This document shows positions 1 through 64,000 of a stretch of DNA of 64,000 bases, piece after piece. Source of the stretch: Hondaea fermentalgiana (Eukaryota; Sar; Bigyra; Thraustochytrida; Thraustochytriidae); the NCBI GenBank assembly GCA_014084085.1, contig NPFB01000091.1, forward strand, positions 62,001 through 126,000, written 5' to 3'. The notes beneath the pieces are model-generated. The model was not told where the DNA came from and ran no database searches. It worked only from the letters and a program-made list of their open reading frames with translations. Numbering within the stretch: position 1 is the first letter of the stretch; every line of letters begins with the position of its first letter. A program made the position numbers and the translations under genes.

Positions 1-8
1 TGTACATA

Positions 9-1512
9 ATGTCAGAGGAAGGGGCGCGCAAGATACAGCACGTGGTCCCGCTTCTTGCGCTGACGCGGTTAGGCACGGAGGTTTCCTCGACCTCGTCGCG
101 CAGGTTGCGCAACCTCGAAGTGTCCGAGTCATGGCGTGAACTAGCTTCCATGGCCCGTGCAGAAATTGTGGGCGAGCCTTCGATCGTCACCACGGTTCGC
201 GATCTCAACGTCATGATTTTGGAGACGGAAATTCTTGCCTTTAACTTTACGGTCGTCACCTACTTTCTCGGGCGTAAGCGGGGAGAAATGAGCTTTGAGG
301 AGGAGGCTGCTCTCATCGAGTCTCCGGCATTCTCGCTGGAGGAGCACATTATCGACGACGATATTGACACGCATTGTCTCGTGGCCAGCAGTGACGACCG
401 CGTCTTTGTCGCTTTTCGCGGCACAGCATCCGAAGCCAATGCACGAACGGACTTGGCCATGCAATTGGTGCCATGGGACCTGGCCAACGACGTTGAGCTC
501 GTCAACGACCTGCAAAACGCCCAAGAGTCACTTTTCGCCAAACGCGGGCTCACTGCGCACGTCCATCGCGGTTTTCTTGAAGCCTATGGGCGGATTCGAG
601 ACCAGATTCGCGCCCATATTGAACGACTGGCTGTGGATGAGTACGGGAATCAGATTCGGGCAGTCTTTTGCACGGGGCATTCCCTTGGCGCAGGACTCGC
701 GACGCTTTGCGCCTTTGACCTCGGCGCGCTATTGCGCAAGCGAACAAACCGTGTTGACGTGGCGATTGCGTGCACGACGTTTGGCTCCCCTCGCTGCGGA
801 AACTTTGTCTTTCGATCGCGATACAATTTGCTCGTGCCCAAGACAAATCGTTTCGTCAATGCAGGCGACATCATTCCCAAAGGCCCTCCACGGAATCTCT
901 TGCGGGCTCTTACACTAAAAGGCTATCGGCACGTCGGTCGGCAGGTGCTCATGGATGGTAATGGGCGCTTCATCATCAGTCCTTCCCGTATTGAGCGTTT
1001 TTTGCAACACGGGAACCTTTTCTATGGCAACAAGCCCAAGTCGCACACGACTATGCGCTATGCATACAGTCTGCTTCTTTGGTGCATCATGGCGCACTAC
1101 CGCGTTTTTGATCCGGATCTCTGGCACGTGCATATGGAAACGATCGATTCTATTGGCCGTTCGCGCAAGCAATACATGAACGCCGTGGTTCGCGAACGAT
1201 ACAATGAAGTGATTCGAAACAAGGGCTTTCGATACCGAGTGGGGCGCACGGAAGTTCGTGATATGGGAATGCAAACCGAGATTTCTCAAGACGGAGATGA
1301 ATTTCCTGCTCAGGCCTTGCTCGACCAATTTCGCCGCATTGCTCAAGTCAACCCCAATGATCCTAGCGTACGCTCGGTGCTTGACCGGATGCATCACGTC
1401 ATTGATCACATAGACCATCGAGACACAACTCACAATGACAATGATGACGAAGTCACTGACACGGAAGAGGAGTTGGCGGAGGAGGAGGAGGTGGAGGAAG
1501 ATGATGATCATC

Positions 1513-1547
<35 letters not shown>

Positions 1548-1760
1548 GACCACTATGCCGAAACATCGCAAGAAGCAGCATACGGACACGAGCGGGACAA
1601 CAACTGCACCGACAAGGGCGATTCGGAGGACCATGTCGGGGCCTCTAGCTCGCCTTTTTTTGTGTCGCCCGATCACGCATCAGCCGTGCAACATCCTTTC
1701 AAGCAGCACAAACGCGACAACAACCAAGACGACGACGCGCTGCATCTCGACATCGTGTAA
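9..1760 (+). CDS. Class 3 lipase (sn-1 diacylglycerol lipase-like), possibly 5'-incomplete
   Basis: An alpha/beta-hydrolase of the lipase_3 family, expected to cleave acyl esters of di- or triacylglycerol. The nucleophile elbow GHSLGAGL puts the catalytic Ser at residue 225. The likely Asp is D287 in NAGDIIP and the likely His is H346 in KSHTTMRY, so the triad looks complete. The motif order and the FRGT oxyanion segment near residue 138 match DAGL/class-3 lipases. The C-terminal ~120 residues are acidic and disordered and contain a run of 12 Gln (about 502-513) encoded by pure CAA. No stop precedes the first ATG in frame before the window edge, so the true start or an upstream exon may lie outside. 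No convincing transmembrane bundle is visible, unlike animal DAGLs. Substrate is not determined by sequence. Confidence 0.85.
1512..1547 (+). repeat. CAA trinucleotide repeat (polyGln) in lipase gene
   Basis: Twelve consecutive CAA codons encode a Gln tract in the acidic C-terminal tail of the lipase. A pure repeat of this type is expected to vary in length between strains. Confidence 0.9.
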
Positions 1761-2238
1761 TTGCCTGTAGTAGGCGTAGTAGTACGACAGACAAGCAAGC
1801 AAGCAAGACCCACTGTCTGACTAGCAGTGACTAAACCGAAACTAGTTATGATTCTATATAACCTACACGAATCTAAGCGCATCGTCTCCAACGTGTTGTT
1901 GGCACGAAGAAGACTCCATCCAATCCGAATCCATCTCGCCGCCGCCGCCGCCGCCGCGCACGCTCGCGCCGCGCGCCACTCCGGCCCCGGTGAGGTCAGG
2001 CCAGGCCAGGCGGGACCAGGCCAGGCCAGGCCGGGCAAGCAGGCACGCACGCAAGCTTGGGCGAGGCGAGCTCGGGCAAGAAAGCTAGCTCGGGCAGCGA
2101 GAACGGCGACGAGGGAGGCCTGCACGTTGACGTGGAAGACGTGGCCACGCGCGGCGACACGAGGGGCCGTCGCAACGGAGCGCGGGAGACGAGCGTGGAG
2201 AGGAAGGCGACCGCTTGGGCTTGCAGAGAACTGCCAAG
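1761..2238. other. Intergenic region and 5' UTR of the Ca2+ ATPase gene
   Basis: No gene is seen. The region has a short AAGC/CAAG repeat near 1791-1808, a TATATA at 1855-1860 that could be a promoter element (weak), a GCC run near 1930-1950 and imperfect CCAGG repeats at about 1990-2035. It must hold the promoter and leader of the following ATPase gene. Confidence 0.6.
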
Positions 2239-5200
2239 ATGCTGTCAAGTCGCAACCATGAGCCGTGGCACCTGGACGTCACAGAGTAAGTTTCTCAACT
2301 TTTTGGGGCGGGGGGGGGAGGGGGGTGTACGACGGGGCGCGTCGAGGACAACGCGAGCAGAGAGTGTGGCAAGCCATGGATGTGGATGTTGGACGCAGCG
2401 AGCTCGTTACAATCTCGCGTCGACACCTCTGCTTGCGTGTTTCGTGTTCAATTGGTCGCGGAAGTGCAGCTGGTCTGACGGAACGAAAATGCATCCTTGC
2501 ACAGAGTGGTGGACGCCCTGCGGACGAACCTGAGTCGCGGACTCACAGAAGAAGACGCAGCGCAGCGCGCGATGCTGCATGGTAAAAACGAGCTGCCCGC
2601 AGAAGAACCTACACCATTCTTCAAGCTTGTGCTCAAGCAGTTCGAAGATCTCATGGTTCTTCTTCTCCTTGGCGCTGCAATGATCTCCTTTGTGCTCGCC
2701 ATCTTCGAGGACGAAGAGGACAAAATCACAGCATTTATGGAACCGCTTGTGATCCTGCTCATTCTTATTGCCAACGCCATTGTAGGTGTTGTGCAAGAAT
2801 CGAACGCTGAAAAGGCAATACAGGAGCTCAAAGAGTACGAGGCGGCGTCAGCCGTTGTCCTTCGCGATGGCGTGGAGCGGCAACTTCCTTCGTCTGATCT
2901 CGTTCCCGGCGACCTGGTCAAGATCCAGGTCGGGGGCAAAGTTCCTGCGGACTGCCGCGTTGTTGTTATTCATAGCGCTGTCATGACAGTAGACCAGTCT
3001 GTTTTGACGGGCGAGAGCGACTCCTGTCAAAAGACGGTCGAACGGCTCGTGCGGCGTTCAAGCATCAGCGAGCCAACGCCGGCCGGCCTGCAAACCGCGA
3101 TCAACGATACGGTTGTGAACCAAGACAAGATCAATATGATCTTTGCAGGAACCCTGGTTACGCGCGGCAGCGCGCTCGCCATAGTCACGGCGACAGGCGT
3201 GAACACGGCCATTGGAAGCATTCATCGTAGCATCTCGGACCAGGAGCCGGAAAAAACACCTCTCAAGATCCAGCTTGATGAGTTCGGTGAGCAGCTGAGC
3301 AAATGGATTGCTATCATCTGCATTGTCGTTTGGGTGATCAACATTCACCACTTTGATGACCCAATTCACGGCGGTATTCTGCGCGGTGCCATTTACTACT
3401 TTAAAATCGCGGTGGCGCTTGCTGTGGCGGCAATTCCCGAAGGCTTGCCGGCGGTGGTGACCACCTGCTTGGCGCTTGGGACGCGACTCATGGCCCGCGA
3501 GGGCGCGATCGTGCGCTCGCTTCCCAGCGTTGAGACCCTGGGTTGCACGTCTGTCATTTGCGCAGACAAGACCGGTACGCTGACGACGAACCAAATGGTC
3601 GTGAACAAGATTGTAATTGCGACAGACATGCGTGGCGCCGCAGCGGGCGTGAAATCGAGCGAGAGCAATGAAGGCGGCAATGCGATGAGCGCGATGGCGG
3701 CCTTTGCGAGCGCTGTGACAGGCGGTCGCGGCGCCGCAAACGGCGGGCAAGCTGGGGTTAGCCACGGCAAGCAGGACCCGGCGCTCTTGGAACTCGATGT
3801 CGAGGGGGCCGATTACACGCCCGTGGGGAGAGTAACACTTACCCCATCACTGACCTCGAACAGCAGCCCTGTGGTTCTCGAGAACCCGGCTGCGTCGAAC
3901 CCGGCGCTCACCGATATGGCGCGCATTGCTGCACTCTGCAACGAAGCCTCGCTCGAGTACGACCCTAGCTTGCACACGTTTGTGCGCACGGGCGAACCGA
4001 CAGAGGCAGCTTTGCGTGTCATGGTCGAAAAGCTTGGGCTGCCCAATGACATGATCGTCAACGACCGCGAGGACTTGCGCGACCTTATTCAGCGCGGCGA
4101 GTCGGCCGTAGCAATCACTTCGCAAGCCTGCTCGTGCTCGCGATACTGGAAAAATCAGTACAAGAAGGACGCGATGCTGGAATTCACCCGTACGCGCAAG
4201 AGCATGAGCGTCATTTGCACGCCATCTGTCCCAGAGTCAATGGCTGCAAATCAGACCGCGTCTGGGGCCAGGCCTCGCCTGCTTCTTGTCAAGGGCGCTC
4301 CAGACTCGATTATCCACCGCTGTGTACGCGCGAGGCTCAACTCGGGCGGAACCGTTCCCGTGACGAACAGCTTTCGAGATGATTTTATGGCCAAAGTGAG
4401 CGAGCTTTCCTCGCAGGGCCTCCGTTGTCTCGCCCTGGCCCAGGGCGAGGCTCCTGCGGAGTCTCAGTCAGCCCTCGACATTACCAACGTGAAGCACTTT
4501 GAAGCCATCGAGCAACAACTCACCTTTGTTGGTCTCGTCGCGATGCGCGATCCCCCACGACCCGAGGTGCGCTCCGCCATCCATGAGTGCCAACGCGCTG
4601 GTATCCGAGTCATGGTGATCACGGGCGACGCCAAGGAGACGGCGGAAGCCGTCTGTCGCGAGATCGGGGTCTTGCCACGTAAACACGCGGACGACGCGGC
4701 GGCCCACGAGCCGTACATGGCAGGACCAAGCGACCGCGAGCTCGTGGGCCTCATGCACGCTCCGTCGGACGACCCAACACTTGGGGGAAGATCGATTTCT
4801 GGGGCCACGTGGTCCGGCATGAGCGCCGAGGAGCAGCGCGTCGCTGTGAAGCGTCTTACAGTCTTTTCGCGCGTCGAGCCCAAACACAAGCTCGAGGTGG
4901 TGCGATACCTGCGCGAGGCGGGTGAGGTTGTGGCCATGACCGGTGATGGCGTCAATGATGCGCCGGCCTTAAAGCAAGCGGACATTGGCATTGCCATGGG
5001 GTCGGGTATGCCCGTTGCCCGAGAGGCAAGCAACATGGTCCTCGTGGATGACAACTTTAACACGATCGTGAGTGCCGTACGACAGGGACGCGCCATCTTT
5101 GCCAACACCAAGCAGTTCATTCGGTACTTGATTTCTTCTAACATTGGCGAGGTAGCGTGCATCTTCTTCACGGCTTTGCTTGGCACTCCAGAGGCTCTGA

Positions 5201-5961
5201 TTCCCGTGCAGCTGTTGTGGGTGAACTTTGTCACGGATGGATTGCCAGCGACAGCGCTCTCCTTCAATTTGCCAGACTCGGACGTGATGCGCCGGAAACC
5301 GCGCAGTCGCAAGGAAGGAATCGTCGACGCCTGGATGGCTTTTCGGTATATGGTGATTGGTCTCTATGTGGGCCTTGCGGTCGTGCTTGGGTTTTGCTGG
5401 TGGTACACGCTCTTTGAGGGCGGGCCGCAAATTTCATTTTCTCAGCTCGTATCCTTTGAAAGTTGTGTCGAGGAAGAGGCACAGGCGCAGGGATACTCTT
5501 GCAAGATCTTCAAGCACGGGCACGACGGTCAGATTCGGCACCCGAGCACGATTGCTCTGTCCATTCTCGTCACGATCGAAATGTTCAATGCTCTGAACTC
5601 GCTGTCAGAGAACGAGTCTCTCTTTAGCGTGCCACCTTGGTCGAACGCGTGGCTCTTGGCTGCGATTGCGCTTTCTTTCGGACTCCACTTTGGAATTCTC
5701 TACGTCCCGTGGCTGGCAAACATTTTCTCTGTAGCGCCCATCACGTTTGACGAGTGGCTAGCGGTCTTTTGGTTCTCCTTTCCCGTGCTTGTTCTCGATG
5801 AGACGGTAAAGTTCTTTTCGCGTCGCTTGCTCACCCGGGGTCTCCTGGGTCACCGCTCCTCGCGTAGCAAGGGTTCCTCGTCGAAGCTGAAAAAGCATTC
5901 GTTCAACTTTGGCGGGGTGAGCTTTGGCGACGATGATCCGAGTGGTCTCAAACAGGTCTAG
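2239..5961 (+). CDS. SERCA-type P2A Ca2+-transporting ATPase (two exons)
   Basis: This pumps Ca2+ from cytosol into the ER at the cost of ATP. Exon 1 is 2239-2285 and exon 2 is 2505-5961; the intron runs from GTAAGT at 2286 to CACAG at 2504. Splicing joins MLSSRNHEPWHLDVTE to VVDALRTNLSRGLTEEDA, giving 1,167 residues with the normal SERCA N terminus. Diagnostic motifs are TGES (A domain), AIPEGLP (M4, carrying the Ca-site Glu), CADKTGTLT with phospho-acceptor D370, KGAPDS, TGDGVNDAP, and M5-M6 SSNIGE and NFVTDGLPATA. The M8 segment VTIEMFNALNSLSEN is also conserved, so both Ca2+ sites appear intact. The protein is about 170 residues longer than animal SERCA. Much of the excess is a Gly/Ala/Ser-rich insert after the phosphorylation site and a basic, Ser-rich C-terminal tail. 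The downstream K+ channel gene is convergent. Confidence 0.93.
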
Positions 5962-6358
5962 TATGTTACTCATGTCGAGGTCTTTCACGTTTTACAAGTA
6001 ACAACACGAGGTCAGAAGGAATGAAGCGTGGGATCATATGTTCGTTCCTTCTCTTTCCCGATTGAATGAATCTTGCGCAGGAATGCGCTCTGTCAGATTT
6101 CCGTATAACACGCTTCGCTCAGTTGGTCAAGGCGGATGGAGCTTTTCCTAGGACAAAAAGTATAGTCGAGTGAAATCAAAAAAGAGATGAAGAAGATACT
6201 GATAATGAAAGTAACCTTTCGTGAGCGGCATTGCCGGAGGCAGTTTCGTTGATCCTTGCTGGTGAGTGCGCGCAGAAGGCTGAAAATATTATTGTTCTCT
6301 CTCTCACACACACTGTAAGTATTGTGCGTGTTTGGAAAAGAACTCGTGTGGTCACAAT
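5962..6358. other. Convergent intergenic region between Ca2+ ATPase and K+ channel genes
   Basis: About 400 bases hold the 3' UTRs of two convergent genes. Local A+T is higher than in the flanking coding sequence. No RNA gene or open reading frame of note was seen. Confidence 0.6.
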
Positions 6359-9160
6359 CTATTTTTCATTTTGTGAGACCTGCATTATGGCCAGCGTGGA
6401 GGCAAGCATGGCATGAAGCTGCTCGACGCTTCCGCGAAGCTTGCGGTTGTCCTCGATGAGGAGCTCTACAGATCGGTCGACCTTGCTCAACCAGGCTTGC
6501 ATCGACTTGAATTGCGCCTTGCTGACGCCATCGCCCCCGCTCGGCCCATTGCCCATATCGTAGTCGCTATCATCATCATTTTCGTCGTAGAGAGAGTCCG
6601 CCAAAGAGGTGTAGCTGGAGCTGCTTGTCAGCTGCGATCGAAGGTCCCCCCCGGCATCTGATTCCGCCGCCTTGACATCATCGTCGCGCGTGGCGACACC
6701 GGGAAAGCTGGTGATGAAGTTTTGCGCTCGAATTGCAGACATGTCCACCTTGGAGTTGGCACCTTTGTCGATGCTCCGGCGTCTGTTGACGTGCTCGAGT
6801 CGCTTTTTCGCGTTAAAGCGGATCTCGCTGGCCACATCAGGATATTCGTCCATGAGTGACCTGAGATCGGCCTTACTCAAGGCATAGACATGGCATTCTG
6901 AGGCAGCAACGACAGAAACGCGATGTCTTTCGGAAAGCATGCAGCCAATTTCGCCAAAGTATGAGCCCTGAATGATGCTCTTGAACTTGCGACCGTCAGA
7001 AAGGACAACCACGGCGCGACCTTCGATAAGAAAATACATTTCATCAGCGTGCTGCCCGCGCGTCGAAATGTAGTCGCCCTTTGCGTATTGCAGCGGTCGA
7101 AGAAGCGACACGGTCGACGCAATGAATTGCGGGCTCTTGTTGAGGAAAAAGGGTACTTTCGGTACGAGGTGTCGATGAACGTGCAGCGTTACCTCGGTGC
7201 GCAATTGCGTCGAGAGCATGGACAGCACGCTGGCCATTTCGTTTGGGTCTGCGTCGCTGCTTTCGCGTGTAGTTGCGTAATCAAAGTAGGTCATGATGCG
7301 CCTGCGCATGGCCCACGGCATGTGTGTTTCGCGCATAAAATCCACGAGGAGTCGCTGCTTGCGCTTGACAGCAGCTGTGCGCCTGTCGAACATTGTCATG
7401 ATCGAAGAGATGGTGCTGATAACAAAGGCATACCAGCTGACGCCGACGACCATGCAGACAATGCTGAATATTTTCTCACGATTCGTGAAAGCCCGGACGT
7501 CTCCGTAGCCAATGGTGGTGAGCGTGCTAAAGGACCAATAAATGGAACTTAAATATTTGGACATGTCGTCATGATTTTCGATGCCGTATTGTACGATCCA
7601 ACTGTCCTCCGGTATGGTGTCATGCCCTGCCCAAGCGACAAAGTACCAAAAGCAGCCAATGAGGTGCGTGACGAGGAAAACACCGAAAATAACCTTGAAC
7701 ATCCGCGTAAAGGCCCCGTTCATGCCAATGTTGTGACGCTCCCACTGCTGGAAGTAGCGCATGAGTTTGAAGACTCGCAACAGCTTAAGGAGTCGTAAGA
7801 GCTTCATGAGGCGCAACAGCCGAGGAAGTCTCGCAATCTTACCAAGTCTATTAATCTGCGCCTCCTCGACGCTTGAGTCAAGCGAGACGAATCTGTAAAT
7901 TGGCACGGAAGCAACGACGTCCAGAATGAACCATGTACGCATGTAGTGGAGAACGATGAGCTTGGGCTCAACAATTAGCTCTCCATTGGAATCCTCGTAG
8001 GCGCAAACCACATTGACGAAAATGTCCAAGATGAAGAGCACGTCGACAAGAAGATCAAAGGTGGCTGCGCCGCCGGTGACCTCAATATCGAAACACACGC
8101 GCACCGGTACGGTGAAGACAACATACAAGAGCATTGCAATCAAGAGTGCCTCCCACACGCGTCGAAAACGATTGCGGGGCAGCATGATAAACCAGTGCTT
8201 TGAAGTGTACGCCGTCTGTTTGTAGAAACGCGGATCGGTCTCGTCGTACATGTCGGCGTGCCCTGCGCCAGAGACGCCGTAGAGTCGCATATCATTTTCT
8301 ACCTGTTTAATGCCCCCGATTGTTTTCGCAGCGACGCGCAGCTTGCGCCAGTGTTTCTTTGTTGTTTCTTCTTGCTCGCTCGGTGATGCTGTATGTTCAT
8401 CTCGCGCAGGCGTAGTGATTTCTTGCTCGAGCCGTTGTCCAGCCTCAGAAGGAAGATCGCCAACAGCATCTTGCATTTCGCTGGCGATAATTTCAGAGCT
8501 CGTTCGACGCCCCCCCGAGTCTGTTCCGCTCGCGGGGCGCGATAGACTATTGCCCTTGTTGCTCTGTCGAAAGCTCTTCATTTTCATTGAGCCATCCTTG
8601 GCAGTGTGCTCCTTTGTCGATCGTCGCACGGCGCTATGTCTGGATGTGAGATCTGGAAGAGCATCTTCGAGACTTGGTGACGGGAAGTTGAAAGCGTCGG
8701 AACCGCTGCTCTCGGACGACTTTCCTTCCACATCGGTCTCCTTGCGTGATGCGGCATCAAAGCTAGCCTCTGAGGAGTTGCGTCGTTTCGTTGATTCTGT
8801 TGCAGTCTTGGTCCAAGCATTGCCTCCGTAGACCTTTCCATCAGCCTTGGTACTTTCGTTTACAGAACTTTCTGATGAGCTGGCGCAGTCGCTCTCGCTC
8901 TCGCTTTCATTCTCGCTGTCTTCTTCGCCATCAGCGACCGTGGGGAGGGGAACAACTCTTGAGCGTGGGTGTGCTGCCGCGGAGGAGCCGACGTATTCCT
9001 CGTACTGGTATTTGAGGAGGTCAACCCCGCTCGGGCCAAATCCTTCTGCAGAGTCGAGCGCGCTCAGATCGCCATTGAACCGGGTTCGTTCTCGTGGCCT
9101 TTGGAATGATTTATTGCGTTCAATTGACGCCAGGAGCTGGTTTGGGTTCACACCGCTCAT
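6359..9160 (-). CDS. Voltage-gated K+ channel with cyclic-nucleotide-binding domain (EAG/HCN/KAT type)
   Basis: A 933-residue six-transmembrane cation channel. Residues 1 to ~300 are acidic and Ser-rich and probably disordered. S1 begins near FRRVWEALLIAMLLYVVF; S4 is a dense Arg/Lys ladder (RLPRLLRLMKLLRLLKLLR); the pore has TTIGYGD with GYGD at residues 551-554, which predicts K+ selectivity. A cyclic-nucleotide-binding fold follows at roughly 690-790, with the phosphate-binding cassette GSYFGEIGCMLSERHRVSVV, where the Glu and Arg expected for cNMP contact are present. The tail ends in a probable coiled coil (VELLIEDNRKLRGSVEQL) that could mediate tetramerisation. The start ATG is the first in frame. 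Whether it is depolarisation- or hyperpolarisation-gated cannot be told from sequence. Confidence 0.92.
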   Translation of the reverse strand: MSGVNPNQLLASIERNKSFQRPRERTRFNGDLSALDSAEGFGPSGVDLLKYQYEEYVGSSAAAHPRSRVVPLPTVADGEEDSENESESESDCASSSESSVNESTKADGKVYGGNAWTKTATESTKRRNSSEASFDAASRKETDVEGKSSESSGSDAFNFPSPSLEDALPDLTSRHSAVRRSTKEHTAKDGSMKMKSFRQSNKGNSLSRPASGTDSGGRRTSSEIIASEMQDAVGDLPSEAGQRLEQEITTPARDEHTASPSEQEETTKKHWRKLRVAAKTIGGIKQVENDMRLYGVSGAGHADMYDETDPRFYKQTAYTSKHWFIMLPRNRFRRVWEALLIAMLLYVVFTVPVRVCFDIEVTGGAATFDLLVDVLFILDIFVNVVCAYEDSNGELIVEPKLIVLHYMRTWFILDVVASVPIYRFVSLDSSVEEAQINRLGKIARLPRLLRLMKLLRLLKLLRVFKLMRYFQQWERHNIGMNGAFTRMFKVIFGVFLVTHLIGCFWYFVAWAGHDTIPEDSWIVQYGIENHDDMSKYLSSIYWSFSTLTTIGYGDVRAFTNREKIFSIVCMVVGVSWYAFVISTISSIMTMFDRRTAAVKRKQRLLVDFMRETHMPWAMRRRIMTYFDYATTRESSDADPNEMASVLSMLSTQLRTEVTLHVHRHLVPKVPFFLNKSPQFIASTVSLLRPLQYAKGDYISTRGQHADEMYFLIEGRAVVVLSDGRKFKSIIQGSYFGEIGCMLSERHRVSVVAASECHVYALSKADLRSLMDEYPDVASEIRFNAKKRLEHVNRRRSIDKGANSKVDMSAIRAQNFITSFPGVATRDDDVKAAESDAGGDLRSQLTSSSSYTSLADSLYDENDDDSDYDMGNGPSGGDGVSKAQFKSMQAWLSKVDRSVELLIEDNRKLRGSVEQLHAMLASTLAIMQVSQNEK

Positions 9161-9722
9161 CGTCTCGATGGAGGTCGCTCTCGGCCCTAGCTTGTCCCGA
9201 CCTCCTCGGCCCAGGTACTCACTTGCTGGTTGGCTTGAGGTCGGTTGTGGCTAGCTCGGTCACAACACAAACAAGAAGAGCCACGCCACGCCTCCGACGT
9301 TGCCGCTCTGCGGCACGCGGGCAGCGAGCGCCCTGCCTGGCGGGCAGCTGCGCCTTGTCGTTTTGTCGCGCAGCGCACCACGGCCGTGGTACAAGCCTGC
9401 GCTGTAGCGTTGATCGACGTGGCGGGCCGCAAAGCGAAACGGACTCTTAAAACCCATTTTCGTGACTCTGGGTTCTTTTTTTCTTTCCCTACCGCGGGGC
9501 TTGGAGCGTTACTTTGCTTTATCCAAGGCGGGCCGGCCCTGCTTGCGTTTTACTCTTTTGGAGGAAAGCGGTGTGGAGGGGGGGGAAGGGTGAGCGCGCT
9601 ACCCTGGCGACGGCGTAGCCTCTTTATTGTAGTACCAAATGGTCTGTGGTGATAAGAATCGAGTGCCGACGCGGCTTCCATAATCAAACCAATACCGCAC
9701 TAATGGTGATCATCGTCATCAA

Positions 9723-9764
<42 letters not shown>

Positions 9765-10437
9765 CAAAAGCCCAAGGCTTGATAAGTTGCCGAACGGTCA
9801 CCATGGTGGTGAAGGTCTCGAGTCCCTCGTTGCTTGCTTTGCCGCAATCACTCACTGTCAATCGTAACGGCACCATTATCTTCCATGGACAGTGAATGAC
9901 ACAGTGCTCCACCGCGAAGCAGAGCAGCAGCAGCACCCACCATGGCCACATTCTTGCTGGTATACTATCTCTGCACTAGTCTCGCGTTAATAACTAGTTT
10001 AATAACTAGACTTGTAACTACGCGGTGAGAACATCACGGCGCGTTCTGAAGCGAACGCGGGCTCACGGCGCTGATGCAGAGCTTCTTGGAGAGCCTCAAG
10101 CAGAGGTTCTTGCGGAATGTGGCGGCGTGGGGGCGGTGACCGTCAGGGCGCGGGCTCGTAGCGCGCCCGTAGAGGGCCCTAGGCGTCTGCGCCGCGGACG
10201 CGTGCAAGCGCGGGCGCGATGGAAGGCGGGAATGTTTCGCAGCAGCAGCAGCAGCCTCGATGAGCTGCGCAGAGCAGGGCAGGGCAGGGCAGAGCTGCAG
10301 ACACATCAGAGGGGCGCGTGAAGCTGCAGCACAGCGGCAGGAGGCCCAGGCAAACCCGCAACTTCGAAAGCACCAAGAACCTTCGAATAAATCTAGCGAG
10401 CCAGCAGCCAAGAGCAAAGACAAAGCTTTCGAGCACA
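9161..10437. other. Divergent intergenic region (K+ channel / cystatin)
   Basis: About 1.3 kb without a supportable gene. It contains the promoters of the leftward channel gene and rightward cystatin gene, a pure GCTT repeat at 9723-9765 and an ACTAGT/TAACTAG cluster at 9975-10020. The last ~200 bases before the cystatin ATG are GC-rich, with short GCA and GGGCA repeats. Confidence 0.55.
9723..9765. repeat. (GCTT)n microsatellite
   Basis: About ten tandem GCTT units in the divergent promoter region. The same tetranucleotide recurs at 35548-35578. Confidence 0.9.
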
Positions 10438-10824
10438 ATGACGGACGCAGAGGTCAAGCAGCAGGAGGAGCTCGTCGACTCGCGCCGCGAGGAGGTGCCC
10501 CGGCAGCAGAAGCTCGTGGGCGCCTTTGGCGACCTCCAGGAGCCCGATGAGACCACGCACCAGCTCCTCGACACCTTTTTGCCAAAGCTCGAGGAGACCG
10601 TCCAGTCGTCCGGAGAGAACACCAAGGTCTCGGACGTCGCAGATGTCAAGATCATTGGTGTCCAGCGCCAGGTTGTCGCGGGCACGAACCACAAGATCTT
10701 CCTCGAGATCAAGTCGTCCGGATCCAAGTTCGTCATGACTATTTTTGAGCCGCTCCCCAGCGCGCGCGCCGCCCCTGAGCTCATGGGCGTCGAGAAGCAC
10801 GAGGGCGAGGAGAAGACCGCGTAA
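10438..10824 (+). CDS. Cystatin (stefin-like cysteine protease inhibitor)
   Basis: A 128-residue protein expected to inhibit papain-like cysteine proteases. It carries the first-loop motif QVVAG (QxVxG consensus) within VQRQVVAGTNHKIFLEI, the hairpin that enters the protease cleft. An N-terminal VGAFGD supplies the flexible Gly segment, and EPLPSA could be the second loop. No signal peptide is apparent from the chosen ATG, so a cytosolic, stefin-like location is inferred. The N terminus is about 25 residues longer than animal stefins and highly charged. The frame is open upstream to another ATG at 10318, but the extension is compositionally unlike a protein, so 10438 was chosen. Codons are strongly G/C-ending, suggesting high expression. 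Confidence 0.85.
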   Translation: MTDAEVKQQEELVDSRREEVPRQQKLVGAFGDLQEPDETTHQLLDTFLPKLEETVQSSGENTKVSDVADVKIIGVQRQVVAGTNHKIFLEIKSSGSKFVMTIFEPLPSARAAPELMGVEKHEGEEKTA

Positions 10825-11618
10825 GCGCGTTTTGCATAAATAAGTCTGACTCACCCTTTTATTTGCACGCCGACATCCCCTTTTCCTCCCGTCGCTGGAT
10901 TTCTTTTTAACCTGCAACTAATTAGTAAGGCTACCCGAGGTAGGTAGACAAACCACTAAGTGACGTTTGAGTGATTTTTGAATTAGAGTTGGATTGATGC
11001 ACGAACTAAGCCTTGCGAAAAGCTGCCGCAGTTGTGATGTCATCGGTGGGTGGCCTTGATTGATCGCAACACCCACGGTAGACGTCGCGACCAAGCAAGT
11101 TACAATTTATACCGAAAGGAAAGTAATTTCATTACTTTCGCGCTGTCATGGGGGAAGGATGTCCAGAACTTGGACGGCGCGATTTACTTTAAAACGCGCC
11201 GAGTATACAAGCCATGCAGCTCCTTTCTGTTTGTAAGTTGCCTGTAGGGCTGACTGTTGCGCTGCATTGTTCATCATTTGCAGGTTTACAGTGGGCCACG
11301 TGCTTTTTCCGTACTGAATGACTAAATGAATCGATCAAAAAAAAAAACGAGTGAATCCCCCATGCGATCGTCTGCACGTAGGCCTGTTCATCTGTGTTTC
11401 TTCTTTTTTCTTTCTCTTTGCTTGCAAACTACGCTATTCTGAGGTGGTTTTTTAAAATCTGCCCGTGACTTGGGACTTGCATGTCCGCGAATTTCACTCA
11501 ACATCTCTTCTTGGATTGCTGAGAATGTTGCTCCTCCTCTTGATGGCCCTCCTCCTCCTTCTTGATCCCCCAAAAAAGGAAAGAATGGAGTCGTGGACGT
11601 GTGAGTTTGCTGCACCGT
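10825..11618. other. Convergent intergenic region (cystatin / lipoyl-KGD4)
   Basis: About 790 bases between convergent genes. It is richer in A+T than the coding DNA and has an A10 run at 11338-11347 and pyrimidine-rich stretches near 11398-11420. No coding, tRNA or other RNA signal was recognised. Confidence 0.55.
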
Positions 11619-12809
11619 CTAAGGGTCAGCACCACCCAGCTGGATACGGAGAGCCTCTTCCTCGGTGAGCGGCGGCAATCGGCCAAAAGTGGCAGGAACG
11701 TTGTCCATGTACTCAACAACGGTCTCTGGCATGCCGGGCGACGATCTGACGTCGGTGTGCCGGGTCGTGGGCTCGGCGGGCGCAGCAGAAGTGCCGGAGG
11801 CACCGCTGCCACTCTCGGCGTAGCCAGCGGCGCTACCGCTATTTGCGGGCAGAATGCCCATCTCCTTGTCGATCACATCGCGCTTGCCGTAGCGAAAGTG
11901 AATCATGGGCTGCTTAAGCGGTTCAAGGTTGTCGTCGTGGCTGCTCTGCTGTGATGATGGTGCACTCGAGGTGTCCTCGCCGCTCGGGGTGGGCGTAGCG
12001 TCCGCGGCGCCTGACTTGGGCGCAGCGGCGCCATCGCCCGGCTCGATCTTGGCGATGGGCTGGTCCGTGTGCACGGTGTCCTCAACCTTGGCCAGCTGCT
12101 CCGTGAGCGTGCCAGCGACGGGCGAGCGAATGTCCACGGCGACCTTGTCGGTCTCGATGACGCAAATGACCTCGTCCACCTCGACGCTGTCACCGGGCTG
12201 CTTGATCCACTCAACGAGGTCGCCCTGCGTTACGGCCTCGCCCATGGCCGGCACGGGCACGGTAACGGGCTCCTGATCTGCGGCGGGCGCCTTGGGCGCC
12301 TCCTTGGCGGGTTCCTCGTCCTTTTTGTCGGCACCCGAGGAAGCCTTGGGCGAGGAGGCGGCAGCGTCTCCGAGCTCGATCTCGGCAATGGGTTGGTCCG
12401 TGTTGACAGTGTCCTCCACATTGGCCAGCTGCTTTGTGAGTGTGCCTGCGGCGGGCGAGCGGATGTCCACGGCGACCTTGTCGGTCTCGATGACGCAAAT
12501 GACCTCGTCCACCTCGACGCTGTCGCCGGGCTGCTTGAGCCACTCGACAATATCTCCCTGCGTCACAGCTTCGCCCATGGCCGGCACGGGGACCGTCACG
12601 GACTCCAGCTGCAGCCCGGATGCCCTGAATCCCCGGATGGACGCCGCCATCGCGCCCGCGTGCCTCTGCATCATCGCGGGCGCTGCATCCCCGGCGACGC
12701 CAAGCACGGACACGCGTCCTCCCAGGTGCGTCGCGACAGCCTTGTTGTTCCTGGCCACGCTCAGCGCCAGCGCCCTCGCCGGGCTCGCCTTGACGCACCT
12801 CGCCAGCAT
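11619..12809 (-). CDS. Mitochondrial two-lipoyl-domain protein fused to a KGD4/MRPS36 domain
   Basis: The 396-residue protein starts with a basic, Ala/Arg-rich segment typical of mitochondrial import. Two nearly identical lipoyl domains follow (about 70-147 and 181-258), each with VPVPAMGEAVTQGD and the lipoylation motif IETDKVAVD, with target lysines K111 and K222. There is no peripheral-subunit-binding domain and no catalytic acyltransferase domain, so it is not a complete E2. From about residue 298, KQPMIHFRYGKRD and the C-terminal VPATFGRLPPLTEEEALRIQLGG resemble KGD4/MRPS36, the small subunit that tethers E3 to the E2 core of 2-oxoglutarate dehydrogenase. The lipoyl domains are also closest in style to the oxoglutarate E2. 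I infer an E3-recruiting, lipoyl-bearing accessory subunit comparable in logic to PDH protein X. Alternative: a mis-joined gene model, though the frame is uninterrupted. Confidence 0.85.
   Translation of the reverse strand: MLARCVKASPARALALSVARNNKAVATHLGGRVSVLGVAGDAAPAMMQRHAGAMAASIRGFRASGLQLESVTVPVPAMGEAVTQGDIVEWLKQPGDSVEVDEVICVIETDKVAVDIRSPAAGTLTKQLANVEDTVNTDQPIAEIELGDAAASSPKASSGADKKDEEPAKEAPKAPAADQEPVTVPVPAMGEAVTQGDLVEWIKQPGDSVEVDEVICVIETDKVAVDIRSPVAGTLTEQLAKVEDTVHTDQPIAKIEPGDGAAAPKSGAADATPTPSGEDTSSAPSSQQSSHDDNLEPLKQPMIHFRYGKRDVIDKEMGILPANSGSAAGYAESGSGASGTSAAPAEPTTRHTDVRSSPGMPETVVEYMDNVPATFGRLPPLTEEEALRIQLGGADP
12036..12595 (-). repeat. Internal duplication encoding the two lipoyl domains
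   Basis: Two ~220-base segments (about 12036-12260 and 12372-12595) are nearly identical at the nucleotide level, including silent positions. This points to recent duplication or ongoing gene conversion of the lipoyl domain. Confidence 0.85.
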
Positions 12810-13500
12810 CGCGGCCGTCTACAATCCACGTGCGGAACCTCGACTGCTCGCAGGCCCCGCTCGCACCGCCAGCACCTCCAGCAGCGCTGCTCGTGCCGTC
12901 GCCGTCGTCGTCGTCGTCGTCGCAGGCGTCGCAGGCGTACGCTCGCTTCTCGCGCGCGATCCGCCAAGCTCCGGCGCTCAGGAAACCAGGCCGCGGCGCG
13001 GCGCGGCGAGACGACGCGGCGGAGGCCGCGCGGCGCAGCGCAGCTCNNNNNNNNNNNNNNNNNNNNNNNNNNNNNNNNNNNNNNNNNNNNNNNNNNNNNN
13101 NNNNNNNNNNNNNNNNNNNNNNNNNNNNNNNNNNNNNNNNNNNNNNCGGCTCGTGCGCTGCAGCCGCCTGCTGCTGCAGCCGAGCCCGCGAATCCGCGGT
13201 TTCGCCCGCGTCCCCGGGAGAAGCGGCCCGGAGAGACAGACGCAGGGCGAGGCAGGCGTAACGTCGGGAAACCGCCGCGAGGGGAACGGACAGGCAACGG
13301 GCACGTGCGCCAGACTGTTGGGGCACGCTAAAGCGCGAAGCACATTGCGCGACGCGCGAAGGGAGAGCAGAGCGGAGCGGGGGCTGCGGCGAGCCGGCGA
13401 GACGACGAGGACGCGGCCAGCCAGGCTGCCGGCAAGCCCGCCAGCAAGCCTGCTGTGAAGTTGACGAAGGGTCACAGAGGGAGAAGGGAACTGAGACAGG
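12810..13500. other. Divergent promoter region containing a scaffold gap
   Basis: The promoters of the leftward lipoyl-KGD4 gene and the rightward Ric8 gene lie here. The sequence is extremely GC-rich (GCC, CGTCGT and GCGGC runs) and is interrupted by 100 Ns. No gene was seen; open frames through it are long only because stop codons are rare in such DNA. Confidence 0.6.
13047..13146. other. Assembly gap (100 N)
   Basis: Exactly 100 unknown bases, the usual placeholder for a gap of unknown size, placed in very GC-rich DNA. Confidence 0.99.
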
Positions 13501-15215
13501 ATGCTCAAAGAGCGAGCCGCAAAGTTCGCAGAGGAGGCCGGGCAAAAGCTGACGCAGGGCGAGAGCCTTGGGAGCCTGTACGTGCGCAAGGAATGAGGAG
13601 ACGAATAGAGAGGAAACGATTGAGAGTGCATTTGTCCTCTTCTTCTTTTCTTCTTCTTCTTCTTCTTCTTCAAGCCTTCGTCTCTTGTTATACTTCGTTG
13701 GAGAACTGACAAACTTGAACAAACCATGCCAGCTTTGTGGACGAAAATGCGCAGGTAGACTTTTACAAGGACCTGGCACAATACATTCGGGAGGGCAAGG
13801 AGGTCGCGTCTGCGCTCGAAGCCACGAAGATCGCACTTTGCGAGCGCAAGCCCGCCATTAAACCTCTCAGCGAAGACCCGGAAGTGCTCGCAGGTGTCTG
13901 CGCTGCTGCCGCAGAGCATCTCGGGTCCAAAGTTTCCCACGACGCGCTCAAGTGTCTCAACAATGCATTGTTTGATAATCCGCCTGCACAAAGCGTCTTC
14001 CAGTCGATCGACCTTGCACGAGGAGCGCAACCGCTCGCGCAAGTCCTCGCTCAAACACAGGACCTTGAGGCGCTCAAACTCGCGGGAAACGTGGGAATGA
14101 TCATCATTGCCGCGCGTCAGGGCGACGCTAGTGCTGAAGCTAACGCTGGCGCTGCGTCCGAGGCGGCTGGAGTAAGTAGTCAAGATTCCAGCACAGATGC
14201 ACAAGACGAGCAAGTAGCCACCGAGACCGCCGCATTGGCCGAGGCTGCACTTCAGGGGGCGGTCACGCTCGCGGCACAGCTACACGGCAGCACTGACGGC
14301 GATGAAGAAGATGCACTAAATCTATTTGCTGGCGAGGACAAAGGCGCAGCCGCGCGCGCGGCATTGACGGCCTGCTTCAAGCTCATTTATGCTGCCATGG
14401 TCGTGCAAGCAGACGTGCTCGCCTCGCGCGCGGCCGTGTCTCGGGCCTCACGCGCGGGCATTGACGCCCAAGGACTGGCGGCCTTTCTGGACAGTCTACG
14501 ACTTGACGCGCAAGAGACGCCCATGATTGACAGGTTTGCTCTAGCAGTCGTACAGACGCTGTGTGCTGCGCAGCCCGCCAGCGACGCCACAACGAGCGAT
14601 ACGCAGCGCGCAGAGCAGCACAGCGTGCGCGAGGTTCGACTGCAAGCTGCCAGTGTGGCCATGCTCGCGTGCGAGATCGAGGGCTTTTGTGAGCTCTTTG
14701 TGCGTAGGGGCGGTCTGAAAGGACTGCTCGAGATTTTGGACTTTTCTCTATGCGAAATTGCCAGCGAGGTTACGGATCCCGTCCGCGCTGTGCAGACCGT
14801 GGGCGAACTCATGCCCTATATTATCACATGCACGCGTGTGGTCCAGGAGTCGCGGCGCGGTCTCGAGGAGGCACAGGCGCGCGTCTTTCCTCGTACAATT
14901 CCGCCCCTGGTTCGGGGAGACACCGAAACGGACGCCGCGTTTGACGCCCGGGGAAAAGAGCGACAAATGGCTGGCGATACCCCGAAAGATGTTCTCGGGG
15001 GCCGGCTCATTGTCTTCCTCACTTGCCTCAACTCGAGCTTGAAACGCTGCGTCGGTGAACTCCTTTACGAGCTCTGCGATCAGAGTCCGAACGAAATGTC
15101 GCGGCGGTGCGGATACGGAAATGCTGCGCACATGATTGCCATCAAGGCTGGGACCATTGGTGACATTCTCAAAAAGCAGGACGAGGATCGCGCGCGCCGC
15201 AACGAGGCTCAATAG
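13501..15215 (+). CDS. Ric8/synembryn-type G-alpha chaperone and exchange factor (two exons)
   Basis: Ric8 proteins fold and act as nucleotide-exchange factors for heterotrimeric G-alpha subunits. The gene model is exon 1 13501-13577 and exon 2 13733-15215. The donor GTACGT at 13578 and acceptor CCAG at 13732, preceded by a CTT-rich tract, give ESLGSL-FVDENAQVDFYKDL in frame and 519 residues. Without splicing there is no ATG for the body of the protein. Helical armadillo-like sequence includes HDALKCLNNALFDNPPAQSV, matching the Ric8 LKCLCN repeat. The C-terminal LKRCVGELLYELCDQ and GYGNAAHMIA match the conserved Ric8 end (GxGNAAGLLA). An acidic, Ala-rich loop at about 150-190 is lineage-specific. 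Its expected partner G-alpha is not in the window. Confidence 0.85.
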
Positions 15216-15707
15216 ACCCTACTGTACCCTAGGCCCAGGCTTTGAGATTGTGTGTGTAAAAGTGGATGCTTCTTTCTTGATGCAGGTCAAAAGCGAGCTC
15301 ATGATGGAGTCCATGAAGAAAATAAAAGAGGTTGGCAAACGCCAACTTTTGACGGGGCCTTGCTCGCCATTGATTTTTAAACGGTGTCGAGTGCACAATT
15401 GTCGCCCCGGTCGTCACGTCGCCCACGGGCGTGCGTCGCGTCGCCTCGGACAACGAGAACGCACGCCCCTCGAGCGCAATAAATGAGACACCGCTTCCGC
15501 AATCGTCCGCTTCAATTGTGGAAGAGTCGCTGCTTGTTTCCTGATACCTCGGACAACGAGAACGCACGCCCTCCGAGCGCAATAATCGAGACACCGCTTC
15601 CGCAATCGTCCGCTTCAATTGGCTGCTTGTTTCCTGATACAGGTCGAAACTAAGAGTATAGAGTCGCAAAGAAGAAGAGATCAGTGAAACATCGTGCCCA
15701 GGTGCTT
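15216..15707. other. Convergent intergenic region with decayed gene-end duplicates
   Basis: Nearly 500 bases between the Ric8 stop and the GPKOW stop. Most of it is taken up by degenerate copies of the GPKOW 3' coding end (separate entry). An AATAAA at 15478-15483 could serve as a polyadenylation signal for Ric8. Confidence 0.6.
15349..15640 (-). pseudogene. Tandem, degenerate duplicates of the last KOW segment of the adjacent GPKOW gene
   Basis: The stretch 15349-15470 aligns with 15750-15875 inside the GPKOW gene. Shared blocks include GACGGGGCC-TGCTCGCCAT, GCCCACGGGCG and CCTCGGACAACGAGAACGC. A second, shorter copy begins at 15547, about 103 bases after the equivalent point of the first. 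The two share a further block ending GCTTCCGCAATCGTCCGC. Reading frames are broken relative to the parent, so these look like decaying tandem duplicates downstream of the live stop codon. An alternative 3' exon function cannot be excluded. Confidence 0.75.
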
Positions 15708-17297
15708 TTACTTTAGGACGACGAGCTCCGCCACCTCATCGTAGTCAAGTTTGACGGGGCCATGCTCGCCATCAATTTGGACGGTAGCGAGTGCGCGACT
15801 GTTGCTCCGGTCCACAAGTTGCCCACGGGCGCCCGTGGCGCGGCCTCGGACAACAAGAACACGCCCTCCACGCTTGGGTAACGCCGTGCTGAGCTGAGAC
15901 TGTCTGGCGTTGACGAGAGCGCGTGATTCGAGACGAACCGCAGCGCTTGCGCGGTCGTCCTCTCCGCTCTTGACTGACTCAACAACTCCCTTTTCGCCGA
16001 CCAATCTACCATCGCCCACCGACCGCGAGATGATGCGCACACGAATGCCGGGCATGAGCCAGCTTCGATGTCGTCGTGCATCCCGCCTCGCTTTCTTTGA
16101 CCCCCTTGCCACGTCATCGTCACCATTATCGTCGTACATGTTTCCTTCGTCTCTTTCATGTCTGTGCATTCGTTTTCTGCTCTTTTTATCCTTTTTGTGT
16201 TTCTTCTCTTCCTTTCTTTTGCGCTTGGATGACTTTTTGCTCCCGTTTCGCTTGCTCGCCTCCACGTCGTCGCCGCTGCTGGACTCGTCATCGTCGTCAT
16301 TTCGGGCCTTGGTGACTCGTGCAAGAACGCGATTACGAAAGGCGATACACGGGTTTTCGTCGGCGAGCTGTGTATGGTCGACAACTTCCACCAAGTCCCG
16401 CTTGACCTTAACAATCCGATCATCCTCCTCGCTACTTACAGCAACAACGTCATTGTCAACCTCGACGAGAATATTATTCAATCCCGGAACGGAGTCTGCC
16501 TGAGTGACGACGCCAAAGATTTGATCGTCATCCTTGGCGCTGGTTTGCGCGCCATCTTCTGCTTTCTGAAGTGAGAGTCCTCGTTCATCGTTGCCCAGAG
16601 GTTTTAAGATTGACTTGGGGAATTTCACGAGACTTCCGTCCTCGATCCATCCTGGTCGAAACTTTGGCGTTGCACTTGTTGCATTCGTGTCATTGACAGA
16701 GGAGGTTTTCTTCTCAGCCTGTCCGCTTTCAGCAAGCTTGCGACGCTTGCGCTCTTTGAGAAGTGCTTCAATATCCTGCTTTGGGGTGGCACCAAGACCT
16801 AGAAGCGCGGGCCGCGGGATGCTCGGCGCAGGGCCAGCGGCGCTAGATCCTTTTTCTCCATTCCCTGCTGCCGGATTCCAGCCCATGCCGCGAAGCATGG
16901 CAGCGCCAAAGTCATCGATAGATACAGCCTCGTATTGCTTCTCTGAGGAGTCTGGGAGATCTTGGATGTGTCTCTCGAGGCGTTCCTTCTCGTCAGCAAT
17001 GGCGCGAATTGCCGCTGGCTGGTTGCGCAAGAGCATCGGCAAGGACTCGTCCACATCTTTAGATTTCACGAGCGGGATGACCACTGGTTCTTTCGGCTCG
17101 GCGTCAGCTTCGTCAGCCGCGTCTCGCAACTGTGAGCTATTGCGCCTAGATCTCTCGTCCTCTTCCTCTTCCTCTTCCGCCGCCGCAAAGGCGTCGTCGA
17201 CCTCCTCACCCTGCTCCTTGCCATCGTGCTGGTTGCTGTGGACGCCCCGTCGCGTCTTGAGCTTGACGGCCCGAAAGCTGCTGGCCGAAGAATCCAT
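15708..17297 (-). CDS. G-patch and KOW domain splicing factor (GPKOW / Spp2 / MOS2 family)
   Basis: A 529-residue nuclear protein predicted to activate the spliceosomal helicase Prp2/DHX16 through its G-patch. The G-patch core is YEAVSIDDFGAAMLRGMGW at about 122-140, the form characteristic of GPKOW. A basic Lys/Arg/Asp-rich low-complexity region precedes two KOW-like segments. The first begins WLMPGIRVRIISRSVGDGR and the second GGRVLVVRGRATGARGQLV, ending at the stop. The N terminus contains an acidic Glu run (about 41-47). The first ATG is at 17297; the open frame extends upstream only from a GTG through purine-rich leader sequence. Its 3' end has been copied in tandem just downstream. Confidence 0.88.
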   Translation of the reverse strand: MDSSASSFRAVKLKTRRGVHSNQHDGKEQGEEVDDAFAAAEEEEEEDERSRRNSSQLRDAADEADAEPKEPVVIPLVKSKDVDESLPMLLRNQPAAIRAIADEKERLERHIQDLPDSSEKQYEAVSIDDFGAAMLRGMGWNPAAGNGEKGSSAAGPAPSIPRPALLGLGATPKQDIEALLKERKRRKLAESGQAEKKTSSVNDTNATSATPKFRPGWIEDGSLVKFPKSILKPLGNDERGLSLQKAEDGAQTSAKDDDQIFGVVTQADSVPGLNNILVEVDNDVVAVSSEEDDRIVKVKRDLVEVVDHTQLADENPCIAFRNRVLARVTKARNDDDDESSSGDDVEASKRNGSKKSSKRKRKEEKKHKKDKKSRKRMHRHERDEGNMYDDNGDDDVARGSKKARRDARRHRSWLMPGIRVRIISRSVGDGRLVGEKGVVESVKSGEDDRASAAVRLESRALVNARQSQLSTALPKRGGRVLVVRGRATGARGQLVDRSNSRALATVQIDGEHGPVKLDYDEVAELVVLK

Positions 17298-18048
17298 CCG
17301 CCCTCCCTCCCTCCGTTCCTCCGTTCCTCCCTCCGTTTTCCCCTCCTTCCCGTGGCGCGGGGTTGTCGCCACGCCGCGCGCAGGTCGCTAGCAACGTCGA
17401 ATCTGGACGTTTGCTTGTTTGCTGCTTGCTTGCTTGCTGCTTGCTGCTTGCTTTCTTGTTCGCAACTTTCTCGTGCAGAGTGATGACCCAGGGGAGGGGT
17501 ACGCGCAGCGCGCACCCATTGGTGCACACCTCCCGAGTACACACCGTTTGACTGAGGCAGACAGGACTGGATGCTGCTGCCGGTGCGGCCTGCTGGCTGC
17601 TGTTGGGGACAGGCGTCCGCGCCGCGCAGCGCGGAGTCCAATTCCACGGTGGTTCTCATTGTCCCGTAGGACCCGAGTGGCCCTCGCGCGCAGTGCAGAC
17701 AGCGTTCGTGCGAGTGCGGAGATGGGCAGCGCAGCCTATACTTGATTGCATGACTCGGAGTGTGGTGAGTTCTTTCTTCGAAGTTGGCAGCGGAAAACCT
17801 CGACTCGGAGAAGAGCGACTGCAGTTGGCGAGTCAGGGCCGCGCGGAAAGACGCGTCAAGGGGGTAACCTCCCATACACTGGCAGAATAGGACTCGCGCT
17901 CGCACCAAAATCACTTGCTCGCTCGTGAACCGTGTGTCCGGGCCGTCTCCGACAGGGCGTCGGAGATCACCTGCAAGCAAGGCTGGCCCCAACACGCGCG
18001 TGCGCGTGCGTGCTTTGGTGACAGGCATTGAGAGACGCGTGAGCGAGG
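17298..18048. other. Divergent promoter region (GPKOW / ankyrin protein)
   Basis: About 750 bases. It contains a CCCTCC/CCGTTCCTCC-rich leader next to GPKOW and TTGCTTGCTGC repeats at about 17410-17455. No gene was recognised. Confidence 0.55.
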
Positions 18049-20544
18049 ATGACAACGCTGCCATCCTTACAGGGAGGCGCAAGCGTAGGAGCTGCAAGCT
18101 CTTCACATGACGTGTTTGCGAGGGGTGAGGATGAGGACGCAGAGACCGCGGGCGACCTCCGTGCCGTCCTGCTAAGCTGCATTCGAGAGGGCAACGGGGA
18201 ACAAGCCCTCGCAATTGCACAGTCCGGCAAGGTGCTGCCGCAAAAGCACGCGCGCGTCAAGCCTGGGCAAGCCGGAATCGACTTTCCTCTCGAGGTCGCT
18301 GCTGCGTTTGGAAATCAACAAGTCGTGGCTGCCCTTCTCGAGAAGGGCTTTGCGGCAGAGCACACCAAAAGTCTTATTAAAGCTGGTGCCTCCGAGGCTA
18401 CGACTTCAGCTGATGACCCTTCGAGCAGCAGCGGCAGCGGCGGCGGCGGCCAATCAGTGGCAAATGACAACGATTCGCGCCTTGGCGGGAGTCCCTCTTC
18501 ACATTCGATATCGCACAACCACATAGCCACGGCTTCCTCGTCTGCTCTGGGCGCAGCAATGTCGTCATCGACATCATCAAACCGATTTCAGCCTACACGA
18601 CCTCGATCCATGAGCCGCAAGTCTGTGCAGAGTAGCAGCAGCTACAGTAGCGGCAAGTCGAGAGGACGGATTTCGCGGGGTATTGGGAGCCAAGGCAACC
18701 TTCACAACGGGTTTAGCGGAGGCAGCGGCAACAATCAAAGCGGCCGCGTCTCAAATGCAGATGCTCCACGCCATGTGCACTTCTTTCGCACGCAGCCTCG
18801 AAGCCGGCCAAAGCCGGGCATCTACAGTCCGCTGCACTGGGCGTGCTACAAGGGACATCTCGGCATCGTCTGCCTGCTACTTCGATACGGCTTTGACCCG
18901 TCAAGTGTGGACACCGATGGCAACACTGCATTGCATCTCGCTGCCACGGCGTGCAGCGAAACGTCTGATAAGGACTGTCAGCACGCCGTTATTATCGAGG
19001 TTTTACTCAGCGAGAACGTCGACATTTTTGCGCGCAACATGTTTGGCAACCGTGCGCTGCAGCTTGCAACAGACGCTCGCGCCAAGCTTCTGCTACAGCG
19101 CGCCGAGCAGGATGATCGTACTCGCAGCGGCCTTTTGTCTTTGTCGCGCATCATTCAGGCCGAAGAGACGTTGTCCAAATTGCTCAATTCCATCTTTCGA
19201 GACAATGCGCACGAGGAGGAAAATGCTGAGAATGGCCACGACATCTTTGCGACGCGCGTTTCGTCCGATCGAGCCGACGCTGCAGCGCCCTCTTCATCTG
19301 TGGCAATGGCCCCCTTACTTGGTCGTATTCCTGCGGACGACGTTGTCGAGCAGACCCCAGAGGAAGCTCGCGCCAAATTGGAGATGCAGCGCGCCGCGCA
19401 GATTAAAGCGAGCCGCACCGACGCGCTAACGGTTCTCACCATCTCTTTGCGACGGCGAATCCATGATCTCGCCAAAGCTGTGGACGTGGCCATCGCCTGC
19501 AAAGTCAACAAGAATCTCCTTGCTCTCGGTAAGCGCACCTTGCGTGAGCTGACACATCGGCAACACTGCGAAACGGCTTCGCTCAAGATGCTAGGCGACC
19601 TCGTCGATGAATCAAACGTTGTCTATCTGCGGACGTACGCGGGCATTTTGCGCAAAGCGCGCGAGGTCAACGTAGCTCGGCATGTCTTTCTGCGCACATC
19701 TCGCGTTTACCTTTATATGGAGTCCAAAATGCGTCTTCAGACCCTCTATACTAGCCTCATTGCTCGCGAAATGGCTTCCGAGGAAATCCCCGTGGATCTT
19801 GTGTGGGAACTCAACGCAAGCCTGCAGGCTTTTGTACAGCGGCGAATTTATTTTGGCGCAAGGAAGCCCAGCAACCTTTTGCAAGACCCAAGCGAAATGG
19901 CGCACGCTGCACTAAGCGGGGACGGACTCCCCGTTTCGAGGAGCGATCCTAGCACAGCGTCAGGCAAGAAGGGTCGCGGAGCCAATGGCGGTGGCGGAAA
20001 GCGAGGTAAAAAGGGAAATGGGGGGCGTAAGGGTAAAAAGGCAGACGCTTCCGATCTTGCAGATGGAGAGCAAAAGTCGGCAGAGGAGTTGGCTGCCGAG
20101 GCCGAGGCCGCAGCGGCTCGAGCAGAAGCTGCACGTGCAGAGGCACTTTTCAACGAGGACCCGGACGATTTTCTCATGCGCACGGCTGGTGCTCTTCTCC
20201 TTCGCTTGCGAATTGAAGTGGAATTTACTGAACTGTCAACCAAGACATTTGCCAAATCCGACTGGCCTGATTCTGCGGCTCACATTGCTGCTCTCGAAGG
20301 TGCTCTGCATCGCCTAGATGAGCTCGCCCTTCAATGCGAAGCCCTCACGCGGGTCGATTGCGGCGCGACTGTGAGCGAGGACATACTGTTGGCTGGCCTC
20401 GCGCGTTCGCGACAGCTACAGCGCGATCTCAAAACTGCTAAGCGTAATCTTGCTGACAAGGAAGCCCAATCTGAAGCCGGCGAAGACGACCTTGCGCCGA
20501 AAGCGAGCAAGGGCAAAAAGCGCGGCGGCAAGGGTAAGAACTAG
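18049..20544 (+). CDS. Ankyrin-repeat protein with long helical and Lys-rich C-terminal region
   Basis: An 831-residue protein that I cannot assign to a named family. Ankyrin-type repeats are seen at about 75-105 (DFPLEVAAAFGNQQVVAALLEKG) and 258-345, with canonical SPLHWACYKGHLGIVCLLL and GNTALHLAAT. A Ser/Gly-rich linker of ~140 residues separates them. The second half is predicted mostly helical (for example VARHVFLRTSRVYLYMESK) and includes a Lys/Gly-rich patch and an Ala/Glu helix at about 655-705. The C terminus is Lys/Gly-rich (KGKKRGGKGKN). The start is a clear ATG after in-frame stops. Ankyrin repeats imply protein-protein binding; the partner and pathway are unknown. Confidence 0.85.
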   Translation: MTTLPSLQGGASVGAASSSHDVFARGEDEDAETAGDLRAVLLSCIREGNGEQALAIAQSGKVLPQKHARVKPGQAGIDFPLEVAAAFGNQQVVAALLEKGFAAEHTKSLIKAGASEATTSADDPSSSSGSGGGGQSVANDNDSRLGGSPSSHSISHNHIATASSSALGAAMSSSTSSNRFQPTRPRSMSRKSVQSSSSYSSGKSRGRISRGIGSQGNLHNGFSGGSGNNQSGRVSNADAPRHVHFFRTQPRSRPKPGIYSPLHWACYKGHLGIVCLLLRYGFDPSSVDTDGNTALHLAATACSETSDKDCQHAVIIEVLLSENVDIFARNMFGNRALQLATDARAKLLLQRAEQDDRTRSGLLSLSRIIQAEETLSKLLNSIFRDNAHEEENAENGHDIFATRVSSDRADAAAPSSSVAMAPLLGRIPADDVVEQTPEEARAKLEMQRAAQIKASRTDALTVLTISLRRRIHDLAKAVDVAIACKVNKNLLALGKRTLRELTHRQHCETASLKMLGDLVDESNVVYLRTYAGILRKAREVNVARHVFLRTSRVYLYMESKMRLQTLYTSLIAREMASEEIPVDLVWELNASLQAFVQRRIYFGARKPSNLLQDPSEMAHAALSGDGLPVSRSDPSTASGKKGRGANGGGGKRGKKGNGGRKGKKADASDLADGEQKSAEELAAEAEAAAARAEAARAEALFNEDPDDFLMRTAGALLLRLRIEVEFTELSTKTFAKSDWPDSAAHIAALEGALHRLDELALQCEALTRVDCGATVSEDILLAGLARSRQLQRDLKTAKRNLADKEAQSEAGEDDLAPKASKGKKRGGKGKN

Positions 20545-20948
20545 AGAATCAAATGATCGGAGCCTTTATAGAGAATCGGTCAAGGCTTTTCTTCTTCATC
20601 TTCTTCTTCTTCTTCTGAGCGTGCATGCAATATTTTTGAGCCACACGTTGCTTGTCTCCTTTTAGGCGACCCCTCTAATGGAAAAGAAATTCGTTGCGCA
20701 GAAACCATCACTTGGCGAAGCCCGACAGACAAATTAAAATTTTAGGCTATCCTGAGTGGTCAGTCGATAGAGACTGCAGCGTATGCCGATCTTGTGCCCG
20801 ACATAAGACTATCTTTCAAAAAATTTCTTCGAAACGATTGCAGGACTCCATAGTTACGTTGTTGCGTAGTCAAGAGGTCACCATAGTTCACGAAAGTGCG
20901 ATTTGTCACAGGTGGTATACTATACCTAGTCCCTTTGGTGCTGAGTGC
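20545..20948. other. Convergent intergenic region (ankyrin protein / LRRC56)
   Basis: About 400 bases of lower-GC sequence with a CTTCTT repeat at 20588-20617. It holds two 3' UTRs; no tRNA-like fold or coding signal was recognised. Confidence 0.55.
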
Positions 20949-21223
20949 TTAGCGCACCTTTTCCTCCTCCATGCCAAGAGGAGACGCGCAGTCAGATAGA
21001 ACGTCCGCATGGTCATACAGCTCGTCGAACTTGTTCATGTCTTGGTTAACGCTGCAGCTTGTCACAGGGCTCACGATAGAAGAAGCTGACGCCTGACGTT
21101 TCTTTGGTGGGTGTGGTCGCGTTGCGTAGGTGCGTGTGTGTGACAAAGACGGTTTGGCGCTTGGTTTGCGCCGCACAAAGCGAGAGCGCGGAGACTCCGT
21201 GTTATTGTTGTTATTGTTGTTGT

Positions 21224-21255
<32 letters not shown>

Positions 21256-22679
21256 CTACTACTGCTGGTGAGTGAAGCCGACCGAGCAACTGCGGAGACA
21301 GCAGCGCCTGAACCTGCGAAAGCCGGTGGCACATCGAGCTGTAACTCGCGGAGATCTCGCTCCAAGTCGTCACTAAGCGCCAAGAGCTCGCTGAGCTTGC
21401 TGTCGGAGAGAAGAAGGTCCTCCACGTCGGCACGGCTTCCAAAGCGTGGCGTGAGATCGTCTTCTGGATTAACCAAGCCCCAATCCTCGCTGGCCAGCGA
21501 GGCGGCAACCTGTTTGAGGCGCTGTTGGTTCGTCTCGAGCTGCGAAGCCTTTTTCCGACGTCGCATCGAAGCAGCAAGATTGCCAGCAAAGACCACATTT
21601 GAGCCATGCGTAAGCGCCGAGGCGCTCTCATTAGAACTGGCGTCCGCAGCATTTTGGGTCTCCCCGCGCGTTTTGTCTGCAGAGCGGTCAGAAAGAGAAT
21701 TTGCGCCAAATGATCCTTGTTCCAACGGACTCGCAAATCCCCCGCGCGTGGAACCTGAGCGTCCTCGTGGCGTGCTTGGTCGTGCTCGAATCATTTCGAG
21801 CTCGTCATTCGCGCCATGACAGGCGTTTGCCCAGCGCGCTCCCTGTGAATCCATTGTCTCGCAGCCTTGCTCGTGATCCTCCCAGGAAGCATGAATGCGC
21901 GTCGGAAGGCTCTCCAAAAATGCCGCGATCTCGTCCATCGTGGTATCACTGATGGGCTCGCGGTCGTGCATTTCAACCGGCGTTTCGTCAAGGTGTTCAA
22001 TTCCAGGCACGAGCTGCACAATAACACGCCTATAGAGTTCAACGTTTGCAATCGGATTCTCTTGGAGAAACAGGTGACTTAATTCGGGACACGTGCCAAG
22101 CTGGTCCACTTCGTTGAGGTCACCAATGAGATTAGCGCGGGCATCTAAAACCCTGAGCTGCTCATGCATGGCCAAAGGCGTGAGGCAACGGACGTAGTTG
22201 CCAGGAATATGAAGCTCCTGGAGCGCGTCGAGCGCAGAGATGCCGTCCAAGTCACGAACTTGGCTCGCCGCCAAATTCAATACGCGAAGATGCCGAAGAC
22301 TCGTGCCAAAGTCTCGAAAGCTCGCAAGAACACTGCGATCGAGAGTCAAGGTGCGAAGGTTAGGCAAAAAGTATCCGATTTGAGCAATCGCTTGGTCTGT
22401 GGTGTCAACGCGGAGGGCTAGTGAGGTCACGGACTCTAGGTCATCACTCTTGGCGATTTCACGAAGTTTGCTGTCTGTGAGCATGTCAATTTCCATAAAT
22501 TCGCGTTCGATCTCCTCTGCACAAAGGGCACGTTTGCAGCCTGTCTCGTCCGCTGTAGCACCTGTTTCTTTGCGTGCTGCAGGTGATGGACGAATCATGA
22601 AGGACGATGACGCCCGTGCGAGGTGAATTCTCCGCGCAGACCCACTCTTGGGCGCTGTGGCACCCGAGGTTTGGAGCAT
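20949..22679 (-). CDS. LRRC56 / ODA8-like leucine-rich-repeat protein (outer dynein arm assembly)
   Basis: LRRC56 (Chlamydomonas ODA8) helps pre-assemble or transport outer dynein arms of motile flagella. The conserved block runs from about residue 60 to 260. It opens LTDSKLREIAKSDDLESVTS, continues with DTTDQAIAQIGYFLPNLRTL and then LRR units (FGTSLRHLRVLNLAASQVRD, LDALQELHIPGNYVRCL). It closes with a cap around IVQLVPGIEHLDETPVE. This order and spacing match animal LRRC56. The C-terminal half is disordered and contains adjacent polySer and polyAsn runs. The gene implies that the organism makes motile flagellated cells at some stage. Confidence 0.87.
21198..21266 (-). repeat. Compound trinucleotide repeat (polySer-polyAsn) in LRRC56
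   Basis: Adjacent GTT/ATT and GCT/ACT runs on the + strand encode about ten Asn and twelve Ser in the disordered tail of LRRC56. Length polymorphism is likely. Confidence 0.88.
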
Positions 22680-23166
22680 CGTCTTCGCAATTGGTCGGTC
22701 AAACAGCTCAGCTCAGCTCAGCTCCGGATTCTCTGCACAGCGCGACCTACGCGCAGCGCCAAGAGGGGGGCAGCTCGCCCGCGTCCTCTATCGCCTGTCT
22801 CGCGCGTCTGCGGCGACAAAGTAAAGGTCTTCACACCGCATCGCTCTTAGAGATAAGAAAAAGAGAGGGAGGGAGAGCCCCTCCCTCTTTCATATAGCCG
22901 TTGATAAGGGTACACACCCCCAATAAAAAAAAAAAGAATGACTAGAGGTCGATTTCTTTGTACGTGCTGACTGACTGACGCTTCAATCTGCGACAACGTT
23001 GGCCGGCTATGGGACTGCAGTTGCTTCTTGCACGTGCGGATTGATGTGACGAAAAATTGCAGCGCACAGAGAGAAGAGAAGTGAACAACGAAAGAGTGAG
23101 AAACTTCTTCCGTCCTCTTCCCCTTGCCCCGCACGAAACAAGAGGCCCTGTCAGCGGACTTTTCTG
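22680..23166. other. Intergenic region: LRRC56 promoter and sterol reductase 3' end
   Basis: About 490 bases between two leftward genes. Seen are a CAGCT repeat at 22708-22727, a CTCCCTCTTT motif near 22880 and an A12 run around 22924-22935. No gene was recognised. Confidence 0.55.
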
Positions 23167-24345
23167 CTAGTAAAGTCCAGGCACGATGCGAAAAGGGACA
23201 CGACGCTTGTACTCTTGCCAGGGTGACCCATATTTGGCGGCGCAAATAGCTTCGTCATCGAGCTGACGAGGAATAAAGAGCGCCACGTAATACAAAGGAT
23301 AGAGAAAAGGAAGAAGAGAACCGCTCACAAGGAAGCCTGGCAAACTCAGAGCGACGGACTGCAGAATCTCGCCAAGATAATTGACGTGACGCGAAAGACC
23401 CCAAAAGCCAGAGCAAAGAATCCGAGAGTCGGGCACTGTCTGCTGTCGCACCAGACCTCTGAAGCAGGTCGTCGATGTTGGGTTCTGCTTGAAAAAGAAT
23501 TTTTGCATGTTAGCGCCACGCGTCAGCACCCAACCAATGTAAAAAAGGCAGAGTATAGACAGTACCGCTCCTGGCGATAGGTCAGCACGCTCTGGAGCCG
23601 CGACGACTGCCCAAATTCCAACGCAATAAAAATTTGCATAAAAGCAAAGACATCCCCAGGTGAGTTTGAAGCCAACCTTTTCGCAGAAAAGATCATATGT
23701 GTAAAGATGAATCTCCTCAAAGAACATGTACTCGCAGAGAAACCAGCCCATCATGACAACGTAGGCGATCATGGCATTCGAGAGACCGTGACGAGAGCTC
23801 TGCGCGCGTTGCTGGGCTGCAGCTGAGCACACATTGAGTGCAAGCATGCAGGCCCCAGCCAAGTACAAGAACATTTTGATGTCAAATTGGTTTCCGAGGC
23901 GCGGATTGTATTCGAGGCCAAGGTAAAACCTGGTGGCAAAGCGTCGTCGGCGTGCAGCATCAAGCTCGGCTTGCGAGGGTTTCGGTGGCTCGGGACGATC
24001 ACGGGTCGCACAGCGGGCATACTCTTCTTCATGCTTCAGGCCCATTACATACATTGCCAAGGAGGCGCACAAGCCGACAATGTTGGCCGCAAGCGCATGG
24101 TCCCAGGCGCGCTCTGCCATGAATTCGGGGCGGATCAGACCGGTGCTGCACACGCTGGCCCAGCCAACAAGGGTCACGAGCAGAACACGCAAGCCATTAA
24201 GTCTGTACGTAAGCGGCTTGCCGCGCCGATCGCAAGCATAGCCCTGAACCCTTCGAGCTGGCAACAACACGTGCAACACGGCACAGACCGAGTACACGCC
24301 CGCGACAGAGACAAGGCTCTCCACCGAGGGAAGAAGTACCACCAT
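23167..24345 (-). CDS. ERG4/ERG24-family sterol reductase (probable C-14 sterol reductase)
   Basis: A 392-residue polytopic ER membrane enzyme that would reduce a ring or side-chain double bond of a sterol with NADPH. The C-terminal signature is strong: GFWGLSRHVNYLGEILQS, then PRQLDDEAICAAKYGSPW and the terminal RVPFRIVPGLY, matching ERG24/LBR/DHCR7/ERG4. Further family segments are LGLEYNPRLGNQFDIKMF and the LTYRLNGLRVLL block near the N terminus. At least eight hydrophobic spans are visible. ERG24/TM7SF2 is the likeliest subgroup by the spacing of RxNPR and the C-terminal block, but DHCR7 or ERG4 is possible. The ATG at 24345 is used; an upstream GTG would add 11 unlikely residues. Confidence 0.88.
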   Translation of the reverse strand: MVVLLPSVESLVSVAGVYSVCAVLHVLLPARRVQGYACDRRGKPLTYRLNGLRVLLVTLVGWASVCSTGLIRPEFMAERAWDHALAANIVGLCASLAMYVMGLKHEEEYARCATRDRPEPPKPSQAELDAARRRRFATRFYLGLEYNPRLGNQFDIKMFLYLAGACMLALNVCSAAAQQRAQSSRHGLSNAMIAYVVMMGWFLCEYMFFEEIHLYTYDLFCEKVGFKLTWGCLCFYANFYCVGIWAVVAAPERADLSPGAVLSILCLFYIGWVLTRGANMQKFFFKQNPTSTTCFRGLVRQQTVPDSRILCSGFWGLSRHVNYLGEILQSVALSLPGFLVSGSLLPFLYPLYYVALFIPRQLDDEAICAAKYGSPWQEYKRRVPFRIVPGLY

Positions 24346-25020
24346 CGAAGATCCCTGGCCCTCCAAGCCCTGCTTCACCCCACGTTCTCAGCGCGATAAC
24401 ACAGCACGAACGCGCGAGAGGGCAGACGGAGCTAACCAAAGCACGCGCGCGTCCGTGCCCTCGAGTCTGTCTGTTTATGCTCCTGCTCTGACGGACTTGC
24501 TCCCTTGTTTGCAGGTGAGCGAACTCTTTTCCCCTTCTTTTTCCCGTGCTCCAGAACTCACTCCCAAGCACAACACCTCGCACAACTTTGTGACAACGCT
24601 GGCTGAGGACCTTTGCAAGTTGCGGGCGAAAGAAACGTTCATGGGTTTCATGCTTGCACGAGAAAGGGCGAAAGAAATGTTCATGGGTTTCATGATTACA
24701 CGAGAGGCGTCCAGGACGCAAGGAGCTAGGGCAAATGTGCAAAGGCGTAAATGAAAGGAAAAAGCTGAGAATAAAAGAATGTGTGTGAAGAATACAAACA
24801 AGAAGCCACAATAATGACCCATCTTCCCTCCCTCCCTCCCAAATTTGCCTCTTTTCTGATTGCTGTATGTTTGGTTCAACTTGTGAAGAGAAAGGTTCGT
24901 TTTGCGTTTTCTGTTTTTTTGTATTTTTGTGAAAAGCTTCATTTTCCTCTCCCAGATGCTAGGAAGCTTTGATCTTTGTAATTTGAAAGGATGACGCATT
25001 GTGCGAGGCGCCTCGCCTGG
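24346..25020. other. Intergenic region (sterol reductase promoter side)
   Basis: About 670 bases between two leftward genes. It contains a 42-base direct duplication (separate entry), then AT-richer sequence with CCCTCC repeats at 24826-24840. No gene was recognised. Confidence 0.55.
24624..24707. repeat. 42-bp tandem duplication
   Basis: Two copies of a 42-base unit (24624-24665 and 24666-24707) differ at only a few positions. Both contain GTTCATGGGTTTCATG. The unit length is a multiple of three and the + frame is open across both copies, but the surrounding sequence does not look coding. Confidence 0.8.
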
Positions 25021-25590
25021 TTACCAAACTGATTGTTCCTGCGTGATGCGATACAGAAGATAGAGCGTGGTAGCCGCGAGAAGATTACTGCAGTAAACAA
25101 GGAAAAGACCGCCGCCACTGAGCTCATCAACGCGGTAAAGTACAGTCGGGAACGCGAAAATTGTGAGCGCCATGCCAGATTCGAGAAAGTCACCGAGGCC
25201 ACCAACGAGACCCGTTGACTCGTGCGAGCCAAACATCATGGGCAGCACCAGGAGGACGATGAAGAATACTGTTTTCCAGCAAATTCGTGACCCGTTCAAG
25301 TTAGTTCATCTTACCAATCCGCTCACGCGTGTACTTGGGTGCAGTGCCCGCCGCTCCTAGTGCCTCTCTGCTCAACAAAGAAGGCCCCGCAAGGCTGAGC
25401 AAGGTGCTGCCCCCTGCAGCAGCAGCAGCAGCAGCAGCAGCAATAGCAGTCCCAGACGGGCATCTCGTGTATCCTATCTTGTCCACGTACCATTGAAGAG
25501 CGGCCACCAAGCGCCACCAAGGCCGCATCCAAGGAGGAGGAAGGTAAGGCTGGCTACCCCGAGCCCGCCCGCGGTGAGTGTCGCCTGCAT
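25021..25590 (-). CDS. Small membrane protein of unknown function (three exons)
   Basis: Predicted exons are 25491-25590, 25315-25413 and 25021-25268 (complement). Donors GTACGT and GTAAGA, acceptors CTGCAG and AACAG, and a CTAAC branch-like motif in the 46-base second intron all fit. The reading phases join cleanly to give 148 residues. The protein opens with a hydrophobic span (LGVASLTFLLLGCGLGGAWW). It then has a loop ending KYTRERIG and two or three further spans (FFIVLLVLPMMFG, MALTIFAFPTVLY, GGGLFLVYCSNLLAATTLYL). I do not recognise the family. The frame upstream of the ATG stays open for about 17 codons, so an earlier exon is possible. Confidence 0.6.
25417..25447 (-). repeat. CAG/CTG repeat inside an intron, abutting the 3' splice site
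   Basis: About eight CTG units on the minus strand form most of the tract just before the CAG acceptor of the small membrane protein gene. Confidence 0.8.
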
Positions 25591-26098
25591 CTTCGGCGGC
25601 GCGGTCAAGGTCGCGTCCAGTCGAATCAAGTCTGTTGCGGCCGCTTCACGCTCAATCGATCCGGCTTACCATCGCTCAGAATCAAGCCTGACAAATGAAC
25701 CTAAAACTCACTCGTGTCGATACGTTAGCAGGCAGAAGGACCCAGAGTGCGTGCGCGCATGCGTCGCAGAGAAATTTATATCATGTCAACACATTCTCAT
25801 CAAGCTATCTATTCGTATTTCTACAGCAACAACGAGGCGTCATTGGAGCGGGGAACTCACTGTCAGTGAACTCTGAATGCCTCGCTACTTGACACATTTG
25901 TGCAGCGTCGTTCCCTTCAGGAGCCGCAACCACGACGTTCTCGATGACACTCTGGAGGAACTTGTGCCACCAACGTGCTTGCGCACATGCGTCAAAGAGG
26001 ACGTCGCATCATGTCAACACCTTTTCATGCCTTTTAATATCAATCAATCTGCCTATCCAACCACAACACCACCTACAACAACAAAAGCAAAGAATTCA
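25591..26098. other. Intergenic region made largely of duplicated USP48-like 3' end sequence
   Basis: About 500 bases between two leftward genes, dominated by a two-copy tandem repeat (separate entry). The rest includes ACAACA-rich sequence at 26062-26085. No independent gene was recognised. Confidence 0.6.
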
Positions 26099-26229
26099 TC
26101 ATACGTTGGAGCGGGATAACAGTGAACCCTGAAAGCCTCGCTCCTTGACACGCTTGTCAGCGCCACTTCCTTCAGAGACTGCAAACACGTCGTTCTCGGT
26201 AGCATTCTGGAGGAGCTCGTACCATCGGG
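25749..26229 (-). repeat. Tandem duplication of the 3' end of the USP48-like gene
   Basis: Block X2 (26105-26229) covers the last coding codons and stop of the deubiquitinase gene. A diverged copy, X1, lies at 25843-25975. Both share CTCGCT-CTTGACAC, GACGTTCTCG/GTCGTTCTCGG and CTCTGGAGGAAC/TTCTGGAGGAGC. A second block, Y, precedes each: 25749-25800 and 25977-26030, sharing GCATGCGTC and ATCATGTCAACAC. The order is Y1-X1-Y2-X2, a tandem of roughly 230-260 bases. Read on the minus strand, X1 keeps a related frame (KFLQSVIENVVV against ELLQNATENDVF), so decay is incomplete. Confidence 0.75.
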
Positions 26230-29200
26230 TAGGACCATCAAAGTCCGGATCGTCCGAAGAAGATTTTGTGATCTTGAGGCAAATTTCGTCATCAGCGTGA
26301 ACTCCGGCCTGCTCCAGCGTGAGCGAGAGATCCTCGAGCCGCTTGCCACGGTGATAGGTGTGCAGCCAATCGGGATCGATTTGGTCGAGCGTTGCCTGAA
26401 GGGATTCATGGTAATAGACTTGGACCAAGAGGTTGGCCAGAGTCATGGAGCTTGAAGCCGAGACAAAAACCTTTTTGGCAGAGTCGTTTGCTCGTTTGGA
26501 GCGCCGCACAGGGGCTGTGATCGACTTGTTTGATTTCGCTGGTTTTGCTTGAGGACCCGAAGCAGATGAAGACGAAGACGAAGACGAAGACGAAGACGGG
26601 GCAAGTTCGGCAGTGATGGTTACCCCATCAGGCGTCTCCGCGACTTCGTCGTCTTCTTTACTGCTGTTCACTGGCGTTTGTCCGACGGACGGTACCGCGG
26701 CGGTTTCCGGCAAAAGCAAAATGCCGAGGCGGCGATCCTTGTAGACCGTAGCCTCATGTGCCGCGCGCTTGAGTTTTGCGTCCATGCACGACTCGCAAAT
26801 CGCTGGTTCAAAACTGAATCTCTGCTTGCTTTCATCATCCTCAACGAAAAAGGTTTCCGTGCAAAAGTCTTCATGCAAAACGAGACGAAGAGCCGTCGCC
26901 GAGTCGTTGTCGCTACCATAATAAGTCAATAGGGCTTCCCACTCCGCCTCAGACACGATTTCGACGAGATTGCTTGACACGCGTGGGACTTCCATTTCTT
27001 CCGGTGTCAGTGGCGACCTCGACGCATAAGTACCATCACGGCGAAGCCAGTGCAAGAGACGAGGAGAGACGATCCGCTTGCCATGTTCGCAGGTGACTTC
27101 GGGCCCAGACATTGCATCTGCGAGGGGGCTGGCGTTCTGGTCATTGGCGCGGTTATTGACAAAGAGGCGCCATCTTACGAGCCAGCCACGTGGAATCACA
27201 AAGTAGTCTCCCTTGGTCAGAACGCCTTTGGTCAGAGCAGGGCGCCCGGTTTGCGTGCGCTTTGCCAAGGCGCGCAAAGCTTTCGCACCGGGTCCATCCT
27301 TGAGCTGTGCGGTTTTGCGCGAAGCCAAATCGCTGGCCTGATCCTTGGAAGCACGGACGCTCTCGCTACAGATCGCGCACGCAGCATGAGATCCAGCATA
27401 CACTCGCGTGGAAGCCTTGCACCGGCCGCCCAACGCCTTGCTTACAACAAAGTCCCAGTCCTCTGCAGACAACAGCTGTTTGTCCTTGTTGCCCAACGAG
27501 AGTTCCCCATGCTCGCAGGTGATGCTTGCATTGATATCTGTGGATGGTTCGTTACCGCCAGTGCTCGAAAGCGCCTCGAGAACGGTTCGTGCTGCGCCCT
27601 TCTTCTTCCGCCCCCCCTTTGCTGGACCACGGCCTCTCCGGCCACGGTGCTGCGAATCCTCGCCGTTGGCGCTCGAGCCTAATGTCCCTGTCGCTGCAGC
27701 AACCATTTCGTGCACTTCTGCGGCCTGATTCTGCTTCACCTTGTTGTAGTGCAGCCACTCTGCTGCCCAGGCTTTGGCAATATAGTAGAACCCGCTGCGA
27801 TCCCCACTCATGCGTGCTGATGAGATACGCGACGAACGCAGAATGTGGTCAATCCGTTCGCGCGCATCTCCTGTTTCTTGAATAAGCTCAACCCGCTTGC
27901 GTAGCTCCCCAAAGCAGGAGGCACATGCGAGATCTTGCTGCGAAGCCTCATCAACAACATAAGGGAGGGCGCGTCGATTCTTAGCCTCGACACGACAAGC
28001 GGCTGCCATTTCATCCCATACCGCCGGCCGCACGCGCTTGAGGTGAGCTGCGCCGCTGGGACCGATTCGAGCGCGGCCGGCGGCCACATCGCTATGACAG
28101 CAAAGGTAAGGGGTCACATCTGGCGGGCTCGAAAAGACCACGTCCATGTCTGGAGGAGATTCCTTTTTGTCGCCAAGCGAATGGGCAGCTGCGGCGTCAT
28201 TGACATCGTCCTTGCCCTCTTGCTGCTGCTGCTGCTGCTGCTCATCCTCCTCCTCCAGATCGTTGTCATCGACCGAGTTTCCATTTGCTTTGTCGTTGTC
28301 ATCTTCTTTATTTTCAGCACGATGCTGAACGTCGAGATCTCCGCTGAGATCCACTGGGTCTTGCTGCGAAACTGGGAGCGTCATGTCGATCATCGCAGGC
28401 TCACCCGTCCCGCTTGTTCCGTTGGTAAGAGGGGCCGCGGGTGCACCATTGGCAGGCACATCTTGCCCTGAAATCCATGCACTCATCCAGTCTGTAGGCA
28501 CCCATACGCCTTGGCCAACTTCGCCAGCATGAGGCGGGCCGCTTGCTGCATCAATGAACAACTTGCGATACAAATTTTTGCGCCCAGATACCCCCTCTTC
28601 AAGCTCGCCGCTGCGACGGGTGTATGCTTCGAGTTCATCATCGAGGTGCGCATTGGCACGTTTCGTAGCGGCGTCAAGCTCGGTCGAGAGGCGAACCAAG
28701 TCCTTTTTTTTCGCCCGCAAGCTGCTCTTGAGACGGTAGACAAGCATGTAGGCGTTCCGGCTGGACGTGGGACGATTTCGAATGACCGACACCTTGTTGT
28801 CATCCATTGTGTACCAAACGTGTGGGTCTTGTGTCACATCGAGTACGTCTGCAGTATAATGGCCAGAGTTGGCGCTTGCGCCCTTGTGCGTGAGCACGGC
28901 GGTGAGCGAGTACGCAAGATCACTCGCGGCGTACATGTTGGTAGAGATTGTTTCATGAAGCGACTCGGAAAGCATCGTGCGCAACGTCTCGTTCTTGGCA
29001 AAGTCAAGGGACTCGGGGATCTCGATTGTGTCCTTGACCTTTTTCTTCGTGCCTTGCTTGCCATCCCAGACAAATCGATTAAGAAGAACAATGAGGACAT
29101 CAGGGAATTTGGCAATCCGTACGAAGCGCTCTGCGTCCTGCTTGGAATTGCAGTTGCTGCACTCGTACTGGTCATGACCCTCGAGTCTTTCCACCGCAGC

Positions 29201-31198
29201 ATATGCCTCGAGCGCGGATTGCAGCGTGGAGTGTCCCTTGATGTTGACCTGGATTTCCTGAATGTCTTCGGGCCGCTTTGATGCCTTGCGACAATTGAGG
29301 CACTTTACCACATTGTCGACACTGCCGAGGAACATGTCGCCAATGCCTTTGACCTCCGGATTCGTCTGCTTTTCTGCAATGCCCGATATAAGATTGAGAA
29401 GAAGTTTATGAAATTCCTGAGCATCCTGTTGGTAGCTTGAATCAAGCTCTAACAGGGACACGAGCTTGCGGAGGTCCTGAGTCTTGGCATTTCCGTTTTG
29501 CATGAGTGCAAAGACGAGCTGCAGCTCCTGCATGGGAGCTTCGTGTTTCTCTGTTTCCGTGCTCGGTGACGTTGCGGGCGTCCAGGAGAAGATGAGATGG
29601 CGAAAGCTCGGTATCATAAAGAGAGTTTGGATGAGCGCATTCACATAGCATGTGGCCCCGAGATTGATGAGTCCCACAGGCATGAGCGACTTTGGCTCGC
29701 GAAACCTGGTGCGAGGGTCTGGCCCAAGAAGGCTTGACACGCTAAACTTGGAAGTCCAGATGCCGGAATTCTCCCCGAGACCGTAGAGACAGTTTGGATT
29801 GCTAGCACAGTTTCTTTTCCGCCCCTTTTTCCCGGGGCCGTGCATCGCGGCGGTGCACGCAGGTTTGCCGCGCATAAGAGGATCCTCTCGAAGCTTTTTG
29901 GCCATAACCGCAAGACTTTCGTCCTTGTTCCCCGTCGATGGTGGGGCGCCAGCCTCGGCAGTAGTTTTAGTCAACGAGCCTCCGTCTTCTCGTCGCCTTG
30001 TTCTGCCCAATTTCAAGACCTTTTCGTTTTCCGATTTCTTGTTCTTTTCGTTCACTCTTGCATGAGCGGCTTGTTCACTTTGCTTTGATTTCACCGATGG
30101 AGCATCGGGTGGAGCAGCAGAAATATTGGCCTGGAATTCCGGGAGGTCTTGTTTGGCTTCTACGCGATCAGGTAGGTCAGAGGTTGTCAATTTCCGCGGG
30201 CGACCTCGCCGGCGTTTGATCGGCGACGCGTCAGAAGTTTCCTCTGTGAGAGATTTCCTGGCCCGTTTGGCTTCTACGCGATCAGGTAGGTCAGAGGTTG
30301 TCAATGTCCGCGGGCGACCTCGCCGGCGTTTGGTCGGCGTCGCGTCAGAAGTTTCCTCCGTGAGAGAATTCCTGGCCCGAGAGCGAGCGCGAGGACGCCC
30401 TGGCTCGACGGCTGCTGGGGATGAAATCGACTTGGCCCGCGTTAATTTCGACGGCGCGTCTTCATGCTCGGCCGCGGTGCTACCGCTGACCTGCGTTTTC
30501 TTCTTTTTCTTCTTCTTTTTCCGACTTTTTTCACGATCTGGGCTTGCAGCAGAAGGACCGTCCTTTGTCGTCGTTTTCTCGGAGGACACTTTCTCGCTGC
30601 GATGACGACGTTTTTTGGACTTTGAACGAGGCTGTGGCAATTCATCGGGCGCTTCAACATCGCGAGCGGCCTTTTTCTCGACTTTTGCAGCTTTCGCCTC
30701 TTCGGCTTTTAGGTAACGACGTTGGCGTCTGACTTCAGACTCGTGCACGTTTAGCGTGAACTCGTCATCGACACCATAGGTGCTCTTATGTTTGCGTTTG
30801 CGCTGCGGAAATCGCCGACCAATCTCCTTTGCAAACGCCTCATCGTCCTTTGGACTCTGCTCGCTCTGGTTTTGCGCTTTCTCGTTGTCGTAGTTTGCCT
30901 TTTGGGGGGGCGGGTCGACCTCTTGCTCGAGCTCGTGCTTTCTCGCTCCATCCTTGGTTTGCCTTTGGTCCTCGCTTCGCGGAGACGTTATTGTCGAGCT
31001 TGTCAGGGATTTTTGTTGTTTGGCCGGGGCTGGGGTGCGAGCTTCTGGCTCCTCGGGAGGTTCAGGCTCGGAAGCGATATTCTTCCTCGCGTGCCCCGCG
31101 GCATTTTCGCCACCCGTTTCCGCCGCGGCGGTGGCGACAGTGACGGCGGCAGCGGCAGGGGCTTGCTCCTCGCGCTGTGCGCCAGCATCCTTTGCCAT
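26099..31198 (-). CDS. USP48 / UBP26-like ubiquitin-specific protease with AT-hooks
   Basis: A 1,699-residue nuclear deubiquitinase. The USP catalytic Cys box is GLINLGATCYVNALIQTLF (Cys at about residue 517) and the His box is ASANSGHYTADVLD, followed by WYTMDD. QQDAQEFHKLLLNL and the zinc-finger pairs CLNC and CSNC are typical of USP48. Downstream are DUSP-like segments with CEHG motifs (ITCEHGELSL, VTCEHGKRIV) and a ubiquitin-like C-terminal domain ending near DDEICLKIT. USP48/UBP26 removes ubiquitin from histone H2A/H2B in animals and plants. The N-terminal ~500 residues are charged and disordered and hold two AT-hook cores (KRRRGRPR, about residues 290 and 328). There is also a polyGln run near 985. 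The ATG at 31198 is used because the frame upstream starts at GTG. Confidence 0.9.
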   Translation of the reverse strand: MAKDAGAQREEQAPAAAAVTVATAAAETGGENAAGHARKNIASEPEPPEEPEARTPAPAKQQKSLTSSTITSPRSEDQRQTKDGARKHELEQEVDPPPQKANYDNEKAQNQSEQSPKDDEAFAKEIGRRFPQRKRKHKSTYGVDDEFTLNVHESEVRRQRRYLKAEEAKAAKVEKKAARDVEAPDELPQPRSKSKKRRHRSEKVSSEKTTTKDGPSAASPDREKSRKKKKKKKKTQVSGSTAAEHEDAPSKLTRAKSISSPAAVEPGRPRARSRARNSLTEETSDATPTKRRRGRPRTLTTSDLPDRVEAKRARKSLTEETSDASPIKRRRGRPRKLTTSDLPDRVEAKQDLPEFQANISAAPPDAPSVKSKQSEQAAHARVNEKNKKSENEKVLKLGRTRRREDGGSLTKTTAEAGAPPSTGNKDESLAVMAKKLREDPLMRGKPACTAAMHGPGKKGRKRNCASNPNCLYGLGENSGIWTSKFSVSSLLGPDPRTRFREPKSLMPVGLINLGATCYVNALIQTLFMIPSFRHLIFSWTPATSPSTETEKHEAPMQELQLVFALMQNGNAKTQDLRKLVSLLELDSSYQQDAQEFHKLLLNLISGIAEKQTNPEVKGIGDMFLGSVDNVVKCLNCRKASKRPEDIQEIQVNIKGHSTLQSALEAYAAVERLEGHDQYECSNCNSKQDAERFVRIAKFPDVLIVLLNRFVWDGKQGTKKKVKDTIEIPESLDFAKNETLRTMLSESLHETISTNMYAASDLAYSLTAVLTHKGASANSGHYTADVLDVTQDPHVWYTMDDNKVSVIRNRPTSSRNAYMLVYRLKSSLRAKKKDLVRLSTELDAATKRANAHLDDELEAYTRRSGELEEGVSGRKNLYRKLFIDAASGPPHAGEVGQGVWVPTDWMSAWISGQDVPANGAPAAPLTNGTSGTGEPAMIDMTLPVSQQDPVDLSGDLDVQHRAENKEDDNDKANGNSVDDNDLEEEDEQQQQQQQEGKDDVNDAAAAHSLGDKKESPPDMDVVFSSPPDVTPYLCCHSDVAAGRARIGPSGAAHLKRVRPAVWDEMAAACRVEAKNRRALPYVVDEASQQDLACASCFGELRKRVELIQETGDARERIDHILRSSRISSARMSGDRSGFYYIAKAWAAEWLHYNKVKQNQAAEVHEMVAAATGTLGSSANGEDSQHRGRRGRGPAKGGRKKKGAARTVLEALSSTGGNEPSTDINASITCEHGELSLGNKDKQLLSAEDWDFVVSKALGGRCKASTRVYAGSHAACAICSESVRASKDQASDLASRKTAQLKDGPGAKALRALAKRTQTGRPALTKGVLTKGDYFVIPRGWLVRWRLFVNNRANDQNASPLADAMSGPEVTCEHGKRIVSPRLLHWLRRDGTYASRSPLTPEEMEVPRVSSNLVEIVSEAEWEALLTYYGSDNDSATALRLVLHEDFCTETFFVEDDESKQRFSFEPAICESCMDAKLKRAAHEATVYKDRRLGILLLPETAAVPSVGQTPVNSSKEDDEVAETPDGVTITAELAPSSSSSSSSSSSASGPQAKPAKSNKSITAPVRRSKRANDSAKKVFVSASSSMTLANLLVQVYYHESLQATLDQIDPDWLHTYHRGKRLEDLSLTLEQAGVHADDEICLKITKSSSDDPDFDGPTRWYELLQNATENDVFAVSEGSGADKRVKERGFQGSLLSRSNV
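30159..30380 (-). repeat. 111-bp tandem duplication encoding two AT-hook units
   Basis: Two 37-codon units, nearly identical in DNA, each encode SLTEETSDA-P-KRRRGRPR followed by LTTSDLPDRVEAK. A third partial unit (NSLTEETS) begins at one end, suggesting unequal crossing-over. Confidence 0.88.
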
Positions 31199-31729
31199 GT
31201 CCACCTCGCTTGCACAGCCGCTGCGTCTCGGGTAGGTTTCTTCTGCCTGCCTATATGAGGTCCTGCTTCCGCTGCTACGCGCTCGCGCTCGAGCCCTTCG
31301 TCCAGGTCCGCTGCGCCCCGTGCGCCCCGTGCGCGCAGGATGCCACTCGCTCGGATTTTGCCCTCGAGCTCTCTCTCTCTCTCGTGGTCAAGCCTCTTAA
31401 CCATCAGCAGAGACAAACAGAGACAGCCTTCCACGAGGATGGCGCTTCTGCGAGGATGGCACTTCTGAAAAGGTTGGCACTTTCGCGAGGATGGCGGCTG
31501 TTTCGCGAGGATGGGCCATTGGAAAAAGGAGCATTTGCGCTTTGTACATCTTGACAACATCGCAATGCGGCTCGAGGTTATAGACCTAGGAAGGTTTGGA
31601 CGGTATTTACTTTTGTCGAGCATGGACACGAAGGCCACTCATTCACTTCCAGCATCAAGAAAAAGCAAAAAAACAACGAAAACAAGCGAGATGATCTTTC
31701 AACGATTGATTTTGCCAAAGAATCTTCTA
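31199..31729. other. Intergenic region with short degenerate tandem repeats
   Basis: About 530 bases between two leftward genes: the promoter of the deubiquitinase gene and the 3' end of the protease gene. At 31434-31528 a unit containing GAGGATGGC recurs five times at roughly 21-24 base spacing. A CTCTCTCTCT run lies at 31371-31382. No gene was recognised. Confidence 0.6.
31434..31528. repeat. Degenerate ~21-bp tandem repeat (GAGGATGGC core)
   Basis: Five imperfect copies of a unit with the core GAGGATGGC and flanks such as CACTTCTG or GTTTCGC lie upstream of the USP48-like gene. Their regular spacing could reflect a minisatellite or clustered binding sites. Confidence 0.65.
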
Positions 31730-34700
31730 TCATGCAATAGCTAGGAATTCGCAATATTGGTCCGCCGAAGACGTGAAGCTTCCCGGAAAGCTTTGCGTCG
31801 AGCACTCGAGCTCGTCAGCATCATTGCGAACAATGTAGGACCAAATGTTGCCTTGACCGAATCGTACGAGGCCAGAGCCAGGAACATCAACCACTTCACC
31901 CCGCTTTCCAAGACGCTGGAAATCATCGGCGAGATCACCAGAGCTCGCCATTGCGGAAAGCTGTGCAAAGGAACAAACACGTTCGCCGCGAGGAGTGGAA
32001 GGCGCAGGGTCGTAGCCAATCACGCCAGGGCTGCAGACAAAGGTGGTTGTTTCGGAGAAAATGGTAAAACCATAGTCTTCTCCGCTGCCAAAACGAAGAA
32101 CGCCCGCCCCATCAGTGGTGCAAGCCTCGCCTTCGTTGCACAAGACAGAGCCAAAGTCAGTTACGTCGTGCGTCGGCGGCTGCGTGGGGAAGGGTGTCGG
32201 CGCATCGGTAGCGAGCTCACACTGGAGAGCAATGGTTTCGGAGGATCCGCAATTATGTGTACTGAAGAAGGAGCACTGGCTGAGCGCTGACTCTGAGCCA
32301 GTGCAATCAACGTTATCCATGAAGAAACTGTTGGTACCAGTCACGCTGGTGTAGGTTCCGCCAGCGAGACCCATGCTACGGCATGCGACGGCAGCGGCAT
32401 TGTCATCAAAGTAATCGTCGCACACTTGACCAAAGGTCGCGCCCCCGTCAAAAGAGACGAGCAACGTTCCGCTAAGAGCGCCCTCGGCAGCATCGGCGAA
32501 TTTAGCAACAAAGCGAATTGCTTCCTCTTCGCAGGAGAGCATTGCATGTCCAGAAGCAGTGTCGGGGCTGTAGCTCGCCGAACCGCATGAGGTGCCGGAG
32601 ACAAGGGTGCACTCCGCCAAAGAGGCTTCATCTCCATTGCATTGGATGCTTTGCGTTGATAGGGCAAGGCCGTCGGGAACATAGGCAAAGTAGTTGCTCA
32701 AATCCATGAGACTGCTCGAGGCAAAGCCCATTGACTTGCACGCAACGTCTCGCGATTTGTAGTCAAGACCAGCGGCGCAGACCGTGCCCCACTCGCGATT
32801 ATCGTCTAGGACCTCGAGCACACCAGGATTGGCGTACACCAACCGCGCGCTCGGCCCCGAGGCGATCACCGTGCGCGGAGTTTCCGTGGGTTGCGGTGTC
32901 GGAGGCGGCGCTGTGGGCGACGCCGTAGGGTTTGGCGTATCGTTGGTGCACTCAAGATACGCATACCTGGCGCACTGGACATGAACACTGAAGGCGCATT
33001 CGAGCAAATTTGTGGCTAACCCGTCGCAGGAGGGGTTGCCAAATCCGTACGTCGACGAGGAAGCACTTGAGCTCAATGGTGGGTCATACTCTCTCGAAAC
33101 GCCGGTAAATCCCATGCTCGCGCAGGCCACCTTTCTCGCTGTCTCGCCCAGAGCACTGTATGAGCTTAAGCAGATTGGGCTCCATTCTCCGCCGCGGTAC
33201 ATGACCTCGAGGCGGCCGACGTTTTTGTCGAAACCAGAGACCCAGTGAAGACGCGTGCGGAGTCCAGAGGCAATGATATTGCCCGCACCAGAGGGATCGG
33301 AAGGCGCCGTGACAGGAGCCCGCGTCGGAGTTTTCGTATCAAAGCACTCCACGACCGCAGGCCGGGAGGGTTCTCCATAGTAGTAGTTACCGTAGGCGCT
33401 ATGCTGGTCGTCGTACTCACAGTCGTGAAGCGCCGATTCGCCTCCGCGGCAATAAAAAATGGGCGAGTAGCGTTCAAACTTTTTCGGAACGTCCGGCATT
33501 TCTGTCTGCAGATCCCAGCGCAGTGCGCCGTCAGCATATCCGACCTCACGGCAGGCCACGGCAGCTTCGACGTCACCAAAGTCCGCGTTCACGCGGAGAA
33601 CCTTGAACTTGCGCGAATTGGGTGGCTTGACAAAGATAAAGCCCGGGTTCGAGTAAATCAGTCTGGCCGTGCTCGATTTTTTGATGACCTTATTGGCAAA
33701 CTTGGGCTTTCGCGTGGGTTTTGGTGTTGGTGCAATTTGCAAAAGCGACGTGGGAACCTCGTTGCTGTCGACACCATCGAGAACGTAGGACTCGATCCAT
33801 TCAACAAAGGTGGAAACGCGCGTGTAGACGCCGTAGGCTTTGGGCGCGGCGCACCCGTAGCCCCAGGACACGATGCCAGCGAGATATTGGTTGCCGACAC
33901 CGCCGTCACGAAAGAGTGGGCCGCCGCTGTCGCCCTGGCAAGAGTCCTTGCCGCCCTTTTCGTAGCCGGCGCAGATCATGGTCTTTTTATCAATCTCACT
34001 CTTCTCGTAAATGCCCTTGACGCAGTCCTTGTAAGGAACAAAGGGGACGTCTACTTTACGCAGAAGGATTGATTCTGAGTAGTACGTAATGTAGTTAATT
34101 CCGTAGCCATAGAGATCACGCTCCCCGTCGACGTCTAAGAGATCTCCACCCTTAGCGTTGCCCTTGTTATTTGTTGCGACTGCATTTTCATCGTTAGAGC
34201 CTTCGGTGGCGCGTCGAAGATTGCGGTTGTCCTTTGAGGAGGCGGTGTCCGTGGTATTCTCGGACATTTTTTTGCCAAAGTAGCCGTCGGTGCTTCCGTA
34301 ACCAGCAACGGTGAGGAGCATGCCCTTTTCCTCGAGCTTGGCCGCCTCACGGAAGTTGACCGGCTGGACGTCCACAATGTCGCGACTGAGACGAAGGAGA
34401 GCAAGATCATTTACGTTGGTGTTGGAGTCGTACTCTGGGTGCACGATGATGTCGACTACATCGCGTACCTGACGGGTCTCTTCGACAGAGGCGTCAAGGT
34501 CGGTCTCGCCGAGGATGATGCGCACTCCTGCACGCGTTTGGCCAGCCGCAAGTGGCCCGGGAAGAACAATCGAGTCGACGCAGTGCGCCGCGGTGAGGAC
34601 CCAGCCCGGTGCGATAAGGCTCCCGCCACAAATATGACCGTACTCAAGGTCGGGCCCGGATCCGGTTTGAAGACTCACGATCCAGGGAATGGTGTCCGTT

Positions 34701-34858
34701 TCGGTCTCTTGGCCGCCCACGATGTTCAAGACTCCGCTGCCGAAGTCTTCGACTTGGTCGGGCGTCGCGAGGTCGGCCTCGTCCGCATTCGCGGGCGCAA
34801 CCGCCAGCACCATTGCCAGGACCGCCAGGCCCTTGACCACCTTGTTCATCTTGGCCAT
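31730..34858 (-). CDS. Secreted trypsin-like serine protease with SRCR domains
   Basis: A 1,042-residue secretory protein. From the ATG at 34858 it has a signal peptide (MAKMNKVVKGLAVLAMVLAV, probably cut after ANA). A short propeptide and the activation site IVGGQE follow. The triad is H92 (LTAAHC), D151 (NDLALL) and S311 (GDSGGP). The Asp in KDSCQGDSGG predicts Arg/Lys specificity. An insertion of ~60 residues, Asn/Ser-rich, interrupts the protease between D151 and S311. Downstream are three to four scavenger-receptor Cys-rich domains, separated by Pro/Thr linkers (TPNPTASPTAPPPTPQPTET); for example AVACRSMGLAGGTY and VDCTGSESALSQCSF. Two copies of a short module containing VLRFG/LVRFG follow at the C terminus. 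The longer open frame upstream starts with TTG and is not used. Role may be extracellular digestion or surface defence; inferred. Confidence 0.9.
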   Translation of the reverse strand: MAKMNKVVKGLAVLAMVLAVAPANADEADLATPDQVEDFGSGVLNIVGGQETETDTIPWIVSLQTGSGPDLEYGHICGGSLIAPGWVLTAAHCVDSIVLPGPLAAGQTRAGVRIILGETDLDASVEETRQVRDVVDIIVHPEYDSNTNVNDLALLRLSRDIVDVQPVNFREAAKLEEKGMLLTVAGYGSTDGYFGKKMSENTTDTASSKDNRNLRRATEGSNDENAVATNNKGNAKGGDLLDVDGERDLYGYGINYITYYSESILLRKVDVPFVPYKDCVKGIYEKSEIDKKTMICAGYEKGGKDSCQGDSGGPLFRDGGVGNQYLAGIVSWGYGCAAPKAYGVYTRVSTFVEWIESYVLDGVDSNEVPTSLLQIAPTPKPTRKPKFANKVIKKSSTARLIYSNPGFIFVKPPNSRKFKVLRVNADFGDVEAAVACREVGYADGALRWDLQTEMPDVPKKFERYSPIFYCRGGESALHDCEYDDQHSAYGNYYYGEPSRPAVVECFDTKTPTRAPVTAPSDPSGAGNIIASGLRTRLHWVSGFDKNVGRLEVMYRGGEWSPICLSSYSALGETARKVACASMGFTGVSREYDPPLSSSASSSTYGFGNPSCDGLATNLLECAFSVHVQCARYAYLECTNDTPNPTASPTAPPPTPQPTETPRTVIASGPSARLVYANPGVLEVLDDNREWGTVCAAGLDYKSRDVACKSMGFASSSLMDLSNYFAYVPDGLALSTQSIQCNGDEASLAECTLVSGTSCGSASYSPDTASGHAMLSCEEEAIRFVAKFADAAEGALSGTLLVSFDGGATFGQVCDDYFDDNAAAVACRSMGLAGGTYTSVTGTNSFFMDNVDCTGSESALSQCSFFSTHNCGSSETIALQCELATDAPTPFPTQPPTHDVTDFGSVLCNEGEACTTDGAGVLRFGSGEDYGFTIFSETTTFVCSPGVIGYDPAPSTPRGERVCSFAQLSAMASSGDLADDFQRLGKRGEVVDVPGSGLVRFGQGNIWSYIVRNDADELECSTQSFPGSFTSSADQYCEFLAIA

Positions 34859-35276
34859 CTTCTTCACCGCCTGCGCCCGCGTTTTGCTCTCCGCTGCGCA
34901 CGGCCGAGCTCGAGTCTGCTGGGCTTTCGCGAGCCCTGGACGGTTTCCAGGCACTCCCAGTTCCGGTTTTGCTTTTGCTCTTGCTTTCGCTGCCTCGCTC
35001 AGCTGTCTCGCCGCGAGGCCCCTCAGCGCCTGGCTCGGCCCGAGCAGCCTCTTGCCCAAGCCGGTCTAACTGCCCTTCGAGTTCCGCCTTTGCCGGCCGC
35101 GCTCGCCGTCGCGTTGATCACGACTCGGATGCGACTCCGTCTCGGCCTCTTCGCCTTGGAGCTGGCACTTTCGCAGACTCCCACGACACCCCCCGCAGGT
35201 CGGGCCCGAAGCCGCCGGGCCGGCCTGCGGGGGGGCACCCCAGGCACGCCCGCGCCGCCGGGCCGTTCCCAGCGGC

Positions 35277-35376
35277 NNNNNNNNNNNNNNNNNNNNNNNN
35301 NNNNNNNNNNNNNNNNNNNNNNNNNNNNNNNNNNNNNNNNNNNNNNNNNNNNNNNNNNNNNNNNNNNNNNNNNNNN
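35277..35376. other. Assembly gap (100 N)
   Basis: Exactly 100 unknown bases in GC-rich intergenic sequence; a standard scaffold gap. Confidence 0.99.
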
Positions 35377-35544
35377 CGGCAGGCGGCCGCGCTGCCGGCC
35401 GAGCGGCCGGCAGCGTGCACGCGCTGCTTTTATTCTCACAGCCAGGCCAGCCAGCCAGGCCTACAACGAGGAGAACGCGAGGGGGGGGGGGAGAACGTGG
35501 CAGTGCCGGTAAAGGGGACTCCAGTGGACGAAGGAGTATTATAC

Positions 35545-35547
<3 letters not shown>

Positions 35548-35578
<31 letters not shown>
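35548..35578. repeat. (GCTT)n microsatellite
   Basis: About seven GCTT units, the same motif as at 9723-9765. Confidence 0.88.
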
Positions 35579-35580
<2 letters not shown>

Positions 35581-36260
35581 TCTTGCCTTCCTTGCTTCGA
35601 GACCTGGCGCGGAGGCGCGGCCGGTTTCGCGCTTTTCTCCGCCGGCGGCCAGCTGCAGATTGCGGTAGTTGAGGGAGGGAGGGACGTGCAGGCGGGGGAC
35701 GCTGTCTTCGCGACTGGCTTGTCTATTGGTTGGTAGTACACACGTCCAGCACCCACAAAAATTCGGCTCCGAGCCTCTCTTTCTTTTGATGAGCACGGGG
35801 AAGGAGTCGCTCGCGTGGCCGAGCGGAATACTTGGCGAGCGCGTGACGGAAGACGTCCGCCGGGTTGGTGAACTCGGCAGCAGGAGCAAATGGGTGTCCG
35901 GTCTGGTCTAATTTCTAGTCTAGCCGCTCCAGAGGCCTCGCCTGGCGTGCGAATTTGGAGGGCAAAATGGCGAGCAGCGTGAGATGTTGAGCAGCAGCAG
36001 CAGCATAGCAACGCGCAGCGCAAGGCAGGTCTCTTCGTTACATCCTTTCCCACCCTCGAAAGAGAATTCTGAGGGGGGAGGGAAGAGGACTTGCTTTTGA
36101 GGATCATTCATGGTGTAAGGCTTGAATAAAAAGCAGCAACAGCTACAGGACCTGAGCTCAGCGGTCACGATGGTAGATGGCCCGCTTCGACCGGAATATT
36201 CCTCCAGCGTAGAATTGGTTTCTTGGAAATGGTCGAGCTTTATTTTTTTTTCGTAGAGTC

Positions 36261-36261
<1 letters not shown>

Positions 36262-36292
<31 letters not shown>

Positions 36293-36293
36293 T
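36262..36293. repeat. (CAG)n microsatellite, non-coding
   Basis: About ten CAG units in the 3-kb intergenic region, with no surrounding reading frame of coding character. Confidence 0.88.
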
Positions 36294-37797
36294 ATTTGTA
36301 GCGCCTCTTAAGCCCTAGCTTCAAGTCGATTTCCCTGTCTGTGAATGGTCATCGAGAAATCGATCGGTTGGACACGATTTTTCGAGCCCAAACATTGGAT
36401 ATTCAAAGGTTGTCGGCTGGCGAATTTTATGATCTTGATCTTCGTCTCTAGGCCTCAAGAAACTGATCAGGTGACGCACCTCAATTTACCCCCGTTTGTG
36501 GATGGATGGATGGAATATAGAAAAAGCCTCGATAAAATTGCAAAAAGGGATCTTGTAAAGGGATCGCGCTGACAAGTGTCTCGAGACTAGAAGCTACACA
36601 TGATTGTTTCGAACATTTTTGTTTTGACTGTGCTCTCACGCTCGAGACTCATGCGATTTCTTTACACCGCACTGATACGAGTACCGTGGCGGTTATGAAA
36701 CGACAACGTCTTGATCGGTTACTCCGCGCTGGTGGCTTCGGCAGAAGAAACCTGACACCGAGCCATCCAGGGTCATCCTCGCGCTCTGCTGGGCGCATTC
36801 CTCTCGTTCCCTCGTTGGCCCGCCGCCCGCCAGCCGGCCTGTCCTCCGCCGGCGCATATTTCCGCGCAACGTGCGTCGATTTCCCGCCAGCAGCGGTAAA
36901 CGTGCGGGCCGTCAGTCGTTGCGTCCGGGTCCCATCGTCGGGCTCGGTGGGCAGCTGTTTGTTATGAGTGAGTGCATGTCAAGCCATGGCGAGAAGGTAC
37001 CACGATCCATCCACTTTGGATGCGAAGCATCTGCTTTGCTCTGCACTGACTGTGAGCGGCCGCACACGACTTCTCTATCCGCCCAAGCGCCACTTCGCTT
37101 TGCCCACGGTTCACTGGCCACCGGTCGCAGCGCAGCGCGCGATGCCGGCCAGCCTGAGTGAGGACGAGCCAGGTAGGTAGGTATTCGTATTCCTCATAGA
37201 TTCCACGCCATACAATGCAGCATTTCATTCCACTCCACGCCATGACCCCGTGCCATGCCGTTTCCAGCCCCGGCCAGCGCGGCCGCCCGCGGGGCCCGAG
37301 GAGAGGTGAAGTACATGCGTGCCGCACAACTCATGAAGGCGCGAGGCGAGGCAAGGCGCAGTACGAGGCGCACACGTGCGCCAAGTACAAGTATACACGC
37401 CGTGCACGTGCCTCGCAAAGAAAGAAAGAAGCGACGGAAAGAAGGGGAGAAAGGAGGAAAGGAGGCGAAGGGCGGCAGGCGGGCACCGAGCAGACCGACA
37501 GCGCGTGTCGAGGCGGCACGTGCAGAGCGAGCGCAGCGCGAGAGCAGGCGCGGCGCGGCGCGGCGCAGCGCAGGCGAGAGGAGAAGAAGAGGCTCGGAGC
37601 GGGCGGGAGACCGACCGGCGGCGGGGTGAGCGGCAAGCAGACTGGCGAAGCAGGCGGGCTGGGCCAAGGAAGGTGCACGCGCGCACTCACTCGCGACAAC
37701 AAAGCGCAAAAGCGGCGGCAACAACCACACCCGGAGCAGAGTGAGCGAGGCCGCGGGCGTACTGCTCGCGCAGACACGCGGGCTCGCAGGCACGCAG

Positions 37798-37831
<34 letters not shown>

Positions 37832-37846
37832 TCGAGCTCGAGGAGG

Positions 37847-39739
37847 ATGGCGGACTCCGACTCGGATTATGACTCGGAGCTGGAGCACAGGATGCCCGGA
37901 GAAGGCACAGGGTTGTCGCCACAGGAGCTGTTCGACGCCAAGATGAAGACGCTGGCGCGGTCGGTGATCAAGTCTGGCCAGCTCAAGACGCGGCGACGCG
38001 TGGGCCTGCGACAGCGCAAGCGCGACAAGATCTTTCACAAGGTGATCGGCGAGTGGTCGCCCAACACCGTCTTTATCGACAACGAAAAGGTGATTGTGCA
38101 GAATCTCGAGGTCACCTCGCAGCGCACCGAAATTATGCTCTCGGCGATCAAACACGTCCTCCCCCAGGACGATGAGCCCGAGTTCGCCATCACTTGGACG
38201 ACGCGTGAAAAAGAGGAGTCCACCACGCGGTCCCCGCTGCGGCAGCGCGAAGCCGAAGATGGCGAGTTCTCCTTTGGCTTTGGCGCCGACAGCGACGAGG
38301 AGGACGAGGACGAATCCACCGTCCGGTACAAGGACGAGGTGCTCGTCTTTCGCGCCGCAAGCGGCGAGGAGGCGCGCGCATGGATCAACTCCATCAACAA
38401 GGCCATCCAGGTGAGCCAGTCCACCCACCTCAAGTCGTCCTTCACCCAGCTGCGTGAGTACAATACAGCTGTCGATGACGACGGGCAGACCCTGCAACGA
38501 CAGCGCCGGCTCACGAACGCTCTTCGCGTCGGCCGCAAGAAGAAGTCGCGCCTCAATGTCCAGGCCGAAGAAATCTGGGCGCGCGCCAATAAGGAGGCCA
38601 AGGCTCTCCCTCGGCCCATGCAGACGGTCGGTCGCACGGTGGGCGCCGTGGCCGCTGGACTCTCCATCACCATGGTGGGCGGCTTTGCCAAGTCCTTTTT
38701 CAAGGCTCTCGCCGCGCCCTCGACGCTCCGACGCACTGCGGCAAGCAAACTCCAGACCATCTGGATCGACGCCATCGCCTGGCTCTTGCCGCCGCAGCTC
38801 TTTCACCTGAGCGGGGATGTCCCGAAACCCATCAATCTGCGCCGATCGCTGAGCCGTCGCTCGTCCTCCTCGCGTCGCCGAAGCCGCCGTCGCTCGGGCC
38901 GCCATGGGTCCTCGCAGGCTGACGTGACGCGCATCTTTCTCGCCAACAGCGCCTGCCAGGCTGACGTGCTCTTTCTCATGTTTGTGGCCAAGGCCCTCGA
39001 AGACACGCACGGCAACGTCAAGGCCTTTCTCGGCCTGCGCGAGCGTCTCGAGCTTCTCGGCCTCGGCCCGCTTTTTGAGCTGTTCGGCTTTGTCTTTCTC
39101 TCGCGCCGCTCCAAGGACGATCGTCAGGCCAAGGATCGCAAGCAAATTGCCCGCCACTTTCGAAGTCTCCTGGCGGACCACGCCTACGAGTGGTCGGTCA
39201 TCTTTCCCGAGCGGGGCTGGCCCACACGAGCCTCCATTGAAGCGGAGCGTGAGGCCGATCCTGCTCGCCCAGAGCTCCGTACCCTTCTCCTTCCCGATGC
39301 AAATGAGCTTACGGCAACGCTCGAGACGCTCGAGGGCCAGAATGTCGAAATTTACGACGTGACCATTGCCTACGAGGGCTACACGGACGATCTCGCGGAA
39401 AACGAAAAGGCGCTCAACAAGAACACCGTCATTCCCTCGTACCGTAATCTGCTCAGCGGATCGGCGGCCTCGGACATCCACATGAATCTTGTCCGCTTTG
39501 ATCCGGAGGATATTCTTGATCACGAAGACGGCGTCGCCGGCTGGCTCGACGAGCGCTGGGTGCGCAAGGACCAGAAACTGAAACACTTTGCGCTCTACAC
39601 GGCATTCCCTCCGGAGAACGACGAGGAGCCCATCGCGCGCGACGCCTTTAGCGTTGAAGGAGACATTGTACCCATGATTGGCGTCTGGGCCTTGAACATT
39701 GCTGCTCTCATCTTCGTTGTCATCTACCTGCTTCTCTAA
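37847..39739 (+). CDS. PH domain fused to a degenerate LPLAT/AGPAT-type acyltransferase, tail-anchored
   Basis: A 630-residue protein. Residues ~65-185 look like a pleckstrin-homology domain (VIGEWSPNTVFIDNEKVIVQ ... FRAASGEEARAWINSINKAI) split by an acidic loop. From ~270 to 580 it resembles the LCLAT1/AGPAT3-5 branch of lysophospholipid acyltransferases: LFELFGFVFLSRRSKDDR, then EWSVIFPERGW, then VEIYDVTIAYEGY and HMNLVRFDPEDI. The acyltransferase motif I NHxxxxD reads N367-S-A-C-Q-A-D373, so the catalytic His is Ser, and motif III FPEGTR reads F453-PERGW. Loss of both suggests a pseudoenzyme or a changed chemistry. The last 20 residues form a hydrophobic anchor (WALNIAALIFVVIYLLL). I infer a membrane-bound lipid-sensing or scaffold protein. 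The ATG follows CTCGAGGAGG and is the first in frame. Confidence 0.82.
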   Translation: MADSDSDYDSELEHRMPGEGTGLSPQELFDAKMKTLARSVIKSGQLKTRRRVGLRQRKRDKIFHKVIGEWSPNTVFIDNEKVIVQNLEVTSQRTEIMLSAIKHVLPQDDEPEFAITWTTREKEESTTRSPLRQREAEDGEFSFGFGADSDEEDEDESTVRYKDEVLVFRAASGEEARAWINSINKAIQVSQSTHLKSSFTQLREYNTAVDDDGQTLQRQRRLTNALRVGRKKKSRLNVQAEEIWARANKEAKALPRPMQTVGRTVGAVAAGLSITMVGGFAKSFFKALAAPSTLRRTAASKLQTIWIDAIAWLLPPQLFHLSGDVPKPINLRRSLSRRSSSSRRRSRRRSGRHGSSQADVTRIFLANSACQADVLFLMFVAKALEDTHGNVKAFLGLRERLELLGLGPLFELFGFVFLSRRSKDDRQAKDRKQIARHFRSLLADHAYEWSVIFPERGWPTRASIEAEREADPARPELRTLLLPDANELTATLETLEGQNVEIYDVTIAYEGYTDDLAENEKALNKNTVIPSYRNLLSGSAASDIHMNLVRFDPEDILDHEDGVAGWLDERWVRKDQKLKHFALYTAFPPENDEEPIARDAFSVEGDIVPMIGVWALNIAALIFVVIYLLL

Positions 39740-40161
39740 TTTCTGACTCGTTCTCTCGGTCTCAACGGTACCGGTCTCTGACCTTGGGATCAAAGCTTGA
39801 ACACAAACACAGAACCCCAATACACAGAAAGATGGGAAAGAAAGTCTCCTTGTTTCCTCGCAAGGACCGTCTCGTTACACCTTTATTTTCTTTTCTTTTT
39901 TTAGTGCTTTGATCATTTTCTTTTCTACTTTATCATGAGTCAATCAAATAATCAGCGATTGAACTTCGTTTGCTTGACAGGCATGCTGGCTCGTGGAAAG
40001 GAGGAATGCCGTCATTCTTTGTTTGAGAAATCCAAGCCCAACAGAACACTGGTTACTTTGCATTGCCAACGTGAAGTGGTTTTGTTTTCTCCCACTTTTG
40101 AAAAAAGGAGGGCGTGGTCAGCGTATTAGTTGTCTGTCAATGATATACATACATAAAAGGT
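39740..40161. other. Convergent intergenic region (PH-acyltransferase / AMMECR1)
   Basis: About 420 bases of AT-richer sequence with a TTTTCTTTTC tract near 39888. It holds two 3' UTRs; nothing else was seen. Confidence 0.55.
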
Positions 40162-40791
40162 TCACGCGGTCTTTGCTTGCTGATACGCTTCGTATGAAAG
40201 TCGTGCTTTCGAACTCTGGTACCGCACGAGCTTGATGGACGCGATGAGCGACTCCGAAAGCGATCCGCGATAGCCAGCCTTGCGCACGAGTGCGGTCAGC
40301 GTCTCATCCACTGTCCAGCCTTGCTCCTTGGCCACCTCGGGCAAGAAGGTTGCCCCGCATGTGCGACCGTTGCTTGGGTTGCTAAAGGAGATACGGATCC
40401 CATGCTTGCCAATCTCCCAGTCGCGAGCATCGCGGCCATTCTCAAAATTGACGAGAAGAGACACGCCCACTGAAAGTCCTGGCACCTCGGAAAGCGACAC
40501 GGGCTGGAACCTGCTGTCCTCAAGCGCAGCTACCAAGGCGTAGTCGCGGATGCCGCTGCCCAGCTCGAGGTCCGAGAAGTTCCCAATACAGCCGCGCAGG
40601 GCGTCCTCGCGCGTCGTCGTCCACGTCACAAAGAGCGGCGCCTTGAGGGAACGGTTTGCAAAGGTTGCTTCCGGTAGAGCGCGGCCCTGAAGTTTGGCCA
40701 CGAGCACGTCAAAGCAGAACTTGCAGTGCTCCTCGCTCGCCGTCAGCGACGGAGGAGGAGACCCCGCTGCCGCAGCTGCGAGCCCCGCCAT
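40162..40791 (-). CDS. AMMECR1-family protein
   Basis: A 209-residue protein that is almost entirely one AMMECR1 domain. It matches the human protein from EEHCKFCFDVLVAKL, through the invariant LRGCIGNF, DSRFQPVSLSEVPGLSVGVS and DWEIGKHGIRI, to ATFLPEVAKEQGWTVDETL and LSYEAYQQA. The family is universal in archaea and eukaryotes. The LRGCIG motif is thought to be catalytic or nucleic-acid related, but no reaction is established. No targeting signal is evident. The ATG at 40791 starts an Ala/Pro-rich leader of ~17 residues. Confidence 0.93.
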   Translation of the reverse strand: MAGLAAAAAGSPPPSLTASEEHCKFCFDVLVAKLQGRALPEATFANRSLKAPLFVTWTTTREDALRGCIGNFSDLELGSGIRDYALVAALEDSRFQPVSLSEVPGLSVGVSLLVNFENGRDARDWEIGKHGIRISFSNPSNGRTCGATFLPEVAKEQGWTVDETLTALVRKAGYRGSLSESLIASIKLVRYQSSKARLSYEAYQQAKTA

Positions 40792-41256
40792 CGCAGCGAA
40801 ACCGAGCCCCCTCTTCGAAAGAGTTGAGAGAAGAAGAAAGCAAGATCAGTAACCCACGGGCGATGCGCTCACGGCGACCGCGCGAGCTCTAGCCGCGCCC
40901 CGATCCGCTGCCTGTCTTGCTGTCCTCGTATACGCGGTCTGGGCGTCTTTGGACCTCGAAAAGCTTGCGAAAAATCTGAGGTAAAAAGAACGAACAAGAA
41001 GTCCTTCTTTCCCAAATATAGAGGACAAATACATGTCCGTTGGCGCCGGCCAAAAACATAACCTTGAAATCGAACTTATTGAACTTGAGATTGGAGACTT
41101 TCCTTTTCTTATTGGTATTTATCGCGTCAAGTGACAAAAGTAGAGCGAGCGTCTTTGCGAAAGCAAGCTGTTGTAATCGAGATTTGACCTTCAGACAATA
41201 TCGTAAAGGGCATCGCGTGCAGCACGAGACCGTGCGTGGTTGGGTGAACGTGCGCC
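40792..41256. other. Divergent promoter region (AMMECR1 / FKBP)
   Basis: About 465 bases shared by two divergent genes. No strong TATA box or other element was recognised. Confidence 0.55.
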
Positions 41257-41737
41257 ATGACCAAGAAAAAGAGCGCCGTCACGGTGGAGATCTTCTCCGC
41301 GTAAGTTGATTCCTTCTCTCTTGCTTGCTTGCGCTCTTTAGTTTGCGTTTCGTGACGGCGTCACAGCACGTCGTGCGCGCAGAACGCGCGCTTCAGCAAA
41401 TATGCGAAGACTGACTCACATACAAACAAATGGTCGCAGCGGCGATGGTGTCAACTATCCAAAGCGTGCGCAGACGGTGACAATTCACTATACAGGCTAT
41501 CTTGCGGATGGTACGCGCTTCGATAGCTCCCGAGACCGCGGTAAGCCTTTCAAATTCAAACTTGGTGCTGGACAGGTCATTACGGGTCTCGACGAGGGCG
41601 TTTCGCAGCTTTCGGTTGGCGAGCGAGCCAAGCTCGTCATTCCCGCTGACCTCGCATATGGAGAGCGCGGTTTTCCCGGTCTTATTCCAAGCAGTAGCAC
41701 GCTAATCTTCGACGTGGAGCTCATCACCTTTACCTGA
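41257..41737 (+). CDS. FKBP12-type peptidyl-prolyl isomerase (two exons)
   Basis: A small cytosolic prolyl cis-trans isomerase and FK506/rapamycin receptor. Exon 1 is 41257-41300 and exon 2 is 41440-41737, with GTAAGT at 41301 and GCAG at 41439. Splicing gives [20 protein letters not shown] followed by [16 protein letters not shown], 113 residues against 108 in human FKBP12. Active-site and drug-contact features are present: [47 protein letters not shown] and the terminal [10 protein letters not shown]. The human indole W59 position is Leu here (TGLDEG against RGWEEG), which may weaken drug binding. The unspliced frame would give an N terminus unlike any FKBP. Confidence 0.93.
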
Positions 41738-42126
41738 CCATTTCCAAACCTATCTTTTGAAATTATAGCTCTAAACAAAGACTTTTGTCCCTGAATGTAG
41801 GCACATGCAGCATGATCGACATGGGCGTTCCTCTTTCGACTTTCATTGCATGAGCATGCTCGTGTTCCTGAACCCTCGTCTCAACTTTTTATGCTAACTC
41901 CTCGCATCGCTTGTCGTTTCTCTGCCTTGCAAAAAAATGACAATGCGGAATACTGCAGAGGTCTTGTTCGTCTGTTTGGCAATCACGTTCTCGTCCTTGA
42001 ACACCTCTTTTTTCCTTGGCGTCGTTGCCACTTTCAAGGCGCACCGATTGAGCAAGGTCACGCACGCACACATTGCTGCGCAAGCAAAAGCAAGAGGGTC
42101 AATCTTTCAACCTTGCATGTGCACAC
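41738..42126. other. Intergenic region (FKBP 3' end / presenilin promoter)
   Basis: About 390 bases. The frame of the following gene is open back to 42073, but only from a TTG. No other gene was seen. Confidence 0.55.
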
Positions 42127-43287
42127 ATGCTCGGGACGCACGCGGTAGCGTCAGACGCGACGCTCGCAGAGGCGCCAGCAGGGGCAGCAGTAGGCATCGC
42201 AAGCGGCGAGGAAAACACGCGCGCGGCAGAATGCGCTGACGAGGGTTCGCACGAGCAAAGTTCTCAGGGCCACCATCATGGCGGCGCCATGACGACGCTT
42301 GCGGCTCGGGCCGTCCGTGCCTTGCTCGGGCCGTCAGAGGAAGGAAGAGACCCGCGCGCGCAGGCAATCTTTGACAAAGCAAATTGCCTGACCGCGCCGC
42401 TCGCCTTTGTGCTGGTTCTGGTGTGCGCGTACGTCTGGGGCCTGGACTTGGACCCAGCAGGAAGCGGGCCCTTTGCGCCGGAGCGCTTTCGGCCTGCAGA
42501 TGGCGATGACGCAAGAGCTCGTACTGCCAAGGGAGCTGCTTATGCCGCAATCATTATGGGGGTAATCATTGTGCTTACTTTTGCCTTCGTGGCCATGCTG
42601 CACTTTCGTCTCGAAAAAATGGTGCACGGCCTCGTACTTGCAACCTTTACAGGCTTTTTGGGCGGTCTGCCTGCGTACATTATGGTGCGCGCGAGCGCCT
42701 GGCACGAGTTTCCCGTTGATGCAGTGACACTATGCATAGTGTGCTGGAACCTTGGTGCGCTCGGGGCCTTGGCGATTCTATGGGAAGGCGCACCGCAACG
42801 CCTTTCGCGTCTGAGCTTACTGCTCGCTAGTGTGGCGCTAACGTGGCCGTTTTGTAGCTTGCCAGAGCTCACGCTCTGGTTTCTGGTCCTTTTCATGGTT
42901 GTTTGGGATCTATTTGCAGTCTTGACGCCCTGTGGGCCATTTCGCTACGCCATGGAACTCGAGCAGGAACGCAAGTATATGGCAATAGATTTTCAGATGC
43001 CCCAAGGAATGGTTTACCAGGGCTCCCTCTACGAGCTTGGACTCATGGACTTGGTCTTTTACGGCGTCATTGTCGGTCGAGGCGCCATGGTGGATGCCTG
43101 CACCACGGCTGCCTGTTTTTGCGCCGTCATGGCAGGCCTGCTCATCACCATTGCCGTGACTCCAGACAATGTGACCATCCCCGCGCTGCCGATCGCGCTC
43201 ACGGTGGGCGTCATTGTCTACTTTGGCAGTCGATACTCGCTGCAAGCCTTTTGCTCTGCGATGTCCGCGGAATTGCTCTCGATCTGA
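42127..43287 (+). CDS. Presenilin (aspartyl intramembrane protease) with variant GxGD motif
   Basis: The catalytic subunit type of gamma-secretase, nine-span. The first active-site Asp lies in VVWDLFAVLTPCGP (D261, where animals have YDLVAVLCPKGP), just after TWPFCSLPELTLW. The second lies in ELGLMDLVFYGVIVGRG (D308). The PAL motif is intact in TIPALPIALTVGVIVYFGS. The usual GLGD reads GLMD here, so the Gly directly before the second Asp (human G384) is Met. The large cytosolic loop between the two Asp residues is short, so the protein is compact (386 residues). The start is uncertain: the ATG at 42127 is used, but the ATG at 42289 would also leave the first span (LTAPLAFVLVLVCAYVWG) intact. 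Confidence 0.85.
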   Translation: MLGTHAVASDATLAEAPAGAAVGIASGEENTRAAECADEGSHEQSSQGHHHGGAMTTLAARAVRALLGPSEEGRDPRAQAIFDKANCLTAPLAFVLVLVCAYVWGLDLDPAGSGPFAPERFRPADGDDARARTAKGAAYAAIIMGVIIVLTFAFVAMLHFRLEKMVHGLVLATFTGFLGGLPAYIMVRASAWHEFPVDAVTLCIVCWNLGALGALAILWEGAPQRLSRLSLLLASVALTWPFCSLPELTLWFLVLFMVVWDLFAVLTPCGPFRYAMELEQERKYMAIDFQMPQGMVYQGSLYELGLMDLVFYGVIVGRGAMVDACTTAACFCAVMAGLLITIAVTPDNVTIPALPIALTVGVIVYFGSRYSLQAFCSAMSAELLSI

Positions 43288-43659
43288 TCCTCAACATGTT
43301 TTGCCCGAGGCTTGCTGCTCAGTTCTGCTCTGCTCTTTGCGCGACGGCAGGAAAAAAGAAGGGAAAAGGGGACGAAATGAGCGTGTCCCCGTTTTTTGCC
43401 GTTTCGACCCAACTAACGCAGGGGCTCAGGCTTTTCGGCAAGGCCTTGGCGGATGAGGAAGGGGTCCCAAGAAAGGGTGCAGGTGCCCGCTTGTACAAGG
43501 AGGGCTTTTGGCCTGGACGCGCAGTACTCATTCTCCGGGCTGCGGCGCGGCCCTTGGGATGAAAAGACGGGCGGCCCAGCCTGGGTGGTGCTGTGCTCGC
43601 TTGCTCGCTGGCTGGCTGGCTGACGGACCACGCAAACGAAGTGCCCTGCTCACGCACTC
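43288..43659. other. Intergenic region upstream of the NLR-like gene
   Basis: About 370 bases between two rightward genes. It holds the presenilin 3' UTR and the promoter of the next gene, with a GCTTGCTCGCTGGCTGGCTGGC tract at 43598-43621. No gene was recognised. Confidence 0.55.
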
Positions 43660-46600
43660 ATGGAGACAGCCGCGAGGGATGATCTGCGCGGGTCCAGGGC
43701 GCTCACGCAGCGTCTGAACCGCGCGGGAGCCAATGCGCTCCTTCGCTCGCTGCTCATCGACTTGCGTCTTTACGCCCGTCCAGGAGAAGACCTTGTGCGC
43801 TTCATGTGGACGTGGTTTGCCAAGGGCAGGACCGTCGCCTTGCAGGGCCGAGAGCGTCGTAGCGCTGCCGCCGCTGCGCTCGACGAGGGCCTCCGGGAAA
43901 CCACGGCTCCCATCCTGCAGGATCTCTTGGCTGCTCTTCTTCGCACGGATCCTGAAGACGCATCTGCCTTTGTCGCTGACCTCCTATACAAGCGACTCTG
44001 CGCAGCAGGCGTCGGGGGTGTTACAGTCGTACAATGCAAAGAATGCCGAGTTGTATCGCATCTGAGCCTCCGACGTGGCGTTTTTGAGAGCTCGAGTGCG
44101 TTTCCGAGCTCTGAGAGCGAGTACAGACATTTGCTGCAGACATTGCTCGCAAGCTATGATGATGCTGAGGACCTTGCAGAGAACCTCGTGCAGCAAGTAA
44201 TCCGGGGCGTTCCGGCCGTTGACATTCCTTCGCCCAGCAACGACGACGCGCAAGCGTGCTCAGGCCCTTTTGTTGTGGCTTGTGACACGTGTGCACACAT
44301 TTGCAGCTGGAAGCCTCTTGCAAACACGAGTGCATTCGCATCAAAAACTCTTGAAAATGGCGAGGATAAAGACGCACAATTTCGAATTGAGGTCAAATGG
44401 ACGAGTGTACCTGCTGTGCTACGGGATCAAAGAAAGGAGATCGAAGGCATGATACCACATCTGTTTTCAAGTGCCGCGCGCGTCGAGCTCGAGGTGCTTG
44501 CGGGCGGTTACTCTTCCGCCTTTGTGTTCAAGTGTCGGTCGTGGTGCTCCGAAGGTCGAGAGGAGGAGCAGAGCGTGGTGAAAATTGACGATGAAGAAAA
44601 ACTGCATAGCGAGGTGGCGCGCATGGAAACTGCTGCGCCCTATTTGGGCGATAGCGCGCCAACTGTGCTGGCTTATACGCGTCGAAAGACAACCGCGGGT
44701 GTGCGCATTCAGCTGTGCGGGGCTTGCTGGACCTTGCCGCGCTTCATCAAGGAGAACTCGACCCTTATTCTCACCCTCAAGTCGCTCTATGCGATGCAGT
44801 ACAAGGACCAGCGCGTTTTGCAATCAAAGTCTTCTTATCCCTCGCGGGAGTCCATGATGCGAATCATGCAGCCACCTCGAAGCGACGAACGGTCGCCAAG
44901 GCGCGATGAAGGCTTTAAAGATCGCAGCCGAGGGACACGAGTTGACACCACGCAAGAGACAGCCTTGCTGTCTCGTCGGCCCTCTTCAGGTCGACACTTT
45001 GTGACAGATTTTGAGGATCTCTTGTCTATGGTTTTTGGCGAAGTCATGGCCAAATGCTATGAAGATTCGAAGCGCAAAGCGCACGTCGACCTGGTGGAAT
45101 TGTACGATTTGCGTTCCAAGATGCAGCGTGGTATCTTTGATCAAATGGACCTTTTGCGAGCACTGGAGCTGGATCGACTTGGTTTGGATCGCGCTCGCCT
45201 GGGTACGGCAGAGGACATTGCTCGATTTTTCGCGGGCTTTTTGCGCCAGGTCGATGGACGCGACATGGTCAACCTTGCGCTTCAGCACAATGATCTGAAT
45301 GGAAACAATGTTCTCGTGGATGCTATGGGCATGGCTTGGGTGATTGATTTTGCGGACTTTGAGGAAAGTCATATCGTTCGGGATTTGGCCAAGCTTGAAA
45401 CCTGCCTCATGTTTGAGTATACGCCTCTGGTCGACTCGGTGAGCGTGTCTCGCGCTTTGCAGTTTTGGCGGGCGCGATTGCCCCTGCAAGGCCTGGAGCC
45501 GCTCTTTGTGGCCGTGGGTAGGTTGCGTCAGTTTGTGGCAGATCTCACGGAAAACGTGGGTCGTTCTTCGCAGCATGCTTTTGCCTTGCTCGCGTACACG
45601 CTGGATGTCTTGCGCTACCCGGATGTGAGCGTCGCAAGCAAGCTGTGGGCGCTGCAATCATGCATTCTTCGCGCGCAGGAAATCCTTGCGGACCAATCGC
45701 CAGCGCCCGCGGCGCTCTACGCAGAGCTACAGTCAACGCAGGGGCTCGATCTCGAGGGCGTGGAGACCCGTTATCTAGCGGGCTGTCGTCTCAAACACGC
45801 CTACTACACGGACGCTGTAACGTGCGAGCGTCTGCCCATCTCACCGAGGCTGGCTCTGGCATACAATGCGACAGTGTGCATGCCAGAGAATGTTGTTTCG
45901 GAGCGACTGGAAGAGGACTTTGATCGCGTTTTTCTTTTACGCGAAGATGTAGAGGATGGCAGTTTGTGCGGCCGTTTGGCCATCTTTGGCAACAGTGGCA
46001 TGGGCAAGACCTTGCTCGTCTCACTGCTGGTGACTCGCCTCGTCGCGCTTACCAATCTAGTTCCTTATGTGGTAAATGCCGTGGAGTTGGCACAAACTTG
46101 CACTCGACTCGCGAGTTCCGGTGGACAAGGCGAGGAGGATCTGCTTGACGTCTTTTGGTCAGCAAAGTATGGAAGCCGCGCGCTGCGCACTGCAATGCTT
46201 CGTCGTGCGCGAGCACAGGGTCGGCTTGTGATCGTCTGTGATGGACTTAGCCAGGCTGCTGGATCCTGGGAGGTGTTACTGCGCCGTCTCGTGGCGCTCT
46301 CGCGACCTTTGCTCGAGGAGACAGAGTCAGAGGCGCCAGCTTCGACGGACGGGACGGACTCGACGGACTCAACGGACGATGGGATGTCTTCTGGCATGGA
46401 GGCAGATGAAACGAAGCCCCGGTCAGCTGCTACACGACGAGGTATGACCGAAGTCCTTGATGAGGGCGGAGAGATGTCCTCAAATGGCTCGCGAGAGCAC
46501 GAAAGACTTGGGGAAGTGCGGCTTGTGCTTGCGACGCGTCCTTTGAACGACCAAATTCAGCAAGCTGTGGAAGGCGCGGGATTTATTCGATGCCACTTGC

Positions 46601-49434
46601 AACCCCTCGAGGAGAAGCACATTTTGGCCTTTGCGGAAACATACATGCATCGTGCACTACCACGACTTGTTGCAGACGCGCTGCGACGAGATCATCGTCT
46701 ATGCCAGGACACGCTTCAAGTGTCTTTGCTGCTGACGTCGATTTTGGAGACGACGGCCCAGGTCAAAGGCCAAGAAGAGAAGACTGGGGAAAGGGACGAA
46801 GAGGAGGAAGAAAAGATGGCCGATTCCCCGGACGAAGCCGATGAGGAAGGTAAGATAGCCGATCGATGGAAAAAGGTGCACAGATCGCGAAGCTCCATTG
46901 AGCAACTCTTTTCGGCGCTGATTGACCATAATCTTGCGCCACTGCGGCTCCCGCTGCTCGAGCAGACTTCATTGAAACGGATTCTTGCAAAGGTGAGCTT
47001 TGACGTGCAAGTATCGGGCCAAGCGGGGTCCTTTTTCTCGATGAAGTCGCTCTTGGATGCTACGGGATCAGAGCTGGATTTCGAGGGCGGAAAATACTGG
47101 ATCGGCGCAGCTCGTAGTGACGTAGGGGAGGGTGCGGGTGCTGGAACGACACGATTGTTGTCCACGAGTACGTTTGCACGTGCGTTGAATGCTCTCTTTG
47201 AGTCCGTGCATATGGATGCACATCCATTGCTGCGCTGCAGAGACCGAGCGCAGCCCGTGCTGGTGCGGGAGTACGCCATTGAAAGCGCGAATGCACAGGC
47301 GTACCTTGCGGCCTCGTACGCTGTTGCCTCTTGCAGAGGGCGGGAAGACTTGGAGCAATTAATGCGAAGGCTGTTGCAACAGCCGAATTGTGTGGGCGAT
47401 CGGGTGGCCAAGGCTCTTGATGCCGCACTGCGGGACGTGACACGGTTTCTCGTCAGCGATCGCGTCCGAGAAGACGTCGAAGCATTGGAGACAGAGGTGC
47501 AGAGACGACTCGGGGGTGGCGAACGTTTTCAGCGAGTGGGTCTGCTCGTTGAAAGTCTGCTCGCGCGGGTCAAGAATCCTCGCAACAGGGCCAATCTGCG
47601 GCGAGTCTCTGATCTCTATGAGCAGTGGGAGATCTCTGCTTTGCTGAGCGTGGTGGAGAGCAATTTGGCCTTTTTGGCATTTCTGGTGGAAATGTTGCCG
47701 ATTGATTTACGCGAAGTTCTCGTCAACGAGGTAATGGCTCCCGAAGTACGGGATGAGCTGCTCTGCATGAGCGCTGGATCGACTCAATTCGCGGCAAGCG
47801 TGGTACCGGCTCTTGTGTGCGGGAGAAGTGGGCCTGTGGCCAAGGGCCTTGCCGTGTCTGCTTGCACGCAAAGTCCACGAACGGGCTGGAGTGTGCTCAT
47901 GCACTGCGCGGCCTCGTGCCAGGAAGCTGATGTGCTTCGGATGCTGCTGGCATGTGGCGCAAATGTGGACGATAGTCCGCAGCGAGCGCGAGGTCTCACG
48001 GCGCTGCACGAGGCGTGTCGGTCGGGAACAGTCGAGACCGTGCGCGTGCTTGTGGACGAAGGTGGCGCGTGCGTGAACCAAGCGACTCGTACGGGATTAA
48101 CGCCGCTATTGGTGGCATGCAATGCGCGACGCGCGGATATTGCGGCATTCCTGATCTCTCGTGGAGCCCTTTTAGATGCGACGACAGAGTCTGGGCTCAC
48201 GGCCGGATACTATGCTGCTAAACGGGGTTGCATACAGGTGCTCACTGTGCTGGCCGAGGCAGAGGTGGACTCTGGCAAGGCAGAAAATGTGTCGACGTAT
48301 TTGCGTGAGCATCGCGTGCACGTGCGCTATGGATCGCGAGAAGAGCATTTGACGTTGCTGGGCACGGCTGTGAAATGGGGACGCCCCGGGCTAACGCAGT
48401 GGCTGTTGGCGCACGGCGCGGATCCGGACGTGCCGATTGAGATATGCAAGCATGAGATCTTGCCGGTGTGGCTGGCGGCCAAAATGAACGGGCTTCGCTC
48501 GGTACGATATCTATCGGAGGCTGGGTGTCGATTCGATGTGTGTGACTCGCGGACTGGGTGCACGCCGCTGTTGGTAGCATGTCTGTACGGTCGCAGTCGC
48601 GTGGTGGATTTTCTAGTGAGCCTTTCTGAGGAGCACGGCGTGGACGTGTGCGCGCGCTCGACGCATGGCGAGTCGTGTCTCGAACTGGCGCTGCGACGTC
48701 CCTTTGTGAATGTCACACGCGTATTGGTGGAGCGTGCAGATCTTTGTGGCCGGGCCTTTCTCGACGCCGTGGGCCCAGCGCTGACAAAGCTGTCCCAGAG
48801 CGCGCAGCAGGCGAGTAAGGCATTGAGCGTGCTGCGTTTGGTCTTTGAGAGCCGCGTCTTGGGTCCTCGCGCGCGGGATTCGAAGGATGTCCTTGCCCTT
48901 TGCGTGCGCAACTTTGCCGCGCATGATAATGTTCCGGCCCTCGAATTTCTGGTGACGAGAGTGCCCCAATTGCGTGAGGACGGACGACTTGTGAGCGTGA
49001 TGCTTCCCGTCGTGTTGCGGGCGCGAAACTTGGGTCTGGCGCGACGACTCGTGGAGGGGGTTGCAGAGGAAGAGATTCAGGAGGATGCAACAACAGCCCA
49101 GCTCCGCAGTGCGTTGATGAAGGATGGTATCGATGACGACACTGAAGAAGGACTTTCTCTTCGTGTGGACTGTGGTACTGGGGAGCTTGAGAATGCCATC
49201 GATGGCTACCTTGCCGCGCATGCCGTGGCTTCGCCCTTTGTGCTCTCGGATGGAGGAAGTGGCGAAAAGAAGAGTAGCAGGACGCGCAAGAAGAAGATGA
49301 AGACAAAGACGAAGACGAAGACGTTTCCGAAAGGGCCGTTGCCTATAGACGACGACCTTGACGACCGCGACAACGCCACGTCAACAGCGGCGTTCGAGGA
49401 CGATGGTGGTAGTGGTCAGTCACGAAAGAAGTAA
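43660..49434 (+). CDS. NLR-like STAND protein: kinase-like domain, NACHT NTPase, ankyrin repeats
   Basis: A single 1,924-residue open frame. Residues 126-129 and 208-211 are CxxC pairs (CKEC, CDTC) that may bind zinc. Residues ~270-600 resemble an aminoglycoside-phosphotransferase/kinase-like fold. K308 in VVKID is the likely ATP lysine, H543-NDLNGNN the catalytic loop (D545) and D563 in VIDFAD the metal-binding Asp. A NACHT/STAND NTPase follows, with Walker A GNSGMGKT at 777-784 and a Walker-B-like LVIVCDGLSQ (D861), and RLVLATRPL as sensor strand. An acidic insert lies near 1040-1070. A helical region leads to ankyrin repeats from ~1408 to ~1690 (GLTALHEACRSGTVETVRVL, GLTPLLVACNARRADIAAFL). 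The C terminus is Lys-rich. I infer a signal-regulated oligomerising switch, possibly in immunity; the ligand is unknown. Confidence 0.85.
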   Translation: METAARDDLRGSRALTQRLNRAGANALLRSLLIDLRLYARPGEDLVRFMWTWFAKGRTVALQGRERRSAAAAALDEGLRETTAPILQDLLAALLRTDPEDASAFVADLLYKRLCAAGVGGVTVVQCKECRVVSHLSLRRGVFESSSAFPSSESEYRHLLQTLLASYDDAEDLAENLVQQVIRGVPAVDIPSPSNDDAQACSGPFVVACDTCAHICSWKPLANTSAFASKTLENGEDKDAQFRIEVKWTSVPAVLRDQRKEIEGMIPHLFSSAARVELEVLAGGYSSAFVFKCRSWCSEGREEEQSVVKIDDEEKLHSEVARMETAAPYLGDSAPTVLAYTRRKTTAGVRIQLCGACWTLPRFIKENSTLILTLKSLYAMQYKDQRVLQSKSSYPSRESMMRIMQPPRSDERSPRRDEGFKDRSRGTRVDTTQETALLSRRPSSGRHFVTDFEDLLSMVFGEVMAKCYEDSKRKAHVDLVELYDLRSKMQRGIFDQMDLLRALELDRLGLDRARLGTAEDIARFFAGFLRQVDGRDMVNLALQHNDLNGNNVLVDAMGMAWVIDFADFEESHIVRDLAKLETCLMFEYTPLVDSVSVSRALQFWRARLPLQGLEPLFVAVGRLRQFVADLTENVGRSSQHAFALLAYTLDVLRYPDVSVASKLWALQSCILRAQEILADQSPAPAALYAELQSTQGLDLEGVETRYLAGCRLKHAYYTDAVTCERLPISPRLALAYNATVCMPENVVSERLEEDFDRVFLLREDVEDGSLCGRLAIFGNSGMGKTLLVSLLVTRLVALTNLVPYVVNAVELAQTCTRLASSGGQGEEDLLDVFWSAKYGSRALRTAMLRRARAQGRLVIVCDGLSQAAGSWEVLLRRLVALSRPLLEETESEAPASTDGTDSTDSTDDGMSSGMEADETKPRSAATRRGMTEVLDEGGEMSSNGSREHERLGEVRLVLATRPLNDQIQQAVEGAGFIRCHLQPLEEKHILAFAETYMHRALPRLVADALRRDHRLCQDTLQVSLLLTSILETTAQVKGQEEKTGERDEEEEEKMADSPDEADEEGKIADRWKKVHRSRSSIEQLFSALIDHNLAPLRLPLLEQTSLKRILAKVSFDVQVSGQAGSFFSMKSLLDATGSELDFEGGKYWIGAARSDVGEGAGAGTTRLLSTSTFARALNALFESVHMDAHPLLRCRDRAQPVLVREYAIESANAQAYLAASYAVASCRGREDLEQLMRRLLQQPNCVGDRVAKALDAALRDVTRFLVSDRVREDVEALETEVQRRLGGGERFQRVGLLVESLLARVKNPRNRANLRRVSDLYEQWEISALLSVVESNLAFLAFLVEMLPIDLREVLVNEVMAPEVRDELLCMSAGSTQFAASVVPALVCGRSGPVAKGLAVSACTQSPRTGWSVLMHCAASCQEADVLRMLLACGANVDDSPQRARGLTALHEACRSGTVETVRVLVDEGGACVNQATRTGLTPLLVACNARRADIAAFLISRGALLDATTESGLTAGYYAAKRGCIQVLTVLAEAEVDSGKAENVSTYLREHRVHVRYGSREEHLTLLGTAVKWGRPGLTQWLLAHGADPDVPIEICKHEILPVWLAAKMNGLRSVRYLSEAGCRFDVCDSRTGCTPLLVACLYGRSRVVDFLVSLSEEHGVDVCARSTHGESCLELALRRPFVNVTRVLVERADLCGRAFLDAVGPALTKLSQSAQQASKALSVLRLVFESRVLGPRARDSKDVLALCVRNFAAHDNVPALEFLVTRVPQLREDGRLVSVMLPVVLRARNLGLARRLVEGVAEEEIQEDATTAQLRSALMKDGIDDDTEEGLSLRVDCGTGELENAIDGYLAAHAVASPFVLSDGGSGEKKSSRTRKKKMKTKTKTKTFPKGPLPIDDDLDDRDNATSTAAFEDDGGSGQSRKK

Positions 49435-49512
49435 GGATGGTGATAAGGATGATGGTTGTGCATGCATAACCGTTGCACGTTTTGGTGTCGTATCCCTAGC
49501 TACTGCTGAATC

Positions 49513-49518
49513 AATAAA
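49513..49518 (+). terminator. Candidate polyadenylation signal of the NLR-like gene
   Basis: A canonical AATAAA lies 79 bases after the stop codon of the rightward gene. This is a plausible position for 3' processing. Confidence 0.5.
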
Positions 49519-49631
49519 AAGCCAAAAATTGTTGTGTTGAACCCTCTATACCAATCTATGCTGGCCAAAGGGGGGCCGCGCAGGTTTGTCAATAGGAAAC
49601 TTCAAGTTACGTACGTGCCAAAAAAGAAAAT

Positions 49632-50123
49632 TTACGCGGAAGAGGCGAGCTTGTTGGACTTGCAGAACTCCTGAAGCTTGGACTCGGCCTCGTCGGGCAT
49701 GGACTTTTCGCTGGAGAGCTTCTTGAGCTCCTCGTTGAAGGACTTCTCGTCGACGTTGCGGTCCTTGACGAGGGCATTGGCGAGCTCGGTGTAGCCCTGG
49801 CGGATGGCGGCGAAGACGAGACGGGCGGTCTGGGTGGCGTGGAGCGGGTTGGTGCTGGAGATGGTCTGGTGGAAGATGTTGTCGTAGTCAAAGACGTCAT
49901 CCTTGCGGTAGAGCTTGTCGAGAACCGGGACGAGGACGTCGGCCTGCTCCGGGGTGATGGAGGAGATCATCTCTCCGAGCTTGGCGACATCCTTCTCGGC
50001 GGCGCGGAGGGAGAAGTCCTGGAGGAAGGTGGCGGTCTGCGTCGGGTCCGGCTCGTTGTTGATCTGGCGCGAGGCCTGGGGGGGCACCTCTTCCTTGTGC
50101 TCGGGGGTCTGGAGGGAGGCCAT
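49632..50123 (-). CDS. Small helical protein of unknown function, probably highly expressed
   Basis: A 163-residue protein starting MASLQTPEHKEEVPPQ in a strong context (AAGATGGC). It is acidic and predicted mostly helical after a disordered leader of ~35 residues: TATFLQDFSLRAAEKDVAKL, SITPEQADVLVPVLDKLY and ATQTARLVFAAIRQGYTEL. Codons are almost all C- or G-ending, more than in neighbouring genes, which suggests abundant expression. The length and the DVLVPVLDKLYRK segment faintly recall the ARPC5 (p16) subunit of the Arp2/3 complex, but the conserved C-terminal ARPC5 block is absent, so I leave it unnamed. The frame is open further upstream only through Arg/Pro-rich leader sequence. It converges on the NLR-like gene, with 197 bases between the two stops. 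Confidence 0.8.
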   Translation of the reverse strand: MASLQTPEHKEEVPPQASRQINNEPDPTQTATFLQDFSLRAAEKDVAKLGEMISSITPEQADVLVPVLDKLYRKDDVFDYDNIFHQTISSTNPLHATQTARLVFAAIRQGYTELANALVKDRNVDEKSFNEELKKLSSEKSMPDEAESKLQEFCKSNKLASSA

Positions 50124-50878
50124 CTTTCTTGCTCTTGGGTTGTTTGTTTGTTGCTCGAGTGCTTGCTTTCTGTTTGCTCTTGGCTTGGTTGATCTGTTTC
50201 GGGTTTGCTGGCCGTCCGGGCGGCCTTTGCTCCTCGCGGCGCCAGGCCCGCGGGTTCCTGAGCTTCTTCCCGCGCCTTTCCCTCTTTTCTCGAAGGAAGG
50301 CAAGATTGGACGAACGTCTGCGGACCGCACGCGGCGGCCAGTGCGGGTCGAGATCGCCCCGCGCTGCTTCTTGCTACTTGCGCCTCTCGAGTCCGAATAC
50401 CTCACCGCGCGGCATCAAGGCCAGGCATGTGGCAAGGCAAGGCATGGCAAGCGTGCATGGCCAGGCATGGATGGCATCGCGCTGCTCGGCATCTAGACCC
50501 GGGCCTGACGGGGCCCGCATTCCCTCACTCGCATGCACGCACGCACGCACGCACGCGGCCGCGAGGGAGAGGAGAGGAGAGGAGAAGCGGGCGCGGTGTT
50601 CCGCTGTGCTTCGCAACCCCGGCTGAGTCTCAGCGCCGGCCGCTCGTGGCTTCGCCTTTTGCATCTCCCATCTCATCTCATCTCAGCCCATCGCGTCCCG
50701 TCTCGTCTCGTCTCGTGTCGGCGCCGGGCCAGGCCCCTGCACGCGTGCCCCGCGAACGCGCCCCCGCCTGCATCTGGCAACCGCGCGCGTGCACGTCGCG
50801 ACGCCCGCCCATACCTGCCTGCCTCGCGCGGCGCGTCCCAGTCCCCGGCGGGAGCTTCTTCTCCTCCGCTGCTGCTGG

Positions 50879-50887
50879 TATAAAAAG
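50879..50887 (+). promoter_or_regulatory. Isolated TATA-box-like element
   Basis: TATAAAAAG stands out in very GC-rich DNA and points rightwards. A rightward open frame without any ATG covers the next ~390 bases (to 51272), so a non-coding or spliced transcript is possible. Position alone does not prove promoter activity. Confidence 0.3.
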
Positions 50888-52833
50888 AGCAAGCGAGCAG
50901 TGCGGGACGCGTGAGCCTCGCGTGCGCGCGGGGACCCCCCGGCGCGCACACCCCGAGAGCCTCAAGACGGCAACGCGTGAGGCCAAGGACTTCGCGTACT
51001 ACGTTGCAGCAGTGGCAGCAGTCGACGCAAAGGGCAGGCCATCGTCGGAGGCAGAGCTGCAGCTGCTTTCGCGTGGCGACCGGCTTTTGCATCTCGCGTC
51101 GCGAGCGCGCGGCGAGGAACGCGAAGTGCGCGAAGCAGGGATCAAATCCGGAGCAGGCGGCGAGGGCAATCTAATCGTCGTCATGGGAGCGTGCGTGGAG
51201 ATAGCAGTCATACGAAGCGGGCGAAGCGTGCTGCAGAAGCATTGTATACAGGCAGAGTGCAGCTATTTTTAAAATGCCTAGGAAAGAACCGTTTGTGCCG
51301 CGAAGCTGGGACCAAATTCGACTGAGAGCGGTCGAGATGGCCGTCCGCCAATGAAGCGATGGCTCCCATGGCCTCAATGATGGATGTCGAAGCCTACTAG
51401 CTATAAGTCCGACCGAGGCACGAGTCAACAGTAAAATCGAATAGGGTCAGGAGGAAAGGAGAGGACCCTCCAAGTCATGAAGGCAGATTGACACGATGGG
51501 ATTCTCCTCTCCTCTCCTCTTTTCTTATCGTCCACGTTTACGTCCACGTCCGGACGGTGGCGTTTGGACCGCGCCGCGACCGTTGTGGCGACCGCCCGTC
51601 TGCCCAGCCTGCAGCTGCTGCCGGTTCGTTGCGGGACTATTGGCTGGTCCAAGCACGGCATTTTGGCATGCTGCGCTCGTTCGTTTATTCGTTTGTGGCG
51701 AACAAGACACGGGCGCTGGCGGCGCGAGTTTGGAAAGAAGAGGTGAGGTGACCTGACTCGGCCGGACCCCCGCGGAGATTTCCTCGTCCCCGATGGATTT
51801 GAGCTCTGCAGCAACAACGACACCCACTACGACACCAACGGCGAACGAGGCCAGGCTCTGGCGGGGAACTTGAAGGCGCGCAAACGCCGCCGCTTGGACG
51901 TTTCTTCTAATCCAGCCATGGCCAACCGCGTCTCGAGCACAAGACCGCGCGTTTTGACGGTGCGATTCGCGCTTCAAAACTGTAGATGGAAACTTTCGTT
52001 CGAGATGGCATGGAGAGCAGCGACGAACTGCTTCTCCCGGGGAGCCAGAAGAGAGGGCCTGACGATGATACGATCTCAGAGAGCGAGCGTCCACGCGCTA
52101 ATCATTTGGATGTTCGTTTTCATTCGGTCCGCCGAGGGGCAAAGCAAGGCAAGGCAAGGCAAGGCAAAGCAAAGCCGTTCTCGTTGAGATTTCTTTTGAC
52201 CGGCGGCTGCAAGCATGCCTTGCTTGCTGTTGCTGGACGACGTGGGGACGAAACTTGCGCTCGCGGGGTGCTCGCCATGTGATCAGTTGGCCGTTGCCAG
52301 AGCCCCGGCTCCTCCCTTCCTCTCTCCGTCCGCGCAGAGGTAGGTCCTTGATGGGCCTCGATTTATCGCGCGCTGATGGAGCTCCGGGACCTCGCTCTCT
52401 CTCCGCTACCGCCGCCAGGACTGGCCTCGTCTGCCTCGCCGCGGCCTTTGCGCCATCGCCACGAGCGCCGTAGCGCCGCGCTTCGACTGATCCTGCGCTC
52501 GTTCAAACGATCGATCGTTCGATCGATCTTTTGATCGCTTGCTTGTGCATGGGTTGATCGATCGCTTGCTTGATTTTGCCTGGTTGTGTTGGTTGCTTGA
52601 TTTCGGGGACGACCTGGCTGCAAGACCTGGAAAGAAGCCCCGCAAGGCACGTCAAGAGCCAGGCGAAAGACTTGAAAGACGCGGCAGGCGCAGAGCCAGC
52701 CGGCGCAAGAGAGTGCGAGAGAGTAGGCACGAGTCTTCAGCTGCCGGCTGATGCTGCAGTTGCCATGGTTGCAGGCAGCGGTCTCTGCAAGCAAGAGCAA
52801 CGGTCGCGAGGCATCTCGCATCGCTGCTTGGCG

Positions 52834-52868
52834 AGGGAGGGAGGGAGGGAGGGAGGGAGGGAGGGAGC
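52834..52868. repeat. (GGGA)n microsatellite
   Basis: About eight GGGA units in the long gene-free region; similar shorter runs occur at 53937-53955 and 54156-54190. Confidence 0.88.
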
Positions 52869-54949
52869 GAGGGAAGGAGGGGCGCCGTGTGCATGCGTAC
52901 GGCAGCGCATCGCGTAGCACACATCGCGTCGGCGGGATGTCAAGGATTTCACTTGCCTTGCCTTTTCGCCTCTTGCTTTTTCTTGAAATCATTCCTTCTC
53001 CCAGGCAGGCAAAGCCGGCCGCGCCGCTCGTTGACTGTGCCGAGGCGGGAGGAGGAAGACTGAGGGAGGGAGCTAGAGAGCCAGGAGGGAGCTAGGGAGC
53101 CAGGGAGAGTCTCGTGCGGACGCCTGGACGCGTCTCCGTCCACGAAGCGTGCCGCCACGGCGACGCAGGCGACCGTTGGTGTCTCGCTCGCTCGCAGTCG
53201 CTCACTTGGCCGCTTGCACTTGCTTTCCTCGGCTCCGGCGCCGCGGCTGTGTGGCCGGCCACTTGCCCAGGCGCCGCCCCGTTTCCTGTGGGGCGGTAGC
53301 TTTGCCTGCCTTCGGTGGGCCAGACCTGCATCCCAACAGCTTCCCCGCAGCCGACTACTGACGTCCTCTGTCTCCCTGTTGCTGGCCTTTTCGATTTTTT
53401 GTTTCGGAAGCAGGTGTGCGCTCAGTGGCCGCTGCTGCTGCTGCTGCAGCTGCTGCTGCAGGCCTGCCGTTTGTTTCTTCCACCACCTCTGCCGGCGACA
53501 CTACACGCAACCTGCGCTGGCGATGCATGCGTGAACGAGATTCGCTGCCGATGTTTTCCTCGTTCGGTCTCAGCGCTCGACTGATCGATCGCCCATCGAT
53601 CGATCGCATCGTCGACGTAAAAAACGGTTGGCCTCGAGAAGCGCCGGGGGCTTGGCTCGGCTTTTGGCTGCTATGCTATACTTACTTGTCGCTCGAACAT
53701 TTGGCTTTTTGTTCCCCTGGCCACTGGCCGCGTGGCTGGCGGCGGTCTTTCACTCTGCAGCTGCCTGGCCTGCGTCCTTGGCGTTCTCGCGGCCGGTCCA
53801 GCGCTTCTCCGCGCCGCCGCTCAGCTTGATGGCCGCAACGGACGGCCGGCCGGCCGGCCCGGACGAGGCGAGGCGAGGCGAGGCGAGGCGAGCCCGAATG
53901 ACGCGGCGGAGGCGCGGCTTTGTGGCCAGGCAGACTGGGAGGGAGGGAGGGAGGTGGGCAGAGGAGGCCGGCCGGCGGTCGACACATGCAGCTCAGCTGC
54001 CGCGAGTTGGGATCGCCCGGGTTTTCTTTTCGCTCCTTGGAATCGAATCGACCTGGCTTGGCGCGGCTTGGCGCGGCGTGGATTGGCGTGGCTTGGGTGG
54101 CGCGCCGCTGCTGCGTCTGCGGCGAGGAAGAAAGGGACTTGAAGGAACTTGGAAGGGAGGGAGGGAGTGAGGAAGGAAGGAAGGAAGGGCAAGATGGATG
54201 CCGCGATGCAGATTGGCGGCAAGGGCGCGCTCAAGAACGGAGAAAGCGGCGGCGGGCTGATATACTGGGGGCTTCTGCGCTCGAGGGCGCTTCGATCGGA
54301 GATCGATCGAGCAGGTTGGTCGAAGAATCGATCGCCAGTGACGGATTGAACGGACGAACGATCGAACGGTTCAATTCAAACAAACGCCATGACCGCGCGG
54401 CAGGCAGAGGGCGTGTCAGGCGGGCAGGCGCGGGCGAACAAAAGGCGCTCCCGGAAGACCCCGGAGAGTGAGCTTCGGTCCCGGGGAGGTGCGGTGCGGA
54501 GAGGTCGGGTGAGAAAAGCGAGCAAAGGTGGCCTGACGGCGCAGCGAGCTCGTAGATGACACGAGAGCAGACGCAGGCGAGCAAACAAGCCTCATTAGCA
54601 AGCAAACAGGGGCCTGACGCGATCCGCCGCTGTTCTCCCCTCCTCCCTCCGTCCCCCCAACTCTCGTCTGCATCTGCGGCGGCGGTGCGGCAGAGGAGAA
54701 TGAATGCATGAATGAATTCATGCCTAATAACACGCTCGGACTTGTGCTCGCAGTCGGTGCGGAGGCGGAGCGGGACTTGCCGCTGCCGCGCATGATGCCA
54801 GGACCAGCAGCGATCCGCACCGCATCGGTGGCAGGCTTCATTCACTGTCAAGATGCAGATGATTTGAAATGAAATAAAATGAAATGAAATGAAAGACCCG
54901 TCGCACTCGAACCGCCAGGGGATTGGCCAGCGGTGGTGGCTGCAGTTCC

Positions 54950-54974
54950 TTCGATCGATCGATCGATCGATCGT
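54950..54974. repeat. (GATC)n palindromic repeat
   Basis: About six tandem GATC units, self-complementary and able to form a hairpin or cruciform. Related GATCGATC clusters recur at 52505-52535, 53583-53610 and 54294-54345. Confidence 0.85.
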
Positions 54975-57832
54975 CCGTCAATCCTTCATTGGGTTGGGAG
55001 GGTTTTGGCGGGGAGGCGCGTCTTTCGCCCGCGAGACTTGATCCAGCGAGGGGCGCGTCGGAGGTCTTTCGTGTCTTTCGGGCGCCCCTCTGGCGTGGCA
55101 CGCTCTCTCCGCGTGCTTCCCTTGCTTCCTTTCTCTCTCCCTGGGGCCGTGGTGAGGTGAGGCGAGTCCCTCCCTCACTCCCTTTCTCGTTCACTCCCTT
55201 TCTCCCTCCCTTCCCTCTCTGGGCCAGCCAGCCTCGCCCGCCCACGCCTATACAGAGAATACCGCGGCCTGGAAGCTGGGTAGCTTGCGCGTGCCCCCCA
55301 CAGCGAAGGCAGGGCGGCGCCCGTCCCGGCGAAAGAGCCATGCAGCCCGCCCCACACCCGCCCAGGGGCAAAGAGAGCGGGCGCAAGGTGGCTGCGGGGA
55401 TATTGCTCGGGCAGACAACCGACTGCGGGGGCGTTCGCAGGTTTGGGGGGCACGCCGGGAGTGTCTGCCGGCGCGGTTCCCGAGCCATCTTCACTAATAA
55501 AGTATGTAAGCCCATGTCAAGGCAAGGTAGCAAGTAGTAAGGGGAAACAGGGCCCCGGAGGTAGCTGGGGGGGGGGCGCGCCGGCGAAGGCGCATTTGGC
55601 GCGGGGGATTGCTATATTTGTGCACGCGAGAGTTTCACTTGCGCAGGCGCGACGCAAGTCCGGAACCGGGCGGGCGCGCGGCGAGGTGTGGGGCGGGGCT
55701 TTAGCAGGCGCGTCGGAGCAGGGGTACCGCGCTTAGCGTGACTCGCAGCGAGCAGCTTGTGCCGCCACTGCCGCATGCCGTGCCACCTGAGTTCCTCGCT
55801 CACTCTGCCTGCGTGACCGGCCTCGGGCTCGTCACGATCACGACGACACCTCGAGGCAGCTCCGGCTGTCTGCAGCGACGGCGACGGCGAGAGCGACTGC
55901 GACTTCAAGGTCGCGAGGCCTACGAGAGACTCGTATCGATGTCGGTGCGATGCGATCGGCCAATTTGATGCAATGGAATGCAGCGCAGGGTGCAATGCAG
56001 AATGTAATACAATGCCATGCAGTCCAGCGCCCTCCGTCAGGGCGTGATGCCGTCGCCGCGCGCGTAAGACAAGCCAAGAAAAAGGCTACACAAAACATCA
56101 TAACACGCGCGGCACGGCCGCCATGAGCCCTCAATTTGAGAAATTGCGCCGATCGAGCGGAGCGGCCGTGTGACGCACCCAACCAACCTTGGTTTCGCCA
56201 TCAGTGGCAGGCAGCTGCAGATTGCACATCACATTGTTGACGATGAATGCAATCGCTGTCGCGGGCGCGGATCTCGATCTTTCCTTTTCTGGGCGCGCGC
56301 TCGGCCTTGGAGACCCGCCGAGGAAAGAAAGGAAAGCAAGCGAACTTGAAGTTCTTGAAGTTCTTGCTTGGGCCAAGGAGGATCGGGAGGAAGGAGTGAC
56401 AGGTCGCCGCTCGCTGTCTCGGCTGACTCGGACGCGCGGCACGGAGCCGCGGGCGCAGTCTCCTCGCGGTACCGGGAACTCGGGTGGGTGGATGGCCATT
56501 GAATGCAAGTGAGAGCGCGACTGCGTCGTCGCGGAGTCAGGCCATTTCAATTCACCCCGCCCGCGCGAACAAAGGCAGGCCTCGCCCGGCGTTTCGTTTG
56601 AGTCTCTCTAGGCAAGGCAAGGCAAGGCGAGCAGCGGCATCTCGCAGCGCGACATCGTGCGTGCAGCAGAACTCCGCGAACCTCAAGAGAGAGAGCGAGC
56701 TAGCTATCTATTGCGAGCTGCACTGCGGCGCCGATCGCAAGATCGAGACACGGGCGCAGAACTAGAGCAGAGCAGGAGCGATGCGCGGAGGCACACTGCC
56801 GCGCCGCCACGACCAGCCACGCGGAGGCCTCGAGCCCGGTACGTACTAGCGTTGTTGTCGTGCTTGGAAAGCGAGCAAGCAACTGCAAGTGCAAGTTGGA
56901 GCAAGCAACAGCAACAGCAAGCAAGCGACAGCGACTCATTCGCTCACAGTGACGCATCGCCGCTATCATGCTGTGCTGGCAGCAGGAAGGCGGCATTGCG
57001 AGCGTGCACCTCGCCGTCGCTGGCTGGCTGGCTGGCTGGCTGGCAGGCTGGCTGGCGGAATGGCTGCGTGGCTGAATGGCACGCTGCGCCGGCCGCACTG
57101 CAGCCCGTGCCGCGAGGCTGGCTCCGGGGCATGCTGGCTGCCTGGCTGGCACGCTGGTGGCCATGGTGGCTGGCATGCTGCAAAGATAGATACTAAATGG
57201 ATGGATAGAAAGCAGCAAGCAGCCAGGTAAAAGAAGGAAAGAAGGACAACGGCGGCGCAGCGTGCCCCCCTTCTCTTCCGCCCCGCCCCCGCAGACGTCC
57301 AGAGGGTCGCTCGTTGCGCGGTGCCCTGGCGCTTTGGCTCGCCCTCCCCACACCCGCGTCCGCCTCTCGCAGAACCCTCCGCAGCTGGCGGGCCTTGGCC
57401 TTGGCCGAGCCGCGCCCGCGCAGAGACGAAGGCCGCCCGGCGTCCCCCGCCTTTCCTTCCCCCCCTGGCACCCTGTCCGTGACTGCGGGGATGAATGCAG
57501 AGGCCTCTCGTGTGGGCAGTGACGCCGGCCTCTGGCAGCGCGAGGCCGGCTGTGGGAGAGGGGGAGGCGTCGCCCTGGTTCCTCCTTCTAGGCATGGAGA
57601 GGAGGAAGCAGGCGGAGGAAGCAGCGAGAGGGAAAGTGGGATAGGGGGCGCCTGTCCCCTCACTGGGCCGAGCCAGGCGGGCTGCCGAGCGAGCGGAGCA
57701 GAGCAGACAGAGGCAGAGGGAGGCGGCGGTGCAGGCGGAGACAGACGGGCAGACCCGATTCCTTGCCGCCGCCGCCGCCGCCGCCGCCGCGAGCAGAGGC
57801 AGAGCGGACGCGGCAGCGCAGGCGGCGAAGGC

Positions 57833-57868
57833 GAGGCGAGGCGAGGCGAGGCGAGGCGAGGCGAGGCG
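57833..57868 (+). repeat. (GGCGA)n pentanucleotide repeat just upstream of a start codon
   Basis: About seven GGCGA units end 12 bases before the ATG of the zinc-finger gene. The same repeat occurs at 53864-53890. Confidence 0.85.
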
Positions 57869-57879
57869 CGGACGGCGCG

Positions 57880-59160
57880 ATGGAGCCGCGCGCGGAGCAG
57901 GAGCGCGGCGGGTGCGCGCGCGGCGCGAAGGAGGAGGAGGAGGAGGAGGACGCGGAGAACCCGGCGGCGGGATGCGCGGCGGCGGCGGCCGCGCAGGAAG
58001 AGCAGAAGGAGGAGGCCGGCGAAGAGGGCTTCGGCCAGTTCTGCAACCTCGCCGCGGCCGCGACCTGGAGCTCCGGCGAGGGAGAGCGCGGGGGCGCGGG
58101 CGGGCGGAGGAGGAGACCTGCGGAGACAGACGCGAACGCGAGGCCCGCCAAGGGCGAGGCCTGGCCGAGGGCGCTCGCGAGGGCGAGAGGCCAGGCCGCG
58201 ATGACAGCGGCCCAGAACCGCGTGCGAACCCCAACGACATTGAGAGGAACCGCCCACACGACCGCCTCGGCTGCAGCTCCCGTGGCCGCCGCCGCGGACC
58301 CGGAGGCGGACGCGGACGTCGACGCGCGCCGCCGCAGTGGCGCTGGCCCCGAGTCCTGCAGCGAGCAGAGCTGGGGACCTGTGTCTGTGTCTGTATCCGC
58401 GTCCGTGTCCGAGCGCGAGCACAGCGGCAACAGTCCCCTCGGCGAGAACCAGGACGGTCACAACGTCCACCGCGACCAAGACGACGACGACGACGACGAC
58501 GATCAAGAAGACGACGACATGCCCGGCCAGCTCCAGTTTCGCCGCGCCTCCATCGCCTCCGACAGCGAGTCGGAGTCAGACGAGGACGAGGACGGCGACG
58601 AAGAGGACGACGACAGCGACTTTGACAAAGAACGCAGCGCGAGCCCCGCCGCCGATACAGAACGGTTCCGGGACCGACCGCGGAAACGGTCGACCTCATC
58701 GCGCAAGCGTAGCGGTCTCTTTCGCGTGCTGAGCACTTCGCAAAAGAAGGCGGGCGTCCACGACGACGAGGACGACGACTTTCTCGCGCAAAACCCCGCG
58801 CAGCAGCTCCCACATGGCCTCACCTTGGCCTCCCCAGAGCGTGTGCGTCCTCGCGTCGGCTCGCGTTGCGCAGCCTCGCCCTTGCACTTGGCCCGCTCTC
58901 CCACGAGCACATCGGCCCCGGAACTCACCCGCTCCTACAGTCGGTCTGTCCTCGACGACATGACCTGCGACGTGTCGGGAGAGTTTCGCAATTGCCGCCA
59001 CTGCCGCACCATCTTCCCCTTTGTACAGCCACCTGGGGCAGATCCGGCGGGTCGCGAAGCCATCCGCCTTTCTTTTTGCTCCGGAGAGTGCCATCTCTCC
59101 TTTGTCACATTATATCAGATCCAAAGACTGCGTCGTCGCAGCGCGCGCCGCATGCGTTAA
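57880..59160 (+). CDS. Acidic low-complexity protein with C-terminal FCS-like zinc finger
   Basis: A 426-residue protein. The first ~350 residues are low-complexity: Glu/Ala-rich, then Asp/Glu runs (DQDDDDDDDDQEDDD, SESESDEDEDGDEEDDDSDF) and Ser/Arg-rich patches such as RKRSTSSRKRSG. The last ~60 residues are well ordered. C372-x2-C375 (NCRHC) and C400-x3-C404 (FCSGEC) form a C2...C2 zinc site with the FCSxEC signature of FCS-like (FLZ/DUF581) or related treble-clef fingers. Such fingers mediate protein contacts, in plants with SnRK1 kinase. The ATG at 57880 has a good context (GCGATGG); the open frame upstream starts at TTG and reads through GGCGA repeats. Function unknown; a nuclear or scaffold role is only a guess. 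Confidence 0.72.
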   Translation: MEPRAEQERGGCARGAKEEEEEEDAENPAAGCAAAAAAQEEQKEEAGEEGFGQFCNLAAAATWSSGEGERGGAGGRRRRPAETDANARPAKGEAWPRALARARGQAAMTAAQNRVRTPTTLRGTAHTTASAAAPVAAAADPEADADVDARRRSGAGPESCSEQSWGPVSVSVSASVSEREHSGNSPLGENQDGHNVHRDQDDDDDDDDQEDDDMPGQLQFRRASIASDSESESDEDEDGDEEDDDSDFDKERSASPAADTERFRDRPRKRSTSSRKRSGLFRVLSTSQKKAGVHDDEDDDFLAQNPAQQLPHGLTLASPERVRPRVGSRCAASPLHLARSPTSTSAPELTRSYSRSVLDDMTCDVSGEFRNCRHCRTIFPFVQPPGADPAGREAIRLSFCSGECHLSFVTLYQIQRLRRRSARRMR

Positions 59161-60318
59161 AACGAGCCGAGCCGACGTCACCGACTTTTCAAAATATTTC
59201 ACATTGATCACGCACGCGGGTCGACAAAAAGAAGCTGCCCCCCTTCCTGACCACATTTATATACATACTTTCTTTTCGCATCGCGCGCGCGCACCTCTCA
59301 ACACAACACAACACTCAACACAACACAACACATCACAGTACGCACAAAAGTCGAACGAGAACCGGGAGTCGAGAGTCGAGAGAGCAGAGCTCACGCAGGG
59401 CCTGTACGTGTCATGGCTTGCGCTTTCTCTCTTGATGATCTCCTTCTTCGTATGTCCTTTACTTTCTTTCTGGTTTTCAGATGCGTCGTTGTTTGTTTGG
59501 TATGGCGCGCGTTGCACGGGCTTTCGTCTTCTCTCGACCACCCTTTTATCTTCTTCCACTTTTCTCAGAAAAGGGGATCGATCTATCCAAAACCTGCCAG
59601 CTGGCCGCCGGAACCCACATCTTCGGCTCGCCCTTTGACTGCTTGTGTTTACCCTCCCTCCCGATATTCACCACTGCGCACATTTACATTGAGAGCACGG
59701 AAAAGCGCACGTTCACAAGATGTTTTGACGCGCCTTTTTCCCACGCTCTCCTCACGTTCACTGTTCACATTTCTTTTCTTCTATTGTATGCGTAGTCTCG
59801 TCCCGTCCCTCGCGATGCAACAAATTACTCGCCTGACGGGCAAGTATCATATTTTCTTCAGTCTTTTTCTTCCCTGTTCACTTCTACTTGATTGCCAATG
59901 CTTGGCTGGCTAACTCGCCACAACTTTCACCCAGAGCATTGATCTACAAAGACGCTGCTCATTTTATTTTTTGAGCGCGCGAGCCGAGGAGATCACTTTT
60001 GGGCTCTCTCTTTCTCTCTTTCGTGCTTTGTTGGTGCACAGTCGCATCGACGAGTCGGTCGGACATAGACTTCCACGTGTTCTAGAATATCACGGTCTCC
60101 AACGGCCATTTTTTGGGGGTAGGGCAGCATATTCACGCTGCCTGCCCCAAGCAATCAGTTCCCGACGACCTGGAGTTGTGGTGGGCGCGGGGCGCGGGGA
60201 GAAGGAAGCGCGCGAGAGACGCGCTTCATCGCGCGCTCCGTCTCACGCGACGTGCACGAGAGAAGCGCGCGAGAGACGCGCGCGCGCGCGAGCGAGCTCT
60301 CAAGTGCACGAACCAAAC
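59161..60318. other. Intergenic region upstream of the armadillo/coiled-coil gene
   Basis: About 1.16 kb. It contains an ACACA/ACTCAACACA repeat at 59300-59335 and AT-richer pyrimidine-rich DNA from 59410 to 60030. GCGCGAGAGACGC repeats lie at 60208-60290, immediately before the next ATG. No gene or RNA was recognised. Confidence 0.55.
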
Positions 60319-63300
60319 ATGATGGAAGCTAGTGCCGACTTTGAGGACCTCAGCGACTTTAGCGACTCCGGACACTCCACAGAGGCAGACTTTGCGCTCA
60401 CGCCCTTGGCGGGCCGAACGCATACGCGAAAGAATGTGCGCAGGCACCGCACGCAAACGGCACGAAAGGCGCCTCTCAGCCCCGAGTCGAACGCCTCGCA
60501 AAACAACTACGAAGACGACGAATTCGACACTGACGACGAAAAGAAAGTCGACCACGATTACGATCACGACAACAATCTGAAACACATTAAAACGAGAAAC
60601 CGGGATGAGTATGACCATCGTCTTTGCCTCGACGACCTTCACGACGGCGTCTTGAGGAGGGAAGACCTCGACCTCAAGGTTCGCGTTGACACTCGACGAA
60701 ACGCAGCTCAACCGGGCACGCACGAAACCGGATTTTCCAGGGCGAACCAAAAGGCCAGCAGCCGTAAAACCAAGACCTCTGGAGCATGCGCAGCAAACAA
60801 CAATCAGTCCGCCGACGGGAATGACTTTGACAATGACACGCTTGCCACGTGCAAAGGCATTTCAAACGAGTTCGACGAAGACGACGAAGAGACCGAGGAG
60901 GACCACAAGGTGCCTGAAGTAAGTCTCGAGAGCGTCGTGCAGACGCAGGGAGCGAATGGAGTCGTCGAACACCTGGCTCAACTTCCTATTGCCCGCGCCC
61001 GAGATGTCGCACAAGATGCTCTTGCCCTCTTGAGCGGGAACGGGCTCAGTCTTATTTCTGTCGACGTAGAACGGTGCCTGGACGTCTTGCTTCCTCTGAT
61101 TGATCTCGGAGACTCTCGCATCGCTGCGCAGCTTTGCGCGCTCGCACAGGCGCTCGGGTATTGCGACGAGAACAAAACCAGACTCGTCGAGGCAAATCTC
61201 GGAAAGCTCGTCGCCACCTTTCTCAGTGATGCCATCGATCACCCCCATCAAGAGCATCTCATTGTTGACGCCCTCGACCTGCTCGCAAGTTTGGCAAGCG
61301 CACCCGCGGGCAGGTCGCGACTCGGCGAGGACGGAATAGTTGCGACCACAGCGCGTGCCTTGGAGGCGCAGCGCGCACATCCACGCGCTGCCCTCGCAGC
61401 GTGCAAAGTATTGCAGGCTTTGGCGCTTGAGGATGCCAACAAAAATCTCATGATGGACCACGGAGCTATTGCTGCAATGGTCAAGGCTCTCGAGCAAGAC
61501 ACTTGCGCTGCTGCTCTTATTGCCGCCGTATGCACCGCCCTTTATTTTGTCACCTTTGAGATTGAAGGTCTCGTCGACGAAGGAAACGAGGATGCCCTCC
61601 TGAAGCAATTGACACGCGCATTGTGCACTGCCATTGCAAAACCCGGCCTTGATGAAGGCGCTCGCGCTCGAGGACTTGCTGTGCTTGCGGCCATGGTTTC
61701 TGCTGCGCCTGCTTCAGCTCCAAACGGACTGCGCATCGAAGCTGTACGTGCAGGGGCCACTTCGGTTGCATGTGCCGCGCTCGTGGATCTGGAGCACGAC
61801 GCCGAGGCCCTCGCTGACGCTGTTCAGCTCCTTCACAGCATCATGGACCAGGAAGACCTCGCGCAAGCGCCAGATCTTGAGCGCAAATCAGCAGCCACAC
61901 TTCGTGGCGTTCTCAAGGCCAAGACTGTCGAATGGGAGCCCACAGATTCAATTCGCGTGTGCGCAGAGCTTGCGCTCGAGCGCATGGAGGCCTTTCTCGA
62001 TAGCAACGAGAGGAAAAAGAAGACCGCGTCACCACCGCTTCCCACTGCGCCCGCGCCGATCATGGCTGCAACATCCCCTCAAGCGATCTCGCCGTCGCCA
62101 CACGCAATGCTCGCCAAGACCAAGATTGATGCGCACACGCTGGACCATGTCAATCGAGACCTTATTGACCAGATGACGACACGTAGTGCGCGGAATGAAG
62201 GGATTTCATCAACACCACCACCACCACAACAACAACAACAAGAGCAAGAGCAAGGGCAACAGCAAGCTGACGCTCGTTTCGCCCGAGCGGGCAAGTTGAT
62301 CCTTTCCTCGTTCTTTGCTCGAGCGACGCGACCAGATACGAGGCTCGCTTTTGCACTGTGGCGAGGGGCCAGCGAGCGTGCGCGTGCCGAAGACTTGAGA
62401 AAGTCGCTCAAGACATCATGTAATGAGGGCGAAAGCTTGCGTGGCGAGCTCATGCGCATGCACTTGGCGCTCGACAAGGCCCACCAAGACTTGGAGGAGT
62501 TTCGATCCGGCGCGACGTCTGATCTTGCCGCACGAGAAGAGGAAGTTTGCGAACGTCAGCAAGAGTTGGTGTCCTGGGAAGGACGACTCGAAGATCAAGA
62601 GAAGGCTCTCAAAGCTCGCGAAAGGGCAGCTGCAGAGGGAGCGAGTGACGAGCTCAAGGAAACGTTGGCCGCTATGGAACGCGCGACCCACGCGAAATTG
62701 GACGACCAAGCGCAAGACTTTGAAGCGCGTATTCGGACCCTTGAAGAAAAAGTTCACGAGCGAGAAGAGGAACTCAAGGCGTCAGCTTTAAGAATTGAGT
62801 CCCTACAGCGCGACGTTGTCGAGACCGATGCCAGAAGCAAAGCCCACGATGACCTGCAAGACTCATTTCAGGAGCTCAAGGAGCAAATGGCCGATCAGGA
62901 GCGCCAGAATGATGACTTGCAGCGCCTGAATGAAAGTTTCCGCAGCCAAATTGAGGATTTGCGGCGAGAAAAGCAGAACTTGCAGCGCGAAAAGGAAACG
63001 GCGCAGCGCCTCCAGGACGAAGTCAATGAAGCACTTCAGCAAAAGAGCGAAGACTTGCAACTGGAAAAGGAGGATCTCAAGCGGGAAATGAAATCACTTC
63101 AAGAAGATCTCGAGCGAGAAAATGCGAAACTTTTGCGAGACAATGAAGATCTGAAACGCCAAAATAATGAGTTGTCGCGCGCAGCGACCGAGTCTAAGGC
63201 CCATGTAGCCAGCTTGGAGAACCAGATGCAGCAGCTCGAAGAAACCCAAGCCCAGCGTCTCGGAAGTGTCGTGGACGGCCCGCACGAGATCGAAGAGTTG

Positions 63301-64000
63301 CGCCGCGCTCTTGGAAAAGAGCGTAACGAGCGTGCCCAGCTCGAGGGCGAGCTCGCGTCTCTGCGATTTGACAAGGAGCACGCCGATGGAACGTTTGCAG
63401 AGCTGGAGCAGGCCATTCAACGTGTGCAGAATCTTGAGCGCGAGGTGGAGGTGGCCCGTACGAGTTTGGCGCAGTCTCGCGCGGAAAGTCAGGCCCTTCG
63501 CGACGAGATTGTCAATATGGAGGCGCGCACGCACACGCGCGAGCTCGACGCGCAAAGCTCTGCGCAGCGATTCGACAACCTCTCGCGTGAATACGAGGAC
63601 GTGTGCGCCCTTGTCCAGGAACAAGAAGAGATGATTCAGGACCTGAAGCGGGACCGCGAAGATGCTGTGGGGCGCGATGGTCTGGAGGCCATGCAGGCCG
63701 AAGTGGAACGTCTCAAGCGCACCCTTGAGGACGAGCGGCGCGCCGCAGCGCGCGATCAGACGCATCGAACAGAGATAATCAAGGCGCAATTGGAGACAGA
63801 GTACCGCATGGTGATCAAGGCGCTCACGGCGTCGCGATCACGCCTCGAGGAGCGTCTCGAACGATCGGAAAGCGAGCGGCTGCAGCTCATGGGTCAAGTG
63901 GGTCGTCTCTCGAGCGGTTCTATGGGACCTGTGGGCTCGTTTTCTTCCAACGCCAAGACGTCCTCGCCCGTGCCTTCTCCGCTGCGGCAGCAGCGCAAGA
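60319..64000 (+). CDS. Armadillo-like / long coiled-coil protein (3'-incomplete)
   Basis: The frame starting ATGATGGAAGCT is open without a stop to the end of the window (at least 1,227 residues). Residues 1 to ~200 are acidic and disordered. Residues ~215-560 are repetitive Leu/Ala-rich helices resembling armadillo/HEAT repeats (LIVDALDLLASLASAPAGR, AALAACKVLQALALEDANKN, AALIAAVCTALYFVTFEIEG). A Pro/Gln linker with polyGln lies near 636-655. From ~694 to ~1200 there is a long heptad coiled coil (ENAKLLRDNEDLKRQNNELS), with motifs such as LQRLNESFRSQIEDLRREKQ. The end becomes Ser/Pro-rich again. This layout recalls tethers and cytoskeletal or Golgi coiled-coil proteins with armadillo heads (p115/USO1-like), but no specific family signature was recognised. 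Confidence 0.82.
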   Translation, partial: MMEASADFEDLSDFSDSGHSTEADFALTPLAGRTHTRKNVRRHRTQTARKAPLSPESNASQNNYEDDEFDTDDEKKVDHDYDHDNNLKHIKTRNRDEYDHRLCLDDLHDGVLRREDLDLKVRVDTRRNAAQPGTHETGFSRANQKASSRKTKTSGACAANNNQSADGNDFDNDTLATCKGISNEFDEDDEETEEDHKVPEVSLESVVQTQGANGVVEHLAQLPIARARDVAQDALALLSGNGLSLISVDVERCLDVLLPLIDLGDSRIAAQLCALAQALGYCDENKTRLVEANLGKLVATFLSDAIDHPHQEHLIVDALDLLASLASAPAGRSRLGEDGIVATTARALEAQRAHPRAALAACKVLQALALEDANKNLMMDHGAIAAMVKALEQDTCAAALIAAVCTALYFVTFEIEGLVDEGNEDALLKQLTRALCTAIAKPGLDEGARARGLAVLAAMVSAAPASAPNGLRIEAVRAGATSVACAALVDLEHDAEALADAVQLLHSIMDQEDLAQAPDLERKSAATLRGVLKAKTVEWEPTDSIRVCAELALERMEAFLDSNERKKKTASPPLPTAPAPIMAATSPQAISPSPHAMLAKTKIDAHTLDHVNRDLIDQMTTRSARNEGISSTPPPPQQQQQEQEQGQQQADARFARAGKLILSSFFARATRPDTRLAFALWRGASERARAEDLRKSLKTSCNEGESLRGELMRMHLALDKAHQDLEEFRSGATSDLAAREEEVCERQQELVSWEGRLEDQEKALKARERAAAEGASDELKETLAAMERATHAKLDDQAQDFEARIRTLEEKVHEREEELKASALRIESLQRDVVETDARSKAHDDLQDSFQELKEQMADQERQNDDLQRLNESFRSQIEDLRREKQNLQREKETAQRLQDEVNEALQQKSEDLQLEKEDLKREMKSLQEDLERENAKLLRDNEDLKRQNNELSRAATESKAHVASLENQMQQLEETQAQRLGSVVDGPHEIEELRRALGKERNERAQLEGELASLRFDKEHADGTFAELEQAIQRVQNLEREVEVARTSLAQSRAESQALRDEIVNMEARTHTRELDAQSSAQRFDNLSREYEDVCALVQEQEEMIQDLKRDREDAVGRDGLEAMQAEVERLKRTLEDERRAAARDQTHRTEIIKAQLETEYRMVIKALTASRSRLEERLERSESERLQLMGQVGRLSSGSMGPVGSFSSNAKTSSPVPSPLRQQRK

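What the first reader, a model, noticed from the sequence alone, without database searches (positions are those of the whole stretch)
11619..12809. Lipoyl-lipoyl-KGD4 fusion: a candidate E3-binding, lipoyl-bearing subunit of 2-oxoglutarate dehydrogenase
Seen: one uninterrupted frame encodes a probable mitochondrial presequence, two lipoyl domains with intact DKV lysines (K111, K222), and a C-terminal segment like KGD4/MRPS36 (PMIHFRYGKRD ... LPPLTEEEALRIQLGG). There is no E2 catalytic domain and no classical subunit-binding domain. Known: KGD4/MRPS36 is normally a stand-alone ~10-13 kDa protein that links E3 to the E2 core of the 2-oxoglutarate dehydrogenase complex; in PDH, protein X (E3BP) has lipoyl domains plus an E3-binding domain. 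Inference: this fusion is an E3BP-equivalent for the oxoglutarate complex, combining swinging arms with the E3 tether. I do not know of a description of it.
Basis: partly seen in the sequence, partly recalled or inferred. Interest (0 to 1): 0.86.

Follow-up and report, generated by a model that had tools for sequence, protein, structure and literature searches.

The report
Lipoyl-armed KGD4 fusion in a protist
A gene of a single-celled eukaryote joins two lipoic-acid swinging arms to the small adaptor (KGD4) that docks the E3 enzyme on the Krebs-cycle machine 2-oxoglutarate dehydrogenase; similar proteins occur in other public sequences, which suggests that this machine has its own counterpart of the 'protein X' known from pyruvate dehydrogenase.

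Summary
One closed frame (11619-12809, minus, 396 aa) encodes a presequence-like N-terminus, two lipoyl domains with K111 and K222, and a KGD4/MRPS36-like C-terminus, without E2 catalytic or E3-binding (PSBD) domain. Direct KGD4 tests fail (Pfam PF10937; an HMM of recalled human and yeast sequences). Linking sequences carry the case: profile comparison with human, yeast and an annotated environmental S36 gives 96%, shuffled decoys at most 0.3%. Of 26 relatives found, 11 carry a lipoyl domain with lysine plus KGD4, 4 are cut records with the end of a lipoyl domain, 6 carry a lipoyl-like domain without the DK motif, 5 are stand-alone KGD4. One fusion relative is transcript-derived. The genome has an ordinary one-lipoyl DLST without PSBD, two other E2s, two E1o-type genes, and no second KGD4 that I could find. 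The lipoyl domains are E2o (SucB)-type and under purifying selection (dN/dS about 0.1). Best reading: an E3-binding, lipoyl-bearing subunit of 2-oxoglutarate dehydrogenase, ordered lipoyl, E3 site, core site as in PDH E3BP but built from an unrelated adaptor. I found no description in the open papers searched. Lipoylation and binding are inferred; no structure could be predicted.

The parts
11619..12809 (-). Whole coding frame, 396 aa plus stop, single exon as read
12612..12809 (-). Residues 1-66, Arg/Ala-rich, presequence-like
   Evidence: composition; no predictor run
12372..12602 (-). Lipoyl domain 1, residues 70-146
   Evidence: Pfam PF00364; PDB matches
12477..12479 (-). K111 codon, candidate lipoyl-lysine
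12030..12260 (-). Lipoyl domain 2, residues 184-260
   Evidence: Pfam PF00364; PDB matches
12144..12146 (-). K222 codon, candidate lipoyl-lysine
11877..11915 (-). KGD4 first motif, residues 299-311 (KQPMIHFRYGKRD), proposed E3 side
   Evidence: role by analogy with MRPS36
11622..11705 (-). KGD4 last motif, residues 369-396 (DNVPATFGRLPPLTEEEALRIQLGGADP), proposed E2o-core side
   Evidence: role by analogy with MRPS36
12819..12821 (-). In-frame TAG upstream of the start codon

Best explanation
[quoted passage not shown] Shown: the order two E2o-type lipoyl domains, flexible linkers, KGD4 first motif, KGD4 last motif; recurrence of the architecture; a DLST without PSBD in the same genome; no second KGD4 found. 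Inferred from KGD4 and lipoyl biology: the last motif docks on the DLST core, the first motif holds E3, K111 and K222 are lipoylated. The extra arms then sit beside E3, receive succinyl or reducing equivalents from E1o or from DLST's own arms, and are re-oxidised by the adjacent E3. As the genome's DLST has one arm and no E3 site, the fusion brings E3 together with its own arms.
For: Two lipoyl domains with lysines, E2o-type by NCBIfam: SucB models 151.7 and 151.5 bits, mitochondrial PDH E2 69.9. Both copies under purifying selection, dS 0.51, dN 0.048. KGD4 relation through linking sequences. Same architecture in 11 of 26 relatives with the lysine kept, one transcript-derived. DLST of this genome: one lipoyl, no E3_binding. 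Only KGD4-like place found in the genome. In MRPS36 the N-terminal residues cross-link to E3, the C-terminal ones to E2o, and eukaryotic E2o lacks a PSBD (PMC9974300, sections 2.2 and 2.3 read; passages).
Against: No binding, lipoylation or structure evidence. Direct profile tests for KGD4 fail. 16 of 24 relatives scanned show no PF10937 hit. SucB is not the only good lipoyl match: a bacterial PDH E2 model scores 134.2. Six relatives lack the lysine motif, so the arm is dispensable somewhere. A passage in PMC8146983 reports that co-expressed MRPS36 did not raise human OGDHc activity.
Confidence: 0.72

Rival explanations
1. It is this lineage's KGD4 adaptor, and the lipoyl domains are spacers or docking pieces not used as catalytic arms.
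For: Six relatives keep a lipoyl-like domain without the DK motif and still have KGD4, and five have no lipoyl domain.
Against: In the window protein both ETDKV sites are intact and both domains are held by purifying selection, ratio 0.095; 11 of 26 relatives keep the lysine.
Confidence: 0.13
2. It serves pyruvate dehydrogenase or several complexes as a shared lipoyl/E3 carrier rather than 2-oxoglutarate dehydrogenase.
For: E3 is shared by 2-oxoacid dehydrogenases (known biology); this genome's PDH E2 has only a weak E3_binding match (17.8 bits, cut-off 23.7), so another E3 recruiter could be useful; a bacterial PDH E2 model scores 134.2 bits on the lipoyl pair.
Against: SucB models score higher, 151.7, and for the one-lipoyl P0013 86.5 against 62.2 and 48.0; KGD4 is a 2-oxoglutarate dehydrogenase subunit (PMC9974300).
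Confidence: 0.1
3. The KGD4 resemblance is chance in a short, low-complexity tail, or the join is an assembly or gene-model artefact.
For: PF10937 and a human+yeast HMM fail on the window protein; the aligned module is only 41 columns.
Against: Two ordered motifs shared with stand-alone proteins, one of which passes PF10937; the join recurs in other assemblies and in a transcript-derived protein; no gap inside the gene.
Confidence: 0.05

Closest known systems
KGD4 / MRPS36 / YMR-31 (Pfam PF10937), E3 adaptor of eukaryotic 2-oxoglutarate dehydrogenase
   Same: Two ordered motifs, first I-x-F-R type, last GR...E...GG type, at the C-terminus; same expected partners
   Different: Known KGD4 is a small stand-alone protein; here it is the tail of a 396-aa protein with two lipoyl domains, and PF10937 itself does not reach it
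E3BP / protein X of pyruvate dehydrogenase
   Same: Order lipoyl, E3-binding part, core-binding part; no catalytic E2 domain active
   Different: No PSBD and no E2-like C-terminal domain, both part of the E3BP definition used in PMC10156792 (passages); lipoyl domains of E2o type
Chaetomium thermophilum E3BPo, a KGD4 annotated at the N-terminus of a holocytochrome c synthase (PMC10203282, passages)
   Same: KGD4 tethering E3 to the E2o core, named an E3BP equivalent by its authors; found in a joined annotation
   Different: The passages seen mention no lipoyl domain in it; the other half is an unrelated protein
DLST (E2o), as in this genome at C207
   Same: E2o-type lipoyl domain
   Different: The fusion has two lipoyl domains and no succinyltransferase domain; 32 and 35% identity to this genome's DLST arm

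Membership tests
KGD4/MRPS36 (PF10937) | Match to the curated profile over its cut-off | tested here: not met
   No hit up to E=10 in the window protein; none in the genome
KGD4/MRPS36 (PF10937) | Homology to accepted KGD4 by profile-profile comparison | tested here: met
   95.8 and 96.5% against human+yeast+P0015, decoys at most 0.3% of 30; only 22.8 and 53.7% without P0015
KGD4/MRPS36 (PF10937) | Binds E3 and the E2o core | not testable with these tools
   Needs binding assay or complex structure; structure prediction was off
PDH E3BP / protein X | E3-binding PSBD (PF02817) | tested here: not met
   No hit up to E=10
PDH E3BP / protein X | E2-like, catalytically inactive core-binding domain | tested here: not met
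   No 2-oxoacid_dh hit up to E=10
PDH E3BP / protein X | N-terminal lipoyl domain | tested here: met
   Two
Lipoyl domain of E2o type | Best match to E2o models, with the lysine in place | tested here: met
   SucB 151.7/151.5 bits against 134.2 (bacterial PDH E2) and 69.9 (mitochondrial PDH E2); K111, K222
Lipoyl domain of E2o type | Lysine lipoylated in vivo | not testable with these tools
   Needs mass spectrometry or anti-lipoate blot

The most novel reading that the evidence does not exclude
A lipoyl-bearing KGD4 is an old subunit of 2-oxoglutarate dehydrogenase in a broad set of protists, the complex's own 'protein X'; the lysine-less and stand-alone forms in related lineages are stages in the loss of the arm, and KGD4 itself may have begun as the tail of a lipoyl-bearing, E3-recruiting subunit.
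Probability: 0.2. Interest if true: 0.85.

Novelty: new variant of a known kind. Interest (0 to 1): 0.7.

Why it matters
How E3 is held in eukaryotic 2-oxoglutarate dehydrogenase became clear only recently, with KGD4/MRPS36 as a small flexible adaptor. A natural KGD4 that carries its own lipoyl arms shows a second way in which a 2-oxoacid dehydrogenase ties E3 recruitment to swinging arms, like PDH E3BP in layout but made of other parts. The fusion to a lipoyl domain is also independent genomic support that KGD4 belongs with the lipoyl-dependent complex and not the mitoribosome. The lysine-less relatives offer a natural series for asking what the extra arm does.

Tried and rejected
Direct detection of KGD4 failed in the window protein, in the genome and with an HMM of recalled human and yeast sequences (1.0 bit). 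The KGD4 segment and its alignment found no relative among solved structures, best E 0.13 and 0.6; the recalled human protein found none either.

A second KGD4 in the genome: P0015 as query did not even recover the fusion and gave three weak places, two of which were read and show neither motif. P0019 gave the window first and five weaker places; the two that were read show no motif pair, three were not read. Of 11 places matching a [YF]GR[LF]PP-type DNA pattern (reversed control 16) only the window's has KGD4 context. Introns and unknown completeness limit this.

Trees of the KGD4 module (41 columns, 29 rows) and of lipoyl domains (78 columns, 19 rows) resolve little: 5 of 26 and 2 of 16 inner branches starred. 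Lipoyl domains of P0025 and P0027 join this genome's DLST (83/87), not the other fusions, so a single origin is neither shown nor excluded. Two scans for bacterial references gave none and one alphaproteobacterial locus.

Full report
Observation. The minus-strand frame at 11619-12809 is as described: 396 codons, TAG as the fourth codon upstream of the ATG, no gap inside; 100 N lie upstream at 13047-13146. Pfam gives two Biotin_lipoyl stretches (133.6 bits) and no 2-oxoacid_dh or E3_binding domain up to E=10. The lysines are K111 and K222. The first 66 residues hold 9 Arg/Lys, one Asp and no Glu, as in a mitochondrial presequence; no predictor was run.

Lipoyl domains. They share 67 of 75 residues and 197 of 225 bases. 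Synonymous distance is 0.51, nonsynonymous 0.048, ratio 0.095: both copies have been held by selection, and the repeat is not a recent assembly duplicate. P0002 also has two. By type they are E2o: NCBIfam SucB models score 151.7 and 151.5 bits, a bacterial PDH E2 model 134.2, an actinobacterial SucB model 132.3, the mitochondrial PDH E2 model 69.9. Among solved structures the best single-domain score of lipoyl 2 is a DLST (9njt, 65.2 bits), then 9y7v, labelled acetyltransferase (57.0), a Bacillus-type E2 (1lab, 49.4) and two DLSTs (48.8, 46.6); summed over its two domains 9y7v leads with 99.5. Lipoyl 1 behaves likewise. Against this genome's own E2s the alignment scores are 130 and 135 with DLST, 105 and 97 with the PDH E2, 103 and 101 with the branched-chain-type E2; identities (29-35%) do not separate them.

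KGD4 module. Direct tests fail: PF10937 hits neither the window protein nor the genome, and a two-sequence HMM of recalled human and yeast proteins gives 1.0 bit, below the best of 2000 shuffles (10.7). Linking sequences carry the case. The recalled human and yeast proteins hit PF10937 at 25.8 and 104.9 bits. Of 24 relatives scanned (P0004 and P0005 were not), P0015 passes the cut-off (22.4 bits; its source names it 'Ribosomal protein S36, mitochondrial'), seven match below it at 15.4-19.6 bits (P0008, P0009, P0010, P0011, P0017, P0025, P0027, five of them with lipoyl sequence), and 16 do not match. An HMM of five stand-alone proteins gives the window 35.5 bits, best of 5000 shuffles 7.2, and the recalled human and yeast proteins 21.6 and 12.4; in 3685 frames of held sequence, overlapping loci included, the gene has E 2.3e-9 and the next other frame 0.081. 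The five were gathered with profiles containing the window's motifs, so this is not independent. hhalign of fusion modules with human+yeast+P0015 gives 95.8 and 96.5%, 30 column-shuffled decoys at most 0.3%; with human+yeast alone 22.8 and 53.7%, 30 decoys at most 0.8%.

Relatives. Search one (480 candidates) returned the window's own protein and five others. Search two scored only the 8000 candidates sharing most words and returned three. Search three, with linkers masked, returned 25 of 7861 candidates at E up to 10, seven of them known already; four are weak (P0024-P0027, E 0.12-0.97) but show both motifs. In all there are 26 proteins beside the window's. Eleven have a lipoyl domain with the lysine plus KGD4 (P0002-P0006, P0011, P0012, P0013, P0018, P0025, P0027; P0012 reads ETSK; P0011 and P0012 are cut at the N-terminus). 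Four are cut records with the end of a lipoyl domain (P0007, P0009, P0010, P0014; all below Pfam's lipoyl cut-off, P0014 by eye only). Six have a lipoyl-like domain without the DK motif (P0016, P0020, P0021, P0022, P0024, P0026; only P0021 passes Pfam's cut-off, P0026 has no Pfam hit; P0024 and P0026 have a lysine near the site). Five are stand-alone (P0008, P0015, P0017, P0019, P0023). P0013 comes from MMETSP/EukProt, labelled 'type:complete', so in that relative both parts lie in one transcript-derived frame. Organism names are not given for the relatives.

Genome. The 36.0 Mb assembly has three E2 catalytic domains. C207 is DLST: TIGR01347 485.4 bits (cut-off 378.65), one lipoyl, no E3_binding. 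C221 is PDH-type: TIGR01349 376.3 bits, under its cut-off of 445, with a weak E3_binding match. C173 looks branched-chain-type by its SSDKA site (recalled motif) and has a clear E3_binding domain (57.9 bits). Two E1o-type C-terminal domains are present. Of 12 lipoyl/biotin matches two are the fusion's, three the E2s', six have MKM- or FKM-type biotin sites, and one is the odd protein noted in passing. No second KGD4 was found: the window's own segment finds only itself, P0008 only the window's module (E 0.0033), P0019 the window's module first (7.4e-9), and of 11 pattern matches only the window's has the context. P0015 as query missed even the fusion, so sensitivity is limited, as are introns and completeness.

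Mechanism. In bovine mitochondria the N-terminal residues of MRPS36 cross-link to E3 and the C-terminal ones to E2o, in line with yeast (PMC9974300, passage), and eukaryotic E2o lacks the PSBD (sections 2.2 and 2.3 read). In Chaetomium KGD4 is named E3BPo, about 4 per 24 E2o (PMC10203282, passages). So the window protein reads lipoyl, lipoyl, E3 site, core site: the order of PDH E3BP, whose PSBD and E2-like C-terminal domain (PMC10156792, passages) it lacks. I call it E3BP-like in action, KGD4-derived in its tail, and not a member of the E3BP family. Lipoylation, binding and flux through the extra arms are inferred. Against: co-expressed human MRPS36 did not raise activity in one report (cited in PMC8146983, passage).

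Novelty. Eight searches of the open paper library (in one search I saw 40 of 109 listed, 20 of 514, 8 of 38) showed no lipoyl-KGD4 fusion in the listings; passages of PMC9974300, PMC10203282, PMC8146983, PMC7050145 and PMC13311838 mention none. Preprints and most subscription papers are not held. So: known parts in a combination I did not find described.

Evolution. The trees are too short to date the fusion. The six lysine-less proteins group with the stand-alone P0015 (96/95), which fits decay and loss of the arm there; gain is not excluded. The two-lipoyl form may predate the split from P0002, since first domains pair with each other (88/82), but weakly.

Noticed in passing
P0016, P0020, P0021, P0022, P0024, P0026 (relatives): A group of KGD4 proteins with an N-terminal lipoyl-like domain that lacks the DK lipoyl-lysine motif: apparently a barrel kept without its cofactor site.
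   Followed up: partly
L029 (G000:C30:169700-171300), match at 170395-170595 minus: Another protein of the same genome with a lipoyl-like domain without lysine (ETPEFSY at the site), followed by a tail that looks like a SAM domain by eye (not tested).
   Followed up: no
window 13047-13146: A run of exactly 100 N upstream of the gene, probably an assembly gap or withheld stretch, outside the coding frame.
   Followed up: no
window 6359-9160 minus; 13737-15215 plus; 10318-10824 plus: Neighbours: an ion channel with a cyclic-nucleotide-binding domain, a Ric8-like protein, and a protein with a sub-cut-off cystatin match (17.8 bits, cut-off 22.2).
   Followed up: partly
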